Assembly: GCF_003977685.1 (NCBI RefSeq)
Contig: NZ_RYZH01000008.1
Coordinates: 62,001 to 126,000 of the forward strand
From: Tautonia sociabilis
GTDB lineage: Bacteria > Planctomycetota > Planctomycetia > Isosphaerales > Isosphaeraceae
DNA: 64,000 nucleotides
Direction: 5' to 3'
Every line of letters begins with the position of its first letter. The first letter of the stretch is position 1. Below the pieces are notes generated by a model. It was given only the letters and a program-made list of their open reading frames with translations. It made no database searches and was not told the DNA's origin. A program made the translations under genes and the position numbers. Shown piece by piece: positions 1 to 64,000 of this stretch.

Positions 1-1
1 C

Positions 2-190
2 CCGCCCCCGTTGCTGGAGCAGCTCGCCCCGGGGGGACGCCTCGTGGCCCCGGTGGGGGACGCCTCCGGCCAGCAGCTCGTCGTGGCCGAGAAGGCCGAT
101 GATGGCACGATCAGCCAGTGGACAGTCCTCCCCGTCTCCTTCGTTCCGATGACCGGCGAGGCCCGGGGCGAGCTCTCCCCCGGCCCCTGA
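2..190 (+). CDS. pcm: Protein-L-isoaspartate O-methyltransferase, C-terminal end (partial)
   Basis: Only the last 62 codons are in the window; the gene enters from the left edge with no start visible. The visible protein reads LLEQLAPGGRLVAPVGD, then LVVAEK, then VLPVSFVPMTGEA before TGA at 188-190. The proline-rich entry, the 'LxPGGRLVxPVG' strand and the terminal 'V.FVPMTG' strand are how bacterial Pcm proteins end. The family transfers a methyl group from SAM to L-isoaspartyl residues in damaged proteins, starting their repair, in the cytosol. The SAM-binding half lies outside the window, so the call rests on the C-terminal strands alone. Another class I methyltransferase is possible but less likely given the FVPMTG ending. 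Confidence 0.75.
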   Translation, partial: PPPLLEQLAPGGRLVAPVGDASGQQLVVAEKADDGTISQWTVLPVSFVPMTGEARGELSPGP

Positions 191-643
191 CCGGCCCTCG
201 ACGGGCCAGTTGCCCACCGAACACCCTCGGGCAGGCTCCTGCCCAGCTCCAACCGATTCGGCCGGGCCGGGCCGGGCCGGGCCGATCCCCCCCGGCCCTC
301 CGCCAATCCGCTCTCCGCTCGCCCTCCTCCGCCGCCGGCCGGGCCCCCCGTCCGAAAGGACCGCCCCCCGACCAGGAATCCGGCATCAGTTTAATAGTAG
401 TATTTAACATTGATTTTTCTTGGCATTCCGGATCCATTACGTCAGAATGCTTGTGGGATCATCCCCATCAACCCAATGATGGTCCCGAACCAAGTCCCTT
501 GCCAGTCGTGCGATCCCAGGGCCGACGCCGTTCGTGACGCCGGCTCCGTCGCGCGGTGGCCCGCTGCCCGCCGATCACGGCGCGGACAATCCGACAGCCA
601 AGTCCACTCGTCCACCGTTCCTTCTTCCCCGGAGCCATCGCGC
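191..643. other. Intergenic region, no gene seen
   Basis: About 450 bases between the pcm end and the DUF1559 start. It has GGGCC-type short repeats around 261-285. An AT-rich patch at about 387-418 is unusual against the GC-rich background and could hold the promoter of the following gene. No good -35/-10 pair could be fixed. Open frames here lack ribosome-binding sites and recognisable sequence. Confidence 0.5.
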
Positions 644-1732
644 ATGAGCATTCGCCACCGCAAGGTAGACGGCTTCACGCTAATCGAATTGCTGGTTGTC
701 ATTGCCATCATCGGTGTTCTGATCGCCCTGCTGCTGCCCGCGGTGCAATCGGCCCGGGAGGCCGCCCGGCGCGCCCAGTGTACCAACAACCTCAAGCAGA
801 TCGGCCTGGCCCTGCACAACTACGAGGGCGCCACCGGCTCGTTCCCCTGGGGAGACGGGCCCGACCAGTGGAACCAGTGGTCGTCGCTGGCGCTGATGAC
901 GCCGTACATGGAGCAGTACAGCATCTTCAGTGCCTTGAACTTCTCCTACGGCCTCCAGAACCCGGCCACCAACGCGAACACGACGGCCCAGCGGGCAACG
1001 CTCAGCTTCCTGCAATGCCCCTCGGACGAGGACCGGCTCACCGCCCCCGACGGCCACAACAACTACGCGGCCAACGCCGGTAACGCCCCAGCCGCCTTCT
1101 ACGACTGGGACAACACCAACGCCTTCAACGGACTCTTCGGCTGGAACGGCCGGCCGCCGGACGGCCTCGCCCCGTTCACGACCCCCAGAAGGCCGCAGGA
1201 GGCCAAGACCAAGCCCGTCGTCAATCTGTCCGACATCCGAGACGGCACCAGCAACACCGCCGCCTTCAGCGAGCGCGTCAAGGGCATCGGCTGGTTCGCC
1301 AACCCCACCGTCCCCGACCTGACCCGCCCTTCGGCCACCCCGGTCCAGATCGCCAAGCCGGCCAACGCGAACGACCTGAACACCCCGCAAGCCTTCTACC
1401 AGGCCTGCCGGCAGGTGAGCCCGTACTCGCCGGATGCGGTCTTCAGCCCCAACTTCTACGCCTTCGGCTCATACTGGCACAACGGCGGCTTCGGCCACTC
1501 GCGTTACAACCACATCATGACGCCGAACCAGCACAGTTGCAATTACAACACCTCACGCTGGGGAGGAGACTCCGGAGGCGCCTACACCGCCTCCAGCCGG
1601 CACCCCGGCGGCGTGAACGTCTGCTTCGCCGACGGCTCGGTGAAGTTCATCAAGGAGTCCATCTCTCCCCAGGTCTGGTGGGCGCTCGGCAGCCGAGCCG
1701 GCGGCGAGGTCATTTCCTCCGACCAGTACTGA
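644..1732 (+). CDS. DUF1559 domain protein with type IV pilin-like N-terminus
   Basis: A 362-residue protein. The start at 644 is preferred over upstream in-frame starts because a GGAG sits 9 bases before it and the prepilin-type N-terminus begins 10 residues later. Residues 11-30 hold the motif [14 protein letters not shown] with the conserved Gly/Phe cleavage site and the Glu at +5. This is followed by the classic planctomycete run QSAREAARRAQCTNNLKQI and, near the C-terminus, a 'NVCFADGSVKFI' segment typical of DUF1559. The family is hugely expanded in Planctomycetota; members are thought to be processed by a prepilin peptidase and to sit in the envelope as pseudopilin-like proteins. Function is not established. 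It faces a small lipoprotein gene (1854-2255), a frequent companion of DUF1559 genes, though here convergent rather than co-directional. Confidence 0.93.
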   Translation: MSIRHRKVDGFTLIELLVVIAIIGVLIALLLPAVQSAREAARRAQCTNNLKQIGLALHNYEGATGSFPWGDGPDQWNQWSSLALMTPYMEQYSIFSALNFSYGLQNPATNANTTAQRATLSFLQCPSDEDRLTAPDGHNNYAANAGNAPAAFYDWDNTNAFNGLFGWNGRPPDGLAPFTTPRRPQEAKTKPVVNLSDIRDGTSNTAAFSERVKGIGWFANPTVPDLTRPSATPVQIAKPANANDLNTPQAFYQACRQVSPYSPDAVFSPNFYAFGSYWHNGGFGHSRYNHIMTPNQHSCNYNTSRWGGDSGGAYTASSRHPGGVNVCFADGSVKFIKESISPQVWWALGSRAGGEVISSDQY

Positions 1733-1794
1733 GCAAACGCCGACCACCAACCACCAACCCTCAACCGCCGCCCGTCGGCGTTGGGGCCCGACAA

Positions 1795-1841
1795 CTCGGC
1801 GGCCGGCACCGATCCCCGGGCCAGCCGCCGAGCCGGCCGCC
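1795..1841. terminator. GC-rich hairpin between convergent genes
   Basis: A perfect 10-bp inverted repeat, GGCGGCCGGC at 1798-1807 and GCCGGCCGCC at 1832-1841, lies between the convergent stops at 1732 and 1854. An alternative 9-bp pairing of 1795-1803 with 1824-1832 is also possible. No U-tract follows on either strand, so it is at best a GC-hairpin terminator that could serve both genes. Confidence 0.45.
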
Positions 1842-1853
1842 GTCGGGGGGGCC

Positions 1854-2255
1854 TCAGCCCCCCGACAGATCCTGTTCAAGCGGCAGGTCGAAATTCAGGG
1901 TATTCTCGCCGCGCTGGAGCTCGTGCATGGAGGCCCCGTTGATGATCTCAGGATACTTGCCGATCTCCCCTCCCGAAAAGCTGACTCGGTTCTGGCCGAT
2001 CAGCGTCGAGATGGTGTAGGTGCCGTCGTCGTTGATCTGCGTCGACCGCGCCTGGGCGTCCCTGCGTTCCACGTTCGACGGGTCGAAGGTGATGGTGCTG
2101 CCGGCGGCCGGCTTGCCGTCGATCGTCACCCTCCCCGAAACCATCACCTCCTCCATCGCCGAGTCGACGTCCGGCCGGCCCCCGCCGCACCCGGCTCCTG
2201 CCGAGAGCAGGGCCGCCGCGGCCATCGCCCCGAGGCGTCTCCGGTTGATCGCCAT
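1854..2255 (-). CDS. Small lipoprotein, carboxypeptidase regulatory-like/transthyretin-fold
   Basis: A 133-residue predicted lipoprotein. The start at 2255 has an AGGAG ribosome-binding site about 10 bases upstream. The N-terminus (MAINRRRLGAMAAAALLSAGAGC) is a positively charged hydrophobic signal ending in a lipobox-like AGAGC, so the mature protein would be anchored by Cys 23. The body contains 'VSGRVTIDGKPAAGSTITF', the opening strands of the carboxypeptidase-regulatory/transthyretin-like fold, then 'DDGTYTIST'. Such small lipoproteins often lie next to DUF1559 genes in planctomycetes. Role unknown; an envelope structural or adhesive role is a guess. Here it is convergent with the DUF1559 gene 644-1732. 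Confidence 0.85.
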   Translation of the reverse strand: MAINRRRLGAMAAAALLSAGAGCGGGRPDVDSAMEEVMVSGRVTIDGKPAAGSTITFDPSNVERRDAQARSTQINDDGTYTISTLIGQNRVSFSGGEIGKYPEIINGASMHELQRGENTLNFDLPLEQDLSGG

Positions 2256-2409
2256 GATCGCGTGCTCCTGACTTTTTAGAGTGAACATCCCATCAGACTT
2301 CATGAATTGGGATGTGTCTTCTAGTGTGTCAGAACCAGCGCGGCGATGCAACCGGCGCGCAGGCCAGGCGCCGGGGGGGAGGGGGGATCGGGGCTGGCCC
2401 GACGGTCGT

Positions 2410-5343
2410 TCAGCGTTCCGAGGCCGGTTCGACGGCCTCCCGGAACTCGACGATCCGATCGGCGGCGAGGCCCGCATGCCGCTCGACGGCTCCGGAGGGC
2501 CATCGGATCTCCAGTTCGTCCACTTGTTCGGCCGCTCCCAGGCCGAAGTGGAGCCGGGGGTCCGAGGCCGACAGGTAGCTCGTCCCGGCCGAGAGCACCC
2601 GGGTCATCGACCGCCCGCCGGCCCGACACGTCACCCGAGCCCCGACCGGCGTCGGCCCGCTCGACGAGCCGACCAGCCGCACGCCGAGCCAGTGGCCGGC
2701 GCCGGGGGAGACGTTGCGGAGCAGGCTCGCCGGTGCGTCCCGGTGGACGACGACCAGGTCGACCCGGCCGTCGTTGTCCAGGTCGCCACCGGCCGCCCCC
2801 CGACCGACGACCGGCCGACGGAAGTACGGGCCGACTTCCCCGGGGGAGGCCGTCTCGAACCGGCCCCTCCCGAGGCCCGAATACCAGCGCGGGGGCTGGG
2901 CCATCGGCTGGCCGATCCCAGGCTGGTCGTCCACATGCCCGTTGGCGACGAACAGGTCGAGCGCCCCGTCGTTCTCGCCGTCCAGCGCCACCGCCCCGAA
3001 CCCGGTGACCGCCAGGCTCGGCCCTTCCAGGCCCGATCCGCTGGTCGCGTCGAAGAACAACCCGTTACCGAGGTTCCGCAGCAGCGTGTCCGGCTCGTTG
3101 CGGAAGTTCGTGTGGTAGAGGTCGATCCGGCCGTCGCCGTCCAGGTCGTCGGCGATCACTCCCATGCTGGCCGTCGCCCGGCCGTCGCCGTCGAAGGCGG
3201 CGCCGGCGGCCACGCCCTGCTCCTCGAACCGCAGACCGCCCCGGTTCAGGAACAGAAAGTCGGCCTCGGCGTCGTTGGCAATGAACAGGTCGAGCGTCCC
3301 GTCCTCGTCCGCGTCCACGATCGCCAGGCCCAGCCCCCGGCCCGGCCGGTCGAGCCCGGCCTCTCGGGAGACGTCGGTGAAGGTGCCGTCTCCGTTGTTG
3401 CGGAAGAGCAGGTCCTCCTGCGCCGGGAACCGGCCGGGGGGGCAGTGGATCGGCTCGCCGGAGGGGTCCGAGCACGGCGGGGCGGTCGCCGGGTCGGCCT
3501 CCACATAGGTTACGACCACAAGATCCAGGTCGCCGTCGCCGTCGAGGTCCGCGAAGCCGCTCGCCGTGCTCCAGCGATCGGAGGCCACCCCGGCCGACCC
3601 GGTGACGTCGGCGAACGTCCCATCCCCGTTGTTCCGGTAGAGCACCGTCGCGCCGAACCCGGTGACGAACAGGTCGTCGTCGCCGTCGCCGTCGTAGTCG
3701 CCGACGGCGCAGCCCATGCCGTAGCCCCGTCCCCCGACGCCGGCCCGATCGGTCACGTCCTCGAACGTGCCGTCCCCCCGGTTGCGGAACAGCCGGTTCG
3801 GGGCCGGCGGGTCGTCCGGGTCGACCGGCAGGGGGCAGCCGTTGACGAAATAGACGTCGAGCCAGCCGTCGCCGTCCGAGTCGATCAGGCCGACGCCGCC
3901 TCCCATCGTGTCGGCGATGAACAGGTCGCCGGCCTCCCCCGGGTCGTAGCGGAAGACCAGCCCCCGGGAGGCCGCCTCGTCCTCGAACCGGGCCCGGACC
4001 GGGCCCGAGGGCGATCGTTCCGCGACACCGGCCGTCGCGACGCCCCCCGACGGCGTCCCGGCCGCGTTCCGGAGCCTCGGGGGGGCGACCGGCTCGAACG
4101 CCGCCTCCGCCAGCCGGGCAATTCCCTGCTGGGAGGCGCGGTCGAGCGGGTCGAGCCGGGCGGCCTGCTCGAACCACCGACGCGCCAAGGCCGGCATCCC
4201 CGACTCCTCGCAGAGCCTCCCCAGAACCAGGCACTCCCCGGCGCCGTCCAGGCCCGAGAGGGCGCCGTTGATGGCGGCCTTGAGCCGATCGGTCCGGTCC
4301 CGGATCCCTTCGGCCCGCTCCAGGATCGGCCCGGCCTCATCGGCTCGGCCGGCCTCGGCCAGCGCCCGGCCGAGCCGGTAATGGGCCTGGAGGTGGCCCG
4401 GGTCGGCGGCCACGGCCTGCCGCCAGTGATCGATCGCCTCGTCCTCCCGGCCGAGGGCCCGGCTCGCCTGGCCGAGGAGCAGCCACCAGCGCGCCCGGTC
4501 GGCGGGGAGGGCGGGCATCGGGCCCAGCGCCTCCTCGACCCGATCCGCCCTCCCGGTCGCGGCGTAGCAGGCCGCCAGCGCCAGGCGGACGTCCGGGTCG
4601 TTCTCGATCGCGAGCCGGGCGAACTCCAGGTCGGCCACGGCCTCGGCCGGCGTTCCCAGCTCGAATCGGATCAGCCCGCGGGCCCGACGCAGCCAGGGGT
4701 CGTCCGGCGACCGCTCCAGGAACGGCCGGAGCCGGTCGAGGAGCTGTTCCCCCTCGCCGCCGAGGTCCCGGAACTGCTCGGCCTGCCGGCCCTCCAGCGC
4801 CAGGCCGGTCAGCGTGACGAGGTGCCTCGGGTCGCCGGTCAGCCGGTCCAGCTCCCGGAGCAGCCGGCACGCCTCCTCGGCCCTCCGCTGGACGAACATC
4901 AGCGAGAGCAGCCGCACCCTCGGCTCGATCGCCCCCGGCTCCCGGCCGATCGCCTCCCGGTAGGCCCGCTCCGCCTCGGCCCCGTCGTGCCGATTGGCCG
5001 CCAGCTCGCCGAGCAGGAACTGTGCCCGGGCCCACGCCGGGCTCGATTCCCCCACCCGGGCCAGCTCCTCCCGGGCCTCCTCCTCCCGGTCGAGGGCTCC
5101 GAGCACGGCCCCCCACTGGAGCCGAGCCCGGTCGTCGTCCGGATGCCGGACGAGCCACCGGGAGAGCCCCGCCTCGGCCTCCTCCCACCGGCGATCCTCC
5201 AGCGCCCGCTCGATCCTCCGCCACCGCTGCTCGTCCGACGGCGACGCCACCCAGGCCACCAGCCCGGCCAGCCCGGCCGCCGCCGCCAGCCCGATCCCCA
5301 GCCATCGGCCGCGACGGTCCCCGGTCTGACGGTCCCCTCCCAT
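2410..5343 (-). CDS. TPR, FG-GAP/VCBS repeat and ASPIC-UnbV (CRTAC1-type) protein
   Basis: A 977-residue protein. Residues about 15-33 form one hydrophobic anchor (WLGIGLAAAAGLAGLVAWVA). Residues about 35-400 are Arg/Glu/Leu-rich helical repeats of TPR type, for example 'HYRLGRALAEAGRADEAG'. From about residue 440 a beta-propeller begins, with many calcium-binding FG-GAP/VCBS loops of the form DxDGDGxxD ('DSDGDGWLDVYF', 'DLDGDGDLDLVV'). The C-terminus ('VGARVTCRAGG', 'FGLGAAEQVDELEIRWPSG') is the ASPIC/UnbV domain found in CRTAC1-like proteins. It is predicted to be membrane-anchored with an extracytoplasmic propeller. The family is common in Planctomycetota and Acidobacteriota, with no known enzymatic activity. 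It lies 194 bases downstream of the GT39-AsmA gene on the same strand, so the two could be co-transcribed. Confidence 0.93.
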   Translation of the reverse strand: MGGDRQTGDRRGRWLGIGLAAAAGLAGLVAWVASPSDEQRWRRIERALEDRRWEEAEAGLSRWLVRHPDDDRARLQWGAVLGALDREEEAREELARVGESSPAWARAQFLLGELAANRHDGAEAERAYREAIGREPGAIEPRVRLLSLMFVQRRAEEACRLLRELDRLTGDPRHLVTLTGLALEGRQAEQFRDLGGEGEQLLDRLRPFLERSPDDPWLRRARGLIRFELGTPAEAVADLEFARLAIENDPDVRLALAACYAATGRADRVEEALGPMPALPADRARWWLLLGQASRALGREDEAIDHWRQAVAADPGHLQAHYRLGRALAEAGRADEAGPILERAEGIRDRTDRLKAAINGALSGLDGAGECLVLGRLCEESGMPALARRWFEQAARLDPLDRASQQGIARLAEAAFEPVAPPRLRNAAGTPSGGVATAGVAERSPSGPVRARFEDEAASRGLVFRYDPGEAGDLFIADTMGGGVGLIDSDGDGWLDVYFVNGCPLPVDPDDPPAPNRLFRNRGDGTFEDVTDRAGVGGRGYGMGCAVGDYDGDGDDDLFVTGFGATVLYRNNGDGTFADVTGSAGVASDRWSTASGFADLDGDGDLDLVVVTYVEADPATAPPCSDPSGEPIHCPPGRFPAQEDLLFRNNGDGTFTDVSREAGLDRPGRGLGLAIVDADEDGTLDLFIANDAEADFLFLNRGGLRFEEQGVAAGAAFDGDGRATASMGVIADDLDGDGRIDLYHTNFRNEPDTLLRNLGNGLFFDATSGSGLEGPSLAVTGFGAVALDGENDGALDLFVANGHVDDQPGIGQPMAQPPRWYSGLGRGRFETASPGEVGPYFRRPVVGRGAAGGDLDNDGRVDLVVVHRDAPASLLRNVSPGAGHWLGVRLVGSSSGPTPVGARVTCRAGGRSMTRVLSAGTSYLSASDPRLHFGLGAAEQVDELEIRWPSGAVERHAGLAADRIVEFREAVEPASER

Positions 5344-5537
5344 CGCCTCCCCCCGCCCGGCCGGGCTCTCGCCCCCTGGGCCTTCTCGGGGCCTCCCTCC
5401 CCGCCGAGATCGGCCGCCCCCCTCGCCCCGGCGACCCTTCCGGTCTAACCGGAGAGATGCATCTGTTCAAGTCGGCCGCTCAAGTCGGCGGCGGGCGATC
5501 GGGCCCGATGGGGAGGCAGCTGCCCCCCGGGCCGATC

Positions 5538-8500
5538 TCACCGCACCAGCGCCGGCCGCTCCTCGCGAGACAGGTTGAAGACCCCGCTGCCCAGCGACTG
5601 CAACACCCGACGGCCCCCGGGCAGGACCTCGGGGCGGAACAGCGGGAACGAGGCGGGGCCGGTGACGCGGATGTCGGCGATCTGGCCGCCGGCCTCGCGG
5701 AAGGCGTCGCTCAGCAGCGGGATGCGCAGGCCGTCTCGGCCGTAGACGAGGCGCAGTCGAAGGTCGAGCTGGCCGCGGAGGTCCATCGTGCCGCCTCCCC
5801 GGAGGCTGATGGCGTCGCCGGAGAGTCGGATCGGGTCGAGGTAGGCCAGGCCGTTCTCGATCCGGACGGACACCTCGGCGCTGTCGAACGCGGTGGCGTC
5901 CCCTGGCGCGGCGATGTCCAGCGTGTTGAGCACCTTGACGAACCGCAGGGCCACCGGCAGGTCCCCCAGGTCCCCCTCCCGGATTCTCAGGTCGCCGGAG
6001 CCGGTGATCGACCTCGGGTCGGGTCCGGCCCCCCGGAACGTGATCATCCCCGAGAGCAACCCCCGGAAGCTCTGCTTGCCGGGGAGCGAGGCGGTGAATC
6101 GGGCCAGCTCGGCGTCCTGCACGGCCAGCGTGGCGGCGTAGTCCGGCTCCTCGTCCAGGCCGATCCGCACCTGGCCGGTCAGCCGGCCCCCCAGCAGGTT
6201 CCCCTCGATCGCCGGCAGGGCCGCCGACTCGCCGTCGACCACCAGGGGAGAGCGCAGCCGGGTGATCTGCTGGCCGGCGATCGTCAGGCTGTCCAGGTCC
6301 ACCAGCCCCTCCAGGGCCAGCCGTCGGCCGTCGAACCGGCCCGAGACGCCGGCGAGCCGGCCGTGGATCGCCTCCAGCACCACCCCGGCGCGGATGGTCT
6401 GGCCGTCGAGCACCACCAGGCCGTTCTCCCACTCCACGAACGCCGGGTCCCCGAGACGGCCCGACCAGCCCAGCCGCAGGTCTCCCCGCATCGAGGGGAT
6501 CGCCGGGCTCTCGTCCAGCCGGCGGGCGAACTCGGCCATCACCGAGGGCATCAGCTTCCTCAGCTCGCTGTCGAGCCGGAATCGCGCCACGCGCAGATCG
6601 GTCACCGAGAGGCCGAAGCGGCCGTCCGGCTCCAACTCGACCAGGCCCGAGCGGAAGCGCACCGGCGAGCCCCGGAAGTGGAAGGCCACGCCGTCCATCG
6701 TCACCAGGCCGTCGTCGTAGACGAACGTTCCGTCGATCCCCTCCATCGCCGGCAACTCCAGCGGCGGCGGGGGAGGCCCGCCGGGATCGATCGGCGCGGG
6801 GGTGAATTTCAGTCGGATCGACGTGCCGGGATCGGGGCGGATCGCCATTCTCGTGTGGTTGACGTTGTCCACCACCCGGATCGACGAGTCGAGCGACGCC
6901 TTGCCTGTCGGGTTGAGCAGCCGCCAGGTCTCCTGCCACTCCGGCGGCAGGGCGCGGCGGAGCTGCTCGTCGAACGGCAGATCCTCGGCGCTGAGGGACA
7001 GCTCCGCGTCGAAGGCGTTCGGCCCCGACTGGCGCACCCAGCCCTCCGGGCACTCGATTCGAGCCAGGCCGTTGTAGCCGACCAGGTCGTGGAACTCCCA
7101 GCGCTCGGGGGTGATCACCAGCCTGCCCTTCACGTTGGTGATCGGGTACGGCAGCCCCTCCCAGGTGAAGGCGAAGCCGCCGGCCTCGGCCGGCTCCCCC
7201 AGGTCGAGCGTGGCGGTCAGCGCCACCGACTCCGGGGAGCCGGGGGCGTCCGGCGGCCGGCGCTCGAACCGGGCATGGGCGACCCGCACCGTCCCCTTCG
7301 GCTGGAATTGGCGGAGCACCTGGCGGACATCCGGCGCCAGTGCCCCGAGCAGCGTCTCGTCGATCGGCAGCGCGCCCATCTCGAAGTCGAGCGCGACGAC
7401 GCAGTCCTCCCCCGGCTCGTCGATCGTCCCCCAGCACCGGGCGGGGCGGTTGCCGATGACCGTCGCCAGTCCCGGCGGCGGGATCGTGACCCGGTCCCCC
7501 TCCCAGACGACCTGGCCGGAGAGATGCTCCAGCGGGTACGGAAAGGCGGCGCAGGTGATCGATACATCCTGCAAGTCCAGCGTCAGCCCGATCCCCACCT
7601 CGCCCCGCGGCCGTCGCCGGGCGATTCTCGCATAGACGTGGGTCCTGCCCCCCGGCGACAGCTCCGTCCAGAGCCCCTCCACGTCTGGGGGGGTCTTGGC
7701 CCGAAGCCGGTCGTCCAGCTCCAGGTCGGTGACCTCGACCAGCAGATCCATCGGCCCGCTGACGGGATCCGTCGCGTCGACCGAGCCGGCGGCGCGCACC
7801 GTCGTCCGGCCGTTGATCCCCCGGGCGTGCTCCACCTCCAGGGCTCCGGCCCGCAACGTCGCCAGCAGCTCGACCTCGCTGAGCGGGAACGGCAGCTCCG
7901 GGCAGGACCAGGTGCCGGACCGCACGAGCAGGTCGACCTCGTGGTCGAGCAGCGGCCCCGCCGGGGCGCTGGGGTCGACCACCAGCCGGCGGACCCGGAC
8001 GTCCAGCTCCCCGTCCGAGAGCGCCAGCTTCTGGTACGCCGGCCGCCACGGCTCGGGCATGCGCGCGGCGAGGGCGTCCCCCAGCTCCAGGCGGACCAGC
8101 TCGCCGCCGGAGAGGGTCACGCGGCCGGTCCGGGTATCGAACGTGCCGGCCAAGTCGAGCCGCTCGAAGCCGTCTCCCCGGGCGCTCCCCTCCAGCCGGT
8201 AGACCACCTCGGAGATCGGCTCCAGCTTCATCGCCACGTCCCGGAGCACCGCGACCACTCCCTCTGCCCGAGCGAACAGCAGCGTGCCGCTGCGGACCAG
8301 GATCGTCGGCAGCGCGTCCGGGGGGGGCAGCGGCCAGGGGTCGGCCAGCATTCCCTGCAGGTTCCAGCTCCCGTCGGGGCGGAGGCCCAGGCGCAGGGTC
8401 GGCTGCGCCACGACCACCTCCTTCGGCCGGAACTGCTTCCGCAACAGCGCCGCCACGTCGAACTGGAGCCGGACATAGCCCACCTCGACCGTCGGCCCCG

Positions 8501-10046
8501 ACAGGCCCTCGATCCTCTGGTAGATCCGCACCTGCTCCAGCGCCGCCGAGCCGCCGATCGGCCGCAGCGTCACCCGCCCCACCTGCACCACCGAGCCAGG
8601 CAGCAGCCGCACCGCCTCGCGCTCGACCAGCCTCGCCAGCTCCGAGCCGTCCGTCGCGTGGCCGACCGCGTACCAGCCCCCTCCCACCAGCACCGACACC
8701 GGCAGAACGACCGCCCAGGCCACCATCTTCCTCGTGTCCCGGCCGAACCGCCCCCCCACCAGGCGCACCAGCCCCGCCGCCGCCAGCCCCAGCGCCGGCA
8801 CCATCCCCGGCAGGCGATACCGGATCGAGCTGACGAACACCGCATGGAGGACGCAGAAGGAAACGAGCGTCCCCAGCAGCAGCACCAACGCCCTCGGGTC
8901 CCTCCTTCGGTCCCAGACGCCGACCGCCAGCAGCAGGAAGACCGGGATCGTCGCCAGGCCGCTGAGGATCTCCACCCCCGGGGCCGACAGCTCGTCGGCA
9001 TTCGGCCACGGGCTCCAGAATCGCGCGACCTTGATCGCCGCCAGCCTCAGCGCCCGACCGGGGTGCTCCCTCGCGAACGCGACCGCCCTCCTCCTCAGCT
9101 CCCGGTCCTGCTCGACCTCCCCCAGCGCCGAAATTGCCGGGTCCTCCAGGAACGCCATGTCACTGGCGCCGGTGGCCTCCGGGCTCAACCCGTCGTACAG
9201 GCTGGCGCCGACCCAGAGCGCCGTCGGCACGAACCGGCCGATCACCCGCTCGTTCCGGATCCACCACGGCGCCATCGCCCCGGCTACGGCCACCGCCACC
9301 AGCGCCGCCAGGCCGATGGCCCTGCCGCTGCGCTCCGACAGCACCCACGCCAGCAGGATCACCGGCACGACCGCCGCCCAAGACGGCCGCACCAGAATCG
9401 CCCCGCCGATCGCCAGGCCCGAGAGCACCGCCACCACCGCCGAGGCAATCCCCCGAGGCCCGGCCGGGGGCGTCGGCTCGCCGTCGTCCCCCGGCCGCCT
9501 CCTCCAGAGCACCGCCAGGCCCCAGAGCGCCGCCAGCATCAGCGGCACGAACAGCGCCTCGGACAGCAGCAGGGCCGACAGCCCCACCGTATACGGCTCG
9601 ACCGCCGCCAGCGCCGCCGCCACCGTGGCCACCGACCTCGCCCGGCGCCGATCCGCCTCGCCCCCCCCCCTCCAGAGGGAGACGACCAGCCCGTAGACCA
9701 GGCCCACCGACACCGCTCCCAGCCCCGCCTGCACCGCCCGGGCCCCCAGCGGCGCGTGCTCGCCGAAGATCGCCTGGCAGGCCGCGAGGAAGGCCGGATA
9801 GCCCGGCGTCCGCAGTGCGAAGTGCGGCTGGCCCCACTGCTCCACGACGTAGGGAGCGCCGGTGCGGATCGCCTCGCCGAGCGCCCAGTAGATCGTCGTG
9901 TCGCCGAAGACGCCCAGCAGCCCCTTCTGCTGCGTGTAGAGCTGCACGGCCGCCGCCGCCAGCAGGCGGAAGCCCAGGCCGACGAGGAGGATCAACGGCA
10001 GGGTCGCGTGCCGGGTCCAGCGCGATCGTCGCGTCGAGTCGGGCAT
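5538..10046 (-). CDS. GT39-like membrane glycosyltransferase fused to AsmA-like protein
   Basis: One uninterrupted 1502-residue frame. The start at 10046 (MPDSTRRSRW) precedes the first membrane helix directly; no strong ribosome-binding site is visible. Residues 1-440 look like a PMT/ArnT-type GT-C glycosyltransferase: many membrane helices, the extracytoplasmic loop 'FGDTTIYWALGEAI' with Asp 49, and 'ALRTPGYPAFLAA' near residue 80. Such enzymes transfer sugars from polyprenyl-phosphate carriers. From Met 441 ('MVAWAVVLPVSVLVGGGWY') a fresh membrane anchor starts a long AsmA-like chain: amphipathic beta-strand repeats and a C-terminal segment ('ALRFVKVLNTLDIAAPG', 'GGTMDLRGQLDLRL') like the AsmA C-terminal domain. 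AsmA relatives act in the periplasm in outer-membrane lipid homeostasis or transport. An internal start at 8726 exists, but its AGGA lies only a few bases away, too close for good initiation. Either a true fusion or two overlapping translational units. Confidence 0.87.
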   Translation of the reverse strand: MPDSTRRSRWTRHATLPLILLVGLGFRLLAAAAVQLYTQQKGLLGVFGDTTIYWALGEAIRTGAPYVVEQWGQPHFALRTPGYPAFLAACQAIFGEHAPLGARAVQAGLGAVSVGLVYGLVVSLWRGGGEADRRRARSVATVAAALAAVEPYTVGLSALLLSEALFVPLMLAALWGLAVLWRRRPGDDGEPTPPAGPRGIASAVVAVLSGLAIGGAILVRPSWAAVVPVILLAWVLSERSGRAIGLAALVAVAVAGAMAPWWIRNERVIGRFVPTALWVGASLYDGLSPEATGASDMAFLEDPAISALGEVEQDRELRRRAVAFAREHPGRALRLAAIKVARFWSPWPNADELSAPGVEILSGLATIPVFLLLAVGVWDRRRDPRALVLLLGTLVSFCVLHAVFVSSIRYRLPGMVPALGLAAAGLVRLVGGRFGRDTRKMVAWAVVLPVSVLVGGGWYAVGHATDGSELARLVEREAVRLLPGSVVQVGRVTLRPIGGSAALEQVRIYQRIEGLSGPTVEVGYVRLQFDVAALLRKQFRPKEVVVAQPTLRLGLRPDGSWNLQGMLADPWPLPPPDALPTILVRSGTLLFARAEGVVAVLRDVAMKLEPISEVVYRLEGSARGDGFERLDLAGTFDTRTGRVTLSGGELVRLELGDALAARMPEPWRPAYQKLALSDGELDVRVRRLVVDPSAPAGPLLDHEVDLLVRSGTWSCPELPFPLSEVELLATLRAGALEVEHARGINGRTTVRAAGSVDATDPVSGPMDLLVEVTDLELDDRLRAKTPPDVEGLWTELSPGGRTHVYARIARRRPRGEVGIGLTLDLQDVSITCAAFPYPLEHLSGQVVWEGDRVTIPPPGLATVIGNRPARCWGTIDEPGEDCVVALDFEMGALPIDETLLGALAPDVRQVLRQFQPKGTVRVAHARFERRPPDAPGSPESVALTATLDLGEPAEAGGFAFTWEGLPYPITNVKGRLVITPERWEFHDLVGYNGLARIECPEGWVRQSGPNAFDAELSLSAEDLPFDEQLRRALPPEWQETWRLLNPTGKASLDSSIRVVDNVNHTRMAIRPDPGTSIRLKFTPAPIDPGGPPPPPLELPAMEGIDGTFVYDDGLVTMDGVAFHFRGSPVRFRSGLVELEPDGRFGLSVTDLRVARFRLDSELRKLMPSVMAEFARRLDESPAIPSMRGDLRLGWSGRLGDPAFVEWENGLVVLDGQTIRAGVVLEAIHGRLAGVSGRFDGRRLALEGLVDLDSLTIAGQQITRLRSPLVVDGESAALPAIEGNLLGGRLTGQVRIGLDEEPDYAATLAVQDAELARFTASLPGKQSFRGLLSGMITFRGAGPDPRSITGSGDLRIREGDLGDLPVALRFVKVLNTLDIAAPGDATAFDSAEVSVRIENGLAYLDPIRLSGDAISLRGGGTMDLRGQLDLRLRLVYGRDGLRIPLLSDAFREAGGQIADIRVTGPASFPLFRPEVLPGGRRVLQSLGSGVFNLSREERPALVR

Positions 10047-10272
10047 GGCACACGTGGGCCACCCCGTCGTCGGGGGCGGCCGATCCGTTGCGGGGAGGAG
10101 CGTTTCGGGTCCGATCGCCCCGGTGCCGGCCGCAAGGGTGGCCGGGCATCCTAGCCCCACCCCCCTCCCCGGTCAACCGCAACAGAGCCGCCCCGGCCCC
10201 CCGTCGTCAGGCCGCTGCCCCTCCCCCCGAGATCGGGGAACGACCGGAGGGCGAGGAGGCCGACGACGACGC

Positions 10273-10638
10273 TCAGTCGACCCCCAGCGCGTGCGCCTTC
10301 AATTCCTCGATCGAGACGAATTCCAGCGTCGATATGTGAGTTGCCTCCAGCACCACCGGAGGGGCGACCCCGGCCTCCATCGCCTCCTTCCAGCGCTCGA
10401 CGCACAGGCACCAGCGGTCCCCCGGCTTCAGGCCGGGGAAGCCGAACTGGGGCATCGGGGTGACCAGGTCGTTCCCCCGGCGTCGGGAGAAGTCGAGAAA
10501 CTCCCGCGTGACCTCGGCGCAGACCAGGTGCAGGCCGATGTCGTCGGCGCCGGTGTGGCAGCACCCGTCCCGGAAGAACCCGGTCATCGGGTCGATGCCG
10601 CAAGCCTCCAGGTTACCGCCGAGCACGTTCTTGGCCAT
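10273..10638 (-). CDS. DUF2237 family protein
   Basis: A 121-residue protein starting MAKNVLGGNLEAC. It carries the family's diagnostic blocks almost without variation: 'DPMTGFFRDGCCHTG', 'GNDLVTP', 'GFPGLKPGDRWCLC' and 'APPVVLEATH'. Length and motif order match full-length DUF2237 proteins, which are small soluble cytosolic proteins with several conserved Cys residues (here in GCC and CLC). Their biochemical role is unknown. The gene is transcribed leftward, 226 bases before the end of the spacer that follows the GT39-AsmA start; it shares no obvious operon with its neighbours. Confidence 0.95.
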   Translation of the reverse strand: MAKNVLGGNLEACGIDPMTGFFRDGCCHTGADDIGLHLVCAEVTREFLDFSRRRGNDLVTPMPQFGFPGLKPGDRWCLCVERWKEAMEAGVAPPVVLEATHISTLEFVSIEELKAHALGVD

Positions 10639-10914
10639 CGGCCGATCCCCCCGTCCGTCCCCGGGCCGCCCCGCTCCCGGGCCCCGTCGCACCCCGACGG
10701 GCCGGCTCCCCGCGGGAGACGCCCTCCCCTATGGTAGTCGCCGGCCAGGAGCCCCGGAAGCGGGCCGAGGGGGATCCTCCCTTCCGAGAGCGACAACCCA
10801 CCCGCCCGGCTCGAGGCCAATCCCGGGCCGAGCCCGTCGCTCGGCATCGCCGAGGCCGCTATCCTCGACCGACTCGGAGCTGACCCCCGGCCCGGATCGC
10901 GGAGAACCCTCGCC

Positions 10915-11763
10915 ATGGCCGACCGGATCGAAGACCTGATCGCCCGAGCCGCCGAGGCGGTGGCCGGGGCCGGGGCCCTGCTCGTCGGCGCCGGGGCCGG
11001 CATGGGGGTCGACTCCGGCCTGCCCGACTTCCGGGGCCGCGAAGGCTTCTGGCGCGCCTACCCGGCCGCCAGGAGGCTCGGACTGGACTTCGCCGAGCTG
11101 GCCAACCCCCGCTGGTTCCGCACCGACCCCGCCCTCGCCTGGGGCTTCTACGGCCACCGCCTGAACCTCTACCGGGAGACGGCGCCGCACTCCGGGTTCG
11201 CCGTTTTGCGGCGGTGGCTGGATCGCATCCCCGCCGGTGGATTCGTCTACACGTCGAACGTCGACGGCCAGTTCCAGCGGGCCGGCTTCCCGTCGTCCCG
11301 CATCCTGGAGTGCCACGGGGCCATCGCCCGGCTCCAGTGCCTGACCGGCTGCGGCGCCGGGCTGTTCGAGGCCGATCCCCGGCCCCTGGCGGTCGACCCC
11401 CAGACGCTGCGGGCCGCCCCCCCGCTGCCCTCCTGCCCCTCGTGCGGCGGCCTGGCCCGGCCGAACATCCTGATGTTCGGCGACCTCGGCTGGGATCCGT
11501 CGGAGACCGACGCCCAGCAGCGGCGGTTCGACGCCTGGCTCCGCCCGCTCGGCGGCGTCCCGCTGGTCGTCGTCGAGTGCGGAGCCGGCACCGCCATCCC
11601 CACCGTCCGCCGGATGTGCGCGCACGTCGCCCGGGCGTGCGGGGGAACGCTCATTCGCATCAACACCCGCGAGCCAGACGTGCCCCCCGGCCAGATCGGC
11701 CTGGCGATGGGGGCCCGGGAGGCCCTGGAGGCGATCGACCGCCGGCTCGGGCCGGGGGCCTGA
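10915..11763 (+). CDS. Sir2 family NAD-dependent protein deacylase
   Basis: A 282-residue sirtuin. The NAD-binding motif GAGAGMGVDSGLPDFRG lies at about residues 25-41, 'TSNVDG' at 113-118 stands where other sirtuins have QNID, and the catalytic His is His 134 in 'ECHG'. A zinc ribbon is formed by Cys 142/Cys 146 and Cys 174/Cys 177, followed by 'RPNILMFGD' and 'INTREP'. Sirtuins remove acyl groups from lysines using NAD+ in the cytosol. The Ser in place of the Gln of QN(I/V)D and the C-x3-C first zinc pair place it in a less-studied bacterial subgroup, so deacetylase activity is likely but substrate preference is open. It stands alone on the + strand between two leftward genes. Confidence 0.92.
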   Translation: MADRIEDLIARAAEAVAGAGALLVGAGAGMGVDSGLPDFRGREGFWRAYPAARRLGLDFAELANPRWFRTDPALAWGFYGHRLNLYRETAPHSGFAVLRRWLDRIPAGGFVYTSNVDGQFQRAGFPSSRILECHGAIARLQCLTGCGAGLFEADPRPLAVDPQTLRAAPPLPSCPSCGGLARPNILMFGDLGWDPSETDAQQRRFDAWLRPLGGVPLVVVECGAGTAIPTVRRMCAHVARACGGTLIRINTREPDVPPGQIGLAMGAREALEAIDRRLGPGA

Positions 11764-11777
11764 GCCGGGCCGGCCGG

Positions 11778-12149
11778 TCACTTGCCGAGCTTGTACCACT
11801 TGCTGGCGTGGTCCCGACCGCTGTCGAGCTCCTCGACGACGGCCTTGAACGCCGACGAGAGATGCACGTCGCGCCGGAGTGCCTCCAGCTCCCCCGGCGC
11901 CAGCCGGGCCGACGACGGCCCCGTCCCCTGGTCCACCCGGCCTCCGCCGGAAGTGACCTCCATCCAGATCACCGTCTGCTCGTGGGCGGCGGCGTTCTTC
12001 TTGATCTTGCCCCCCTCCGAGCGGTTGCCGTTGAGCCGCAAGCGATTGGGCCCCTCATACGACACGGCGACGATGTATGTCGTCTTCTTCGCGAACCCGA
12101 ACCATCCCACGGCGGATCGCCCCCGAATTGGATCGTCGACGTTCGACAC
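11778..12149 (-). CDS. Hypothetical protein, unknown family
   Basis: An open frame of 123 residues ending 14 bases from the convergent Sir2 stop. I chose the GTG at 12149 because GGTGGAG lies just upstream; an ATG at 12188 would add 13 residues. The sequence alternates strands and polar turns ('VGWFGFAKKTTYIVAVSYEG', 'TVIWMEVTSGGG') and ends in a charged helix with 'SSAFKAVVEELDSG' and a basic 'WYKLGK' tail. There is no signal peptide or membrane helix, so it is probably a soluble cytosolic protein. I do not recognise the family. It follows tilS on the same strand after 119 bases and could be a downstream partner of it. Confidence 0.6.
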   Translation of the reverse strand: MSNVDDPIRGRSAVGWFGFAKKTTYIVAVSYEGPNRLRLNGNRSEGGKIKKNAAAHEQTVIWMEVTSGGGRVDQGTGPSSARLAPGELEALRRDVHLSSAFKAVVEELDSGRDHASKWYKLGK

Positions 12150-12268
12150 GACACTCCACCAGCCCGGCCCGGCCCGGCCAGCCCGCATCGTACCGCTGGG
12201 AGCGATCCGCCGGCAACGAACCGGAGGCGAGCCGGGCGCGAACTTCGTCCTTCGCCGGTGGGCGATCG

Positions 12269-13687
12269 TCACGGCCCCGGCCCCTCGGGGTCGGCCAGCA
12301 GGGCGAGGATCCGGCGCGTCTGGTCGGTGCGGCGGACCCGGTCGGCGATGCGGTGCCCGACGACCCAGATCAGGCCCCGGCGGTCTCGAACGACGGGCAC
12401 CAGCCCCCGGTCGGCCGGCGGGACGCGACGCCCCCGGAGGAAGTCGGCCACCGGCATCGACTTTCCCCCCATGCCCAGCGGCGCGAAGCGGTCCCCTGGC
12501 AGGGCCGGCCCGATCAGCAGATGCGGGCCCGAGCCGTCGTCGAACGGATCGACGGCGTCCCGGTCGATCCGCTCGTCGCTCGGCAGCTCGGGGGGCGGGT
12601 CGAGCGCCGAGGTGATCGTCAGGCCCCCCCAGCGCACCTTCCCCGGGATCGGCAGCGACGCCGGGGGCGGGGGAAGCGGCGCCGGCACCCCGGCGGCGGG
12701 CACCAGCCGGGCCTGATCGGCCGAGAGCACCAGGTCGATCCCCGCTCCGATCGCGTGCCGGCCGCGGTCGGACCGCACCAGGGCGGCGATCCGACGCCAG
12801 CGAGCCGACGACATCCCCCCTTCCGGCCAGCCCAGCCGACGCCAAGCCAGGCGGACCACCTCGGCCCTCGCGCCGGGGGGCAGGGCGGCCAGGCGGTCGC
12901 GGCGGAAGGCGATCGTGCCGGGCTCGGCGTCCTCCCGCACCCGCCGGGCCAGTTCGACGACCCGCTCGTCGGCCAGCGCGACCGTCTCCCGTTCCGACCG
13001 GGCCAGGCTCACCAGCGCCTCGGCGACCTTCGGGTTCAGCCCGGCCAGGACCGGGAGGATCTCGTGCCGGATGCGGGCCCGGGTCCGCGAGCGGTCGTCG
13101 TTGCTGGGGTCCTCTCGCCAGGGCTGGCCGAGGGCGTCGAGGAAGGCGCGGGCCTCCTCCCGCGAGGCGTCGAGCATCGGCCGGATCAGCTCCAGGCCCT
13201 CGGCCAGCCGGCGACGCCGAGGGATGCCGGCCAGTCCCCGGGGGCCGGTGCCCCGGACGATCCGGTGCAGGACCGTCTCGGCCTGGTCGTCCCGGGTGTG
13301 GCCGACGGCCACGGCGCCGGCCCCTCGCCGGCCGGCGACCGCGACGAGCCAACCGTATCGGGCACGCCGGGCGTCGGCCTCGAAGTGGCCGGGCCGCTCG
13401 GGATGCCAGCGGCCGAGGTCGATCGGCAGCCCGAGCGCCTCGGCCAGCTCGGCCACAAACCGCTCGTCGCGGTCGGCCTGCTCCCCCCGGACCCCGTGGT
13501 TCAGGTGGGCGACCGACAGCGCGATCCCCAGTCCCGGCGCGACGGCGTGCATCGCCCGAAGCAGGGCCACGCTGTCCCCTCCCCCCGAGACGGCGACGAC
13601 GATCGAGGGGGCGCCCCCCCGACGCCGCCATCGGCGGAGGGACCGTCGGACGCGATCGGGGAGAATCGAGGCGGGCTCGGCCGTCAT
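12269..13687 (-). CDS. tilS: tRNA(Ile)-lysidine synthase
   Basis: A 472-residue protein. The N-terminal PP-loop SGGGDS at residues 34-39, with 'LRAMHAVAPGLGIALSVAHLNHGVRGEQADRDE' split over the next 35 residues, is the ATP-pyrophosphatase core of TilS. 'VGHTRDDQAETVLHRI' and 'GLAGIPRRR' are further family blocks, and 'LELIRPML' with 'DPSNDD' is the conserved tRNA-binding stretch. TilS attaches lysine to C34 of the tRNA(Ile) CAU anticodon, changing its decoding from AUG to AUA, and is essential in most bacteria. Length suits the form with TilS middle and C-terminal domains. The start at 13687 is separated by 74 bases from the divergent methyltransferase start. Confidence 0.95.
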   Translation of the reverse strand: MTAEPASILPDRVRRSLRRWRRRGGAPSIVVAVSGGGDSVALLRAMHAVAPGLGIALSVAHLNHGVRGEQADRDERFVAELAEALGLPIDLGRWHPERPGHFEADARRARYGWLVAVAGRRGAGAVAVGHTRDDQAETVLHRIVRGTGPRGLAGIPRRRRLAEGLELIRPMLDASREEARAFLDALGQPWREDPSNDDRSRTRARIRHEILPVLAGLNPKVAEALVSLARSERETVALADERVVELARRVREDAEPGTIAFRRDRLAALPPGARAEVVRLAWRRLGWPEGGMSSARWRRIAALVRSDRGRHAIGAGIDLVLSADQARLVPAAGVPAPLPPPPASLPIPGKVRWGGLTITSALDPPPELPSDERIDRDAVDPFDDGSGPHLLIGPALPGDRFAPLGMGGKSMPVADFLRGRRVPPADRGLVPVVRDRRGLIWVVGHRIADRVRRTDQTRRILALLADPEGPGP

Positions 13688-13761
13688 GATGGGCCCCTCG
13701 GTTCGGGAAGAGGGTGTCCGGGCCGCTCGGGCGGCGATCGCCGGTCGATTATACTGGGGGC

Positions 13762-14748
13762 ATGAACCCCGAACTGCTCGCCCTGCTCCGATGCCCGACC
13801 TGCCGGGGTCGGCTCGAACCCGCCCCCGAGGGGGATTCCGCCCTGCGCTGCACCGGCGGCTGCGCCTCGTTCCCGATCGCCGGAGGCGTCCCCCGCCTGG
13901 CGGGAGAGGCCTACGTCGCCAGCTTCGGCCGGCAGTGGAACCGCTTCGACGTGGCCCGGGACCAGGAGGACGAGGCCGTCTTCCTGGCCAAGACGGGCGT
14001 CCACCCCCGCGACCTCGCCGGCCAGCTCGTCCTCGACGCCGGCTGCGGAGGAGGCCGGTACGCCCGGCTGCTCGGCCGGTTCGGGGCGAAGGTGATCGGC
14101 GTGGATCTGTCCGACGCCGTCGACAAGGCCGCCGCGCTGACCGCCCGGTTCCCCGATGTCGCCATCGTCCAGGCCGACCTACTCGACCTGCCGATCGCCG
14201 AGGGGGCCTTCGACCTCGTCTTCTCCATCGGAGTGCTCCACCACAGCCCCGACCCTCGCCTCGCCTTCGCCGAGATCGCCCGCCGCGTGCGGCCCGGCGG
14301 CCGGCTGGCGGTGTGGCTCTATCGCCGCAACACCCCTCCTCAGGAGTGGCTCAACACCGCCCTCCGAGCCGCCACGACGCGGATGCCCCCCCGCCTCCTG
14401 GAGTCGATCAGCGTCGGCCTCGGCGTGCTCGGCGGCGTTCCGGTGGTGAACACGACGCTCAACAAGGTGTTCAACTTCTCGAACCATCCCGACTGGACCC
14501 TCCGCGTCTGCGACAACTTCGACTGGTATGCTCCCCGCTACCAGTCGCACCACACCCTGCCGGAGCTGCGCCGCTGGTTCGAGGAGGAGGGGTTCGAGGA
14601 CCTCGTCGACCTCCGCCCCTTGAAGGCGGGGCGGCTGTATGATCGGGCCTACGACCTGGATCTCATCATCGGAAGCGGCGTGAACGTGGCGGGGACGCGG
14701 CGTCGGGAGCAACCAGCTCCGGCCGAGCCTGCTCTGACCACACGATGA
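13762..14748 (+). CDS. Class I SAM methyltransferase with Trm112-like zinc-ribbon N-terminus
   Basis: A 328-residue protein starting MNPELLALLRCPTC. Cys 11 and Cys 14, a later 'LRCTGGC' pair and 'FPIAGGVPRL' make a Trm112/YcaR-like zinc ribbon over residues 1-45. The methyltransferase domain follows: motif I 'LVLDAGCGGGRYARLL', the acidic loop 'VIGVDLSDAVDKA', and 'FDLVFSIGVLHHSPDP' as motif IV. The remaining third (about residues 200-300) is a family-specific helical region with 'TPPQEWLN' and 'NFDWYAPRYQSHH'. Proteins of this architecture methylate small molecules, quinone or lipid intermediates, or glycans; the substrate cannot be read from the sequence. A GGGGG run precedes the ATG at 13762. 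Confidence 0.88.
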   Translation: MNPELLALLRCPTCRGRLEPAPEGDSALRCTGGCASFPIAGGVPRLAGEAYVASFGRQWNRFDVARDQEDEAVFLAKTGVHPRDLAGQLVLDAGCGGGRYARLLGRFGAKVIGVDLSDAVDKAAALTARFPDVAIVQADLLDLPIAEGAFDLVFSIGVLHHSPDPRLAFAEIARRVRPGGRLAVWLYRRNTPPQEWLNTALRAATTRMPPRLLESISVGLGVLGGVPVVNTTLNKVFNFSNHPDWTLRVCDNFDWYAPRYQSHHTLPELRRWFEEEGFEDLVDLRPLKAGRLYDRAYDLDLIIGSGVNVAGTRRREQPAPAEPALTTR

Positions 14749-14794
14749 TTCGGAACTGGAAGAATGGTCCGCAGGGTGCGATTTGCTCCCGGGA

Positions 14795-14821
14795 GTCTTC
14801 CCTCCCGAGCATCGGGAAGAC
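14795..14821. terminator. Hairpin between convergent genes
   Basis: GTCTTCCC (14795-14802) and GGGAAGAC (14814-14821) form an 8-bp perfect stem with an 11-base loop, between the methyltransferase stop at 14748 and the convergent SMP-30 stop at 14930. There is no following T-run, so terminator function is inferred from position only. Confidence 0.4.
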
Positions 14822-14929
14822 CGGGCCGGACACGGACCGAACCCCATCGTCTCCGACCGTTCCCCCTGGGCAAGCCGAGGGGCATCGGATCGAGCCGAGG
14901 GGATCGTTTGGTCTGGAGCCGCGATCCGG

Positions 14930-15853
14930 TCACTCGGTCTCCGTCCCGGGTCGGTAGCCGGTCAGGGTGGTTTCGATCCGGTAGAGGGAGACGCCGGCGG
15001 TGATGTAGAGCGTGGAGTCGTCGGGGCCGGCGAACTCGACGTTGGTGGGGTTCTCGGGGACGGCGATGAAGTCGACCGGGGTGCCGTCCGGCTGGTAGAC
15101 GTAAACGCCGCCGAGCGGGCCGGCGCCGGCGGTGGCGACGACCAGGCCGTCGGTGGTGATCGTCATGCCGTCGATGCCTCGGCCGGTGCCGAAGTCCTTG
15201 ATGACCCTCGGATTGGAGACGGCGCCGGTGGCGGGGTCGAGGTCCAGCCGGAGCAGGACCTTGCGCTCGGGGCCGTTGTCGGAGACGTACAGGGTGGTGC
15301 CGTCGGGGCTGACGACCAGGCCGTTGGGCTTCTTCGCGGTCGTCTCCAGCCGGGTGACGGTGCCGTCGGGGTCGATCCGGTAGACGGACTCGGTGTCGAG
15401 CTCCCGGAGCTCGTCGCCGACGTAGCGGGGGTCGGAGACATAAACGCGCCCCTGGCGGTCGAGGGCGACGTCGTTCGGGCTGTTGAAACGCTTCCCCTGG
15501 AAGGAATCGGCCAGGGTGCGAACCGTGCCGTCGGCCTCGGTGATCGACACCCGGCGGTTGCCGCCGGTGTTGGCTCCCTCGGCGGCGATGAGAAGGCCGT
15601 CGGGGGTGACGATCAGGCCGTTGGAGCGCCCGCTGGGGGAGCGGAAGACGGTCACGGCCCCCGTCTCGGGGTCGAACCGCAGGATGCGGTTGCCGATGTC
15701 CGAGAACAGGATGGCGCCGTCGGGAGCCCGAACGGCCCCCTCGGTGAACTCCCCCTCGGACCAGAGCACCTCCAGGGTCTCCCCCGGCTTCACCACGCCG
15801 GACGAGGGCGGGACGGGGGGGATCAGCAGGGCGGAAAGGGCGAGGGAGAGCAT
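14930..15853 (-). CDS. SMP-30/gluconolactonase/LRE family protein (secreted)
   Basis: A 307-residue protein. The first 15 residues (MLSLALSALLIPPVP) are a short hydrophobic signal, so export is likely. The rest is a six-bladed beta-propeller of SMP-30 type: 'SEGEFTEGAVRAPDGAILFSD', 'GRSNGLIVTPDGLLIAAEG', 'FNSPNDVALDRQGRVYVSDP', 'KKPNGLVVSPDGTTLYVSD' and 'IDGMTITTDGLVV'. The Glu of 'FTEGAV', the Asn of 'SPNDVA' and the Asp of 'GIDGMT' are the expected metal ligands. The family includes lactonases acting on sugar or other lactones; planctomycetes carry many exported versions with unknown substrate. It is a single gene, convergent with the methyltransferase. Confidence 0.9.
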   Translation of the reverse strand: MLSLALSALLIPPVPPSSGVVKPGETLEVLWSEGEFTEGAVRAPDGAILFSDIGNRILRFDPETGAVTVFRSPSGRSNGLIVTPDGLLIAAEGANTGGNRRVSITEADGTVRTLADSFQGKRFNSPNDVALDRQGRVYVSDPRYVGDELRELDTESVYRIDPDGTVTRLETTAKKPNGLVVSPDGTTLYVSDNGPERKVLLRLDLDPATGAVSNPRVIKDFGTGRGIDGMTITTDGLVVATAGAGPLGGVYVYQPDGTPVDFIAVPENPTNVEFAGPDDSTLYITAGVSLYRIETTLTGYRPGTETE

Positions 15854-16368
15854 GAGGAGGGCTCCGGGATGACGGAAGGCGGATGACGGAAGGCGGAAGG
15901 CCCGAATCGCCGCGGCACGACGCCGGAAGACCGGGGGGAGCGGGCCGGGGTCGGGAACGCTCGAGGGGGCCCGGGGCGGCGTCGGCGAGGCACCACCGGG
16001 CCGAGACCGATCACGCTACGGAGCGGGACTGGGCCGGTCAAGCATCGGGGGGAGCACCGCAGGGACGATCGGTTCCTGGAGTTGGGGCGGCGCTCCCCCC
16101 TCGCTTCGGAAGCCCCGGCCGGGCTGGCGGAACTCCGTGTCCTCTGATCTCTCGTGTATCCTGATTGGTTTCTCTTGTGTTCTCTGTTTGGTTTGTTGTG
16201 CCCGAGCCCCGAGGCTTTTCGTCCCGGTCGGAACCGTCAACCTCCAGGTCAGCGGCAGACGGCCATCCCCGAACTGGCTTCGTTCCGCGCCGAGACGGTG
16301 CGTCGTCGTCTCTCGAGTCACACGGGCCAAAACGCGAGAGCCGGCCTCGTCGGGAACGCCGGCCCGCA
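15854..16368. other. Intergenic region, no gene seen
   Basis: 515 bases upstream of the SMP-30 gene and downstream of 16369-16908. Positions 15861-15900 contain a short imperfect duplication of GATGACGGAAGGCGGA. The stretch 16135-16205 is a pyrimidine-rich, AT-richer patch unusual for this DNA. No open frame here has a convincing ribosome-binding site or recognisable motif. Confidence 0.5.
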
Positions 16369-16908
16369 TCAGTCCTTCCGACGGGTCAGCGTGAAGTCGT
16401 GGGTGCCGGCGGGCTGGCCGTCCCTGTAGGCGGTCCAGGAGCTGGTGATGTGGTCGGCGTCGTGGAGGAGGAAGCGGCCCTCGTGCATGTGCATGTCGGT
16501 GGCGGGATCGAGGTTGGAGCCGCCGTCGAAGGAGAAGACGAGGGTGTCGGGGGAGGAGGCCTCCCGGTCGAGGAGCAGGCGGGGCTGGTTGCCGATGGCG
16601 CAGTAGTGGGTGGCGCGGAGGTCGTCGCCGTCGAGGTGGTAGACCGAGATCATCTCGTGGGGAGTGCCGGGGCCGTAGGTCTCGACCAGGGCGCTGCCGG
16701 AGGCGATGAGCTGGTAGGTGATGACAAAGGCCTCCTCCCCCTCGCGCTGCTCCCAGGTGCCGACGAGGGTCTTCATCCGCTCGAACGCGGCGGGGCCGTC
16801 GAGCCCCTCGGCCGGCGTCGCCCCGGCGGCAGGCCCTTCCGCGCGGGCGGGGGCCAGGGCGATCCACAACGCGGCGGGGGCCAGGATCAGCAGGAGGCGG
16901 TGCGACAT
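16369..16908 (-). CDS. Exported lipocalin-like (DUF1579-type) hypothetical protein
   Basis: A 179-residue protein with a clear signal peptide (MSHRLLLILAPAALWIALAPARA). The mature part has the look of a small beta-barrel: 'FERMKTLVGTWEQ' at the front, then alternating strands 'VITYQLIASGSALVETYG', 'HEMISVYHLDGDDLRATHYC', 'LVFSFDGGSNLD', and a C-terminal 'HITSSWTAYRDGQPAGTHDF'. The GTW start and strand pattern resemble DUF1579/heme-binding-like barrels, which are known in many bacterial secreted proteins but poorly characterised. A His-rich 'DMHMHEGRF' could bind metal. Family assignment is from overall pattern, so moderate. The frame continues upstream to 17043, but the signal peptide fixes the start at 16908. 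Confidence 0.75.
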   Translation of the reverse strand: MSHRLLLILAPAALWIALAPARAEGPAAGATPAEGLDGPAAFERMKTLVGTWEQREGEEAFVITYQLIASGSALVETYGPGTPHEMISVYHLDGDDLRATHYCAIGNQPRLLLDREASSPDTLVFSFDGGSNLDPATDMHMHEGRFLLHDADHITSSWTAYRDGQPAGTHDFTLTRRKD

Positions 16909-17168
16909 GATCGGGACTCCGGAATCGGCCGAAGGGCCGGGGGAAGGGAAGGGTGGCTCAAATCCGGGATGATGCCTCCCGGATCCGGGGGCCGGCAGGC
17001 CGCGCTCGAGACGGCCAACCGATTCAGAACACATGTATACCATCGGCCGGCGGTGAGGGAAACTGAAATCGGGGAGGATCGGGAGGAGGATTCTCCAGAC
17101 GGAGAGCGAGGGGGGGGCAGCGCGAGCGGAGAGGGGAAGGCGGGCGGGGGGACGTCTTGGAAGGACGA

Positions 17169-17206
17169 CGAGCCGGCCGCCGGACGGGGGTCCGGCGGCC
17201 GGCTCG
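17169..17206 (-). terminator. Strong GC hairpin downstream of the LEPR-XLL gene
   Basis: A perfect 16-bp inverted repeat (17169-17184 and 17191-17206, arms CGAGCCGGCCGCCGGA / TCCGGCGGCCGGCTCG) with a 6-base loop begins 58 bases after the stop of the leftward gene 17265-19100. On the minus strand a pyrimidine run (TCGTCCTTCC) follows the stem. This is a likely intrinsic terminator for that gene. Confidence 0.65.
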
Positions 17207-17264
17207 GGGGGAAGCGAGGCCGATCCGGGGGGGACCGGATCGGCCCGGGGGGTCGAGGAGGGGG

Positions 17265-19100
17265 TCAGGGAATGAAGATGGGGCCGATGGGCGGCAGGTT
17301 GGGGATCAGCTCGATGTCGTTGCGGACGCCGGTCCCTCCCCGGATGGCCGAGGAGATGATGCGGACGTTCTGCCGGGCGCCGATGAAGACGTGGGCGACG
17401 GGGTAGCCGGCGACGAAGGAGTCTCGGGCTCGGCCGAGGCCCAGCAGGTAGAGGGTGCCGAGGTTGTTCAGGACCAGGCCCCGGGCGTCGTTGGCGAGGA
17501 AGGCCTGGGTGTCGCCCTGGATGTCGAAGACGGCCGATCCGCGGAGCTGCGGGCGGAACGACTCGGAGAGGCCGGCCAGGCGGTTGGGGTAGTTGAGCGA
17601 AACGGTGGCCCCGCCCTGGAGCGTGTTGCGGTTGACCAGGTTGACGACGTTCTTGCCGTCCACGACCCCGACGACCCGGGCGACGAGCTGATCGACGCTG
17701 CCCAGGGCCTCGTCGCTGCCGGGAGGGGGGGCCGGCGGCAGGCCGGGGGCGCCGACCCGGGCCAGCTCGGTGAGCCGGGCCTGGGTGGTGTTGATCTCCA
17801 TGCCGCCGAGGATCTCGGTGTCCGGCTGGTACTGGTCGAAGAAGCCCCGGCCGAGGACGACCAGCGGGTCGAAGCCGGGGTTGCCGGTGGCGCCGCCGAG
17901 GAAATCGAAGTCTCGGGTGGGGACGAAGGGGGCCGTCGTCGGGACGGCGGCCCCGGTTATCAGGCTGGCGGCGACGTTGATCCCCTGGGCCACGCCGGGG
18001 CCGGTGGCGGAGGCGTCGACCAGAATGGTGCGGTAGTCGGTGGTGCCGATGCCGTCGACCGAGTCGATGCTGGCGAGGGTGTCGGTGGTGAAGGCGCCGA
18101 CGAAGCTGCCGTCGACGGCGTCGTAGGCCCGGACGAGGTTGGCCTGGCCGACGAGCACGACCAGCCGGCTGTTGCCGGCGTCGGCCAGGGCCACGCCGGC
18201 GGAGTCGGCGATGCTGGGGACATCGATCGACTGCAGGACGGCGCCGCTCTTGACGTCAAAGCGGAGGAGCTGGCCGGCGACGGGATCGTAGCCGTAGATC
18301 TGGGGGTCGACGACCGTCTGGGGGTCGATCGGGTCGGCGAGGATGCGGTTGACCTCGACGCGGATGCCCGGCGGCGGGCCGGTGTCCTCGGTGCCGGTGA
18401 CGGTGAAGACGGGGAAGAAGTTCCCGTCGGTGAGCACCAGCGAGATGCCGCCCTGCTGGTCCTCCTGGAGGGTCAGGTCGCGGCCGGTCTGGGCGGCCCG
18501 GGCGGCGGCGACCTCGGGCAGCTCGCGGAGGAAGACCTGGGTGTTGCGGCCGACGTTGTTGAGCTTCAGCTTGCGGACGCCGCCGATGAGGTTGATCGTG
18601 CCGCCGTCGATCAGGTTGAAGGCCCGCAGCCCGGCCAGGCCGACCTGGTTGGCGCCGCTGCCGGCCTGGGCGTCGAGCGGGACGTCGGCATCCTTGACGA
18701 ACGCCAGGGGAGCGTAGCCGGTGGCGTGGGAGAGGATCTGGGTGCTCGGGCCGGTGTCGTCGTAGACCAGCTCCAGCGCCCCGTCGTCCCGGACCCGGGT
18801 GCCGGCCAGGGTCCCCGGGCCGACGAGGTTGACCGCCACCCGCACGCCTCGGGGGCCGACGTACCGGAAGTTCTTCACCGGAGGCGGGGTCGGGGAGGCG
18901 GCCTGGGGGGCCTCCATCATGTGGATGCCGCTCTGGGCCTCGACCCCGGCCTGCTCGGCGGCGACCGGCGGCAGGGCCGGGTCGGTCGCGTCGACGGCCG
19001 AGCCGGCCACGAGGGCGAGGTCGCCGGCGAGCAGGCGGCGGCCCTCCATCGGCTCCAGGCCCGGCCGGGCCTTTCTGGTCCTGCTGGCGCCCCGTGCCAT
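17265..19100 (-). CDS. LEPR-XLL domain surface protein, TIGR03118-like propeller content unknown
   Basis: A 611-residue protein. The start at 19100 has AGGAGG about 9 bases upstream and places the motif GLEPMEGRRLLAGD at residues 14-27; this is the LEPR-XLL sorting motif found at the N-terminus of very large or surface proteins in planctomycetes. A Pro-rich linker ('ASPTPPPVKNF') follows, then strand-rich sequence with many Asp/Gly turns and segments such as 'LRFDVKSGAVLQSIDVPSI' and 'LVVLVGQANLVRAYDAVDGSFV', which look like beta-propeller blades. The C-terminus ends 'NLPPIGPIFIP'. No catalytic motif is recognised. The likely location is the cell surface. A strong hairpin downstream suggests it is transcribed alone. 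The exact fold is inference. Confidence 0.85.
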   Translation of the reverse strand: MARGASRTRKARPGLEPMEGRRLLAGDLALVAGSAVDATDPALPPVAAEQAGVEAQSGIHMMEAPQAASPTPPPVKNFRYVGPRGVRVAVNLVGPGTLAGTRVRDDGALELVYDDTGPSTQILSHATGYAPLAFVKDADVPLDAQAGSGANQVGLAGLRAFNLIDGGTINLIGGVRKLKLNNVGRNTQVFLRELPEVAAARAAQTGRDLTLQEDQQGGISLVLTDGNFFPVFTVTGTEDTGPPPGIRVEVNRILADPIDPQTVVDPQIYGYDPVAGQLLRFDVKSGAVLQSIDVPSIADSAGVALADAGNSRLVVLVGQANLVRAYDAVDGSFVGAFTTDTLASIDSVDGIGTTDYRTILVDASATGPGVAQGINVAASLITGAAVPTTAPFVPTRDFDFLGGATGNPGFDPLVVLGRGFFDQYQPDTEILGGMEINTTQARLTELARVGAPGLPPAPPPGSDEALGSVDQLVARVVGVVDGKNVVNLVNRNTLQGGATVSLNYPNRLAGLSESFRPQLRGSAVFDIQGDTQAFLANDARGLVLNNLGTLYLLGLGRARDSFVAGYPVAHVFIGARQNVRIISSAIRGGTGVRNDIELIPNLPPIGPIFIP

Positions 19101-19203
19101 GTTCCGCACCCTCCTGAATGGTTCGCTCCCGATCGGCGCAGGGGCGCGACCGGGCCGGACGATCCGCGTTGCCGTTCTCATCGGCACGACCGGCCGGCCG
19201 ACA

Positions 19204-20109
19204 TCACTCCGAAGCGCGGGCCGGGGCGTCGAGGACGGATCGGATCCGGTCGGCCAGGGCGGGCATCTGCCCCGGACTCGGGATGTGGCCCTCGCCGGGG
19301 AGCGGCTCGGCGGCCACCAGGCCGGGCAGCAGCCGTCGGGCGCCGCCGAGCAGGGCTCGGGCGTCGAAGAAGACGTCGCGCTCGCCGCAGCAGACGAAGG
19401 CGGGGGCGTCGAGGCGGTCGAACCTCCCCGGGCGGAAGGGGCGCAGACAGGCCAGCGTCGGATCCGGGATGACGTGGCGGAAGGCCAGCCCGAGCAGCCG
19501 GGCGATGTCCGGATCCGGCTCCAGCCCGGGGCCGTAGAGAGGGCGGACGGCGGCCCTCAGGCTGCGGTCGGTCCCGACCGCCGCGTGGCGGAGCATCGCC
19601 CCCGCCATCACGAGCTGACCCCGGAACCGAAGCCAGGAGAGCCCGGCGCCGCCAATGATCGCCAGCCGACCCACCCGATCCGGCCGCTCGGCGGCCAGCT
19701 TGAGCATCATCCAGCCGCCGAAGGAGAAGCCAACAAGATCGACCGGCCCGGTTAGGCCGAGGCCGTCGAGCACCCCGGCCAGCCAGTCGGCATAGAAGGG
19801 GCCCCGCCGCCGGGGACGGACCTCGGCGCTGAGGCCCGGGTCGCCGATCGTGTCGATCGCCAGCACCCGGCGCGTCTCCGACAGCGGAGCGATCAGGCCG
19901 GCCATCGCGGCGGCGTTCAGGTCCAGCCCGTGGAGCACGACGACCGGAGGCGCGTCGGCCGGGCCCGCCTCGAGGGCGTGCGTCGGGCCGAACGCCGAGT
20001 CGACCATCCGGGACCGAACAGGCACAGGGAAGCGGGCAAGGCGGTCGTCGTACCAGTCCCGGACGGCCCGGCGGCCGGCGTCGGTCCAGTAGATGGAGGC
20101 TCGGGGCAT
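19204..20109 (-). CDS. Alpha/beta hydrolase
   Basis: A 301-residue protein beginning MPRASIYWTDAG. The family core is clear: oxyanion strand 'PVVVLHGLDLNAAAMAGL', nucleophile elbow 'LVGFSFGGWMMLKLA' with the Ser of G-F-S-F-G, acid strand 'FVCCGERDVFFDA', and a C-terminal 'LPGEGHIPS' providing the His. There is no signal peptide, so it is probably cytosolic. Alpha/beta hydrolases of this kind cleave esters, C-C bonds or haloalkanes, and the substrate cannot be deduced. An open frame continues upstream to 21432, but that portion has no protein-like character and overlaps amrA on the other strand. It ends 103 bases before the LEPR-XLL start, same strand. Confidence 0.88.
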   Translation of the reverse strand: MPRASIYWTDAGRRAVRDWYDDRLARFPVPVRSRMVDSAFGPTHALEAGPADAPPVVVLHGLDLNAAAMAGLIAPLSETRRVLAIDTIGDPGLSAEVRPRRRGPFYADWLAGVLDGLGLTGPVDLVGFSFGGWMMLKLAAERPDRVGRLAIIGGAGLSWLRFRGQLVMAGAMLRHAAVGTDRSLRAAVRPLYGPGLEPDPDIARLLGLAFRHVIPDPTLACLRPFRPGRFDRLDAPAFVCCGERDVFFDARALLGGARRLLPGLVAAEPLPGEGHIPSPGQMPALADRIRSVLDAPARASE

Positions 20110-20225
20110 GGCGGCGGGGCATCGGCCGAGGGGGAAGCGGCGGGGCGTCGGCCGGCAACCGGAGGCCGGCCGGGCCGGAGATCGATCGATCCCGGGTCGA
20201 GGATCCCGGGCGGGGCCCTCCTCCG

Positions 20226-20420
20226 TCAAGGGGCCCGCCCGGGGGGGACCGGCCCGATCCCCCTCCCGCCAATGGTCTCGGCAGGCCGGTCGGGGGATCC
20301 CCTCCCGGACGATTCCCGATCCTGCGGGGCCGGGGCGGGAGGCGGCGTCGGCGTCGGCAGCGCCAGCGCGGCGGCCAGGCCAAGACCGAAGGCAACTGGT
20401 ACGATCACGTTGCTCCTCAT
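20226..20420 (-). CDS. Small exported hypothetical protein
   Basis: A 64-residue open frame with a GAGAGG about 6 bases before the ATG at 20420. Residues 1-24 (MRSNVIVPVAFGLGLAAALA) make a convincing signal peptide or membrane anchor. What follows is Pro- and Gly-rich low-complexity sequence (PTPTPPPAPAP). It sits between the divergent alpha/beta hydrolase and amrA genes. Small proteins of this kind are common in planctomycetes, but no family is recognised and the tail could be chance coding, so confidence is limited. Confidence 0.42.
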   Translation of the reverse strand: MRSNVIVPVAFGLGLAAALALPTPTPPPAPAPQDRESSGRGSPDRPAETIGGRGIGPVPPGRAP

Positions 20421-20586
20421 GGTCGCCTCTCGCGGTAAGGTGCGCTGGCGAGGCGGAGGGGAGCGGGGAGTCCGATCGGGCCGCCCCACCCCGCCTCGCC
20501 CCGCGAGCGGGCAAGATCGATGCCGACCGAGGGCTTCGGACGCTCGGCCCCTGACGGCGGGGGCGAGGCGGCGTAGAATGCGGCCT

Positions 20587-21231
20587 ATGGAACGCGAATC
20601 GGAGCGATTCAAGCCCGGCGCGAGCATGAATGACCCAGGTCCGGGCCTCCCGGTCGGGCCGCTCTCCCGGTGGGCCCGCCTGCGGCTGCTGGAGGAGGCG
20701 AGGGGAGCGATGGCGGCCGCGGTCGCCGGCGGCGGGGTGGTCGAGGTGCCGGGGCCAACCGGCAAGCCGGAGCTGGACCGGCCTCGGGCGGCGTTCGTGA
20801 CGCTCCGGCGGCGGGACTCCGGGGCCTTGCGCGGCTGCCGGGGGGAGGCGGTGGCCCGGAGGCCCCTGGTGGCCTCGGTCGCGGCCGGGGCGATCGGCGC
20901 CGCGACCGACGACCCGAGGTTCCGGCCCGTCTCGACCGACGAGCTGCGGCTGCTCCGGGTCGAGATCAGCGTCCTGACCCCCCCTCGGCCGATCTCCCCG
21001 GATCGGATCGAGCTGGGAAGGCATGGCCTGATGATCGTCCGGGGACGGACCCGGGGCCTGCTGCTGCCGCAGGTGCCCGGTCACCACGGGTTCGACCGGC
21101 TCGCCTTCCTGGAGGCCATCTGCCGCAAGGCGGGCCTGCCTCCCGGCTCCTGGCGGAACGATCCCGAGGTGATGCTCTTGGCGTTCGAGGCGGAGGTCTG
21201 GGGCGAGGAAAACGCCGACAACTCCGGATAA
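20587..21231 (+). CDS. amrA: AmmeMemoRadiSam system protein A (AMMECR1 domain)
   Basis: A 214-residue protein from 20587 (a second in-frame ATG lies at 20626; neither has a strong ribosome-binding site). After a short N-terminal tail the AMMECR1 fold is recognisable: 'AAFVTLRRRDSGALRGCRGE' containing the conserved LRGC(I/R)G block, 'DDPRFRPVSTDELRLLRVEISVLTPP', and 'ELGRHGLMIVRGRTRGLLLPQVP'. AMMECR1-type proteins usually occur with a Memo-like AmrB and a radical SAM AmrS in the three-part AmmeMemoRadiSam system. Biochemical function is unresolved; the human homologue is a disease gene. Neither partner is in this window, so they must lie elsewhere or be absent. It is divergent from the alpha/beta hydrolase and 178 bases upstream of the candidate selenoprotein. 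Confidence 0.9.
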   Translation: MERESERFKPGASMNDPGPGLPVGPLSRWARLRLLEEARGAMAAAVAGGGVVEVPGPTGKPELDRPRAAFVTLRRRDSGALRGCRGEAVARRPLVASVAAGAIGAATDDPRFRPVSTDELRLLRVEISVLTPPRPISPDRIELGRHGLMIVRGRTRGLLLPQVPGHHGFDRLAFLEAICRKAGLPPGSWRNDPEVMLLAFEAEVWGEENADNSG

Positions 21232-21409
21232 GGCCAGGAGGCCGGACCGGTCCTCCCCGCCCCGGACGGCGCGGCGCGCGGCGAGTCCGGCGCGCCGGCG
21301 CGATCCGCGCTTGACGATCGCGGACCGGCGGCGGAGGATGATGCGTGAAGTCGAGCGACCGAGCGGCGGGGGCGGAGGCCCTCGACCTCGACCGAAGGAG
21401 TCCGTTTCC

Positions 21410-21982
21410 ATGAGATTGCGATCGAAACACACCCTGGCGCTGGCCGGGCTGGTCGTCGCCGCAACGGCGACGGCGGCCGTGCTACCAGGCCAGGGGCTCG
21501 ATTCCGGGCCGAAGCTCGGAACGGTCGTGGATGCCTTCGACGTCTACGACGTCACCGGCCCGAACCAGGGCCGAGAGCTCTGTTATCGCTGAGCGTACGG
21601 CGCGAGCCCGGTCGTCTGCATTTTCACGCGGACGACGAGCGGGCCCTTGACCGGTCTGGTCAAGGCCGTCGACGAGCAGATCGAGAAGAATCCGGACCTG
21701 AAGGCCTTCGTTGTCCGCCTGACGGACACCGACAGCGAGGCCGAGGTCGTCAAGGCGCTGCGCGGCCTGGCGACCGAGTGCGGCATTGAAAACGTGCCGC
21801 TGACCCTGCTGGAGAATCCGGCAGGCCCGCCGTCCTACCAGATCGCCGAGGACGCGGAAGTCACCGTCCTAATGTGGCGCTACACCGAGCTGGAAGCCAA
21901 GCACGCGTTCGCCGCTGGCGAGCTCGGCGAGGATGACATCGCTCGCATTCTCGCCGACCTGCCGAAGATCCTGGGCGACTGA
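21410..21982 (+). CDS. Thioredoxin-like exported protein with in-frame TGA: candidate selenoprotein (CxxU)
   Basis: Read through one TGA (21590-21592), this is a 190-codon frame that stays in phase from ATG 21410 to the stop at 21980-21982. AAGGAG precedes the ATG. Residues 1-30 are a signal peptide or anchor (RSKHTLALAGLVVAATATAA). The redox site reads 'GPNQGRELCYR' then TGA then 'AYGASPVVCIF', so the TGA (codon 61) sits exactly three residues after Cys 58, where the second Cys of a CxxC would be. After it come 'KNPDLKAFVVRLTD', 'VPLTLLENPAGPPSYQIAED' with a cis-Pro-like VPLT, and 'VTVLMWRYTEL', a normal thioredoxin-like fold with no further disruption. From memory, planctomycete relatives have CYRC here. 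Readings: selenocysteine at 61 (favoured), or a nonsense mutation. No sel genes are in this window. Confidence 0.7.
21606..21644 (+). promoter_or_regulatory. SECIS-like hairpin just downstream of the in-frame TGA
   Basis: Thirteen bases after the TGA the sequence folds on paper as GCCCG (21606-21610) plus GTCGTCTGC (21611-21619), paired with GCGGACGAC (21628-21636) and CGGGC (21640-21644), with GAG (21637-21639) bulged and loop ATTTTCAC. One T-G wobble is included. Bacterial SECIS elements are hairpins in this position with a G near the 5' side of the loop. If the top three pairs open, the loop is 14 bases with G at its second position (21618), which fits the rule as I recall it; as a closed stem, the loop lacks that G. 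Supportive, not proof. Confidence 0.45.
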
Positions 21983-22000
21983 CGCCGCCGCGTGATCGAT

Positions 22001-22030
22001 GCCGGGCCCCTCGACGTCGGGGGGCCCGGC
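22001..22030 (+). terminator. Hairpin after the candidate selenoprotein gene
   Basis: GCCGGGCCCC (22001-22010) and GGGGCCCGGC (22021-22030) form a perfect 10-bp stem with a 10-base loop, 18 bases after the stop at 21982. A weakly T-rich stretch (CGCTCGTTCCTCG) follows. Likely intrinsic terminator. Its place right after the distal stop, not after the TGA at 21592, agrees with the gene extending to 21982. Confidence 0.6.
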
Positions 22031-22104
22031 CGCTCGTTCCTCGATGATCCCCTGTCACCCCGGGCCCGCCCTCTCCCGCCGTCGGGCGCTCGACTTCACC
22101 CGGG

Positions 22105-22152
22105 AAACAAACGCCCCTCGCGAGCCAGACCGGCCCGCGGGGGCGTTCGTTT
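22105..22152. repeat. Inverted repeat, 13-bp arms
   Basis: AAACAAACGCCCC (22105-22117) and GGGGCGTTCGTTT (22140-22152) pair over 13 positions with one mismatch, enclosing 22 bases. It lies between the candidate selenoprotein and the PDZ remnant on the opposite strand, and may be a terminator for leftward transcripts reading through the remnant. Confidence 0.4.
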
Positions 22153-22305
22153 GCGCGGAGGGGAACCGGGCCCGAGGGCGGGCCGGCGCCTCCTGGACAA
22201 GGCCGGGGCGGCCGAGGCCCCGGAAGTCGGCGACAGCGGCGGCCTCGTTGGCGACGCGGAGGTGCGCCTGGTCCTCGACCGGGGTGTTCTCGTCTCGGGA
22301 GTGCG

Positions 22306-22575
22306 CTGGACCTCCAGCAGGCAAGGCCGCGGCAAGACGCGCACCGGGCTCCGGACACCGACGCGGTCCTCGGAGAGCGAGCGCCGCAGGTCGTCGATGC
22401 CGGCGACCGGGAGGCCGTCGACGGCGACGATCAGATCCTGCTCGACCAGGCCGGCGGGGCCGGGCGGCGCGTCGCCCCCGGCGACGAGGAAGGCGATCCC
22501 CGAGGAGAACGGTCCGCTCAGTCCCAGCCCTCGGGCAAGGCCGGGGGCGACCGGCCTCCCGGCCGTCCGATCGGT
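22306..22575 (-). pseudogene. PDZ domain remnant without a start
   Basis: On the minus strand this stretch encodes 'GLGLSGPFSSGIAFLVAGGD', then 'GPAGLVEQDLIVAVDGLPVA', then 'GIDDLRRSLSEDRVG' and 'RVLPRPCLLEVQ'. This is the core of a PDZ domain like those at the C-terminus of trypsin-like or Do-type proteases in planctomycetes. Upstream in the same frame there is only sequence lying out of phase inside the Gly/Tyr-rich gene, and no ATG/GTG with a ribosome-binding site; downstream the frame decays to Arg/Pro-rich noise. There is no protease domain. I read it as a leftover of a larger, lost gene. A translated standalone PDZ from a TTG is possible but unlikely. Confidence 0.45.
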
Positions 22576-23069
22576 CAACGCAACGGCATGCCAAAGACGC
22601 GATTGAGGTTCAGTCCGCCCCCATAGCCGGGGACGATCCCGTAGGTCGGGCTGGAGAGGCCAGAGGCGCCGGCGCCGAAGGAGTTGAGGGGATAGGTGGT
22701 GTAGCTCTGCTGGATGATCGTGCCGGGCGCGCCGAAGCCGCCGGAATACCCGGAGCTGTACCAGGTGGTGGGGGGGGCCCCGGCGACGACGCCGCCCAGG
22801 GGAGTGATGGCGGTGTAGCCGGTGGTCGTGTAGCCGGCGTAGGGCGAGGCGACGGCGGCCGGGGCCGGCGTGCCCACGAAAACCCGGGGCCCGCCGAAAC
22901 CGTAGCCGTAGTTGAAGGCGCCGACGCTCGCGCCGGCGTACCCGCGGTTGAAGCCGTAGCCGTAGTTCCAGGCCGAGTTGCCGACCCTCGCCTGGAACTG
23001 GGCCGAGGCCGTGGGGACAACAGCCAGCAGGAGGGCGCCGGCGGCCGCCAGCGGGGCGATGCGTGTCAT
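22575..23069 (-). CDS. Exported Gly/Tyr-rich hypothetical protein
   Basis: A 164-residue protein with GGGAGG upstream of ATG 23069. Residues 1-23 (MTRIAPLAAAGALLLAVVPTASA) are a textbook signal peptide with an ASA-Q cleavage site. The mature chain is rich in Gly, Tyr, Ala and Ser, with repeated aromatic turns: 'WNYGYGFNRGYAG', 'FNYGYGFGGP', 'SSGYSGGFGAPG'. This low-complexity pattern suits a flexible secreted or envelope protein rather than an enzyme. No family is recognised. It is transcribed leftward from the intergenic region that carries the 15-bp tandem repeat. Confidence 0.78.
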   Translation of the reverse strand: MTRIAPLAAAGALLLAVVPTASAQFQARVGNSAWNYGYGFNRGYAGASVGAFNYGYGFGGPRVFVGTPAPAAVASPYAGYTTTGYTAITPLGGVVAGAPPTTWYSSGYSGGFGAPGTIIQQSYTTYPLNSFGAGASGLSSPTYGIVPGYGGGLNLNRVFGMPLR

Positions 23070-23210
23070 CGATCGTTCCTCCCGGTCGGTGAGGGTGCGG
23101 GGCGTCTTTCCCGATTGTAGGCGATGCGCGTCCGGGAGGGGGGCCTTGGGGCCTTCCGGCGTGGCGAGGGATCCACATCGGTGGGGGGAATTCGACTGGA
23201 GTCGCAGGAG

Positions 23211-23345
23211 GGAAGAGAACCAGAGGGAAGAGAACCAGAGGGAAGAGAACCAGAGGGAAGAGAACCAGAGGGAAGAGAACCAGAGGGAAGAGAACCAGAG
23301 GGAAGAGAACCAGAGGGAAGAGAACCAGAGGGAGGAGAAGCGGAG
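23211..23345. repeat. 15-bp tandem repeat (minisatellite)
   Basis: The unit GGAAGAGAACCAGAG is repeated eight times without error from 23211 to 23330, followed by a degenerate ninth unit (23331-23345). The unit is purine-rich on the + strand and contrasts with its GC-rich surroundings. Because 15 is a multiple of three, every frame through it stays open; it would read as REENQ/EGREP-type repeats on + and LWFSS-type on -, but no gene with a ribosome-binding site crosses it. It lies in the spacer between the divergent genes 22575-23069 and 23643-24344. Confidence 0.95.
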
Positions 23346-23642
23346 GGAAGCCCGGAACCGAGAGGGCCGCGGCGATCCGCGCCAGGGGGACGACCGGAAC
23401 ACTGGCCGCTCCCCGCCGCATTGGTGCCGGGGCGACTCCGTGGCAACCCACACAATAGGCACAACCGGAACGCGGCGAGGTTGGGGCGTCCTTGGGCCTG
23501 GGGGCGGGGGAGGGCGCGTTCCGAAGAATCGGGGGAAGAGAAGGCCGGGCCCGCCGGCATCGGGCGATGCGCCGCAGGATGCGGACGCGGACGCGAGGCG
23601 GGCCGAGCGAGGCCGATCGATCGTCGGTCAGGAGGTGCGACG

Positions 23643-24344
23643 ATGTCCGACCGCCCCGGGCGGGGGCCGAAGCGGGCCGCCGCGGCCCTCGCGGCGCTGG
23701 TGCTGCTGCTACCGATCGTCGGCGGGACCGGCTGCGGGTCGATCCGAGTGACCGACACGCCGAGGACCGCCACCGAGCAACTGCTGCTCTCCCAGTCGTG
23801 GGACAACGCCGTCGGCGCCATCGACTTCTCCCCGCTGGTCGGCCCTCCGGTCTACCTCGACACCTCAAACCTCTCGGGGGTGGACAAGGGCTGGATGGTC
23901 TACCGGATCCGGGAGTCGATGGCCCGCCAGGGAGTCAGGCTGGTCGACGACCCGAAGGAGGCCATCTGCGTTGTCGAGGCGGGAGCCGCCGTGTACGCCA
24001 CCGACTCGGCCTCCTGCCTGCTGGGCATGCCGAGCAACGGCGTCGTCGGCGCCGTGGCCGGGGCTCGAGGGCTGGTGATCCCCGAGGTGGCGCTGGCGAA
24101 GAAGTCCGAGCAGTACGGCGTCAGCCGGCTGGCGATGTTCGCCCGCGACCTGCCCAGCGGCCAGATCGTCTGGGAGTCGGGCACGATCGAGGCCGACTCC
24201 TTCCTGAAGAACTCCAGCGTGCTGGGCATCCCCATGCGATCGGGCACGATCGAGCACCCGGCCGACCGGCGCCGGAGGCGTGTCCTGAGGGGGTTGCTTC
24301 ACCGGCTCCAGCCGGTCCCGACCCACGGTCATCCCCCTCAGTGA
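23643..24344 (+). CDS. Putative lipoprotein, DUF6655-like
   Basis: A 233-residue protein with a strong AGGAGGTG ribosome-binding site before ATG 23643. Residues 1-31 form a signal sequence (AAAALAALVLLLPIVGG) leading to Cys 32 in GTGC, an acceptable though not ideal lipobox. The mature part starts 'TDTPRTATEQLLLSQSWDNA' and contains 'FSPLVGPPVYLDTSNL', 'GWMVYRIRESMARQGVRLVDD' and 'PSGQIVWESG'. From memory this matches a planctomycete lipoprotein family annotated DUF6655; function unknown. The C-terminal 30 residues are Arg/His/Pro-rich and unlike the rest, suggesting a shifted or extended end. The stop overlaps the convergent ceramidase-like gene by 7 bases. Confidence 0.75.
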   Translation: MSDRPGRGPKRAAAALAALVLLLPIVGGTGCGSIRVTDTPRTATEQLLLSQSWDNAVGAIDFSPLVGPPVYLDTSNLSGVDKGWMVYRIRESMARQGVRLVDDPKEAICVVEAGAAVYATDSASCLLGMPSNGVVGAVAGARGLVIPEVALAKKSEQYGVSRLAMFARDLPSGQIVWESGTIEADSFLKNSSVLGIPMRSGTIEHPADRRRRRVLRGLLHRLQPVPTHGHPPQ

Positions 24345-25663
24345 GCCGGGTTGTCCGGCCCAGGAGCCGAGTCTGATCCGGCCGGAGCGGCTCGCCCGAC
24401 CAGCCGTCGGGCCGCGTCGATCAGGATCGTGCCGGTCCGCTCGCCGAGTGAGACTCGGCTGATGTAGTCGTAGCGGGGGAAGCTCCGGAAGTCGACCTCG
24501 GCGAGGATGTAGCCGAAGGCGTCGTTGGTGAGGCCGAAGAGGAGGTTGTGGGTGCCGGTCATCTTGCGCTTGAGATAGAAGCCGAGGTTCGGCAGCGCCT
24601 CGCCGGGGATGGTGAGGATCTGGGCGTTTCCGAGGGTAACGAGGTTGATCCGGGCGTTCACCGAGCGGTCGTCGTTGCGGGGGTAGTCCAGGGGGGAATG
24701 CTGGACGACGGCCCAGAGGTCATCGGAGTCGACCGGGAAGCGGACGACCTCCGAGTCGCAGGCCAGCGTCGGGTCGTCCTGAACCGGGGCGTCGGCCAGC
24801 AGTCGGGCGGCCTCGTCGGCCATCAGGTGGCCGATGCGGAGGCACTCGTCCCAGGAGGAGATTCCCTCCCAGTCGCCTCGGAGGGGGTCTCGGGGGCGGT
24901 CGAGGTCGCGGTTGTCGGCCGTGACCATGCCCCCCTGGGCGCCGTTCATGAACAGGGCGAGGCCGCCGGCCTGGGATTCGATGCGGTCGCAGAGCGGGCC
25001 GACGAGGTCGGGGCTGAGGATCCCCTGGTCGTTGCCGAGCACCTCGGGGTGGACGGCGTAGTTGACGATGGTGGCGATCGCCTCGCCGCCGGGAGACTCG
25101 GCTCGGATGACGCTCATGCGGCGGTCGTACAGGTCGGGGGCGTAGGAGTTGAAGGCGATCTTGCCCCTCGCCTCGCCGGTGGCGATGCGGAGGAGGGCGG
25201 GCTGGAGGCGGTCGATGGCCTCGTTGAGGGCCTCGGCGGCGAGGACGCAGACCGAGTCGAGGTAGGAGAGGTCGGCCGTGTGGCCTCCCCGGCCGTCGGG
25301 AAAGGCGTAGCAGTCCGGGGCGCTGTGGGTGTGGGTGGCCCCGATGAGGATGTTCTCGGGCCGAATGCGGCCAACCCGGGCCCGGACCCGATCCCCGAGC
25401 ACGGAAGGAAAGCCGAGCAGGTCGAGCGAGACGACGGCGACGGCCTCCTCCCCCTTCTGGAAGACGACGGCTCGGGCGGTCAGCTCCCCCTTCTTCTCGG
25501 TCGCCGGCCGAGGGGCGCCCATCCCCCCGGAGACGGGGAGCAGCGGGTCGGGGGTGATGATCCGCATCGCGGCGCCGACCTCGAGGCCGGGGGAGTCCTG
25601 GGCGCGGCCCGGGAAGGCCCCGAGCGCAAGGCAGGCGATCGTGGCGGTCAGGGCTCGGATCAT
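24338..25663 (-). CDS. Neutral/alkaline ceramidase-like exported protein
   Basis: A 441-residue protein with AGAGGAGG upstream of ATG 25663 and a signal peptide (MIRALTATIACLALGAFPGRAQ). Key segments: 'EVGAAMRIITPDPLLPVSGG', 'VAVVSLDLLGFPSVLGDRVR', 'ILIGATHTHSAPD' with the metal-binding His pair, 'IATIVNYAVHPEVLG' and 'ALFMNGAQGGMV'. This is the layout of the neutral/alkaline nonlysosomal ceramidase N-terminal domain, a zinc amidase. It lacks the usual long C-terminal lectin-like domain and is shorter than true ceramidases (600-700 residues). Many planctomycetes carry such short exported relatives, whose substrate is unlikely to be ceramide. It is divergent from the GT87 gene. Confidence 0.85.
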   Translation of the reverse strand: MIRALTATIACLALGAFPGRAQDSPGLEVGAAMRIITPDPLLPVSGGMGAPRPATEKKGELTARAVVFQKGEEAVAVVSLDLLGFPSVLGDRVRARVGRIRPENILIGATHTHSAPDCYAFPDGRGGHTADLSYLDSVCVLAAEALNEAIDRLQPALLRIATGEARGKIAFNSYAPDLYDRRMSVIRAESPGGEAIATIVNYAVHPEVLGNDQGILSPDLVGPLCDRIESQAGGLALFMNGAQGGMVTADNRDLDRPRDPLRGDWEGISSWDECLRIGHLMADEAARLLADAPVQDDPTLACDSEVVRFPVDSDDLWAVVQHSPLDYPRNDDRSVNARINLVTLGNAQILTIPGEALPNLGFYLKRKMTGTHNLLFGLTNDAFGYILAEVDFRSFPRYDYISRVSLGERTGTILIDAARRLVGRAAPAGSDSAPGPDNPAH

Positions 25664-26014
25664 GACGGCCTCCTCTGGGGACCTCGCCTCGGCCTCGACC
25701 CGATCGGACCGGCGATCGTCCGTCCTCGGCGGGGGTCGCCCCGATGCCGCGATCCTACCGACCGTCGCCCGCCCGTCCAATGGCCCGCCGCCGGGAGGCC
25801 CGAGGCCGAATCGCTCGGCCGGCTGACGATCGGATCTCGGGGACGGCCGGGATCGACACCCCTGCCCCGCCTTCTCCCGTCGAAACCTCTTCCAGAGGAA
25901 TCCGGGAGAACCCCGGCCGGCCGAAGTGAGCTAGGCTCCCGAGGGGGAGGAGTCGGCCCCGGGAAGGGGAGGCGCCTTGCGGGGAAACGGCGGGCAGGCT
26001 CGGGGAGCGCGACG
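25664..26014. other. Divergent intergenic region
   Basis: 351 bases between the divergent ceramidase-like and GT87 starts, so promoters for both should lie here. The composition is GC-rich throughout; a slightly AT-richer stretch, GAAACCTCTTCCAGAGGAATCC (about 25878-25899), contains the small palindrome CCTCTTCCAGAGG. No clear -35/-10 pair or gene was found. Confidence 0.4.
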
Positions 26015-27406
26015 ATGGGAAGAACCGCGGACCCGATCCGACCGCGGGCCCGGTTCGTGGCATCGGCGACGCTGGTGCTGTTCGCGATCGTCCAGCTCTC
26101 GCAGTTCGCCGGGGTCTGGCAGCACGTCGGGGTGGGCGGGCTGTTCCTCGGCGGCGACTTTGTGGTGTATTACCAGGCGGGAACGCTGCTCGATCGCGTC
26201 GGGGGGGAGAGGCTCTACGACCTCGACGAACAGCGTCGGATGAGGGCGGAGCTGTTCCCGACGCTGTCGGAGGAGACGGCGGATTACTACCTGTATGCGC
26301 CGTGGATGGCGGTGGCCGTGCGGCCGCTCTCGTGGCTGCCGTACAAGACGGCCTTCGGGATCTGGCTGGGACTGAACGCGGCGCTGATGGTGCTGGCGGT
26401 CGGTCTGGCGTGGGGGAAGAGGTCCGAGCGGGCGGGGATCGACCGGACGACGGCGACCCTCGTGGCGTTGTCGTGGTATCCGTGCCTGCTGATCCTGCTC
26501 TCCGGGGGGCAATCGGCGCTGCCGGTGCTGGCGATCTCCCTGGCGGCGGCCTGCGACCGGGGCCGTCGGCCGGTGCTGGCGGGGGCGGCGCTGGCGCTGA
26601 TGTCGTACAAGCCGACGCTGGCGGGGCCCGTGCTCCTGATGCTGCTGATCGCGGGCCGGTGGCGGTCGCTGCTCGGGTTCGCGGCGGGGGCGGCCGGGCT
26701 GGGGGCGATCGGCTGGGAGGGAGCGGGGCCGGCGGGGCTGGGAGGGTTCCTCGAGGCGGCGGCGACGATGGCCCGGCTGCGAGCGACCCGGCCGGAGCTA
26801 TTCTCGCAGGCCAGCTACATCGACCTGCGCTCGGCGATCGGCGCGCTGCTCGGGTTCGGACCGGCCTCGACCTGGCTGGCGGCGGCGTTGCTGCTAGCGG
26901 GGCTGGCCTGGCTGGCGCCGGGGTGGTGGCGGGCCGGCCGGCGTTGGCAGGAGCGGGGGGAATCGGCCTGGGCGCAGGCCTCGGCCTGGCTGCCGATGCT
27001 GGCGCCGCACCTGGGGGCCTATGATGCGACGGTCGTGATCCCGGGCGTGGTGCTCGCGCTGCGGGAGCTGGACCGCTCGGGGAGATCGGCGAGGGGGATC
27101 GCCTGGCCGGTCGGGGTCGCGTACCTGGCGGGGACCGTCTCGCAGCCGATGGCGAGGGCGGCCGGGATCCCGGCGCTGACGATCGCCCTTGCGTGGCTGG
27201 CGGCGGGAGTCTCCCGGGCTACCGCGGCGGACGCCGGGACGCGATCGGCCGCCAGGACCGCCGCCGATCGTCTCGGCCGTCTTCCAAAATCGGTCTTTCC
27301 CTTCCCTCCCTCCGAGCCTTCCGGGCCGAATCCGGAGGAAGGATCCGGCCCGGCGGCGAGTGAATCGGATCACCAGATCTTGACCCGTTCCTCCGGAGGC
27401 AGGTAG
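26015..27406 (+). CDS. GT87 family membrane glycosyltransferase (DUF2029)
   Basis: A 463-residue membrane protein from ATG 26015, with GGGGAG 8 bases upstream. About ten hydrophobic helices are visible, starting 'RFVASATLVLFAIVQLSQFA'. Family markers are 'GGDFVVYYQAGTLLDRV' after helix 1 with the conserved Asp, 'YYLYAPWMAVAVRPLSWLP', 'LILLSGGQSALPVLAI' and 'MSYKPTLAGPVLLMLLIAG'. GT87 enzymes are GT-C mannosyltransferases using polyprenyl-phosphate-mannose to build glycolipids in actinobacteria; the planctomycete acceptor is unknown. The last 60 residues are Ser/Pro/Gly-rich and hydrophilic. The 3' end overlaps the convergent M13 peptidase by 37 bases. Confidence 0.88.
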   Translation: MGRTADPIRPRARFVASATLVLFAIVQLSQFAGVWQHVGVGGLFLGGDFVVYYQAGTLLDRVGGERLYDLDEQRRMRAELFPTLSEETADYYLYAPWMAVAVRPLSWLPYKTAFGIWLGLNAALMVLAVGLAWGKRSERAGIDRTTATLVALSWYPCLLILLSGGQSALPVLAISLAAACDRGRRPVLAGAALALMSYKPTLAGPVLLMLLIAGRWRSLLGFAAGAAGLGAIGWEGAGPAGLGGFLEAAATMARLRATRPELFSQASYIDLRSAIGALLGFGPASTWLAAALLLAGLAWLAPGWWRAGRRWQERGESAWAQASAWLPMLAPHLGAYDATVVIPGVVLALRELDRSGRSARGIAWPVGVAYLAGTVSQPMARAAGIPALTIALAWLAAGVSRATAADAGTRSAARTAADRLGRLPKSVFPFPPSEPSGPNPEEGSGPAASESDHQILTRSSGGR

Positions 27407-29424
27407 AGGGCGTCCCCCTCCTTGACGCCAAAGGCCTCGTGGAACTCGGGCATGTTGCGGAGCACGCCGTTGCAGCGGAACTCGGCGGGGGAGTGGGGGT
27501 CGGTGGCGAGTCGTCGGGAGAGCTCGGCGTCGCGGTACTTGGTGCGCCAGACCTGGGCCCAGCCCATGAAGAAGCGCTGGTCGCCGGTCAGGCCGTCGAT
27601 CACCGGGGGCTCCTCGCCGCCAAGCGACAGCCGGTAGGCGCGGTGGGCGATCGTCAGGCCGCCGAGGTCGCCGATGTTCTCGCCGATCGTCAGCGCGCCG
27701 TTGACGTGCTGGTCGGGAAGCTGCGCGGGGGAGAAGCCGTTGTACTGCTCGATGAGCTTCTCGGCCCGGGCCTCGAACTCCTCGCGGTCGGCGTCGGTCC
27801 ACCAGTTGTTCATATTGCCGGCGCCGTCATATTTCGAGCCCTGGTCGTCGAAGCCGTGGCCGATCTCGTGGCCGATCACGGCGCCGATGGCGCCGTAGTT
27901 GACGGCGTCGTCGGCCTCCATGTTGAAGAACGGCGGCCGGAGGATGGCGGCGGGGAAGACGATCTCGTTCATGCCCGGGTTGTAGTAGGCGTTAACCGTC
28001 TGCGGGGTCATGAACCACTCGCCGCGGTCGACCGGCGAGCCGAGCTTCGCCAGGTTGCGGTCGACCTCGAAGGCGGTGGCGCGCTGCATGTTGCCCACCA
28101 GGTCGTCGGGCCGGATCTCCAGGGCGGAGTAATCCCGCCACGAGTCGGGGTAGCCGATCTTGGGGTTGAAGGTGGCGAGCTTCTCCAGGGCCTTCCGCTT
28201 GGTTTCCTCTCCCATCCAGTCGAGCCCGGAGATGCCCTGGCGGTAGGCTTCGATGAGGTTGGCGACCAGTTCCCGCATCCGGGCCTTGGCCTCGGGGGGG
28301 AAGTGCTCCTCGACGTAGAGCTTGCCGACGGCCTCGCCAAGGGCGACCTCGACGGCCTGCACGCCTCGCTTCCAGCGGGGGCGGTTCTCCTCGGCCCCGG
28401 TGAGGACGGTGCCGTAGAACGAGAAGTCCTCGGCGACGAACGGCGCGCTCAGGTAGGGGGCGAAGCGGCTCAGGACGTTCCAGGAGAGCCAGGTCTTCCA
28501 GCGGTCGAGCGGGATCTCGTCGAGGAGCCCGGCCATCGCCTCGAAGTAGCTCGGCTGGGCGACGATGACCTCGGTCACGCCCCCGGCGCCGTAGGAGTCG
28601 AAGAAGCGGGGCCAGTCGAAGCCGGGGGAAAGCTCGGCGAGGGCGTCCAGGTCCTTCTTGTTGTAGGTCAGGGTGGCGTCTCGGCTGCGGACGCGGTCCC
28701 AGTGGTGCCGCGAGAGGGTCGTCTCCAGCTCCATGACCTGCTCAGCCTTGGCCCTCGGCTCGGCGATGCCGGCCAGCTCGAACATGCGGGCGATGTGGTC
28801 GACGTAGGCGTCGCGGACCTTGGCGAACGTCTCGTCGCGGTAGTACGACTCGTCGGGCAGGCCGAGGCCGCCCTGGAACAGGTTGAGGGCGTAGCGGTCG
28901 GACTGCTTGGCGTCGGTGTCGACGTAGCCGCCGAAGAGGCCGTCCACGCCCAGTCGGCCCAGCTCGCCGAGGGCGCGGATGAAGTCGTCCTTCGAGCCAA
29001 TCGCGTCGACCATCGCCAGTTCATCTCGGATCGGGTCGAGGCCGAGCGCCTCGATGCGCTGCTCGTCCATGAAGCTGGCGAAGAGGTCGCCGACCTTCTG
29101 GGCCTCGGAGCCCGGCTCGGCGTCGGCCGAGGCGGCGCGTTCGATGATGGCGCGGAGGTGGGCTTCGGCCTCGTCGCGCAGGGTGTAGAACGAGCCGTCG
29201 ACGGCGCGGTCGGCGGGGATCTCGGCCGTGTCCAGCCACGAGCCGTTGACGTGGCGGAAGAGGTCATCCTGCGGGCGGACGGACGGGTCGGCGTGGGACA
29301 GGTCGATGCCCGACCGGAGCGAGTCCGAGGTTGTCTCGGGGTCGGCCGGGGGCTCGGCGCGGAGGCCGAGGGCCGGGAATGCCAGCAAGGACGCGGCCAG
29401 CGCGCCTCGGATCAAAAACGACAT
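27370..29424 (-). CDS. M13 family zinc metallopeptidase (neprilysin-like, exported)
   Basis: A 684-residue protein. The start at 29424 has AAGGAG 10 bases upstream and gives a signal peptide (MSFLIRGALAASLLAFPALG). The M13 N-terminal region begins 'DPSVRPQDDLFRHVNGSWL', the usual 'DDFY..VNG.W' start. The catalytic core has 'AAILRPPFFNMEADDAVNYGAIGAVIGHEIGHGFDDQGSKYD' (the zinc motif HEIGH), then 'ENIGDLGGL' supplying the Glu zinc ligand, and ends with '...EERVKIW', close to the usual C-terminal Trp. Length fits full-size M13 enzymes. It should cleave peptides outside the cytoplasm; the family includes PepO and neprilysin. Confidence 0.95.
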   Translation of the reverse strand: MSFLIRGALAASLLAFPALGLRAEPPADPETTSDSLRSGIDLSHADPSVRPQDDLFRHVNGSWLDTAEIPADRAVDGSFYTLRDEAEAHLRAIIERAASADAEPGSEAQKVGDLFASFMDEQRIEALGLDPIRDELAMVDAIGSKDDFIRALGELGRLGVDGLFGGYVDTDAKQSDRYALNLFQGGLGLPDESYYRDETFAKVRDAYVDHIARMFELAGIAEPRAKAEQVMELETTLSRHHWDRVRSRDATLTYNKKDLDALAELSPGFDWPRFFDSYGAGGVTEVIVAQPSYFEAMAGLLDEIPLDRWKTWLSWNVLSRFAPYLSAPFVAEDFSFYGTVLTGAEENRPRWKRGVQAVEVALGEAVGKLYVEEHFPPEAKARMRELVANLIEAYRQGISGLDWMGEETKRKALEKLATFNPKIGYPDSWRDYSALEIRPDDLVGNMQRATAFEVDRNLAKLGSPVDRGEWFMTPQTVNAYYNPGMNEIVFPAAILRPPFFNMEADDAVNYGAIGAVIGHEIGHGFDDQGSKYDGAGNMNNWWTDADREEFEARAEKLIEQYNGFSPAQLPDQHVNGALTIGENIGDLGGLTIAHRAYRLSLGGEEPPVIDGLTGDQRFFMGWAQVWRTKYRDAELSRRLATDPHSPAEFRCNGVLRNMPEFHEAFGVKEGDALYLPPEERVKIW

Positions 29425-29804
29425 GAGTGCGGTGCTCCTTCGACGATGCATCGCGGCCCGGCCCCGGACGGTCGGCCCCCCGGGACGACCCGTCCCGGCG
29501 ACGTGGGCCCCTGGGCCGGGTCGCGCCCCTTCCTACGAGGGAACCATTCCATCGGATCGCCGGCCGCGATTCCAGACCGATCGGCGAACGGCCGGTCCCG
29601 GCGAGCGAGGGGCAGGAGGGTCGGGCGTCTGGACACGGCGGCCCGGCGGGCTCGTCGAGTCGCCGCGCCGGCCCTCCTGGAGGGGAGGGTCGGGCCCCCC
29701 TCCCCGGCGGCACCGTCCCTGGGCGCCGGTTTGTCCTACCGCCCCCGGCCTCCTGGAGGGGACGCGCGGGGAGGTCCGCAGCCGGCCCCCCTCCCGACGG
29801 GCCG
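29425..29804. other. Intergenic region with two copies of a palindrome
   Basis: 380 bases upstream of the M13 gene and downstream of the kinase-FGE gene. It contains CCTCCTGGAGGGG twice (29673-29685 and 29749-29761), each centred on the perfect palindrome CCTCCTGGAGG. These could be operator sites for the M13 gene or parts of GC-rich hairpins ending the kinase transcript. No gene seen. Confidence 0.4.
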
Positions 29805-32800
29805 TCAAGGGGAGGGCGGCAGGGTGCGGGCGAGGCGGAAGCCGTAGCCGTTGGAGGTGGAGTTGGGGCGGTCCCAGGTGCGGGCGGCGGAACGGAGGTC
29901 GGGAGCGGCGACGCTGAAGGAGCCGCCCCGGAGGACCCGGGGCTCGTCGTCGACCACGGGGGAGGGCTCCAGGCGGTCGGGCACCACGTCGCCGTCGGCC
30001 AGGGGAGGAGACTCGCGGTAGGGGTCCTGGCACCACTCGAAGGCGTTGCCGAGCATGTCGAAGAGGCCCAGGTCGTTGGGCTTCAGCGAGGCGACCGGGT
30101 GCATGACGCGGTCGGCGTTGGCGATCGACCAGGCATACTCGCCGAGGCGGCGCTCGGAGCCGCCGAAGGGGCGGCTGGTGAGGGAGCCGGCCCGGCAGGC
30201 GTACTCCCACTCGGCCTCGGTGGGCAGGCGGTAGCCGGTGCGCTCGAGCAGGTCGTCGGGCAGGGACATGCCGGGGCCGATCGGCTCGGGGTAGCACCAC
30301 TGGTCCTGGGGGATCCCCGCCAGCTCGCTGGCCCAGTTGCAGAAGCGGGCGGCCTCGTACCAGGTGACGGCGCCGGTGGGGCAGTCGCTGGTGGGGATCT
30401 CCCGTCGCATCGAGGGGTCGCGGTGCGAGGGGATGTCGGGGTGGTTGCGGACGAAGGAGGCGAACTCGGCGGCGGTCACTTCACGGTCGGCGATGGCGAA
30501 GCCGCGGTCGATGCGGCGGGGGTGGGCGACCTCGTCGGGGGAGCGTTCGGGGTCGGAGCGGGGGGTGGAGCCCATGAGGAAGGAGGCGGGGCCCCGGACG
30601 ACGACGAAGGTCATGTTGCCGTGCAGGCTGACGTACCAGTCCCGGTCGGCGACGGGATCCGTGGTGGCGACCTCTCGCATGAGGGCGTCCAGAGCGCCGC
30701 CGAGGCCCCAGCGGCGGCGGAGCAGCCAGTCGATGGCCGCATGCAGGCCGGGGTCGGGATCGTCTCGGAACCACTGCAAGAGGGTCGAGGCGACCGCCTC
30801 GCGCCGGCGCTCGACCAGGGCGTTTTCCGGGTACTCCCCCAGGGCGAGGACCAGGGCCCGGCGGGCCGAGGGGTCGGGCTCGGCCAGCAGCCGGTCGGCG
30901 ACCTCGGTGGGGTCGACGTCGAAGGGAGCCAGCTGGTGGATCAGCTTGGTCCGCAGCGCCGGGTCCTCGGCCGAGCGCAGCAACGGCCAGGCGTGCTCGG
31001 CGGCCCCCATGCGGGCGAGCATCGCGGCGACGCGACCCTGACGCTCGGCTCGGGCGTCGTCGAACCGGGAGGGGAGCCCGAGCATCGGCACCAGCGCCTC
31101 GACCATCCGCCGACGGTCCTGGGGCTCGGGGATCTGCTGCAGGATCCGGGAGGCGTGCAGGGGGTCGGCCTCGGGGACCAGGGCGGCGAAGTCCTCGTCG
31201 CGATTGGGGTTGGGCTCCCGCAGGGCCGACTCCATCAGCAGCGCGAAGGCCAGGCCGCGGGCCTCGGGCTCGGAGCGGTCGGCGTAGATGCGCCGCAGCG
31301 GCTCGGCGAGCCGGTCGGCGATCGGCTCGAAGACCTCGGCCCGGGTGCTGATCCAGATCGGGTCGTCGTGGGTCAGGGCGTCGGCGATGGCGTCGAAGTA
31401 GTCGGGCCAGCCGGACCAGTTGGGGTTCAGGCCGGCCATCATGCCGCAGGCGCGCAGCGAGGCGGCGTCGAGCGGCTGGCCGGGGGGCGGCAGCATGCGG
31501 GCGATCCACTCGGCGGCCTGGTGGGCGTGGCCGTGGGTGACGAGGGCCTGGCGGATCACCAGGACGTCCTCCGGGGTCGCCTGGGGCTCGACGACGAACC
31601 GGGTGAGGAACTCGGCCCGGCTCGGCTCGTCGGGCAGCAGGGCCAACGCGCCCCGGAGGCGCAGCTCGGGGTCGGGCTGGGGCGGGTCGGCCATCGCCCG
31701 GAGGCGGCCCCGGACCAGGGCTCGGTCGGCGCCGAGGTCGATCAGCAGATCGGGAACGGCGCGGATCTCGGCCGACTCCAGCGCCTCGACCCAGCCGTGG
31801 GCGGCCTGGAGCCGCACGGTGAAGTACGCCTCGACGAAGAGGAACAGGGCACCGACGGCCACCAGCACCGCCGCCACCAGCGCCTGATGCCGGAGCACCC
31901 AGCGCCGGGCGGCCCGGCTCCTCGGCTCTCGCCAGGCGCGGACGGGCTCGTCGGCCAGCCAGCGCTCGAGGTCCTCGGCCAGGGCTCGGGCCGAGCCGTA
32001 GCGGTCCTCGGGGCGCCGGGCCATGGCCTTGAGGCAGACGGCCTCCAGGGCGCGGTCGACCCAGGGCTGGGCGCACCGCGGAGGGGGGAACTCGCCGCGC
32101 TCGACGCGGGCCATCAGGCCGGCCAGGTCGTCGCCGGAGAACGGGGGGCGGCCGGCGAGCAGGTGGTAGAGGGTCGCCCCCAGGCTGTAGACGTCGCTGG
32201 CCGCGCCGACCTCGTCGAGCCGGCCGGCGGCCTGCTCGGGGGCCATGTAGGCGGGGGTGCCCAGCCGCTGCCCCATGACGGTCTCCTCGACGCTGTTGCC
32301 GGAGCAGGGGGCAAGCGTCTCCTCGCCGGCGGAAATCGAGGCGTCGATCCCCTCACCACGGCCGATCGCCTTGGCCAGCCCCCAGTCGACCAGCAGCGTC
32401 TCGCCGAAGGGGCCGAGCATGATGTTGCTCGGCTTGATGTCGCGGTGGATCACCCCCCGGCTGTGCGCGTAGGCCAGGGCGTTGCAAACGTCCTGCAAGC
32501 GGCGGAGCAGTTGGCGGAGGGCCAGCTCCCGGGGGCCGGTCTTGCGGGCGGAGACCTCGACGGCGTGGAAGCGGTCGATGGCGTCCTGGTAGCTTTCCCC
32601 CCGGATCAGGCGCATGGCGTAGTACGGCCGGCCGTCGGGGTGGGTGCCCAGGCCGTAGACGGGCACGATGCCGGGATGCTCCAGCCCCCCGGTGACCTCG
32701 GCCTCCAGCACGAACCGGGCGCGGCCCTGGCGGTCGTCGGCGAACTGGTCGCGGATCTGCTTGAGGGCGACCTCGCGGTTGAGCTCGCGGTCCCGGGCGA

Positions 32801-33332
32801 TCCAGACCTCCCCCAGCCCCCCCCGGGCGTGGAACCGGATCGGCCGGAACCGCTCCGCAAGACCCGGCCCCGCCCCCACGGCGGGCAGCGCGACGGCGAC
32901 GGTGGCGAAGGGATCGTCCCCCCCCTCGCCGCCGCGGCAGTCGGGCCGGGGAGAGAGCCCGGCGGGCGAGGCTCCCGCCGTCCCCTGGCCAATCGCCCGG
33001 GCGAACGCCGGGTCGGCGATCGTCTCCCCAAGCGCCGGCCCCGCCGGGAGGGAACGCGACCGGCCCCCCTTGCCGTTCCCGTTGCGACGAGCCGCCCCGG
33101 CCGGCGGGAGCGGCAACGTCCCCCCCCGCTCCCCCAGCCGAGCGACCACCTCTCGCACCAGCGCCGCGTCCTCCGGACCCAGCCCTCCCCGGCCGGTCAG
33201 CTGTTCCTCGACCGATGGGCCCTCCTCCCTCGACCGAGCGCCGATGGCCGCCAGCACGGCCTCACGGTCGACCAACCCCAGTTGGAGGGCAACCACGCCG
33301 AAGAGCAGATCCCCATCTTCCCGGCCCGCCAT
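29805..33332 (-). CDS. Ser/Thr protein kinase fused to formylglycine-generating-enzyme (SUMF1-like) domain
   Basis: A 1175-residue protein with GGAG 8 bases before ATG 33332. Residues 1-150 are a low-complexity leader. The kinase domain spans about 163-460: glycine loop 'FHARGGLGEVWIARD', Lys 191 in 'VALKQI', catalytic 'HRDIKPSNIML' with Asp 299, DWG (316-318) in place of DFG, and 'GTPAYMAPEQ'. One membrane helix (about 483-503) follows, then a 400-residue helical, HEAT-like stretch. The C-terminal 270 residues are an FGE/sulfatase-modifying-factor fold: 'GPASFLMGSTPRSDPE', 'REVTAAEFASF', 'RLPTEAEWEYACRAG', 'DMLGNAFEWCQDPY' and 'VLRGGSF'. The kinase should face the cytosol and the FGE fold the periplasm. 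The FGE domain may be a sensory or binding module rather than an oxidase, as it lacks an obvious active-site Cys pair. Confidence 0.92.
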   Translation of the reverse strand: MAGREDGDLLFGVVALQLGLVDREAVLAAIGARSREEGPSVEEQLTGRGGLGPEDAALVREVVARLGERGGTLPLPPAGAARRNGNGKGGRSRSLPAGPALGETIADPAFARAIGQGTAGASPAGLSPRPDCRGGEGGDDPFATVAVALPAVGAGPGLAERFRPIRFHARGGLGEVWIARDRELNREVALKQIRDQFADDRQGRARFVLEAEVTGGLEHPGIVPVYGLGTHPDGRPYYAMRLIRGESYQDAIDRFHAVEVSARKTGPRELALRQLLRRLQDVCNALAYAHSRGVIHRDIKPSNIMLGPFGETLLVDWGLAKAIGRGEGIDASISAGEETLAPCSGNSVEETVMGQRLGTPAYMAPEQAAGRLDEVGAASDVYSLGATLYHLLAGRPPFSGDDLAGLMARVERGEFPPPRCAQPWVDRALEAVCLKAMARRPEDRYGSARALAEDLERWLADEPVRAWREPRSRAARRWVLRHQALVAAVLVAVGALFLFVEAYFTVRLQAAHGWVEALESAEIRAVPDLLIDLGADRALVRGRLRAMADPPQPDPELRLRGALALLPDEPSRAEFLTRFVVEPQATPEDVLVIRQALVTHGHAHQAAEWIARMLPPPGQPLDAASLRACGMMAGLNPNWSGWPDYFDAIADALTHDDPIWISTRAEVFEPIADRLAEPLRRIYADRSEPEARGLAFALLMESALREPNPNRDEDFAALVPEADPLHASRILQQIPEPQDRRRMVEALVPMLGLPSRFDDARAERQGRVAAMLARMGAAEHAWPLLRSAEDPALRTKLIHQLAPFDVDPTEVADRLLAEPDPSARRALVLALGEYPENALVERRREAVASTLLQWFRDDPDPGLHAAIDWLLRRRWGLGGALDALMREVATTDPVADRDWYVSLHGNMTFVVVRGPASFLMGSTPRSDPERSPDEVAHPRRIDRGFAIADREVTAAEFASFVRNHPDIPSHRDPSMRREIPTSDCPTGAVTWYEAARFCNWASELAGIPQDQWCYPEPIGPGMSLPDDLLERTGYRLPTEAEWEYACRAGSLTSRPFGGSERRLGEYAWSIANADRVMHPVASLKPNDLGLFDMLGNAFEWCQDPYRESPPLADGDVVPDRLEPSPVVDDEPRVLRGGSFSVAAPDLRSAARTWDRPNSTSNGYGFRLARTLPPSP

Positions 33333-33717
33333 GAGCGACGCTCCGGTCCTCCGGCCCCAGCCGGGAGCCGCCCGGCCTGAACTGGCCTGATTCGTCCAGG
33401 TCCTCTCACGAGTCCGGCATCCGGGAGCGAAGTCTCGCCCCCGGGCCGGCGCAGCGCAACTGCAAAGGACTCTACGGCGCGATCGGCCCCGGGGTGATCC
33501 GGGGGACGCCGCTCGCCTCGTCCCGGGCCTCCGCCGGGCCGGCTGGGGCTCGGGGGCCCAGGACGAACCGACGCGCCGATGGACGATCCCATCGGCCCGG
33601 CCCGGGGGTCGGAGGCTGGTCGGCCTCGAAGACCGGGGGCGGCGGCGGTAGACTGGGAGGTCCACCTCTCGTTGCCGATCGCCAACCCGGGCCGCCTCCC
33701 ACAACGGAGCGTCCGCG
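33333..33717. other. Divergent intergenic region
   Basis: 385 bases between the divergent kinase-FGE and lectin-fold genes. GC-rich, with no open frame that has a ribosome-binding site and no recognised repeat. Promoters for both genes are presumed here, but none could be placed. Confidence 0.4.
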
Positions 33718-34713
33718 ATGAACAGCGACCGCCTCCCCCGCTCGATCCCGATCGTCATCGCCCTGGTCCTGGCCCTGGTCCCGGCCCCGGCCGCGCCGGC
33801 GTCGCCGGCCGGAGTCGGGCCGACACCCGGCCCCGGCGGCGACCCCGACGGCTCCCGCAACCTCGCCGAGGGCAGCCCCCTTCCCCGAGGAGACGGCCTG
33901 GCCGCCGCCTTCCCGGCCGATCGAGGCATCGCCGAGCACCCGGACGTGATCTTCGCCGACGACTTCGAGGGGGAGGCCCATTACTCCTTGAAGTGGGACG
34001 ACATGCGCAACGACGCCGGCGCCGTACTGGCGCTGGTCGACGAGTCGGCCAGCGACCCCCGCGTCGGCTCGAAGTCCTTGAAGGTCACGGCGAAGCTCGG
34101 GGAGAACACCGGCGGCGGCCTGACAACTTGGTTCGAGCCCGGGGAGGAGGTCTTCGTCCGCTTCCTCGTCAAGTTCGACCCAGAGTGCGACTACGTGCAC
34201 CACTTCGTCACCCTGCGCGCCAACCGGGGGCTGACCGGCCGAGACCGCTGGAGCGGCTTCGGCAGCGCCGGCGTCCGCCCCGAGGGGCACGAGCGCTTCT
34301 CCACCGCCATCGAGCCCTGGGGAGATTGGGGGAAGCTCCCCCCTCCCGGCCGGTGGAACTTCTACAGCTACTGGCACGAGATGGAGAAGTCGCCCGACGG
34401 CAAGTACTGGGGCAACGCCTTCCGCCCCGCCGAGCAGCCGGACATCCCCCGGGGGAAGTGGATCTGCGTCGAGTTCCTGCTCAAGCACAACACCCCGGGG
34501 GAGGCCGACGGCGAGCAGGCCTTCTGGATCGACGGCGAGCTGCTCGGCCACTGGACCGGCATCAACTGGCGGAACGACCCCCGGTTGCGGGCCAACGCGC
34601 TGACGCTGGAGAGCTACGTCACCGACCGCTGGACGAAAAACCCGGTGAACATCGTCCTGTTCGACAACGTGGTGATCTCCCGCTCCTACATCGGCCCTCC
34701 GGCGCGGCCCTGA
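33718..34713 (+). CDS. Exported concanavalin A-like lectin/glucanase-fold protein
   Basis: A 331-residue protein. Residues 1-30 are a signal peptide (SIPIVIALVLALVPAPAA). After a Pro/Gly-rich linker the mature domain starts 'HPDVIFADDFEGEAHYSLKWD' and goes through strands 'GSKSLKVTAKLGENTGGGL', 'VFVRFLVKFDPECDYVHHFV', 'WNFYSYWHEMEKSPDGKYWGN', 'WICVEFLLKHNTPGEADGEQ', and ends 'VNIVLFDNVVISRSYIGP'. The opening 'DDFE', the 'GKW.C.E' block and the closing 'FDNVV' are typical of LamG/ConA-like jelly rolls, including some polysaccharide lyases. Carbohydrate binding or cleavage outside the cell is likely; the substrate is not known. Its end overlaps the convergent DUF188 gene by 28 bases. Confidence 0.82.
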   Translation: MNSDRLPRSIPIVIALVLALVPAPAAPASPAGVGPTPGPGGDPDGSRNLAEGSPLPRGDGLAAAFPADRGIAEHPDVIFADDFEGEAHYSLKWDDMRNDAGAVLALVDESASDPRVGSKSLKVTAKLGENTGGGLTTWFEPGEEVFVRFLVKFDPECDYVHHFVTLRANRGLTGRDRWSGFGSAGVRPEGHERFSTAIEPWGDWGKLPPPGRWNFYSYWHEMEKSPDGKYWGNAFRPAEQPDIPRGKWICVEFLLKHNTPGEADGEQAFWIDGELLGHWTGINWRNDPRLRANALTLESYVTDRWTKNPVNIVLFDNVVISRSYIGPPARP

Positions 34714-35192
34714 CCAGGGTCGGTCCGGCTCCGGGAGGCGCGATCGCGTTCCTTCCGGATGGCGACGAGCAGCTCATCGAGCTTGCCGAGGAATCGGGAG
34801 CGGTCGGCCTTGGCGAACGGCGGAGGGCCGCCGCCGTACTGGCCGGCCTGGCGGAGCTGGTCGAGCAGGGCTCGGGTGGCCAGCGCCTCTCCGATCGAGT
34901 CGTCGGCGAACGGGATCCCCTTCGGCCCCAGGGCCCGGGCGCCGGCCTTCAGCGAGCGGTCGGCCAGGGGGATGTCGGCCGTGACGACGAGGTCGCCGGG
35001 ACCAACCTGGCCGGCGATCCAGTCGTCGGCCGCCTCGAAGCCCCCCCGAACGACGACCAGCTCGATCGCCTCGTCGGCCGGCACCCGCAGGGGAGCGTTG
35101 GCCACCACAAACACCTTCTCCCCGTGCCGTCGGGCGACCCGGTAGACTTCCTCCTTGACCGGGCAGGCATCGGCGTCGACGTAAATGGCCAT
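34686..35192 (-). CDS. YaiI/YqxD family protein (DUF188, PIN-like)
   Basis: A 168-residue protein; ATG 35192 begins MAIYVDADACPVKEEVYRVA, the diagnostic DUF188 start with its acidic DADACP motif. Further blocks: 'VFVVANAPLRVP', 'GFEAADDWIAGQVGPGDLVVTADIPLAD' and 'GIPFADDSIGEALATRALLDQLR'. This matches the full length of E. coli YaiI-type proteins, PIN-like folds with conserved acidic residues that suggest metal-dependent nuclease activity; function is not established. It follows the YfhO-like gene by 68 bases on the same strand and may be co-transcribed. Confidence 0.95.
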   Translation of the reverse strand: MAIYVDADACPVKEEVYRVARRHGEKVFVVANAPLRVPADEAIELVVVRGGFEAADDWIAGQVGPGDLVVTADIPLADRSLKAGARALGPKGIPFADDSIGEALATRALLDQLRQAGQYGGGPPPFAKADRSRFLGKLDELLVAIRKERDRASRSRTDPGQGRAGGPM

Positions 35193-35260
35193 GGGCTCAG
35201 GCTCTCGGCTCCGGGGGTGGGATTCCGTCTCGTCGGAAGCGGCCCGCCATTCGGAGGCCG

Positions 35261-37678
35261 TCAGCCGACGGCCCCCGGATCGGCCGACGGCCTCCTCCCC
35301 CATGATCCCAGAGTGACCGCCAGCACGAACAGGCCGGTCGCCGACGCCACCCGGATTCCCCACCGGAACGACCGAGGGCGGTATTCCAGCACCAGCCGGC
35401 CGGCCGCCCCGGCGGGCAGGCGGACGGCCGGGAGGATCAGGTCGAGGCGATCGACGGGCACCGGCCTCCCCTCGAAGGTCGCCCGGTAGCCGGGATACCA
35501 GGGCCGGGCGAAGGCGACGACCACCGCCAGACCCGGCTCCTCGGCCCGGACGTCGACGACCACCCGGCAGCGCGACGCTCGCCGGGTCGTCACGCTCGCC
35601 CTGGCGAACGGCCTCCCGGCCGGGGATCCCTGATGCCCCTCCGCCAGCAGGACGGGCAGCTCGGGGTCGGCCTCGGGGTCCCGGAGGAACGCGAGGCCCT
35701 CCTCTCGACTCCCCGAGACCCTCGCCCGGCGGACGGCCCGAACCCGGGGAAGCGCCCCGCCGACCCTCCGGAAGACGGCCCCGTCGGGGAGCGTCCGGGC
35801 CCGACGCCAGCCCTGGCCCGGGAGCGTCCCGGCAAGCCCGAGGTAGCGGTTGGAGACGATCAGGGCATCGACCCCCATGCGGTCCAGCAGGGCGCCGGGC
35901 CGGGCGTCCTTGGCGAACAGGCGGAGGACCGTCGGCGGCGGGCCGAGGTCCAGGGGGCCTTCAATGTGCCCGAAGTAGCCGAAGTCGAACAGCTCGGCCA
36001 GCGCTCGAGGGAGCATCGGGCTGTAGCCGTTGACCTGCTCCACCCCCGAGTACATCGCCGAGTTCCCCGGCAGCAGCGAGGTCCCCCGGCCGAGGTCGTC
36101 CCAGGGGGCGAAGGCCCGGAACGGGTCCCGGCCCGGATAGACGTCGCTGTAGGCATAGATCCCGAAAGAGCGGGCGTCGCGATCGGCCGGCGCGGCGGCG
36201 TCGGCCGGGGAGGGCCGCCAGCAGGGGTATTCGACGAAGGGATCGACCCCGACGTAGGAAACCAGGCCGGAGCCGACGACAAACAGCGCCGGCATCCCCG
36301 AGGACCGGACCGCGGCCGACCCCCGCCACCCCTCGACCGCCGCCCAGAACAGGGCCATCCCCGTCAGGGCCAGCCCGACGCGGTCGACGAAGCCGGAGGG
36401 GTCGGTCCCCGGCTCCTGGAGCATCCAGCCCGCCAGCACCAGCGACACCGCCCAGAGCCCCAGGTTCGAGGGAGGAGGCCCCCCCTGCCCTCCCCCTTCC
36501 GCCAAGGAGGCCTGGGCCCGCCAGCCGGCCAGCACCCGGGCCGAGGCGATCCCCAGAACCAGGAACGCGAAGGGAAGCCAGCGAAAGCTCCAGCGGAAGT
36601 TCCCCACGCCGGGCAGCATCGCCAGCGCCATCAGCAGCCCGAGAAAGGCCAGCTCCCAGCCCGCCTCGCGAACGAGGCGGCCGGGGCGCCTCCCCAGCGC
36701 GGCCAGCAGGACGACCAGCGGCGCCAGCGCCCCGGCCAGCTCCAGGCTCGCGTGCGGCTTCCTGCCCCGGAAGATGGTCCAGTCCGCCACATGGGGCGGG
36801 AACAGCAGGCCGGGAAGGCTCTCCAGGGGAACCGACCAGTTGTCCCCGAGGCTCCAGGGAGCGGTCCCCCCCCGGATCGTCGCCGAGGAGTACTCGACCA
36901 GCATCAACCAGGCCGGCGCCGACAGGCCCAGGCCCGCCGCCCACGCCGCCGCCAGCGGCCAGGAGGAGGCGATCGACCGCCGCCGCCAGACCTCCCGGGC
37001 CGAGAGCCAGGCCGTCAGCACAGCCGCCATCAACACCGAGAACGGCCAGCCGGAGGCGACAATCAGCGCCAGGAACAGGCCCGCCGGCACGAACCGAGCC
37101 CGCCCCCGGCCCGGGTCGATCGCCCCCAACGCCGCCCACCAGAACCAGGGAAGCCAGGCGAGGCTCGCCAGGGCGGGGAACCAGGCGCGGGCCCCCCAGA
37201 GCATGACCGAGCCGTTGAACGCGGCCACCAGCGCGGCGAACGTCGCCAGGTCGTCGGGCAGGCCGAGGCGGGCCCCCAGGCGGGCGGTCCCCGCGGCGAG
37301 CAGCGCCAGGTGGGCGATCACCAGCGCCGCCGCGACCTGAGGCAGCGACAGCCCCAAGCCAAAGAGCAGCAGGTGGCCGGCGGTCAGCACCGGGGAGAAC
37401 ACCGCCGGCTGGTACTCGCCGGCCAGGGCGCCCCCCTGCCAGGAGGAGGGGCTCAACAGCGGAAGCTCCCCCGCGCTCCAGGCCCGGGCCACGTCCCGAT
37501 AGACGGCCAGCTGGTAGGTCTGAAAGTCGTCGTGCCAGAACCAGTCCGGATCGATCCCGAGCAGTACCAGGCCGGAGGCCGCCACGACCAGGGCGGCCAC
37601 CGCCCCGGTCGCCCCCCTCCGGGTCCGGGCCCCGCCCCGATCCCCCCTCCTCCCGGTGGTCGTCGCCATCGCGGCCAT
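35261..37678 (-). CDS. YfhO-like polytopic membrane protein (GT-C type)
   Basis: An 805-residue protein from ATG 37678 (a second ATG lies 9 bases inside). The first helix is 'AVAALVVAASGLVLLGI', followed by 'DPDWFWHDDFQTYQLAVY', the acidic extracytoplasmic loop expected in GT-C enzymes, and about ten more helices up to residue 480. The next 260 residues are extracytoplasmic, with 'NSAMYSGVEQVNGYSPMLPRALAELFDFGYFG', 'LDRMGVDALIVSNRY' and 'ARPWYPGYRATFEGRPVPV', the last matching the C-terminal YfhO/BofL-type module. A final helix ends the protein. YfhO glycosylates lipoteichoic acid in Gram-positives; in planctomycetes the substrate is unknown. Confidence 0.85.
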   Translation of the reverse strand: MAAMATTTGRRGDRGGARTRRGATGAVAALVVAASGLVLLGIDPDWFWHDDFQTYQLAVYRDVARAWSAGELPLLSPSSWQGGALAGEYQPAVFSPVLTAGHLLLFGLGLSLPQVAAALVIAHLALLAAGTARLGARLGLPDDLATFAALVAAFNGSVMLWGARAWFPALASLAWLPWFWWAALGAIDPGRGRARFVPAGLFLALIVASGWPFSVLMAAVLTAWLSAREVWRRRSIASSWPLAAAWAAGLGLSAPAWLMLVEYSSATIRGGTAPWSLGDNWSVPLESLPGLLFPPHVADWTIFRGRKPHASLELAGALAPLVVLLAALGRRPGRLVREAGWELAFLGLLMALAMLPGVGNFRWSFRWLPFAFLVLGIASARVLAGWRAQASLAEGGGQGGPPPSNLGLWAVSLVLAGWMLQEPGTDPSGFVDRVGLALTGMALFWAAVEGWRGSAAVRSSGMPALFVVGSGLVSYVGVDPFVEYPCWRPSPADAAAPADRDARSFGIYAYSDVYPGRDPFRAFAPWDDLGRGTSLLPGNSAMYSGVEQVNGYSPMLPRALAELFDFGYFGHIEGPLDLGPPPTVLRLFAKDARPGALLDRMGVDALIVSNRYLGLAGTLPGQGWRRARTLPDGAVFRRVGGALPRVRAVRRARVSGSREEGLAFLRDPEADPELPVLLAEGHQGSPAGRPFARASVTTRRASRCRVVVDVRAEEPGLAVVVAFARPWYPGYRATFEGRPVPVDRLDLILPAVRLPAGAAGRLVLEYRPRSFRWGIRVASATGLFVLAVTLGSWGRRPSADPGAVG

Positions 37679-37990
37679 CCCTTCCCCTCAATCGCCTCCC
37701 AATCCCTGGCCGGCCGCCGAGCATGGCGGCAAGACGCCCGTTGACGCTCTTACCTTAGCTCGTCCCGGGAGGAGCGTCCGGCAACGGGGTCGGCGGATCG
37801 ACCGCTCGGGCGTAGAATTCCCCGGCCCTTCCCCCGATCCTGGGTCAGGTACGGCCCGGCCGACCCGCTCCGATGGCGGGGGAGGCGACCGGGCCCCATC
37901 CGAGGCGGCCCCGGGGCCGGGCGATCGACCGCGATGCGGTCGCGGTCTCGGTCGCAACGGCCGGCGGGGGACGAATCGGGAGGCAGTCTC
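37679..37990. other. Divergent intergenic region
   Basis: 312 bases between the divergent YfhO-like and PAC2 starts. GC-rich, with no clear promoter; a ribosome-binding site (GGGAGG) for the PAC2 gene lies at its right end. No gene seen. Confidence 0.35.
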
Positions 37991-38941
37991 ATGGCCGACA
38001 AGATCAAACTGAACAAGCCGTGGTTGGTCGCCGTCTGGCCCGGCATGGGGCACGTGGCCATCAGCGCCGGCTACTACCTGATGGCCAAGCTGGGCATGCA
38101 CCTCATGGCCGAGTTCCAGGCCGAGGAACTGTTCGATGTCGAATACGTCGAGGTCAAGCGCGGCCTCATCCGCACCGGCCGCCTCCCCCGCAGCCGGTTC
38201 TTCGCCTGGATCGACCCCAAGGGACATCACGACCTGGTCGTCTTCATCGGCGAGGCCCAGCCCCCCCGAGGCAAGCTCGCCTTCTGCCGACGGCTGATCG
38301 AATTCGCCAAGGACCTGGGCGTGGAACGCGTTTTCACCTTCGCCTCGATGGCGACCCAGATGCACCCCTCGCACAACTCCCGAGTCTTCGGCGCCGCCAC
38401 CGACGAGGCCACGCTCGACGAGCTGAAGCAACTGGAGCTGACCCCCCTGGACGACGGGCAGATCAGCGGGCTCAACGGCGTCCTGCTCGGCGTCGCCGCC
38501 GAGGCCGGCCTGCCGGGCGCCTGCCTGCTGGGGGAGATGCCCCACATCTTCGCCCAGCTCCCCTTCCCCAAAGCGGCCCTGGCCGTGTTGGAGGTCTTCT
38601 CGACAATCGCCGCCATCCCCATCGACCTCGACGAACTCGCCGAGCAGGCCGCCGACGTCGAGCGGAAGCTCGGCCAGCTCCTCTCCCAGGTCGAGCACGC
38701 GATCGAGTCCCATCAGGAGGCCGGCGAGGAGGAACCCCCCTTCCCCACCGAGCCCGACGACGAGGGCGAGGGCGAAACCCTGAGCCTCTCCCCCGACGAC
38801 CAGCGTCTCCTCGACCGCCTCTTCGACGAGGCCGCCCGAGACCGCGCCAAAGCCTACGAGCTCAAACGCGAACTCGACCGCCTCGGCGTCTACAACGAGT
38901 ACGAGGACCGCTTCCTCGACCTGTTCAAGAAGCCCGAGTGA
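37991..38941 (+). CDS. PAC2 family protein
   Basis: A 316-residue protein. GGGAGG stands 8 bases before ATG 37991. The PAC2 fold is recognised by 'LVAVWPGMGHVAISAGYYLMAKLGMHLMAEF', 'DLVVFIGEAQPPRGKLAFCRRLIEFAKDLGVERVFTFAS', 'ISGLNGVLLGVAAEAGLPGACLLGEMP' and the following helix. Archaeal and eukaryotic PAC2 proteins are proteasome assembly chaperones; bacterial members are not tied to a proteasome and their role is unknown. Residues about 245-290 form an acidic linker (EEEPPFPTEPDDEGEGE), and the C-terminus is a basic/acidic helix rich in charged pairs, probably a coiled coil for oligomerisation. Cytosolic. Confidence 0.9.
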   Translation: MADKIKLNKPWLVAVWPGMGHVAISAGYYLMAKLGMHLMAEFQAEELFDVEYVEVKRGLIRTGRLPRSRFFAWIDPKGHHDLVVFIGEAQPPRGKLAFCRRLIEFAKDLGVERVFTFASMATQMHPSHNSRVFGAATDEATLDELKQLELTPLDDGQISGLNGVLLGVAAEAGLPGACLLGEMPHIFAQLPFPKAALAVLEVFSTIAAIPIDLDELAEQAADVERKLGQLLSQVEHAIESHQEAGEEEPPFPTEPDDEGEGETLSLSPDDQRLLDRLFDEAARDRAKAYELKRELDRLGVYNEYEDRFLDLFKKPE

Positions 38942-39058
38942 CCCAACGCCGGATCACCCGGCTGACTCCCCGGCCGGCGTCGGCCTGGCCGACGCCGGAC
39001 GAGGACTCGGTCGTCCGCAAGCTCCGGGATCACCCCGTCTGGAGTCCCTCCCCAACCA

Positions 39059-39982
39059 ATGAGCCACTTCCGACGGATCCTCGGCGCGGCCGCGGCCCTG
39101 ATCGGAGCCTCGGGGGCGATCTTCAGCGGGGTGGCGGCCGTCGAGGCGTGGCGCCTGGCCGATCGGCTCGAGCGGGAGGTGCCCGAGGCCGTGGGCGACA
39201 TGGAACGGGTCGTCTCGTCGGTGCAGGACCAGGCAGACGCGACGCTCGCTCTGATCGACGCGGCCCGCGACCGGGTCCGGTTCGTGAGCGAGACGGTCGA
39301 GGAGCTGGCCTCGGCCGCCGACCGGCGCCCAGAGGAGACCTCACTGCTCGAAACGCTCGACCCGGACATCGCTCGCCGACTGGAGGCGGCCGAGGCCTTC
39401 ATCCTCGCCCTGCAAGAAAGCCTCCGAGGCCTGCACCGGGCCCTGGTGATGCTCGACGCCTTGCCAATCCTCCCGCGCCGGATCGCCCCCGCCGTCGGAA
39501 CCCCCGGCGACCGGCCGCTGATCACCGTCGCCGCCAGCCTGGCCGAGGCGGCCGACCTGCTCGACGAGGCCACCCGCACCCTCGACCGCCTCCGATCCGG
39601 CCAGGCCCTCTCCCCCCGCCAGCTCGACCAGTTCCGCGACCTGCTCGGCGAGGTCGACCGCACGCTCGGAGACACCCGGAACCAGATCGGCTCCTTCTTC
39701 GACCGCCTCGACCAGGCCGGCTCCCGCCTCGCCGACCTCCGATCGGCCGCCCCTCGCTGGATCCGACGAGGGGCGACGGCCGCCACCTTCCTCCTGATCT
39801 GCTTCGGCGCCTCGCAGCTCAACCTGCTGGCCCACGGCTGGGCCCTGATGACCCGCCCGGCACTCCGCGCCGCTGGCACGAGGACGCCGGCGCCGGTATC
39901 GTCGATCGACGCCGGCCCGGCCCCCCGACCGCCCGGGGGGCCAACAACCACCCCACCGGCCTCGGATGAGGACGACCGATGA
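39059..39982 (+). CDS. Two-TM protein with coiled-coil midsection, unknown function
   Basis: A 307-residue protein. The first hydrophobic segment (ILGAAAALIGASGAIFSGVAAV) spans about residues 7-29; a second, 'TAATFLLICFGASQLNLLAHGWALM', lies at about 243-265. Between them is a long amphipathic helical stretch with heptad-like Leu/Ala spacing ('ALIDAARDRVRFVSETVEELAS', 'LDQFRDLLGEVDRTLGDTRNQI'), which should form a periplasmic coiled coil. The tail is Pro/Thr-rich. No family is recognised. Its stop overlaps the ThuA start by four bases (ATGA), implying translational coupling, so the two probably act together or are at least made together. Confidence 0.78.
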   Translation: MSHFRRILGAAAALIGASGAIFSGVAAVEAWRLADRLEREVPEAVGDMERVVSSVQDQADATLALIDAARDRVRFVSETVEELASAADRRPEETSLLETLDPDIARRLEAAEAFILALQESLRGLHRALVMLDALPILPRRIAPAVGTPGDRPLITVAASLAEAADLLDEATRTLDRLRSGQALSPRQLDQFRDLLGEVDRTLGDTRNQIGSFFDRLDQAGSRLADLRSAAPRWIRRGATAATFLLICFGASQLNLLAHGWALMTRPALRAAGTRTPAPVSSIDAGPAPRPPGGPTTTPPASDEDDR

Positions 39983-40890
39983 GCACCACCCTCTCCCTCC
40001 TGCTCGCCTCCCTGCTCGCCTCCCCCTCGATGACCCCGGCCCAAGCCGACGACCCCGGCGCCGACGCCCCGCCGAAGAAGGTCGTCTTCGTCGCCGGGCC
40101 GCAGAGCCACGGCTACGGCGCCCACGAGCACCGCGCCGGCTGCCTGCTGCTGGCCGAGGCCCTGGAGCGGGGCATGCCCGGTTTCGAGGCCGAGGTCGTC
40201 TCCGGCGGCTGGCCCGAGGACGAATCGGTCTTCGAGGGAGCCGACGCCGTGGTCATCTACAGCGACGGCGCCGACGGCCACCCGGCGATCCCGCACCGCG
40301 AGAAACTCAGCGCGATGATGAACGACGGCGTCGGCCTGGTTTGCCTGCACTTCGCCGTCGAGGTCCCCGCCGGCCAGCCGGGGAACGACTTCCTCAACTG
40401 GCTCGGCGGCTACTTCGAGCTGGGCTGGTCAGTGAACCCGCACTGGACCGCCGAATTCGCCACCCTGCCCGAACACCCCATCACCCGGGGGGTGACGCCG
40501 TTCGCCATCAACGACGAATGGTATTACCACATGCGCTTCCGCCCCGACATGGCGGGGGTGACGCCGATCCTGACCGCTCTGCCCCCCGAGTCCACCCTCT
40601 CCCGCCCCGACGGCGACCGCAGCGGCAACCCCGCCGTCCGCGCCGCCGTCTCCCGGGGCGAGCCGCAGCACGTCTCCTGGGCCTTCGAGCGCCCCGACGG
40701 CGGCCGGGGCTTCGGCTTCACCGGCGGCCACGTCCACTGGAACTGGGGAGACGACAACTTCCGCACGGTCGTCCTGAACGCCATCGTCTGGGCCTCCGGC
40801 GCCGACGTCCCCCCGAACGGCGTCCCCAGCCCAACACCGACCCAGGCACAACTCGAAGCAAACCAGGACGAGCCCAAGCCGGGGGCGTAA
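39979..40890 (+). CDS. ThuA domain-containing exported protein
   Basis: A 303-residue protein with a signal peptide (MSTTLSLLLASLLASPSMTPAQA). ThuA (trehalose-utilisation-like, glutamine-amidotransferase fold) blocks: 'KVVFVAGPQSHGYGAHEHRAGCLLLAEAL', 'FEGADAVVIYSDGADGHP', 'GVGLVCLHFAVEVP', 'HWTAEFATLPEHPITRGVTPF', and 'RGFGFTGGHVHWNWGDDNFRTVVLNAIVWAS'. Planctomycetes encode many exported ThuA proteins, often near sugar-active hydrolases such as DUF1080; the reaction is not proven. It is the downstream member of a pair with the two-TM protein and is followed by a hairpin terminator. Confidence 0.92.
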   Translation: MSTTLSLLLASLLASPSMTPAQADDPGADAPPKKVVFVAGPQSHGYGAHEHRAGCLLLAEALERGMPGFEAEVVSGGWPEDESVFEGADAVVIYSDGADGHPAIPHREKLSAMMNDGVGLVCLHFAVEVPAGQPGNDFLNWLGGYFELGWSVNPHWTAEFATLPEHPITRGVTPFAINDEWYYHMRFRPDMAGVTPILTALPPESTLSRPDGDRSGNPAVRAAVSRGEPQHVSWAFERPDGGRGFGFTGGHVHWNWGDDNFRTVVLNAIVWASGADVPPNGVPSPTPTQAQLEANQDEPKPGA

Positions 40891-40902
40891 GTTCTCCCTA
40901 GC

Positions 40903-40940
40903 CGACACTCCCGACGGCTCCGCGGCACCGCCGGGAGTCG
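40903..40940. terminator. Hairpin between convergent genes
   Basis: CGACACTCCCG (40903-40913) pairs with CGGGAGTCG (40932-40940) over 9 bp with one bulged A, between the ThuA stop (40890) and the convergent O-methyltransferase stop (40951). The inner GGCTCCGCGGCACC could add structure. Probably a bidirectional terminator. Confidence 0.45.
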
Positions 40941-40950
40941 ATCGTCAGCA

Positions 40951-41670
40951 TCAGCGCTTTTTGAGCGTCATTCCCATGCCTGCGCCGTCCATCAGCAGGA
41001 AGCTCGTATCGAGATCCGGGCTGCTGGTGATCGCCTCCAGGTAGGCCGGGTTGGGGGCCGGCCTCCTCATGTTGTGGGCGAGGATCAGGCCCCCGGGACG
41101 GACGAGGGGGAGTAGCTCTCGGAGGTAGGCGTCGTAGCCCTGCTTCTCGGCGTCAATGAAGAGGAGGTCGATCGGCTGGTCGTCGAGCTTGGGGGCCTCG
41201 ACGTGGGCGTCCCCCTCGTGGATGACGATCAGGTCCTCGACGCCGGCTCGGCGGAAGTTCTCCCGGGCGACGGCGAGGCGGTCGGGGTCGATGTCGAAGG
41301 TGTGCAGCACGCCTCCGGTCTTGCGCAGGGCGAGCGAGAACCAGAGGGCGGACTCCCCGGTCGAGGTGCCGAGCTCCACCACGCGCTGGGCGCCGATCGC
41401 CTCGGTGAGCTGGCGGAGGAGGCGGCCGTCGGCGTCGGAGACGTTCGCAAAGCGCTCGCCCTGGCGGGCTTGCTGGATGGCGTCGAGGATGCGGGCCTCG
41501 CCGTCGTCCTTGGGCAGGGTGACGGCGGCCGGGGTGGTGGTGTCGGACACCGGGTTGGGTCCTCCTCGGCCTCGGGGGCGGGGTTCCTGGGCGGTCGCGA
41601 TCAAGGCGAGGGCGGCCAGCCCGATCAGGCTCGCGATCGGGACGAGGGGCCGGGGGCGTCGCGTCGGCAT
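40951..41670 (-). CDS. O-methyltransferase family 3 with N-terminal signal/anchor
   Basis: A 239-residue protein. Residues 8-27 (PLVPIASLIGLAALALIATA) form a signal peptide or anchor, then a basic 'RPRGRGGP' linker. The catalytic domain is class I O-methyltransferase: motif I 'RVVELGTSTGESALWFSLAL', 'VLHTFDIDPDRLAVARENFRRAGV', 'IDLLFIDAEKQGYDAYLRELLPLVRPGGLILAHNM'. This resembles caffeoyl-CoA and catechol O-methyltransferases, with the metal-binding Asp in 'FIDAEK' and the paired 'AHNM'. Export is odd for a SAM-dependent enzyme, because SAM is not expected outside the cytoplasm; it may be anchored facing in. Upstream lies the SGNH hydrolase, same strand, 103 bases away. Confidence 0.88.
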   Translation of the reverse strand: MPTRRPRPLVPIASLIGLAALALIATAQEPRPRGRGGPNPVSDTTTPAAVTLPKDDGEARILDAIQQARQGERFANVSDADGRLLRQLTEAIGAQRVVELGTSTGESALWFSLALRKTGGVLHTFDIDPDRLAVARENFRRAGVEDLIVIHEGDAHVEAPKLDDQPIDLLFIDAEKQGYDAYLRELLPLVRPGGLILAHNMRRPAPNPAYLEAITSSPDLDTSFLLMDGAGMGMTLKKR

Positions 41671-41773
41671 GGCGGAGATCCTCCGGTCTTCGGTCGCCTC
41701 GGCCGTCGCCGGGACGGCCGAGAATGCCTCGGAGGATCAGGATACGCCGATCGGCCGGCGTTCGCCACCCGGC

Positions 41774-42454
41774 TCATCGCCGGTCGCGCAGGGCCTCCTC
41801 GATCACCTCGGCCACGCGGTTGCCCAGCAGCTTGGAGCCCTCGCCGCTGAAGTGGACATTCCCGGGGCGGATGGCGACGGACTCGAACTTCGGGGCGATG
41901 AAGGCGTGCAGGTCGTTGACCTCCACGCCGAGCCGATCCGCGACCCGGAGGGCGGCGGCGTTGTAGGCCCGCTCGTCGCCGGCCTTGCGCTGGGGCTCGC
42001 CGTGGGGCACGGGAGTGGTCGTGGCGAAGATGACCGTGGCGCCGGTCTCCTTCAGCCGGGAGAGGATGCGAGCGAGGTTTTCCTGGTACTCGTCGAGCGG
42101 CACCTGGCGATGGCCCGACTCGGGGGAGGTGTTCTTCCCCTGGTCGTCGACGAACTTCAGGTCGTGCAGGCCGAAGTTGGCGTGGATGACGTCCCAGTCG
42201 CCGTCGCCGAGCCAGGCGTCGAGCCGCTCCAGGCCTCGGGTGGTGGGGCCGCAGTTCTCGGCCGGGCGGTGGACGTTGGCCACGCCGTCGAGAGCCTCTC
42301 GAACGTCGATCGTGTAGCCGATCGAGATGGAGTCGCCCAGCAGCAGGACGCGGGGCAAGGCCGGGTCGTCCTCGATCGGAGCGAAGGCCGGGTTCTGGGC
42401 CAGGGCGGCCGGAGAGAGGGCGGCGAGCAGCAGGGCGGCGAGTCGGAGACGCAT
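41774..42454 (-). CDS. SGNH/GDSL hydrolase family protein, exported
   Basis: A 226-residue protein with GGGAG before ATG 42454 and a signal peptide (MRLRLAALLLAALSPAALAQ). Block I 'RVLLLGDSISIGYT' carries the nucleophile Ser; block III 'WDVIHANFGLHDLKF' holds the oxyanion Asn; block V is 'RPGNVHFSGEGSKLLGNRV', in which the catalytic His is present but the usual Asp of D-x-x-H is replaced (Gly-Asn-Val-His). SGNH enzymes hydrolyse esters on carbohydrates or lipids; planctomycete secreted members are thought to deacetylate polysaccharides. The start region is preceded by an array of GGTCG pentanucleotides. Confidence 0.9.
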   Translation of the reverse strand: MRLRLAALLLAALSPAALAQNPAFAPIEDDPALPRVLLLGDSISIGYTIDVREALDGVANVHRPAENCGPTTRGLERLDAWLGDGDWDVIHANFGLHDLKFVDDQGKNTSPESGHRQVPLDEYQENLARILSRLKETGATVIFATTTPVPHGEPQRKAGDERAYNAAALRVADRLGVEVNDLHAFIAPKFESVAIRPGNVHFSGEGSKLLGNRVAEVIEEALRDRR

Positions 42455-42540
42455 GGCGGAGGCTCCCGGGACGGTGCGGCTCCCGCCCGGCCGGGCCGGG
42501 GCAGGCCGAGCCGGTGGGCCGCCTCCCGGTCCCCCGGCCG

Positions 42541-42588
42541 ATCGGGTCGAGTCGGATCGGATCGGGTCGGGTCGGGTCGGGTCGGGGG
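42541..42588. repeat. GGTCG/GATCG pentanucleotide array
   Basis: About nine imperfect pentamers of the form GGTCG, GATCG or AGTCG run from 42541 to 42588, with the last four identical. On the minus strand this reads (CCGAC/CCGAT)n and lies 87-134 bases upstream of the SGNH hydrolase start. A similar CCGAC/CCGAT run precedes the DUF1080 gene (47931-47956) in the same orientation to the gene. Confidence 0.85.
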
Positions 42589-42633
42589 CGATTCTAACGG
42601 CAGGCCGGCCCCGGATTCGAGGGGCCGGGCCGC

Positions 42634-43539
42634 TCACTCGTAGTCGTCGGCCGAAATGCTCTCGCCGCCGGATCGGGTCATCAGGGCGATCAGCACGTCC
42701 ATCTTGATCCCCTCGCGGAGGGAGCTGACGCTGCCGTCGGCCTTGGCGAAGTTCACCAGGCCAGGGTGCATGCTCTCCCAGTAGGGGATCCGGCGGCCGG
42801 AGACGGTGTTCGCCTTGTTGAACCGGCGCTGGGCGGTGGTCCGCACGCAGCAATTCGTGGCGTCGGGCCAGGTGCCGATGAGGCTCTCGCCGATGAGCAT
42901 CGTGTTCGAGGTACCGTCGCTGATGCCCGAGATGTTGATTCGGGAGTTGCGGAAGGTGATGCCGTTGTCGTAGTGGAAGCAGTCTGGGTCGTTCACGTCG
43001 GTGCAGCCGGCGAGCTGGCCGGCGGCCATGTTGCCGCGGTAGTCCGACGGGCCGACCCGAAGCGTGGTCGTCTGGTTGTCCGACCCGATCTGCTGCACGT
43101 CGACCGGCTCGGCCTTGCGGTGCGACGGGCAGACGAAGACGGAGTTGGTCCGCCGGATCGCCGTGCGGTTGTCCATCGCGTAGGGAGACAGGTCGAAGTT
43201 GATCTCGTCGTAGAGGTTGCCGGCCTCCAGCTTCAGGAACAGCCCGGTCAGGCCGTTCCACATGTAGGGGCTGGCCGCCTGGAGGACGCAGTTGGGGTCG
43301 TTCTCCTCGTTGCAGTACCAGCCGGAGAAGAAGCTGCCGAAGGAGTCGTGGTACTCCTGCGCGGCCAGCCCGAGCTGCTTCAGGTTGTTCTTGCACTGGG
43401 TCCGGTTGGCCGCCTCTCGGGCCGACTGGACCGCCGGCATGATCAGCGCCACGAGCACGCCGATGATCGCGATGACCACCAGCAGCTCGATCAGCGTGAA
43501 GCCAGGGCGCGATCGGGGCGGGATCACGGGCGTTCGCAT
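42634..43539 (-). CDS. DUF1559 domain protein with type IV pilin-like N-terminus
   Basis: A 301-residue protein starting [22 protein letters not shown]. The prepilin cleavage site is G13-F14. The family's '[30 protein letters not shown]' follows. The middle has cysteines that may form disulphides ('[14 protein letters not shown]', '[12 protein letters not shown]'), then '[15 protein letters not shown]', the usual block preceding the C-terminal '[16 protein letters not shown]'. Here the FADGS consensus reads KADGS. It ends in '[11 protein letters not shown]', typical of DUF1559 tails. It is downstream of the CCP gene region on the same strand, separated by 229 bases; no small lipoprotein lies next to it. 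Confidence 0.93.
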
Positions 43540-43768
43540 GAGAAGGACTCTCGGGAAAGACGGGGAGGTCCGGACCGGTCGAGCCGACCGCTGCCGTGCT
43601 GAAGTCTATGCGATTCCCAGACCATGATCAATGCAATCACGATCACGCCACCTACCGACCGCCAACCGGGGCCGGTCCCGGATCCGACGGCGCGGCCGCC
43701 CGTCCCTTCTTCGACGATACGACGGCGCCGGGCCGGGGCCAACCGTTCCCCGGCCCGGCTCGGCCCGG

Positions 43769-44998
43769 TCACTCCGGTAGGCGGCCGGTCTCGACCTCCG
43801 GCAGCGGTCCGGTGCAGGCCTCCAGGAACGCGACCAGGTCGCGCTTCTCCTGCGGGGTCAGGTCGATCTTGGTGATCTTCTCGCTGAGGTTCCGGTTCGG
43901 GACACCCCCCTTGGCGTAATGTTCGACGACCTCCTCGAGGGTCCGCTGGCTGCCGTCGTGCATGTAGGGGGCGGTCTGGGCGACGTTCCGGATCGTCGGC
44001 GTCTTGAAGGCGCCCCAGTCCTTCGGGTCGCCGGTCACGGCGAAGCGGCCGACGTCGGGGGAGTCGCCCTCCAGGCCCACGCCGAGGTTGTGGTACAGCT
44101 CATCCGTCAGGTTCGGGCCGACGTGGCAGGCCGAGCAGTTGACCCGCTGGCTGAAGAACAGCTCCCGGCCGCGCCGGGCCGACTCGGACATCGGGTTCTC
44201 CTCGGCTCCCGTCTTGGCCGCGAGGTACTGGGCGTACAGCTCCGGCTCGAACTCCTTGAGGTCCTCCAGCTCGGTGGGGTCGAGCCGCTCGAACTTGGCC
44301 AGCTCCTCGGCGAAGTCGAAGGGGGAGGGGCCGGTGACGATGGCGCGCTCGAACGTGGCGATCGCCCGGGCGATGGTGTCGATCGTCACCCCCTCTGCCG
44401 GGAAGATCGCGGCGAACTGCACCGCGTAGCCGGGGATCTCGCGGATCGTCGTCACGGCGGCCTCGTGGGTGTTGCCCATCTCGATCGGGTTGGCGATCGG
44501 CCCCTTGGCCTGCTCCTCGAGCGAGGGGGCCCGGCCGTCCCAGAACTGGGCGGCCGAGAGGATGCGGTTGTACGCGGTCGGCGCGTTGCGCGTCCCCTCC
44601 TGGTTCAGGATCCCCACGCCGAACCTCGTGTTCGAGGCATAGCCGAGATCGGGGGCGTGGCACGAGGCGCAGCTGATCGTCCCGTCGGCCGACAGCCTCG
44701 GGTCGAAGTAAAGCTGCCGGCCCAGCTCGATCTTGGCCCTCGTCATCGGGTTCTCCTCCAGGCCGACGATCTGCGCCGCCCCGGCCGACAGGCCCAGCGG
44801 CAGCGCAACTTCCAGCGGCTCGTGGTTGGCCTCGTCGGCCAGCCAGGCCGTGATCTGCTCGATCGTCAGCGGACCCTCGCCGGGGATGCCGGCGGTGAGG
44901 CTCGGGTCGCCGAGCGTCACCGCCTCCTGAGAGCGGCCCGGCTCGGCGATGGCCAGCACCAGCGCCAGCAGGACGCCGAAGGAAATCGGGGTTCTCAT
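43769..44998 (-). CDS. Di-haem cytochrome c peroxidase/MauG family protein
   Basis: A 409-residue exported protein (signal MRTPISFGVLLALVLAIAEP). Two haem-binding CxxCH motifs are seen: CASCH at 110-114 and CSACH at 288-292. Around the first are 'ELGRQLYFDPRLSADGTISC' and 'GYASNTRFGVG'; after the second are 'HNLGVGLEGDSPDVGRFAVTG' and 'GAFKTPTIRNVAQTAPYMHDGS', the classical CCP C-terminal block with a Met/Tyr ligand region. These enzymes reduce H2O2 with electrons from small cytochromes or carry out MauG-type oxidations, in the periplasm. An extra 70-residue N-terminal segment precedes the usual start. It is a single gene, followed by the DUF1559 gene. Confidence 0.94.
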   Translation of the reverse strand: MRTPISFGVLLALVLAIAEPGRSQEAVTLGDPSLTAGIPGEGPLTIEQITAWLADEANHEPLEVALPLGLSAGAAQIVGLEENPMTRAKIELGRQLYFDPRLSADGTISCASCHAPDLGYASNTRFGVGILNQEGTRNAPTAYNRILSAAQFWDGRAPSLEEQAKGPIANPIEMGNTHEAAVTTIREIPGYAVQFAAIFPAEGVTIDTIARAIATFERAIVTGPSPFDFAEELAKFERLDPTELEDLKEFEPELYAQYLAAKTGAEENPMSESARRGRELFFSQRVNCSACHVGPNLTDELYHNLGVGLEGDSPDVGRFAVTGDPKDWGAFKTPTIRNVAQTAPYMHDGSQRTLEEVVEHYAKGGVPNRNLSEKITKIDLTPQEKRDLVAFLEACTGPLPEVETGRLPE

Positions 44999-45513
44999 CG
45001 CGAATTCTCCATCCTTCTGGGACTCGCCGGCCCGGGCGGGAGGGTCGCATCACGGGGGTGTCCCCGGGGAGCCGGCGAGCGGGGGGGGTGACGGGGCGGG
45101 ACATCCGGGCGGGATCGGCTCGATCGCATTGGGTCGGGGCCTCCTCGCCCCCGGGCCAATGCGACGGCCGCCCCGCCCCGGCCAGACTCCCCACCTTCGG
45201 GGAGCCCGACCAAACCCGAGCGGCCTCGTCGTCGGGCGCCGCATCGATCACCTTCGATTTTACGAGTCCGAGCGAACCCCGCCACCGCCGAGGATCCCCC
45301 GATTCCTCCCGATCGGCCTCCCCCGAACCGGACCGAACCAGAGCCCCCCCAGCCGGGCCGGGGGCGTCCCGGAGATCCGAGAGGAGGCCCGATCGGAATC
45401 CGATCTGATCGAATCTGATCTGATCTGATCTGATCTCATCAAATTTAATCTGATCTGATCAAATTTGATCTAATCTCATCAAATCCAATCCGATCTGATC
45501 TGATCTCATCAAA
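44999..45513. other. Intergenic region holding a repeat tract
   Basis: 515 bases between the CCP start and the DUF1501 stop, both on the minus strand. The left two thirds are GC-rich without features; the right third contains the GATC-dense tract described separately. No gene seen. Confidence 0.5.
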
Positions 45514-45530
45514 TCAGATCAATTGCCGAA
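45391..45530. repeat. GATC-dense low-complexity tract
   Basis: About 130 bases made of repeated TGATC and (A)AATC pentamers, with longer echoes of TCTGATCTCATCAAAT at 45434-45445 and 45503-45514. I count about fourteen GATC sites. AT content is far above the surroundings. It begins after the GC-rich spacer and runs into the last codons of the DUF1501 gene, whose final residues (RQLI, stop) are encoded inside it. It looks like a decayed pentanucleotide microsatellite. Confidence 0.9.
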
Positions 45531-46842
45531 TCGGCCTGGCCGTGCTGGGCAGGATCGGGATTGGCCGGCCGGCCAGATCGGCGACGAAGCCGTGCGGGTC
45601 GATGCCGAGGGTGTGATAGACAGTCGCCAGCACGTCCTGGTAATGGATCGGCGTCGAGACGGCCGCGCCGGCCACCTTGTCCGTGGAGCCGATCACCTGG
45701 CCGACGTTCAGCCCTCCGCCGGCGATCAGCGCGTTGCCGACCTTCGCCCAGTGGTCCCGACCGGCGTCCTTGTTGACCTTCGGCGTCCGGCCGAATTCCC
45801 CCCAGACGACCACGGTCACATCTCGGTCCAGCCCTCGGGCGTAGATGTCCTCGACCAGCGCCGAGATCCCCTGGTCGAACAGCGGCAGGTGCGCGCGCAG
45901 GTGGCCGAAGTTGTTGCCGTGCGTGTCCCAGAAGCCGTAGGCCACCGTCACCACCCGAGCGCCGGCCTCGACCAGCCTTCTGGCAACCAGCAACTGATCA
46001 TTCCACATCGGGGCGCCGTCGCCCAGGTGCGTCGAGGAGCCGATGCCGTACCGCTCCCGGACCCTCGGGTCCTCCTTCGAGGCATCCAGCGCCTTGGCCA
46101 CGGTGTCCGACGTGAGCACGTCGAAGGCCCGCCGGTAGAACGCGTCCAGACCGTCGACCGGCTGGCCGTCCATGCGGCTCCTCCAGTCGTCGAAGCGGTC
46201 GAGCAGCGCCTTGCGGCGGTCGAATCGAGCCGGCTCGACCGTCTTCTGCGTCATCAGCTCTTGGTCGCCGTCTCCCAGACGGGCCCCGGCGAAGCTCAGG
46301 CCGAGATGGCCGGGCCCCCCGCTGTTGTACGGCCGGTGCCGCATGGTCGGGAACAGGTCGCAGAACGGCGGCACGACCTCGTTGACGCCCCCCTGCAGCT
46401 TGGTCACGATCGACCCGAAGTGCGGCTTCCCCTCCCGCTGCGCCTGGCTCATCGGGTAGCCGGTCAGGTTCTGCCAGCTCGAGTGCTCGTCCCTCAGGCC
46501 GACGATCGACCGGATCACCGCCATCTTGTCCGCGCAGGACGCCAGCTTCGGCAGCAGCTCTCCGAACCGCACCCCCGGTACGACCGTATCGATCGGGCGG
46601 AACTCGCCCCGGATCTCCTCCGGCGCCTCCGGCTTCAGGTCAAACGTGTCCTGGTGGGAAATCCCCCCGGACAGGTAGACCATGATCACCGCCTTGTGCG
46701 ACCTCCCCACCCCGCTCGCCTGCTCCGCCCTGAGCAACTGCGGCAGGCTCAACCCCCCCATCGCCAGGCCGCCGATCTTCAAAAACGACCGCCTCGTCTG
46801 CCCGTCACAATACCGATACGCCGGGCCGCCAAGCTTCATCAT
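45514..46842 (-). CDS. DUF1501 domain protein, Tat-exported
   Basis: A 442-residue protein with GGGAGG upstream of ATG 46842. Residues 16-30 hold the twin-arginine signal TRRSFLKIGGLAMGG, so the protein is exported folded by Tat. DUF1501 markers: 'KAVIMVYLSGGISHQDTFDLKPEAPEEIRGEF', 'MAVIRSIVGLRDEHSSWQNLTGYP', 'LLVARRLVEAGARVVTVAYGFWDTHGNNF', 'VTVVVWGEFGRTPKVN', and 'GRDHWAKVGNALIAGGGL'. It belongs to the alkaline-phosphatase-like/sulfatase superfamily. In planctomycetes DUF1501 genes usually pair with DUF1549/DUF1553 cytochrome proteins; no such partner is here. The last codons run into the GATC-dense tract. Confidence 0.94.
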   Translation of the reverse strand: MMKLGGPAYRYCDGQTRRSFLKIGGLAMGGLSLPQLLRAEQASGVGRSHKAVIMVYLSGGISHQDTFDLKPEAPEEIRGEFRPIDTVVPGVRFGELLPKLASCADKMAVIRSIVGLRDEHSSWQNLTGYPMSQAQREGKPHFGSIVTKLQGGVNEVVPPFCDLFPTMRHRPYNSGGPGHLGLSFAGARLGDGDQELMTQKTVEPARFDRRKALLDRFDDWRSRMDGQPVDGLDAFYRRAFDVLTSDTVAKALDASKEDPRVRERYGIGSSTHLGDGAPMWNDQLLVARRLVEAGARVVTVAYGFWDTHGNNFGHLRAHLPLFDQGISALVEDIYARGLDRDVTVVVWGEFGRTPKVNKDAGRDHWAKVGNALIAGGGLNVGQVIGSTDKVAGAAVSTPIHYQDVLATVYHTLGIDPHGFVADLAGRPIPILPSTARPIRQLI

Positions 46843-47108
46843 GGCCGATCGCCTCCCCTCCGGGACCGGTTCGCGTCCGACGCCCCGGCCCAATCGGGAG
46901 GGGCAACTCCATGTTGGAAGATTATCAAACAGAGCGGCGAGGAGGAAGGCCGAAGCCCCCTCCCGATCGAACCGGATCGCAGGCCAGGCCGATGATTCCG
47001 TTGCTTCCAGGAGCCTCGGGAGGCCGGCCCGAGCGGGCCCCCGATCCTCGGCGAACAGGCGAACCGGCGGGGGGGTCGGTCGATCGCTCGGGCCTGGGGC
47101 GGCCCGGC

Positions 47109-47792
47109 TCATCGCGACCCGAAGTAGAACCCGATTAGCGCGGCGGCCAGGTGCTCCGGGCCGTGCTCCCCCAGGCGGGGGACCGTCGCGGACAGCCCCT
47201 CCGGCAAAAACGGCGAGGCGTCGTCCCAGGCCAGGACCACCAGGACCGCCGCCGCCAGCAAGGCCGCCGTCGCCTTGGCGTCCTCCAGGGCCCGGAACCA
47301 TCGCGGCCGGCCCCCGGCCGAGAACCGAGAGGCAACCGCCTTGACCAGCGCCCCGAGCAGGAACCCAGCGACGAGCAGCAGCGTGACCGCCCCCGGGTTC
47401 TCCTCGATCGGCAGCAGCCTGCCCCGCCGGAACAGCAGGACCGCCACCGCCACAAACCCCAGCACCAGCAGCAGCCGCACCGTCCCCCTGGGCAGGTACA
47501 GCGGCGGCGGGACGGCGACGCCCGACTCCCCCGATCCCGGGGCGCCGGGACCTCGGGACCGCCCCCGGACGGCGAAGTAGTGGCCGAGGATGATGAACAT
47601 CAGGTCGCGAAGATAGGCCGGGACCTCCCGCTCCGGGTGCAGGGCCAGCGTGCCGCAGACCGTCGCGGCCACCAGCAGCGCCAGCAGCGCCCGGACGCTC
47701 CCCGGCGGCAGGCCGAAGGCAGACAGCCTCCGCCAATCGGCCGGCGACGGCATGGGGGTCGGCGACGGGGCCGGGTCGGGGGTCGAGGCCAT
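47109..47792 (-). CDS. Multi-pass membrane protein, unknown function
   Basis: A 227-residue protein with GGAG before ATG 47792. After a Pro-rich N-terminus the hydrophobic segments are 'SVRALLALLVAATVCGTLAL', a weaker one at 'LRDLMFIILGHYFAVRG', 'GTVRLLLVLGFVAVAVLLF', 'GAVTLLLVAGFLLGALVKAV' and 'ATAALLAAAVLVVLAW', so about five helices. The C-terminus 'HLAAALIGFYFGSR' resembles the 'GYYFGSR' end of some small planctomycete membrane proteins. The 'PPGSVRALLAL' start is also seen in proteins from that phylum. No function can be assigned. The gene is divergent from DUF1080. Confidence 0.75.
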   Translation of the reverse strand: MASTPDPAPSPTPMPSPADWRRLSAFGLPPGSVRALLALLVAATVCGTLALHPEREVPAYLRDLMFIILGHYFAVRGRSRGPGAPGSGESGVAVPPPLYLPRGTVRLLLVLGFVAVAVLLFRRGRLLPIEENPGAVTLLLVAGFLLGALVKAVASRFSAGGRPRWFRALEDAKATAALLAAAVLVVLAWDDASPFLPEGLSATVPRLGEHGPEHLAAALIGFYFGSR

Positions 47793-47972
47793 GCGGGGCT
47801 CCCCGGGTCGGGACGAGGCCGGCCGGGCCGGGGCGTTGCGTCGCAGGGCCCCCGCCCGCCATTCTATCGTAAGCCGGCCCGCCGAGGGCCGCCACCTCGG
47901 CCTCCGCCCGGCCCGGCCGATCGGCCAGGCCCGACCCGATCCGATCCGACCCGACCTTTCCGGGGGACCTCC

Positions 47973-48668
47973 ATGCGCCCGAACCGATCCGACGCCCTCA
48001 CCCTGGCCCTGAGCCTCGTCCTGCTGCCGGCCCCCGCCGCCCTCGCCCGGGGGGACGACGCCCCCGGGGCGATCCCCCTGTTCGACGGCCAGACCCTCGC
48101 CAACTGGACCCCGACCGACTTCTACAAGGCCGGCGAGGTCGTCGTCGAGGACGGCGCGATCCTCCTGAAGAAGAGCGAGGCCTCCGGCGGCATGACCGGC
48201 ATCACCACCTCCCGGGAGGACCTGCCCCGGATCGACTACGAGCTCTCCTACCGGGCCAAGCGGACCGAGGGCCGAGACTTCTTCGCCGCCGCCACCTTCC
48301 CCGTGGGGGAGACCTACCTGACGTTCGTCAACGGAGGCTGGGGAGGCTCCGTCACCGGCCTCTCCAGCATCGATGGCGCCGACGCCTCGGAGAACCTCAC
48401 CGGCACCTACCACAAGTTCGAGAACGACACCTGGTACTCCTTCCGCATCCGGGTCACCGATGCCGCCATCCGCTGCTGGGTCGACGACGAGGAACTCGTC
48501 TCGTTCGACCCGACCGGCCACCACCTCGGCACCCGGCTGGAAACCCGCGTCAGCCAGCCGCTCGGCTTCGCCACCTGGCAATCCGGAGGCGCCCTGAAGG
48601 ACATCGTCCTCCGCCCCCTCTCGCCCGAGGAGGTGGCCTCCGAGGCCGAGGCCGCCGACACCCCCTGA
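47973..48668 (+). CDS. DUF1080 (3-keto-disaccharide hydrolase-like) exported protein
   Basis: A 231-residue protein with signal peptide (ALTLALSLVLLPAPAALA). The DUF1080 fold is indicated by 'GAIPLFDGQTLANWTPTDF', 'GEVVVEDGAILLKKSEASGGMTGITTSR', 'RIDYELSYRAKRTEGRDFFAAATFPVG', 'WYSFRIRVTDAAIRCWVDDEELVSFD' and a final 'PLGFATWQSGGALKDIVLRPL'. Some members hydrolyse 3-keto-disaccharides; most planctomycete copies are untested. The beta-sandwich is secreted or outer-membrane associated. A CCGAC/CCGAT run lies 17-42 bases before the ATG at 47973. Confidence 0.92.
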   Translation: MRPNRSDALTLALSLVLLPAPAALARGDDAPGAIPLFDGQTLANWTPTDFYKAGEVVVEDGAILLKKSEASGGMTGITTSREDLPRIDYELSYRAKRTEGRDFFAAATFPVGETYLTFVNGGWGGSVTGLSSIDGADASENLTGTYHKFENDTWYSFRIRVTDAAIRCWVDDEELVSFDPTGHHLGTRLETRVSQPLGFATWQSGGALKDIVLRPLSPEEVASEAEAADTP

Positions 48669-48822
48669 GCCGATCGCCGTCGCGACCGGCCCCGAGATGG
48701 TAGACTTTGACGGCGATGCCGAACCTGCCGAGGCCGGTCGCCCGGGCCGCCGGGATCGAGCGGAGCCCCGGCCTCGATCCAGCGATCCGACCGACCTCCC
48801 CCCTCGCGGAGCCCCCGCCGTC

Positions 48823-49509
48823 ATGAGCTTCCGACACAAGCTGATCCTCCTGGTCGTCGGCATCGTGGCCGTGCTGCTGACGCCGTACTTCCTCTGGCAT
48901 GAACAGATGGATGCTTATTTCGCCTCGCCCGAGTACCGGCAGTGGCTGCGGTCGATCAAGCCGGTGGCCTGGCTCATCGGCCTCGGCCTGATCGTGGGGG
49001 ACCTCGTGCTGCCGATCCCGACTCCTCCGGTGATGGCAGCCCTGGGGACGATCTACGGCACGATGGCCGGCGGCCTGATCGCCTCGGTCGGCTCGGTGCT
49101 GGCGGGCCTGACGGCGTATGGCGTCGCCCGGCTCTTTGGCGAGCGAGGAGCGAGAAGGCTGGCCAGCGAGGCGGAGCTCGCCGAGTTCCGCCGCGTCTTC
49201 GACCGCTGGGGGGCGGCCGGCATCATCGGCTCTCGGGCGCTGCCGATCCTGCCCGAGGTGCTCACGCTGCTGGCCGGCCTGGCGGGCATGCACTTCGGCC
49301 GGTTTCTGGCCGCCTTGGTGCTCGGTTCTGTGCCCGTCGGCCTGTTCATGGCCTGGGCCGGCTCCTGGGCGGGCAGCTCGTCGACCTTACTGGTCGTGCT
49401 GACCCTGATCCCGGCCGGGCTCTGGGTCGGCTACCTTCTCGTCTTCGGCCGGCGGCGGAAACCATCGGTTTGTGAGCCGGAGGTTGTCGCCTCGACGACG
49501 GCTCGGTGA
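48823..49509 (+). CDS. TVP38/TMEM64 (VTT/DedA-like) membrane protein
   Basis: A 228-residue protein; ATG 48823 begins MSFRHKLILLVVGIVAVLL. About six helices are seen. The VTT signature is 'MAALGTIYGTMAGGLIASVGSVLAGLTAYGVARLFG' followed by 'FRRVFDRWGAAGIIGSRALPILPEVLTLLAGLAGMHFGRFLAALVLGS', with the re-entrant-loop residues R and P of 'SRALPILPE' conserved (usually R..P..P). Such proteins are now thought to be lipid scramblases or to take part in undecaprenyl-phosphate recycling. It is transcribed rightward after DUF1080 and may be read with it (155 bases apart). Confidence 0.9.
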   Translation: MSFRHKLILLVVGIVAVLLTPYFLWHEQMDAYFASPEYRQWLRSIKPVAWLIGLGLIVGDLVLPIPTPPVMAALGTIYGTMAGGLIASVGSVLAGLTAYGVARLFGERGARRLASEAELAEFRRVFDRWGAAGIIGSRALPILPEVLTLLAGLAGMHFGRFLAALVLGSVPVGLFMAWAGSWAGSSSTLLVVLTLIPAGLWVGYLLVFGRRRKPSVCEPEVVASTTAR

Positions 49510-49662
49510 AGCAGGATGTCGGATCCGCAGTCGCGCCGCTTATTTTTATCATCGGCTCCATTTTGTCCTTGACCCCCCCCTTTTTTATTGTTATAGCTCC
49601 TCTTATTGACAAGAGTAGAGGTCAGTTCCTGATCCACCAAATGCCGGAGTGGAGAGACCCGG
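49510..49662. promoter_or_regulatory. AT-rich upstream region with small inverted repeat
   Basis: An AT-rich island (49538-49620) stands out from the GC-rich background. It holds TTGACA at 49606-49611 inside the inverted repeat CTCTT-ATTGAC-AAGAG (49600-49615). A -35-like TTGACA with an operator-like repeat is a plausible control region for the lipoprotein + DUF1559 pair that follows, although no good -10 is seen at the expected distance. The C8/T6 runs at about 49571-49586 are also unusual. Confidence 0.4.
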
Positions 49663-50178
49663 ATGGCGCGAGACCGAAGCGTGCCGAGAGCCCGGCGATG
49701 GCGATTGTTTGTCCTGCTCCCGCTCGTCGGTGCTCTCTCGAGTTGCGGCAAGGAGGAGCCCTCGTGGCCTCGGATCGCGACCGAACCGGAGGAGTTCGAG
49801 GTCCGGATTGAAACGCCGGGCGACGGCAGCGTCATCCCCATCGGGGTGCCGTTCGAGGTCACAGTTGAGGTGGGCAACCTCTCAAACGCTGGGATGCCCA
49901 CGACCGTGGGCGTTCAGATAAGGATGGGTTCTGTTACGTACGATTCGGCCGGACTCGCGCCCGAGGCCGATCGTCCGCCCTCGTCAGACGCCCGCTCTCG
50001 CTTCTCCGGCTCGCTCCGCTTGCCGGAGACGGCCCCCGAAGGCACCTATTCCATCCACGCCGTGGTGATTGCGACCCACCTGGCACAACCCCAGGTTGGC
50101 GATCAGCCGCCTGTCCTGGAGTCTCAGGAATTCAAGGCCCCGGCGATCAAGGTCACGGCGAAGAAAATGACCGAATAA
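49663..50178 (+). CDS. Putative lipoprotein
   Basis: A 171-residue protein with GGAGAG before ATG 49663. The N-terminus (RWRLFVLLPLVGALSSC) ends in a good lipobox, L-S-S-C at 25-28, so the mature protein is probably lipid-anchored. The mature part is one beta-sandwich-like domain: 'FEVRIETPGDGSVIPIGVPFEVTVEVGNLSN', 'TVGVQIRMGSVTYD', 'FSGSLRLPETAPEGTYSIHAVVIAT', ending 'APAIKVTAKKMTE'. It recalls Ig-like or CARDB-type modules. It is the upstream half of a tight pair with a DUF1559 gene (36 bases apart), the arrangement usual for DUF1559/lipoprotein pairs. Codon use is less GC-biased than in neighbours. Confidence 0.82.
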   Translation: MARDRSVPRARRWRLFVLLPLVGALSSCGKEEPSWPRIATEPEEFEVRIETPGDGSVIPIGVPFEVTVEVGNLSNAGMPTTVGVQIRMGSVTYDSAGLAPEADRPPSSDARSRFSGSLRLPETAPEGTYSIHAVVIATHLAQPQVGDQPPVLESQEFKAPAIKVTAKKMTE

Positions 50179-50214
50179 GAACCCAGCCGGATGAGCCGAA
50201 GAGGAGACCTCCGC

Positions 50215-51156
50215 ATGACGAGGGTGAGCCTCCGGAAGAGGGGGTTGACGCTCATCGAGGTGTTGGTCGTTGTTTCGGTGATCGCCATCCTCATCGGAAT
50301 TGCGATCCCCGCCGTCTCGGCAGCCCGCTCGGCGATGCGTCGCGCCGACTGTGCGAACAACTTGCGTCAGATCGGGCTCGCCTTGCATGCCTACGAGGCG
50401 GCATCGGGGGCGTTCCCCACGGCGACGAGCGGCCCCCCCAGCTCTCGATCGTTCCTGGTGGCGGTGCTCCCCCATCTGGAACACTCATCCCTCTACAACG
50501 CGATCAATTTCCAGGTCCGTCTGGCCAGTGTCTGGGAGCCGAACCGCACGGCGATGACGACGACGCTTGATGTCTTGCTGTGTCCATCCGACGGGGCCGA
50601 CCTCGCCGGCTGGCCCTCCGCGACAAACTACGCGGGGAATCAGGGGAGCGGGGTCCAGAAATACGGCTTCAACGGCGTCTTTCGAGGACTCGAGGCCGTT
50701 CGGATCCGCGACATTACCGATGGGACGAGCCAGACAGCGGCGGTTTCGGAATGGGTGATCGGGCCCCAATCTCCCGCGATCCGCGACCCGCTCCGCTCGG
50801 TCTTCCGGACTCCAACCTCGCTCATCGAGCCGGATCAACTCGATCTCTTCGCGGCAGCCTGCCAGGCGGTGGATCCGATCGAGGCACCGGTCACGGTCCA
50901 TCCGAAGGGGGCCAACTGGTTCTTCGGCGAGTTCGGCTCTTGTCTCTACAACCACGTGCTCACACCGGGCGAGAAGAGCTGCCTGAACCAGACCGCCTAT
51001 CAGGAGGGGGCCTGGACCTCGGGGAGTTTGCATCGGGCCGGTGTGAACCTCCTCTTCGCGGACGGGCGCGTCCTCTTCGAGCGAAGCAACGTCGACCCGA
51101 TGGTCTGGCGAGCCTTGGCGAGCCGGAATGGGGGTGAGGTCGTCAACGTGCCTTGA
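50215..51156 (+). CDS. DUF1559 domain protein with type IV pilin-like N-terminus
   Basis: A 313-residue protein. I chose ATG 50215 (GAGGAG upstream) over 50191. The prepilin-like segment 'KRGLTLIEVLVVVSVIAILIG' has the unusual G-L cleavage site instead of G-F. Then 'AARSAMRRADCANNLRQIGLALHAYEAASGAF' replaces the common QSAREAARR block, and 'GVNLLFADGRVLFERSNVDP' ends the family domain. 'IRDITDGTSQTAAVSEW' is the conserved mid block. The gene is co-directional with a lipoprotein gene just upstream. Compared with the DUF1559 proteins at 644-1732 and 42634-43539 it is divergent in the N-terminal motif and lower in GC, suggesting separate ancestry or transfer. Confidence 0.9.
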   Translation: MTRVSLRKRGLTLIEVLVVVSVIAILIGIAIPAVSAARSAMRRADCANNLRQIGLALHAYEAASGAFPTATSGPPSSRSFLVAVLPHLEHSSLYNAINFQVRLASVWEPNRTAMTTTLDVLLCPSDGADLAGWPSATNYAGNQGSGVQKYGFNGVFRGLEAVRIRDITDGTSQTAAVSEWVIGPQSPAIRDPLRSVFRTPTSLIEPDQLDLFAAACQAVDPIEAPVTVHPKGANWFFGEFGSCLYNHVLTPGEKSCLNQTAYQEGAWTSGSLHRAGVNLLFADGRVLFERSNVDPMVWRALASRNGGEVVNVP

Positions 51157-51191
51157 GGTGACTGCCCACCCGCTCCGGCATCGGCGCCGCC

Positions 51192-51632
51192 TCATCGGTC
51201 CGGATGGCCCTTGAGCCCCGGTTCGCCCCGATCCGGTTCCGGACGATCCCGGGCTCCGGCCCCCTGGCCATCGCCGGGGGGTCGCGTCTGGTCCCAGGCG
51301 CTGAGCACCACGGAGTCTCCCCCGTCGATCTCGAACGGCTCGTCGTCCAGCACAACCCCGCCCCGGGTCATGACGAGCCGGTGCGCCCCCATCGACAGCT
51401 CGACGACCAGGGGGGCGAAGCGCCTCCCCTCGATCTCGAAGGTCACGCCCCCGACCGCCACAGTGACATCGGGCTCGACCACGTGGACGACCGCCGTCCC
51501 CGTCGTCGGGCCGACCTCGACGAGCAAGAACCCCAGGAACCCGCTCCCGAGCAGACCCCCCCCCAGCCAGCCCGCCACGTTCCCCTTCCAGAAGGTCAGC
51601 CTGCCGAGTAACCGGATGAGATTCAAGCCCAT
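51192..51632 (-). CDS. Single-TM protein resembling a Ser/Thr kinase C-terminal tail (PEGA-like)
   Basis: A 146-residue protein with GGGAGG before ATG 51632. One membrane helix (VAGWLGGGLLGSGFLGFLLVEV) is followed by 'TTGTAVVHVVEPDVTVAVGG', 'FEIEGRRFAPLVVELSMGAHRLVMTRGGVVLDDEPFEI' and 'VVLSAWDQ'. This TM-GTLVVEVxxPDVxVxxDG-...-L..G.H.L...KDG pattern is what planctomycete Ser/Thr kinases carry after their kinase domain (a PEGA-like module). No kinase domain is present here. Either a stand-alone periplasmic module or the surviving end of a truncated kinase; a good ribosome-binding site favours an expressed gene. The Arg/Gly/Asp-rich tail is low complexity. Confidence 0.68.
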   Translation of the reverse strand: MGLNLIRLLGRLTFWKGNVAGWLGGGLLGSGFLGFLLVEVGPTTGTAVVHVVEPDVTVAVGGVTFEIEGRRFAPLVVELSMGAHRLVMTRGGVVLDDEPFEIDGGDSVVLSAWDQTRPPGDGQGAGARDRPEPDRGEPGLKGHPDR

Positions 51633-52238
51633 TGTCCATCCTCCCACTCACATAGCAATCAAGTAATTATATAAACACGAGCACTCGAGCAACCTCGGCC
51701 CTCGAAATCAAGGACAGACGTCCGACCGTCCCACCGACACCCGCCGGTGACATCGCCAGCGGCGGGGGAAACGGAGGACACGGTGCCCGTCGACGGGTCG
51801 CCCGCCGACCGATCGCCTCTCGAGCTCGCGCAACCGATCATCGGTTGCGTGATGCAAGCCGTCCTCCCGATGACTTCCTTGGGCCGGCCCACACGGGCCC
51901 ACCTCCGCCCATCGGAGGGGACGATCCCCCAGAACCGGGGACGGATCGATCGCCACTCGGCGCTCGCCTCCCCGGGATGCCGGGCTCCGGATCACCCCGC
52001 GAGATCCCTCCTGGATGCGGGAGGGTCCTCGCTACCGAGATCTTAGCGATGATCGCACGATTATTGGCCAGGAAACACGAAAATTTGGCGACATGACTCC
52101 GGGTCCGTCCGATCGGGCCCGGGAACGGCCTCCTCCCCGGAACGCACTCGGGGGTTTGGAGGACGGATGAGGGGCCCAGCCTCGGCGTCCCGGGACGGGG
52201 GCGCCGAGGGACGCATCGGCCGAGGGGGGGGAGGCGGC
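51633..52238. other. Intergenic region, two AT-rich patches
   Basis: 606 bases. AT-rich patches lie at about 51655-51690 (upstream of the leftward PEGA-like gene, a fitting place for its promoter) and at about 52040-52095, where ATTATTGG and GAAAATTTGG stand out. No gene with a ribosome-binding site, repeat or hairpin of note was found. Confidence 0.45.
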
Positions 52239-53090
52239 TCAGCGGCCGGCGGGAGGCTCGGGCAGGATGGCGACGATCCGGGTCGGGCCGCCGCTGCCGC
52301 CGCCGATCTTCATGGGGAAGGCGAGGACGACGGCGCCGGCCTCGGGGAGCCGGTCGAGGTTGGCGACGTTCTCCAGACCGAACAGGCCGGCGCCGTTGAG
52401 GATCCGGTGCGTGGCGAAGTCCTTCGAGGGGCCGTGGTCGAGGCTCGCCGTGTCCAGCCCGACTCCCGAAACGGCCCGCTCGGTCGCCAGCCAGCGGGCG
52501 GCGTCGGGGCCGATGCCGGGGAAGTGGAGGTTGGCGACGTCGCCGGGGGCATCGGTTCCCAGATAGCGCTTCTTGTCGGGCCAAAAGGTTCCGAATCCGG
52601 TGCGGACAAGGACGATTGCCCCGTCGGGGATGCGGCCGTGCTCGGCCTCCCAGGCGGTCAGATCCTCGACGCGGAGCTGATAATCGGGGTCGGCGGCGCA
52701 GGCCTCGGTCACGTCGACCACGGCGGCGGGGCCGATCAAGCGTCGGATCGGGATCTGATCGGCCGTCTCCTGCCCTTCGGCGAAGTGGATCGGGGCGTCG
52801 AGGTGGGTCCCGCCGTGCTCGCTGCCGGCGTAGGTGGCGGAGGCGTACCAGCCTCCCTCGAGCACTCCCCAGCGGGTCCGCTCGTGGTGGAAGGGCTCGT
52901 CGAGCGGCCAGGAGATGGTCTGTTCGTCGAAGGTGTGGGTCAGGTCGATCGCCCGGCCCTGGAGCAGGGCCGCGAGCGCCTCGGCTTGCTCCAGATCACC
53001 CCCCTCCCCCCTCATCCCCAACGAGGCGATCAGGCCGGCCGCGAGGATCGTGGCGGCCAGCGTCGAGACGGTGCCGATCCGGTGTCGCAT
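52239..53090 (-). CDS. Cyclase family protein (kynurenine formamidase-like), exported
   Basis: A 283-residue protein with a hydrophobic N-terminus (STLAATILAAGLIASLGM). The cyclase-family metal site is 'GSEHGGTHLDAPIHFAEG' (HxGTHxDxPxH). Earlier, 'AIDLTHTFDEQTISWPLDE' is the usual family opening. Later blocks: 'LVRTGFGTFWPD', 'FPGIGPDAARWLA', 'AVSGVGLDTASLDHGPSKDFATHRILNGAGLFGLENVANLDRLP' and 'VVLAFPMKIGGGSGGPTRIVAIL'. Family members hydrolyse N-formylkynurenine, isatin or polyketide cyclisation substrates; an exported copy is likely to act on something else. Single gene, leftward. Confidence 0.92.
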   Translation of the reverse strand: MRHRIGTVSTLAATILAAGLIASLGMRGEGGDLEQAEALAALLQGRAIDLTHTFDEQTISWPLDEPFHHERTRWGVLEGGWYASATYAGSEHGGTHLDAPIHFAEGQETADQIPIRRLIGPAAVVDVTEACAADPDYQLRVEDLTAWEAEHGRIPDGAIVLVRTGFGTFWPDKKRYLGTDAPGDVANLHFPGIGPDAARWLATERAVSGVGLDTASLDHGPSKDFATHRILNGAGLFGLENVANLDRLPEAGAVVLAFPMKIGGGSGGPTRIVAILPEPPAGR

Positions 53091-53508
53091 GGGACGGTCT
53101 CCCGGGGTTCGAGGCCCCGAGCCACCGGGAGCCGCCGCGACTCCCGGCACGGACTCGGCCGGTCGGCGTCCCCGATTCCAGGGGCCTCGCGGTTCGTCAG
53201 CCGGTCGAGCGCGGCAGCCGCGAACGGCTTCATCTTACTCGCCGTCGCGTTGTCCGCCAGGTCCCGGAGCCGCCCGATCGCGTCCGGGGTGCCTGGAATT
53301 CCTGATCCGGTGGGGAGGACCTGTCCTCTCCGAAACCTCGGCGTCGGCGACGAGTTCGGCGACGATGCCCCTCAGACCGGACCCCGCCGGGATCAACCCG
53401 GATGAGACCGGGCCCCTTCGGGGAAACCTCGGGGATCGGGCGGTCCGGGGCCTGGCCGCGGGATCGCCGGGGGCGGACGGCGGCTCCCGGCGATGGCGAG
53501 CGGAGCGG
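53091..53508. other. Intergenic region, no gene seen
   Basis: 418 bases between the cyclase start and the M1 peptidase stop, all GC-rich. An open minus-strand frame (53030-53233) starting MKPFAAAALDRLTN overlaps the cyclase and lacks a ribosome-binding site, so it was not called. No terminator hairpin was identified. Confidence 0.4.
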
Positions 53509-55917
53509 TCAATTGCCGTCGTCGGAGTCGTCGTCCCGCTGGCCGGGCTCCTCCGACTCGGCCTCCTGCTTCTTCTCCTCCTCGGCCTTCTGGGCCCGGC
53601 GCATGGGGTTGTCGCCGCCTCGGCGAGCGGACTTGAACAGCTCGAAGCGGGTGGGGACGGCGCGGGGGGGCCAGTGGTTGTTGTCGAGGTCGACGTCGGC
53701 GGTCTCCAGGTGCGGGTCGAGGGTGATCGAGGCGATCTCCTTCTCGGTCAGCAGCAGCTTGGAGACCTTCTCGGAGTTCCGGCGCCAGATCTCGGCGGGG
53801 ATGCGGACCTCCTCGGTGGTGCCGTCCTCGAACTGGAGCTCGAGGATCACGGGCATGACCAAGCCGCCGAGGTTGGCCAGGTCAACGACGTAGAAGTTGG
53901 CCTCGGTCCGCAGGAGCTCCTTCTCCTCGTCGGAGAGGCCGGCGAGGAACTTCTCGAAGGCTTGCGTCTCGTCCTCGGTGACGGCGAGCTCGTCGTACTC
54001 GTTGTAGAAGTCCCTCAGGCCGGGCTTCTCGTCGACGAGCTTGGGCAGGTCCTTGTTGCGCTGCTGGGAGAGGGTGGTGGGCTCCTCGTCGCGCTTCTTG
54101 CGTTCGAGGGCCTTCCTCACCTCGGGGTCGCCGGTGTCGATGGCAAAGAGCTTCACGTCATCGATGGCGATATCCACATGATCGGTGGTGTAGAACCAGC
54201 CGCGCCAGAACCAGTCGAGGTCGGTGCCGGAGGCGTCTTCCAGGGAGCGGAAGAGGTCGGCCGGCTGGGGGCGCTTGAACTTCCAGCGGCGGGCGTATTC
54301 GCGGAAGGCGTAGTCGAACAGCTCCCGGCCGAGGATGCTCTCGCGGAGGATGTTCAGCGCCGTGGCGGGCTTGGCATAGGCGTTGTTGCCGAACTGGAGG
54401 ATCGTCTCGCTGTTGGTCATGATCGGCACCTGGTCGGTGCTGCGCATGTAGGAGACGATATCCTTGGGCTCGCCGCGCCAGGAGGGGTAATTCTCCTCCC
54501 ACTCCTGCTCGGCGAGGTACTGGAGGAAGGTGTTGATTCCCTCATCCATCCAGGTCCACTGGCGCTCGTCGCTGTTGACGATCATCGGGAAGTAGTTGTG
54601 GCCGACCTCGTGGATGATGACGGAGATCAGCCCGTACTTCGTCCGCTCGGAGTAGGTGCCGTCTTCCTCCGGCCGGGGGCCGTTGAAGCAGATCATCGGG
54701 TACTCCATCCCGCCGACCGGCCCGTTGACCGACTGGGCCACCGGATACGGGTACTCGAACGTATAGCGCGAGTAGACGTTCAGGGTGTGGATGATCGCGG
54801 CGGTCGAGTACTTGCTCCAGAGCGGCTCCCCCTCGTTCGGGTAGAAGGACATGGCCATCACCTGGTTGCCGCCGACGTCGTGTCCCTGGGCGTCCCAGAT
54901 GAACTTGCGGGACGAGGCGAAGGCGAAGTCGCGGACGTTCTCGGCGCGGAAGATCCAGGTCTTCTTGCCGGAGGGCTTGGACTTCTCGTTCTCCTTCGCC
55001 TCCTCGGGGGTGACGATGAAGACGGGAGCGTCGGCGGTCCTTGCCTGCTCCAGGCGCTCGATCCATTCGGGCTTGAGCACATCTTCCGGATTGACCAAGA
55101 CGCCGGTGGCCGAGACGACGTGGTCGTCGGGGACGGTGATGCGGACGAGGTAGTCGCCGAATTCCAGGGTGAACTCGCCGGAGCCGAGGAACTGCTTGTG
55201 CTGCCAGCCGTTGACGTCGGTGTAGGCGGCCATGCGGGGGAACCACTGGGCGATCTCGTAGATGCAGTTGCCGTCCTGCTCGAAGTACTCGAAGCCGGTC
55301 CGGCCGCCGATGACGTCGGAGTCGTTGATCGCGTAGTCCCAGGAGACGGAGAAGACGAACTGCTCGCCGGTCTGCAACGGGGCGGGCAGGTCGATGCGCA
55401 TCATGGTCTTGTTGATGGTGTACGCCAGCGGGTCGCCGGAGGAGGCCTCGACGCTGCGGATGTTCACGCCGCCGTCGAAGCCGCGGCGGGCGAGCAGGCG
55501 ACGGAGGGCATCGAACGGGACTCGGCCGTCCAGATTGGGGGCGGTGGCGGTGGTGACGGCGTCGGCGTCGGGGCGGAAGTGGTTCGGGTCGAGCTGGAGC
55601 CAGAGGTAGCCGAGGGGGTCGGGAGAGCTGTTGGTGTAGGTGATCGTCTCTCGGCCGATGATGCGGCGGGCCTCGTCGTCGAGTTCCACGTCGATGACGT
55701 GGTCGGCCCGCTGCTGCCAGTAGCCTCGGCCGGGGGCGCCGGAGGCGGTGCGGGCCTCGTTGGGGGTGGGGAGGATCTCCTCCAGTTGGCGGAACTTGTC
55801 TTCCTGCCGGTACTTCTCGTTCTTGATCTGGCCCGAGGCCGCCGGGGACAGCAGCAGGAGGGCGAGCATCGGGGCCATCGCCGCCGGGACTCGGCGGGTC
55901 CGGGTCGTGGTGCGCAT
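53509..55917 (-). CDS. M1 family zinc metallopeptidase, exported
   Basis: An 802-residue protein with signal peptide (MRTTTRTRRVPAAMAPMLALLLLSPAASG; cleavage near 29). The M1 aminopeptidase core is clear: the substrate-recognition motif 'VGGMEYPMICFN' (GAMEN-like) and the zinc motif HEVGHNYFP, with His 436, Glu 437 and His 440, followed by the third ligand Glu in 'MDEGINTFLQYLAEQEWE'. The C-terminal domain includes 'FDYAFREYARRWKFKRPQPADLFRSLEDASGTDLDWFWRGWFYTTDH', the usual M1 'DW...W' block. The last 60 residues are acidic and Lys/Glu-rich. It should act on peptides in the periplasm or outside. Confidence 0.94.
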   Translation of the reverse strand: MRTTTRTRRVPAAMAPMLALLLLSPAASGQIKNEKYRQEDKFRQLEEILPTPNEARTASGAPGRGYWQQRADHVIDVELDDEARRIIGRETITYTNSSPDPLGYLWLQLDPNHFRPDADAVTTATAPNLDGRVPFDALRRLLARRGFDGGVNIRSVEASSGDPLAYTINKTMMRIDLPAPLQTGEQFVFSVSWDYAINDSDVIGGRTGFEYFEQDGNCIYEIAQWFPRMAAYTDVNGWQHKQFLGSGEFTLEFGDYLVRITVPDDHVVSATGVLVNPEDVLKPEWIERLEQARTADAPVFIVTPEEAKENEKSKPSGKKTWIFRAENVRDFAFASSRKFIWDAQGHDVGGNQVMAMSFYPNEGEPLWSKYSTAAIIHTLNVYSRYTFEYPYPVAQSVNGPVGGMEYPMICFNGPRPEEDGTYSERTKYGLISVIIHEVGHNYFPMIVNSDERQWTWMDEGINTFLQYLAEQEWEENYPSWRGEPKDIVSYMRSTDQVPIMTNSETILQFGNNAYAKPATALNILRESILGRELFDYAFREYARRWKFKRPQPADLFRSLEDASGTDLDWFWRGWFYTTDHVDIAIDDVKLFAIDTGDPEVRKALERKKRDEEPTTLSQQRNKDLPKLVDEKPGLRDFYNEYDELAVTEDETQAFEKFLAGLSDEEKELLRTEANFYVVDLANLGGLVMPVILELQFEDGTTEEVRIPAEIWRRNSEKVSKLLLTEKEIASITLDPHLETADVDLDNNHWPPRAVPTRFELFKSARRGGDNPMRRAQKAEEEKKQEAESEEPGQRDDDSDDGN

Positions 55918-56064
55918 CGTCGTTCGACTCGAAGGTGCGGGTTCGTTGCGGCGGCTGGGCGCCGGGGCGCCCGCGATCGGATGAGCCCGGTCGGGAGAGG
56001 GCTTTCGATCTTGGGGGCCGCGACCCCCGGTGTCAAGCAAGCCGGGGAGGATCCGGGCGGAGGG

Positions 56065-57177
56065 TCAGCGGAAGCGGTAGCGGGGGTTGGTCGGGTCGAA
56101 GTCGAGGTCGACGGGGGAGGCGTCGGGGTCGAACGACTCGACGATGTAGCAGCCTCCCAGGGGGGGAGGGGTGCCGGGGGAGTCGGGCCAGTCGTGGTAG
56201 CGGTAAGAGCGGGGCAGGAGGGTCTCGGGGTCGAAGCGGACCTCGACGCGGGCGAAGGGGCGGCCGTCGGCGGGGGCGTCGTAGCGCTGGACGGAGCGGA
56301 GCTCGGTCCGGCCGTCCTCCCCCTCGACCCGGTCGAGCACGACCGAGGCGCCGGGGTCCTCCCGGTCGCGGTCGGCGGCGTCGAGGAGGCGGCGGGCGAC
56401 CGGCAGCAGGCCGGCCTCGGTGATCGGGAAGCGACTCTGCGACATCGCCAGCGGAGACTCCGGGTGCAGCTCGATCGGCGGCACGAGCAGGCCGAGCAGC
56501 CCTCCGCCGGGATGCGAGAGCAGCTTACCGCCCCGGAGGCCCTCCACGTAGATGATCTCGCAGCCCTCGTCCACGCCGATGTCCTTCAGGTAGACCGACG
56601 CGGGCCGATGCCGCACCTTCATCTGCAGCCTCTGCTCCCGGAGCCAGGAGCCGCCGACCCGCTCTCGGCGGCGGATGATCGCCTCGTAGCCGTCGAGCCG
56701 CTCCAGGCGGCCGACCAGGGCGAGCATCGCTCGGTGGAGCCTCCGCTTCGCCTCGGGACCGGTCAGGGGGCCGTCGGGCCAGCCGACGGGAGAGAGGGGG
56801 TCGGGGGCCGGCCCGGCCTCCGAGACGGGAAGCTCGGGGGCCGGGGCCCAGGACGACGAGGGTGCCCCCGCCGCGTCAATCGGCGCCGAGACCATCCAGC
56901 GCACGCCGGCCGCCAGCACGACCGGGGAGATCGCCAGCAGGACGATCCCTCGCCATCTCCTCGCCGAAGCCCTGAGCCGATCGCTGCCCTGCCCCATCTC
57001 GCCTCGGTCCTCGGTGCGGCCGACGATCGGGGCCGACCACCCGCCGCCCGGCTCCTGCCCGCGTCGTCCTGCCGGGACGCCCCCGCGCCGATCGCTCCGG
57101 TCGCGGAGCCCGGCCCCGATCCCGAGGGAATCCGGCCCGGGAGGTCGGCCCTCGCCGCCGGGGTCGGGGGTGTGCAT
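56065..57177 (-). CDS. DUF1571 domain-containing protein
   Basis: A 370-residue protein from ATG 57177; an internal ATG at 56997 (MGQGSDRLRAS) with a closer GAGG is an equally plausible start, which would remove 60 low-complexity residues. After this comes one membrane helix (WRGIVLLAISPVVLAAGVRW), so the rest is extracytoplasmic. The DUF1571 pattern is 'LDGYEAIIRRRERVGGSWLREQRLQMKVRHRPASVYL', 'EIIYVEGLRGGKLLSHPGG', 'AMSQSRFPITEAGLLPVARRLLDAADRDR', 'VEVRFDPETLLPRSYRYHDWP', and 'CYIVESFDPDA'. The family is LolA/LolB-like in fold by general expectation and probably handles lipid or lipoprotein; not proven. Leftward, 147 bases upstream of the M1 gene. Confidence 0.85.
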   Translation of the reverse strand: MHTPDPGGEGRPPGPDSLGIGAGLRDRSDRRGGVPAGRRGQEPGGGWSAPIVGRTEDRGEMGQGSDRLRASARRWRGIVLLAISPVVLAAGVRWMVSAPIDAAGAPSSSWAPAPELPVSEAGPAPDPLSPVGWPDGPLTGPEAKRRLHRAMLALVGRLERLDGYEAIIRRRERVGGSWLREQRLQMKVRHRPASVYLKDIGVDEGCEIIYVEGLRGGKLLSHPGGGLLGLLVPPIELHPESPLAMSQSRFPITEAGLLPVARRLLDAADRDREDPGASVVLDRVEGEDGRTELRSVQRYDAPADGRPFARVEVRFDPETLLPRSYRYHDWPDSPGTPPPLGGCYIVESFDPDASPVDLDFDPTNPRYRFR

Positions 57178-57360
57178 GGAATCCCATTCTAGAGCAACGG
57201 GCAGGCCGAGACGACCATCGAACGCCCACCCCTGCCGATTTCCCCCCGGCTCTCCCGCTTGCCCCGGCACTCGCCTCGCATGCCGGCCTCCTCGCCCGGC
57301 ACGGCCCGGATCCGGGAGCGGCGCGCGCCGGAACGATTCCTCAACCATTAACCCCCAAAG

Positions 57361-57550
57361 AAGTTACGCAAGCACAATGGCTTCGTTCCGTCTCGGTTCG
57401 ACCGGGGTGTCCCCGCCGCTCCGGGGGCCGATCGGCGGGGAGGAGAGGACCGAGCGGTGCGCCGCCAATCCCCGGCGGGTGCGCGCGGGCCCCATTCCGG
57501 ATCTTGTTTTTCAACATGAAGTTGCGGCAACACAATGGCTTCGTTCCGTC
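57361..57550. repeat. Two 32-bp direct repeats
   Basis: Copies at 57361-57392 and 57519-57550 share the exact 20-base core CACAATGGCTTCGTTCCGTC and the flanking AAGTT, differing only at a few positions in between (AAGTTACGCAAG versus AAGTTGCGGCAA). They are 158 bases apart, in the 640-base noncoding stretch (57178-57818) upstream of the DUF1571 gene. That stretch has no gene. The second copy is preceded by an AT-rich patch, CTTGTTTTTCAACATG. Confidence 0.9.
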
Positions 57551-57818
57551 GCGAGGTGCGCCGGATGATGCCTCGAGTCGTCGTCAGGCTGGGGAGGGAG
57601 GCGGGGCGCCCCGGCGGTCGGGGGGGATCCAGGTGCACGGTCGTCGAGCTTGCCAAAGAGCGGGGCGGACGGAGGGCGCCCCGGGGAAGGCGACTCCCCT
57701 GTCCAGATGATCGGAAGCCGGGCGGTTGGCGGTGACCCGGCCTCCGATCGGGCCGTCCCGGGGTCGACCCGGCCCGGGCTTCCCCGGGCCGGAGGAGCAA
57801 CCGCCGAGGACTCCGGGA

Positions 57819-59213
57819 TCAGCGTTCCAGGAACGGGCCCTCGGATCGGGCGCGCTGGTAGCGGGAGCGCCAGAGGTCGGAGCCGTCGTCGGGCACCAGG
57901 CGGGAGTCGACTCCCCGCTCGAAGTAGGGGATGACGCCGGCGTTGGCGGCGGTGAGCATGAAGTTGACTCGGCCGGTGTTGGCGGTGTACATGCGTCGGC
58001 CATCGGGCCAGGAGGTTTCGATCAGGCGGGGGGGATCGGGGCGCTCGGCGGGCTTCTCGACGCGGTAGCGGTCCAGCGCGTCTCGGTCGAGCTCGAAGCC
58101 GAGGCCGGGGCCGGTGGGGATGGCGGAGCGGCCTTCCTTGACGACGATGGGTTCCTTCAGCAGCCGGCTGGCGAAGAGCTGGTGGCAGTTGACGGCCGGC
58201 CAGGTGGCGTGGCTGAGCACGGCGCCGCAGTGCAGCGACCAGGCGGCGGTGATGTCGGAGCCGACCAACTGGAGCCAGAACGGCAGATCCGCCGTGGCGG
58301 CCACGGCGCCGGTGTCGATCAGTCGGCTGGCTCCTCCGCCGACGACGAAGCCGTCGCAGACGTCCCGCTTGATGACGACGGCCGGCCGGGGAGTGCCGTA
58401 GTGCAGCGCCAGCGGGGTTTCGACCTCCTGGCGGATGCGGACGTTCCCCTCGACGTCCGACTGGGGAATGGGAGTCTCGAAGATGGCGACCTGGGGGGTC
58501 TGCTCCAGCTCCTTGAGGATGGGGAGGCCGCGATCGGCGGTGAGCAGGGTGTCGTTGAAGTCGACGCCGATCTTGAAGTCCTTGGGGAGGGTGTCCCGGA
58601 CGGCGTCGGCGCAGGCCCAGATGTCGAACCAGGGGCGGCCCTTGGTCTTCATGGCGAGGTAGCCCTGCGCGAGGGCCTCCTTGCACTCGGAGACCCAGTC
58701 GGCCGGCGGGATGTCGATGTTCCACCACGACAGGGGAGTGGTGTCGTGGACCTGCTCGCCGAGCAGGCGGTGCAGCGGCACGTCGAGGGCGCGGGCAACG
58801 GCGTCGAAGAGGGCCTGCTGGAGCCCCGAGCCGAGGGAGTCGTCCCACATCAGGGCGGCGGCGTTCTGGCCCTGGGCTCGGGCGACGTCCTCGTCGCTGG
58901 TGACGCCCCAGGTGTAGTAGAGCATCGTCTCGCCGAAGCCGACGTGGCCGGAGCCGAGGGTGACCTCGCAGATTTCGAACAGATCCCAGTGCGGGATCTC
59001 CCGGGCCATCGCCCGGCCGGGCGTCTCTCGGAAGGGGAGGCGGACGGTGGTGCGCTCGATCTTCTCGACGCGGAAGTCGGCCCCCCGGGCCTTTCGGGCG
59101 GCCCAGGCGCGGGGGCCGGAGCCAGCGAGGGTGGCCGCCAGCGCAAGGCCCGAGGCGCCGAGGAAGCGGCGACGGTCGATCAGGGCGGCGGAACGTCGGC
59201 GGTCGGTCGGCAT
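57819..59213 (-). CDS. Enolase-superfamily protein (mandelate racemase/muconate lactonising type), Tat-exported
   Basis: A 464-residue protein starting MPTDRRRSAALIDRRRFLG, a twin-arginine signal (RRRFLGASGLAL) ending near 'AWAARKARG'. The MR/MLE fold has the capping domain ('FRVEKIERTTVRLPFRET', 'GFGETMLYY') and the barrel with 'LAMKTKGRPWFDIWACADAVRD' (the K-x-K-like strand), metal ligands expected in 'IGVDFNDTL' (Asp), 'AIFETPIP' (Glu) and a later strand, and 'GFVVGGGASRL'. Enzymes of the superfamily abstract a proton alpha to a carboxylate; substrates are usually sugar acids or amino acid derivatives. Export is unusual but common among planctomycete copies. It is a single gene, preceded by a GGTCG-rich spacer. 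Confidence 0.88.
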   Translation of the reverse strand: MPTDRRRSAALIDRRRFLGASGLALAATLAGSGPRAWAARKARGADFRVEKIERTTVRLPFRETPGRAMAREIPHWDLFEICEVTLGSGHVGFGETMLYYTWGVTSDEDVARAQGQNAAALMWDDSLGSGLQQALFDAVARALDVPLHRLLGEQVHDTTPLSWWNIDIPPADWVSECKEALAQGYLAMKTKGRPWFDIWACADAVRDTLPKDFKIGVDFNDTLLTADRGLPILKELEQTPQVAIFETPIPQSDVEGNVRIRQEVETPLALHYGTPRPAVVIKRDVCDGFVVGGGASRLIDTGAVAATADLPFWLQLVGSDITAAWSLHCGAVLSHATWPAVNCHQLFASRLLKEPIVVKEGRSAIPTGPGLGFELDRDALDRYRVEKPAERPDPPRLIETSWPDGRRMYTANTGRVNFMLTAANAGVIPYFERGVDSRLVPDDGSDLWRSRYQRARSEGPFLER

Positions 59214-59357
59214 GGGAGGCCCTCGCTCGGCTCGGGTTCCGGTCGGTCGGGGGACGGGTCGGGTCGGCCCGGGATCTCCAACCTTTGTGCAACAGGCGTA
59301 GTCTACGGCCGTCGCCGCGACGGCTCAACGAGGGACCGCGGGGGGAAGGAAGCGCGC

Positions 59358-59411
59358 GCGACCGGGCCGGATCGCGGGGGAGGGGCGTGCCCCCGGATCC
59401 GGCCCGGTCGC
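59358..59411 (-). terminator. Hairpin after the subtilase gene
   Basis: GCGACCGGGCCGGATC (59358-59373) and GATCCGGCCCGGTCGC (59396-59411) form a perfect 16-bp inverted repeat around 22 bases that can themselves fold (GGGGC/GCCCC). It lies 31-84 bases past the subtilase stop at 59442 on the minus strand. There is no U-run, but stem strength and location suggest a terminator. Confidence 0.6.
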
Positions 59412-59441
59412 CTCGGACGACGGCCCCAGAGGGGCGGTCGG

Positions 59442-61958
59442 TCAGCGGATGGTGAAGTTGACCGCGACCGGCTCGGTGAGGTGAATGCCGTACCGGCTTC
59501 GGATCGCGGTGCCGATGGACACCGAGTAGTCCCCCGAGGCCGACTGGCTGGGCAGCCGGATGTCGAACTGGGTGTCGTTGGTCCCGTCCACCGGCCGGAC
59601 CCGCTCGACGGTGATCAAGCCGCTGGGGCCGGTCGCCGTGATGAACTGGGGCAGGAACCAGTAGGGGGCCATCGGGCGGTCGAACGTCACTCGGACGATG
59701 CGGACCGGGCCGTTGATTGTCCCTCCCGGCAGGGCGGAGGCGAGCTGGGGGGCCGCCGAGGTGTCGAGGATGGTGAAGGAGGCCTCATGCGGGGCCTCCA
59801 TCATCGCGCCGGCCAGGTCGGCGATGTTCGGGCCGATCTGGAGGGTGTAGGTCCCCTCCTGGGACTGCGACGGGATGATGATGGAGAACTCCGACGGGCC
59901 GGCCTGGTGGATGCGGCTCGGGGTGATCGACCCGCCGGGCCCGGAGAGGCTCACGTCGTCGACGGTGAAGCTGCTGGCGTCGATGGCCTCGGAGAAGGTC
60001 ACCCGGAGGACCCGCACCGGGCCGGAGACCGTCGAGCCGGGGCTCACCGAGGAAACCGAGGGCGCCGAGACGGCGCCGAGGGTGAAGTGGAAGGAGGCGG
60101 CCGAGGCCAGCGCGTTGCCGGCCAGGTCGGTGATCTGCCGGCCGATCCTCACGAGGTAGTCGCCGTCGGCCGACTGCTCGTCGATCGCGAGGTCGAAGAG
60201 CGTGCCGCCGCCGGCCGGGTCGATCGACGAGACGTTCACCGCGCCGTTCGGGCCGAGGATCTGGAAGTCCTGGGCGGACATGCTGGTGATGTCCATCGGC
60301 TCGGAGAAGGACAGCTGGAGGACCGAGACCGGGCCGGTCGTGGCTCCCGAGGGGGTGGCCGAGACGAACGTCGGCGGTGAGGAGTCTCGGATGGTGACGC
60401 TGCCGACGTAGGCCGAGGTCATCGTCTGGCTGGTCAACGGGTTGAGGATGTCGGGGCCGATCGTCACGCCGTAGGAGCCGACGGCCGACTGGGCCGAGGC
60501 GAGGACGATGTCGAACAGTTGGTCGTTGCTGTCGGGCACGGCCCGGACCTGCTGGACCGAAACCGAGTTGCTGGACGGGTCGGTGACGGCGACATCGGAG
60601 GCGTCGAAGCTCGTCGGGTCGATCGGGAAGGTGAAGGAGGTGCGGATGACCCGGATCGGCCCGCTGACGGCGACGCCCGGCAGCAGACCGGAAACCCGGG
60701 GGCCGAGCTCGGTCAGGGCCCGGCCGACGTCGATCCGGCCGCCGGTGGCGACGTATTCCTCGAACCCCTCGATCGGATCGACCGTCGCGAGCAACTGGGC
60801 CTTGATCTGCGCCCCCGTCCAGCTCGGGAACTCCGCCTTCAGCAGGGCGGCGGCCCCGGAAACCTGCGCCGCGGCCTGGGAGGTGCCGCTGAGGAAGCTG
60901 TAGGTGTTGCCTGGCGTGAGACTCAGGATGCTGACGCCCGGGGCGACGACGTCGACGCTGGTCGCACCGGAGTTGGAGGTGCTCGACAGGTTGTCGTTGC
61001 GGTCGGTCGCGGCCACCGAGATGATGCCGTTGGAGGCGTAGGAGGCCGGGTACCGCGGCGTCGTGTCGTTGTCCTGGGCGTCGTTGCCGGCCGAGGCGAC
61101 GATGAGCACGCCGGCCGAGACGGCGGCGTCGATGGCGTCGGAGACGGCCTGGCTGAAGTTGGGGGACTCGAAGCTCATGTTGATGATGTCGGCACCGTTG
61201 GCCACGGCGTACTCGATGGCCGAGACGATGTCGCTGCTGCTGGTGCCGCTCGGGCCGATCACCCGCAGCGGCATGATGCTGACCGACCAGTTGATGCCGG
61301 CCACGCCGATCGCGTTGTTGGAGAGGGCGCCGATGATGCCGGCCATGTGGGTGCCGTGGCTGTCGTCATCCTGGGGGATGTTGTCGCCATCGACGAAGTC
61401 CCAGCCATTGACGTCGTCAACGTAGCCGTTGTTGTCGTCGTCGATGCTGTTGTTGGGGATCTCTCCGATGTTGGTCCAGATGTTGCCGGCGAGCTCGACG
61501 TGGCTGGTATCAACGCCGGTGTCGATGATGGCGACCGTCACATCGCTTGATCCGGTCGTCACATTCCAGGCCGTCTCGATGCCGATGTCGGCGCCGATGG
61601 AGCCGCCGCTCTGGCCGGTGTTCCGCAGGAAGTACTCGAGGGAGAAGTAGGGGTCGTTGGGGAGGGAGGCGGTGCGGTACGAGGTGGAGTCCGGCTCGGC
61701 GAACCGGACGCCCGGGGCGGTGCGGAACGAGGCGACGGCCTCGTCAACCCCGACGCCCTCGGGCAGGGTGATGACCTCGACACCAGCCGGGCGCCCGGAC
61801 GCCTGCGGATCCTGCCAGCCGACCAGGATGCGACCCGGGGCGTAAGAGCCGGGGGAGATCGTCGGCCCCCGGCCCTCGCCGAGGCCTCCGCTGAGCAGAG
61901 TACGCTCTTCCAGCCGCTCGAGTCGGAACGGCCGGGATCCGGGTCGTCGAACGCGCAT
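59442..61958 (-). CDS. S8 subtilase with LEPR-XLL-type N-terminus and four C-terminal Ig-like repeats
   Basis: An 838-residue protein. The N-terminus FRLERLEERTLLSGG (residues 11-25) is a LEPR-XLL-type sorting signal. The peptidase domain (about 125-410) has the complete triad: Asp 146 in 'IIDTGVD', His 201 in 'SHGTHMAG', Ser 360 in 'SGTSQAAAQVSG', with Asn 292 in 'ASAGND' as oxyanion residue. A short prodomain-like 'PGRILVGWQDPQ' precedes it. The C-terminal 400 residues hold four about 95-residue repeats, each opening 'SGPIRVIRTSFT/TGPVSVLQLSF/SGPVRVLRVTF/NGPVRIVRVTF' and ending 'GSYGVTIG/GDYLVRIG/GTYTLQIG/GDYSVSIG', an Ig-like or SbsA-type module for surface attachment. A strong hairpin follows it. 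Predicted cell-surface protease; the divergent spacer to the right contains a large inverted repeat. Confidence 0.94.
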   Translation of the reverse strand: MRVRRPGSRPFRLERLEERTLLSGGLGEGRGPTISPGSYAPGRILVGWQDPQASGRPAGVEVITLPEGVGVDEAVASFRTAPGVRFAEPDSTSYRTASLPNDPYFSLEYFLRNTGQSGGSIGADIGIETAWNVTTGSSDVTVAIIDTGVDTSHVELAGNIWTNIGEIPNNSIDDDNNGYVDDVNGWDFVDGDNIPQDDDSHGTHMAGIIGALSNNAIGVAGINWSVSIMPLRVIGPSGTSSSDIVSAIEYAVANGADIINMSFESPNFSQAVSDAIDAAVSAGVLIVASAGNDAQDNDTTPRYPASYASNGIISVAATDRNDNLSSTSNSGATSVDVVAPGVSILSLTPGNTYSFLSGTSQAAAQVSGAAALLKAEFPSWTGAQIKAQLLATVDPIEGFEEYVATGGRIDVGRALTELGPRVSGLLPGVAVSGPIRVIRTSFTFPIDPTSFDASDVAVTDPSSNSVSVQQVRAVPDSNDQLFDIVLASAQSAVGSYGVTIGPDILNPLTSQTMTSAYVGSVTIRDSSPPTFVSATPSGATTGPVSVLQLSFSEPMDITSMSAQDFQILGPNGAVNVSSIDPAGGGTLFDLAIDEQSADGDYLVRIGRQITDLAGNALASAASFHFTLGAVSAPSVSSVSPGSTVSGPVRVLRVTFSEAIDASSFTVDDVSLSGPGGSITPSRIHQAGPSEFSIIIPSQSQEGTYTLQIGPNIADLAGAMMEAPHEASFTILDTSAAPQLASALPGGTINGPVRIVRVTFDRPMAPYWFLPQFITATGPSGLITVERVRPVDGTNDTQFDIRLPSQSASGDYSVSIGTAIRSRYGIHLTEPVAVNFTIR

Positions 61959-62337
61959 CGTCGCGCCTCCTCAGAGAAACCGACCGCCGCACGAGAGAGG
62001 TCGGGCGTCAAATCGATGGCGACGGAAATCGCCGGGGCAACCTCATCAGCAATCCGACCTCCCCTCGTGCGGTGGCCGGTCGGTTTCGCCCCGGGGCCTC
62101 TCCCGGAGGCTACATGGATGAACTAGGTTGCAGGGAGGAGAAGTCAAGTGAACCGCGCCTTCGAAATATGCGAAGCCGTTGCACTCTCGCCGCCGCCGCC
62201 CGAGAGCCCCGGGGCGGGGGTCCCCCGTTGCCGGGCCGTCGGGGCGTTGCGAAGATCAATGGCCGGCCCGTCCCGGCCCGTCCCGGGACGGGACGGGGCC
62301 GGCCGACGTCGATCGATTCTCGCGAAAGGATCGGAAC
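61959..62337. other. Divergent intergenic region with a large inverted repeat
   Basis: 379 bases between the subtilase start and the next rightward gene. At 62261-62304, GGCCGGCCC...GTCCC and GGGAC...GGGGCCGGCC form an inverted repeat of about 20 bp with a 4-base bulge, centred on the perfect palindrome CCCGTCCCGGGACGGG (62277-62292). Since the genes are divergent it is not a terminator for either; a regulatory or cruciform-forming site in the leader of the rightward gene is possible. Promoters for both genes should be here. Confidence 0.6.
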
Positions 62338-62922
62338 ATGATCGGGCGATTCGTACTCGGTGCGGTGCTGGCGACCGTCGGCGCGGGGGGGATCGGGCCG
62401 GGCGGCCCCGAGGCGGCGAGGGGGCAGGACGTGGTCCCCGGACGCGGGCCGCTGGGGGGAGCCTCACCCAGGGTGGCGGCGGCCCGGCAGATCGCGACGA
62501 TCCTCAGGGAGGGGGTGGAGGTCGACGCCGATCAGCTCATCGCCGGGCTGCCGGCCGCCTCGGAACTGGCGAGCCGCCGCTCGGAGATCGCCGAACAGAT
62601 GATGGAATTCGCGCTGGTGAAGTTCGTCGAGCCCCCCTCGCCGACCGCCGAGCGCGGCACCTTCCACGCCGCGATCATGGACTACCTGGAATGGTCCTCC
62701 CGGCGGCTCGACGCGACGCTGGAGCGAGCCGGCTCGGACGACGACCGGCGCAAGGCGATGGCCGGAGAGGTCGCCAAGCTGCGCCGGCTGGAGGAGGTCT
62801 ACCGGGAGCTGGCCAACGCCGAGGGGGTGGCCATCTCCCCCCAGAACCTGCTGGAACTGGAGTTCGAGCGGGTGGAGCTGGAATCGAGGCTGGTGCGGCT
62901 CGTCGGCGGAGGGGAGCGCTGA
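62338..62922 (+). CDS. Exported hypothetical protein with helical mature domain
   Basis: A 194-residue protein with AAAGGA 7 bases before ATG 62338. The signal peptide is MIGRFVLGAVLATVGAGGIG, followed by a Gly/Pro-rich linker to about residue 40. The rest is helical and rich in Ala, Glu, Arg: 'ARQIATILREGVEVDADQLIAGL', 'ASRRSEIAEQMMEFALVKFVEPPS', 'YLEWSSRRLDATLERAG', 'VAKLRRLEEVYRELANAEGVAISPQNLLELEFERVELESRLVRL'. It could form a coiled-coil or helical bundle in the periplasm. No family is recognised; the gene is divergent from the subtilase and followed by a bidirectional hairpin. Confidence 0.72.
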   Translation: MIGRFVLGAVLATVGAGGIGPGGPEAARGQDVVPGRGPLGGASPRVAAARQIATILREGVEVDADQLIAGLPAASELASRRSEIAEQMMEFALVKFVEPPSPTAERGTFHAAIMDYLEWSSRRLDATLERAGSDDDRRKAMAGEVAKLRRLEEVYRELANAEGVAISPQNLLELEFERVELESRLVRLVGGGER

Positions 62923-62933
62923 TCGGAACGAAA

Positions 62934-62966
62934 CGACGGCCGGGCCCGCGAGGGACCCGGCCGTCG
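62934..62966. terminator. Bidirectional hairpin terminator between convergent genes
   Basis: CGACGGCCGGG (62934-62944) and CCCGGCCGTCG (62956-62966) form a perfect 11-bp stem with an 11-base loop, 12 bases after the + strand stop at 62922 and 32 bases before the minus-strand stop at 62998. Likely shared by both. Confidence 0.6.
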
Positions 62967-62997
62967 ATCGATCGAATCGGGTAGGACCGGGGGGCGA

Positions 62998-64000
62998 TCA
63001 GTTCGAGCCGCCGCCCTGGCCCTGATTGGTGTTCTCGTCATTCTTCTGGCTGTTGTCTCGATCCTGCCCCTGGTCGTTGCGAGCGGGGCGGGGGTCGACG
63101 CCCTCTCCGATCAGAACGGTGGGCTCGGCCTCGCGGGCGGGGACCCGGAGGAAGTCGCTGGCCAGCTCGGCGCTGGTGCTGACCTGGCCGGCGCGATTGG
63201 CCCGGGCGACGACCTCGAAGCGAGCCTCCTCGCCCGGAGCCAGGCGGTCGATCGGCTCGAAGCTCACCCGCTGGCCGTCGTGCTGGGCCTCGGTCATGCC
63301 GTCAGCGCGGACGAACTCGAGCGAGTCGGGCAGGGTGACGGTGAGCCGGACGTTGCTGTCGGCGCCGGAGCCCTGATTGATAATCGTCAGGACGTAATCG
63401 ACATTCTCGCCGACGGGAACCTGGTCGTAGCGATCGACCAGCTCGAGCAGCAGCGCGGGCAGAGTCACCAGCTCGACCTCGCGATTGACGGAGGCGGCGG
63501 CGGACTTGCGAATCTCCTCATCAGCACACGCCTTGGCATCGGCGCAGCGCGAGGTGACTTCGGCGACGTGGCGGAAGGTGAAGGCTTGCTGGCCCTGGCT
63601 GTCCTGACCGCCCTGCCGGTCGGCCTCGCCCTCGGCGGGGACGCGGTTGAGATCGACGGTGAAGCTGACGGCGGTCTCCTCGCCGGGCTCCAGGGTGCCG
63701 ATGTCCCACCTCAGAGTGCGGTCGTCGGTCTGGCGGGGTTCGACGGAATTCAGGCTGGTGCGGCTGGTACGGATCAGTCGGGTGCGGGGATCGACGTCAA
63801 CCTCGAGCCGGGTGTCCAGCGCCGGGCCGTCTCCCTCGTTGCGGACGGTCACGCGGTAGGTGGCCGGCTGGTTGAGGTACTGGGCCTCGGGGCCCTCCAT
63901 CCTGACCGAGAGCCGGGCGGCGACGATCTGGGTGGAGGGGTTGTTAGACCGGGCGTGCAGCTCGCCGGCCTCGGCCACGGCCCGGCTGGCGAATCGGCCC
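62998..64000 (-). CDS. DUF11/CARDB-like repeat protein, C-terminal portion (partial)
   Basis: The gene runs off the right edge; 333 codons are visible and no start is in the window. The visible part has at least two beta-sandwich repeats of DUF11 type: 'YLNQPATYRVTVRNEGDGPALDTRLEVDVDPRTRLI', 'LEPGEETAVSFTVDLNRVP', and 'VPVGENVDYVLTIINQGSGADSNVRLTVTLPDSLEF', 'LAPGEEARFEVVARANRAGQVSTSAELASDFLR'. Such repeats occur in long surface proteins. The C-terminus is Asn/Gln/Asp-rich (DNSQKNDENTNQGQGGGSN). Between the repeats is 'CADAKACADEE', with two Cys that may form a disulphide. A surface or secreted location is inferred. Confidence 0.82.
   Translation of the reverse strand, partial: GRFASRAVAEAGELHARSNNPSTQIVAARLSVRMEGPEAQYLNQPATYRVTVRNEGDGPALDTRLEVDVDPRTRLIRTSRTSLNSVEPRQTDDRTLRWDIGTLEPGEETAVSFTVDLNRVPAEGEADRQGGQDSQGQQAFTFRHVAEVTSRCADAKACADEEIRKSAAASVNREVELVTLPALLLELVDRYDQVPVGENVDYVLTIINQGSGADSNVRLTVTLPDSLEFVRADGMTEAQHDGQRVSFEPIDRLAPGEEARFEVVARANRAGQVSTSAELASDFLRVPAREAEPTVLIGEGVDPRPARNDQGQDRDNSQKNDENTNQGQGGGSN

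Follow-up and report, generated by a model that had tools for sequence, protein, structure and literature searches.

The model of the bacterial SECIS element (bSECIS) in the accessible text of PMC13188914 places 16–37 nt between the UGA codon and the apical loop of the hairpin and calls for a G within the first two nucleotides of that loop, then G or U, with some elements recorded there as not fitting the consensus. In Escherichia coli, according to the available portion of PMC8659212, SelB depends on the loop G-U together with a bulged U. For planctomycetes, the available part of PMC4807772 reports that Gemmata obscuriglobus and Isosphaera pallida have selenocysteine (Sec) genes and that two planctomycetes associated with algae ("algal" planctomycetes) have selenoproteins. 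Table 1 of PMC13188914, as accessible, covers 119 families or subfamilies; none of its entries there fits the family described here when compared by description and with NCBIfam models, families given by a cd domain only being set aside, and a search of the open-access literature found nothing on this family or on a bacterial SECIS so displaced.

The window analysed here (the whole stretch of 64,000 nt from Tautonia sociabilis) contains a gene that, judged from its sequence, very probably reads UGA as Sec, and the hairpin that probably directs this recoding lies at roughly double the distance from the UGA permitted by the standard bacterial model. The gene and its features are the following:

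21410..21982, plus strand: candidate CxxU redoxin-like selenoprotein gene, from the ATG to the distal TGA, 190 residues including Sec61
21395..21400, plus strand: probable ribosome-binding site AAGGAG, 9 nt 5' of the ATG, as read from the letters
21410..21499, plus strand: signal-peptide-like N terminus, proposed from hydrophobicity, with low model confidence
21581..21583, plus strand: Cys58 codon, for the residue that opens the CxxU pair, unchanged throughout alignments A1 and A2
21590..21592, plus strand: TGA very probably read as Sec61; at this column the 98 members divide into 60 with TGC/TGT and 38 with TGA
21606..21644, plus strand: hairpin SL1, the proposed structured spacer, from folding and codon shuffles
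21645..21665, plus strand: hairpin SL2, the proposed SelB-binding SECIS hairpin, from conservation, folding and codon shuffles
21653..21657, plus strand: apical loop GGUCU of SL2, 60 nt 3' of the UGA
21797..21799, plus strand: Pro130 codon in VPLT, for a residue unchanged throughout A1 and A2 that is a candidate for the cis-Pro of the fold
22001..22030, plus strand: 13-bp G+C-rich hairpin lacking a T tract, located 3' of the distal stop, from folding

The frame proposed in the initial annotation was found in all its parts, with the ATG at 21410, an in-frame TGA at codon 61, 129 more codons and a second TGA at 21980–21982, and so was its VPLT motif, which corresponds to residues 129–132. A terminator had also been placed after the distal stop; a strong hairpin does lie there, but it is not followed by a run of T and a terminator scan of 21230–22150 found no terminator. 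The predicted protein model is poorly defined over residues 1–30 (block means of pLDDT of 50, 52 and 62). As for the surroundings, the upstream gene is AMMECR1 and a DUF6655 gene lies farther downstream. Comparison of all open frames of 15–28 kb with the fetched loci, many of them with flanks of only 1.5 kb, gave no support for a conserved neighbourhood or operon, and the neighbour-frame matches beyond the gene itself came from the genus loci and from single outside loci (L120; L133 and L052). A 15-bp unit is repeated in tandem at positions 23208–23350 of the window (9.5 copies, 96% matches), and several frames stay open through the repeat.

Relatives of the protein were found in 74 of 99 related genomes by protein search and in 327 of the 397 genomes of the class by profile search, and scanning the named genomes gave 104 confirmed relatives, of which 80 were kept. 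The named relatives are planctomycetes, the others being titled only 'bacterium'. Matches from the fetched loci that span the site and reach at least about 90 residues gave, once identical copies were dropped, 98 distinct members out of 140. The earlier reading of CYRU as a CxxU motif, with the TGA in place of the second Cys, is borne out by this set: the codon at residue 61 is TGA in 38 members, TGC in 43 and TGT in 17, that is, Cys or TGA in 98/98, and LCYRU or LCYRC is the motif in nearly all of them. When the TGA/Cys label is mapped on a tree of these members, it cannot be explained with fewer than 5 changes, and well-supported branches force at least 3 of them.

Several loci of the family deserve separate mention. 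Two TGA genes adjoin each other in G002 (L160) and in G003 (L025), and a TGA copy adjoins a Cys copy in G197 (L162) and at L116. L044 and L161 (G074, contig 2 near 22600) present a Cys (TGT) member with a perfect SL2 in a genome with SelA; L044 seems to descend from a Sec gene that switched to Cys and to keep SL2 as a remnant, its placement in the tree being unsure. At L112 (Fuerstiella sp. MAG), a family gene near 5174 carries TGA at the first Cys, LUYRC by reading, and has no SL2, and this TGA may be a sequencing error, the mark of a dead gene or a UxxC form.

That the TGA of the window gene is a real stop in a pseudogene, or a Cys codon misread by sequencing, would fit the draft state of the source genome (6.76 Mb, 133 contigs, completeness 94.79%). 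However, TGA recurs at this codon across 38 distinct genes, and therefore an error in one genome cannot explain the pattern; it is also kept in all three genus relatives. Moreover, the stretch after the TGA is under selection: nonsynonymous divergence was lower than synonymous divergence in every comparison made with the genus relatives, and after the TGA it is about equal to or below that before it, in line with the conserved coding claimed at the outset. With the conserved RNA structure described below, these data led to the rejection of an error or a pseudogene, to which we assign practically no chance. A general reassignment of TGA was rejected as well, since 13 of the 38 TGA genes, the window gene included, also terminate in TGA.

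A closer look at the RNA after the TGA revealed a strongly folded region. Positions 21593–21667 fold at −41.6 kcal/mol (z −3.96), a value as low being reached by 0/200 shuffles, and the two window hairpins, SL1 (−24.7 kcal/mol) and SL2 (−12.5 kcal/mol), both lie within the bSECIS energy limit (−7.5 or lower). The SL2 pattern, YTGRCCRGTYTGGTCAR, is matched without mismatch in 38/38 TGA genes and is intact in 1/60 Cys genes (L044); in the Cys copy that stands beside the TGA copy at L116 it is two bases off. Synonymous choice in SL2 is frozen in the TGA genes, where same-residue pairs are all identical at +60, +63 and +69, and is not frozen over the same region in the Cys genes. Of the cells in SL2, 98.0% are paired, a level reached by 0/500 shuffles, and both the covariation score and the count of cells changed on both sides (6) were above all 500 shuffles, while two of the five covariation measures failed against them (two-sided pairs 53/500, pair types 500/500), counts that are not probabilities because the sequences are related. 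In L116, L120 and L121 one T-A pair of SL2 has become C-G, one side of the change costing a Lys to Arg replacement.

By codon shuffles that keep the protein (significance at p≤0.05), SL2 was significant in 36/38 TGA genes (mean z −2.56) versus 3/60 Cys genes (−0.28), and SL1 in 27/38 (−2.44) versus 13/60 (−0.73). Control stretches of the TGA genes were significant in 2/38 cases downstream (mean z +0.38) and in 9/37 upstream (−0.48). RNAalifold found no structure over 66 nt in either the TGA or the Cys set; over 78 nt of the 38 TGA genes it recovered SL2 and no common SL1, the latter being variable across these genes. An Rfam scan of 21380–22060 gave no SECIS and nothing near the gathering score.

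The machinery for Sec insertion, which the initial annotation had proposed to seek as selA, selB, the tRNA-Sec gene and selD, is present in full in the source genome. The tRNA-Sec scores 65.9 bits and bears the anticodon tca; two more places over the tRNA-Sec cut-off were identified by ARAGORN as tRNA-Ser and tRNA-Leu. SelB, with its GTPase and winged-helix domains, adjoins SelA on contig 38. SelD (357.4 bits) is itself in the Sec form, encoded as follows:

contig 39:92439-93377 of the same genome (L019), minus strand: selD, Sec form CAGUAGK, with a hairpin apex that resembles SL2

The distribution of TGA genes follows that of SelA. With SelA counted at about E 1e-100 or better and genomes taken from the matches listed, SelA was found in 37/39 TGA genomes versus 26/98 with only Cys among the matches listed (Fisher p 3.8e-14), where a genome of the second kind may hold a further TGA member. 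The difference holds outside the window's own family (18/18 versus the same 26/98 that are Cys-only among the matches listed, p 1.8e-9), and within that family, with SelA at E≤1e-30, a TGA gene occurs in 20/31 SelA genomes versus 1/14 others (p 3.6e-4). Four Cys-only genomes with SelA-like matches of E 1e-75 to 1e-83 (G048, G071, G086 and G101) were scored as lacking SelA. The two TGA genomes without a full SelA match are G015, whose match is broken into two pieces, and G041, an assembly 83% complete, where there is none; eight TGA genomes that appeared in the protein search only (G046, G049, G051, G059, G073, G085, G088 and G097) were left out of the test, and all of them have SelA. These observations bear on the proposal that a suppressor tRNA reads the UGA as Cys or another amino acid and not as Sec. 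The homologous residue is Cys, as this proposal would have it, but the complete Sec pathway, the co-occurrence with SelA, the SECIS-like RNA signal in the TGA genes and the use of TGA as the final stop in part of them, the window gene included, make it very improbable.

If the UGA is read as Sec, the two hairpins could share the work in more than one way. The SL2 loops (AGUUU in 29 genes, AGUCU in 6 and GGUCU in 3) agree with the loop G rule in 38/38 cases and lie 60 nt from the UGA, outside the 16–37 nt of the model; the SL1 loops agree with it in 1/38 and lie 27–34 nt from the UGA, inside that range. SL1 could then be the working SECIS of a selenoprotein at the ordinary distance, with SL2 in some other role, for instance in the rate of translation, in the stability of the mRNA or as the site of a different RNA-binding factor. 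The position of SL1 and its greater stability in TGA than in Cys genes agree with such an arrangement, which we nevertheless regard as unlikely: its loops mostly break the G rule and have no common structure, and it is SL2 that resembles the selD apex, is frozen in TGA genes only and stays in divergent relatives while the distance shifts to 60 or 66 nt. We think that SL2 is the element that would bind SelB, with SL1 as a structured spacer, because the SL2 loops fit the G rule and the SL1 loops mostly do not, and because the selD apex is similar to that of SL2.

A search with the SL2 pattern alone gave matches in 138 of the 397 genomes, compared with 12 for the pattern reversed (counted from the rows of matches). 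The loci inspected were the best 30 of a longer list, mostly of one family, and 26 of these best 30 contain a similar CxxU gene with its TGA in frame, the remaining four (L204, L206, L207 and L208) having no such gene. Three further matches (L228, L229 and L237) are TGA family genes and seven are not family genes: L227, which comes from the source genome itself, and L230, L231, L232, L233, L234 and L238. Many of the CxxU relatives found in this way no longer have LCYRU, and show CLVU, CPVU, CQVU or CYVU. In 29 distinct CxxU loci SL2 starts at +57 (22 loci), +60 (1) or +66 (6), and therefore the distance can change while SL2 stays; SL1 was significant in 15/29 of them (mean z −1.83).

The confident predicted model of the window protein has a redoxin-like fold, as expected for the thioredoxin-like protein first proposed. 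The CxxC-type redox motif of that proposal stands in so far as CxxU is present; it apparently lies away from the canonical redoxin position. A weak profile match with 20 redoxins (probability 32.6, E 4.7e-4) suggests this placement, aligning TSGPL with the canonical motif and CxxU ahead of the central strand, and the order of elements in the predicted model agrees with it. No Pfam model was over its cut-off for the window protein or six relatives, nor any NCBIfam model for the window protein or five relatives, and a PDB sequence search with the family gave none at E≤1. A remote relative, L240 (G095, contig 1 near 15240–15647), has CPLC for CYRC and is fused behind another domain, which presumably resembles YceI. 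Separately, matches to Redoxin (PF08534) with one internal TGA were seen in G049 (contig 87:26400-26810 and contig 65:15952-16377), G005 (contig 70:17399-17800) and G004 (contig 225:2983-3390), and these are possible further selenoproteins.

Taken as a whole, we consider it highly likely on the sequence evidence that the gene encodes an exported redoxin-fold Cys-x-x-Sec selenoprotein, with SL2 as the probable SelB site and SL1 as the proposed spacer. In this mechanism SelB carrying Sec-tRNASec would bind the SL2 loop, while SL1 would fold the intervening distance away and bring the loop within reach of a ribosome that has paused at the UGA. At codon 61 Sec would be inserted, and the TGA at the end of the gene would terminate translation. 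Cys58 and Sec61 would then form a reversible selenenylsulfide, and the protein may act outside the cytoplasm as a thiol-disulfide or peroxide-type oxidoreductase.

The extension to a planctomycete bipartite SECIS, in which a SelB hairpin 60–69 nt past the UGA is combined with a spacer hairpin, variable in sequence and length, that makes up the distance, together with a new position for the Sec redox pair within the redoxin fold, appears moderately probable. If the bipartite reading is true, the reach of the element is measured in space and not in nucleotides, and programs that assume 16–37 nt miss a group of selenoproteins; the standard distance rule may thus lead to an undercount. The present gene would add a selenoprotein family common in planctomycetes with the Sec pathway, whose proteins the standard reading cuts at the UGA. 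Its members offer a natural series, with 38 genes whose SelB-type loop is displaced and strongly conserved, 60 Cys genes to set against them and a single Cys gene with the loop still in place, in which the way the SelB-to-ribosome distance is measured in bacteria becomes directly testable.

Compared with known redoxin-fold proteins (FetE, DsbE, ResA, Tpx and AhpE), the window protein has no Pfam sequence match over cut-off and its CxxU seems, from the weak alignment, to stand before the central strand. With the SelW-like, AhpD-like, Trx7/PDZ and other families in the accessible Table 1 of PMC13188914 it shares Sec as the second residue of CxxU and the existence of Cys homologues. On the RNA side, SL2 has the loop G-U of the E. 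coli SelB target and lacks its bulged U. It shares with the bSECIS model a hairpin in the coding region 3' of the UGA and a small apical loop that obeys the G rule, and departs from it in that the loop lies at 60 nt (66–69 in some relatives), behind a hairpin of about 40 nt. Another close counterpart is the SECIS of selD from the same genome, with an apex closed by a purine-pyrimidine pair, GU in the loop and a location behind a smaller hairpin. Unlike SL2, its GUU-apex loop is about 33 nt from the UGA in the predicted fold, inside the range of the model, and such a hairpin, as read from predicted folds, is present in 9 of the 10 Sec-form selD genes examined.
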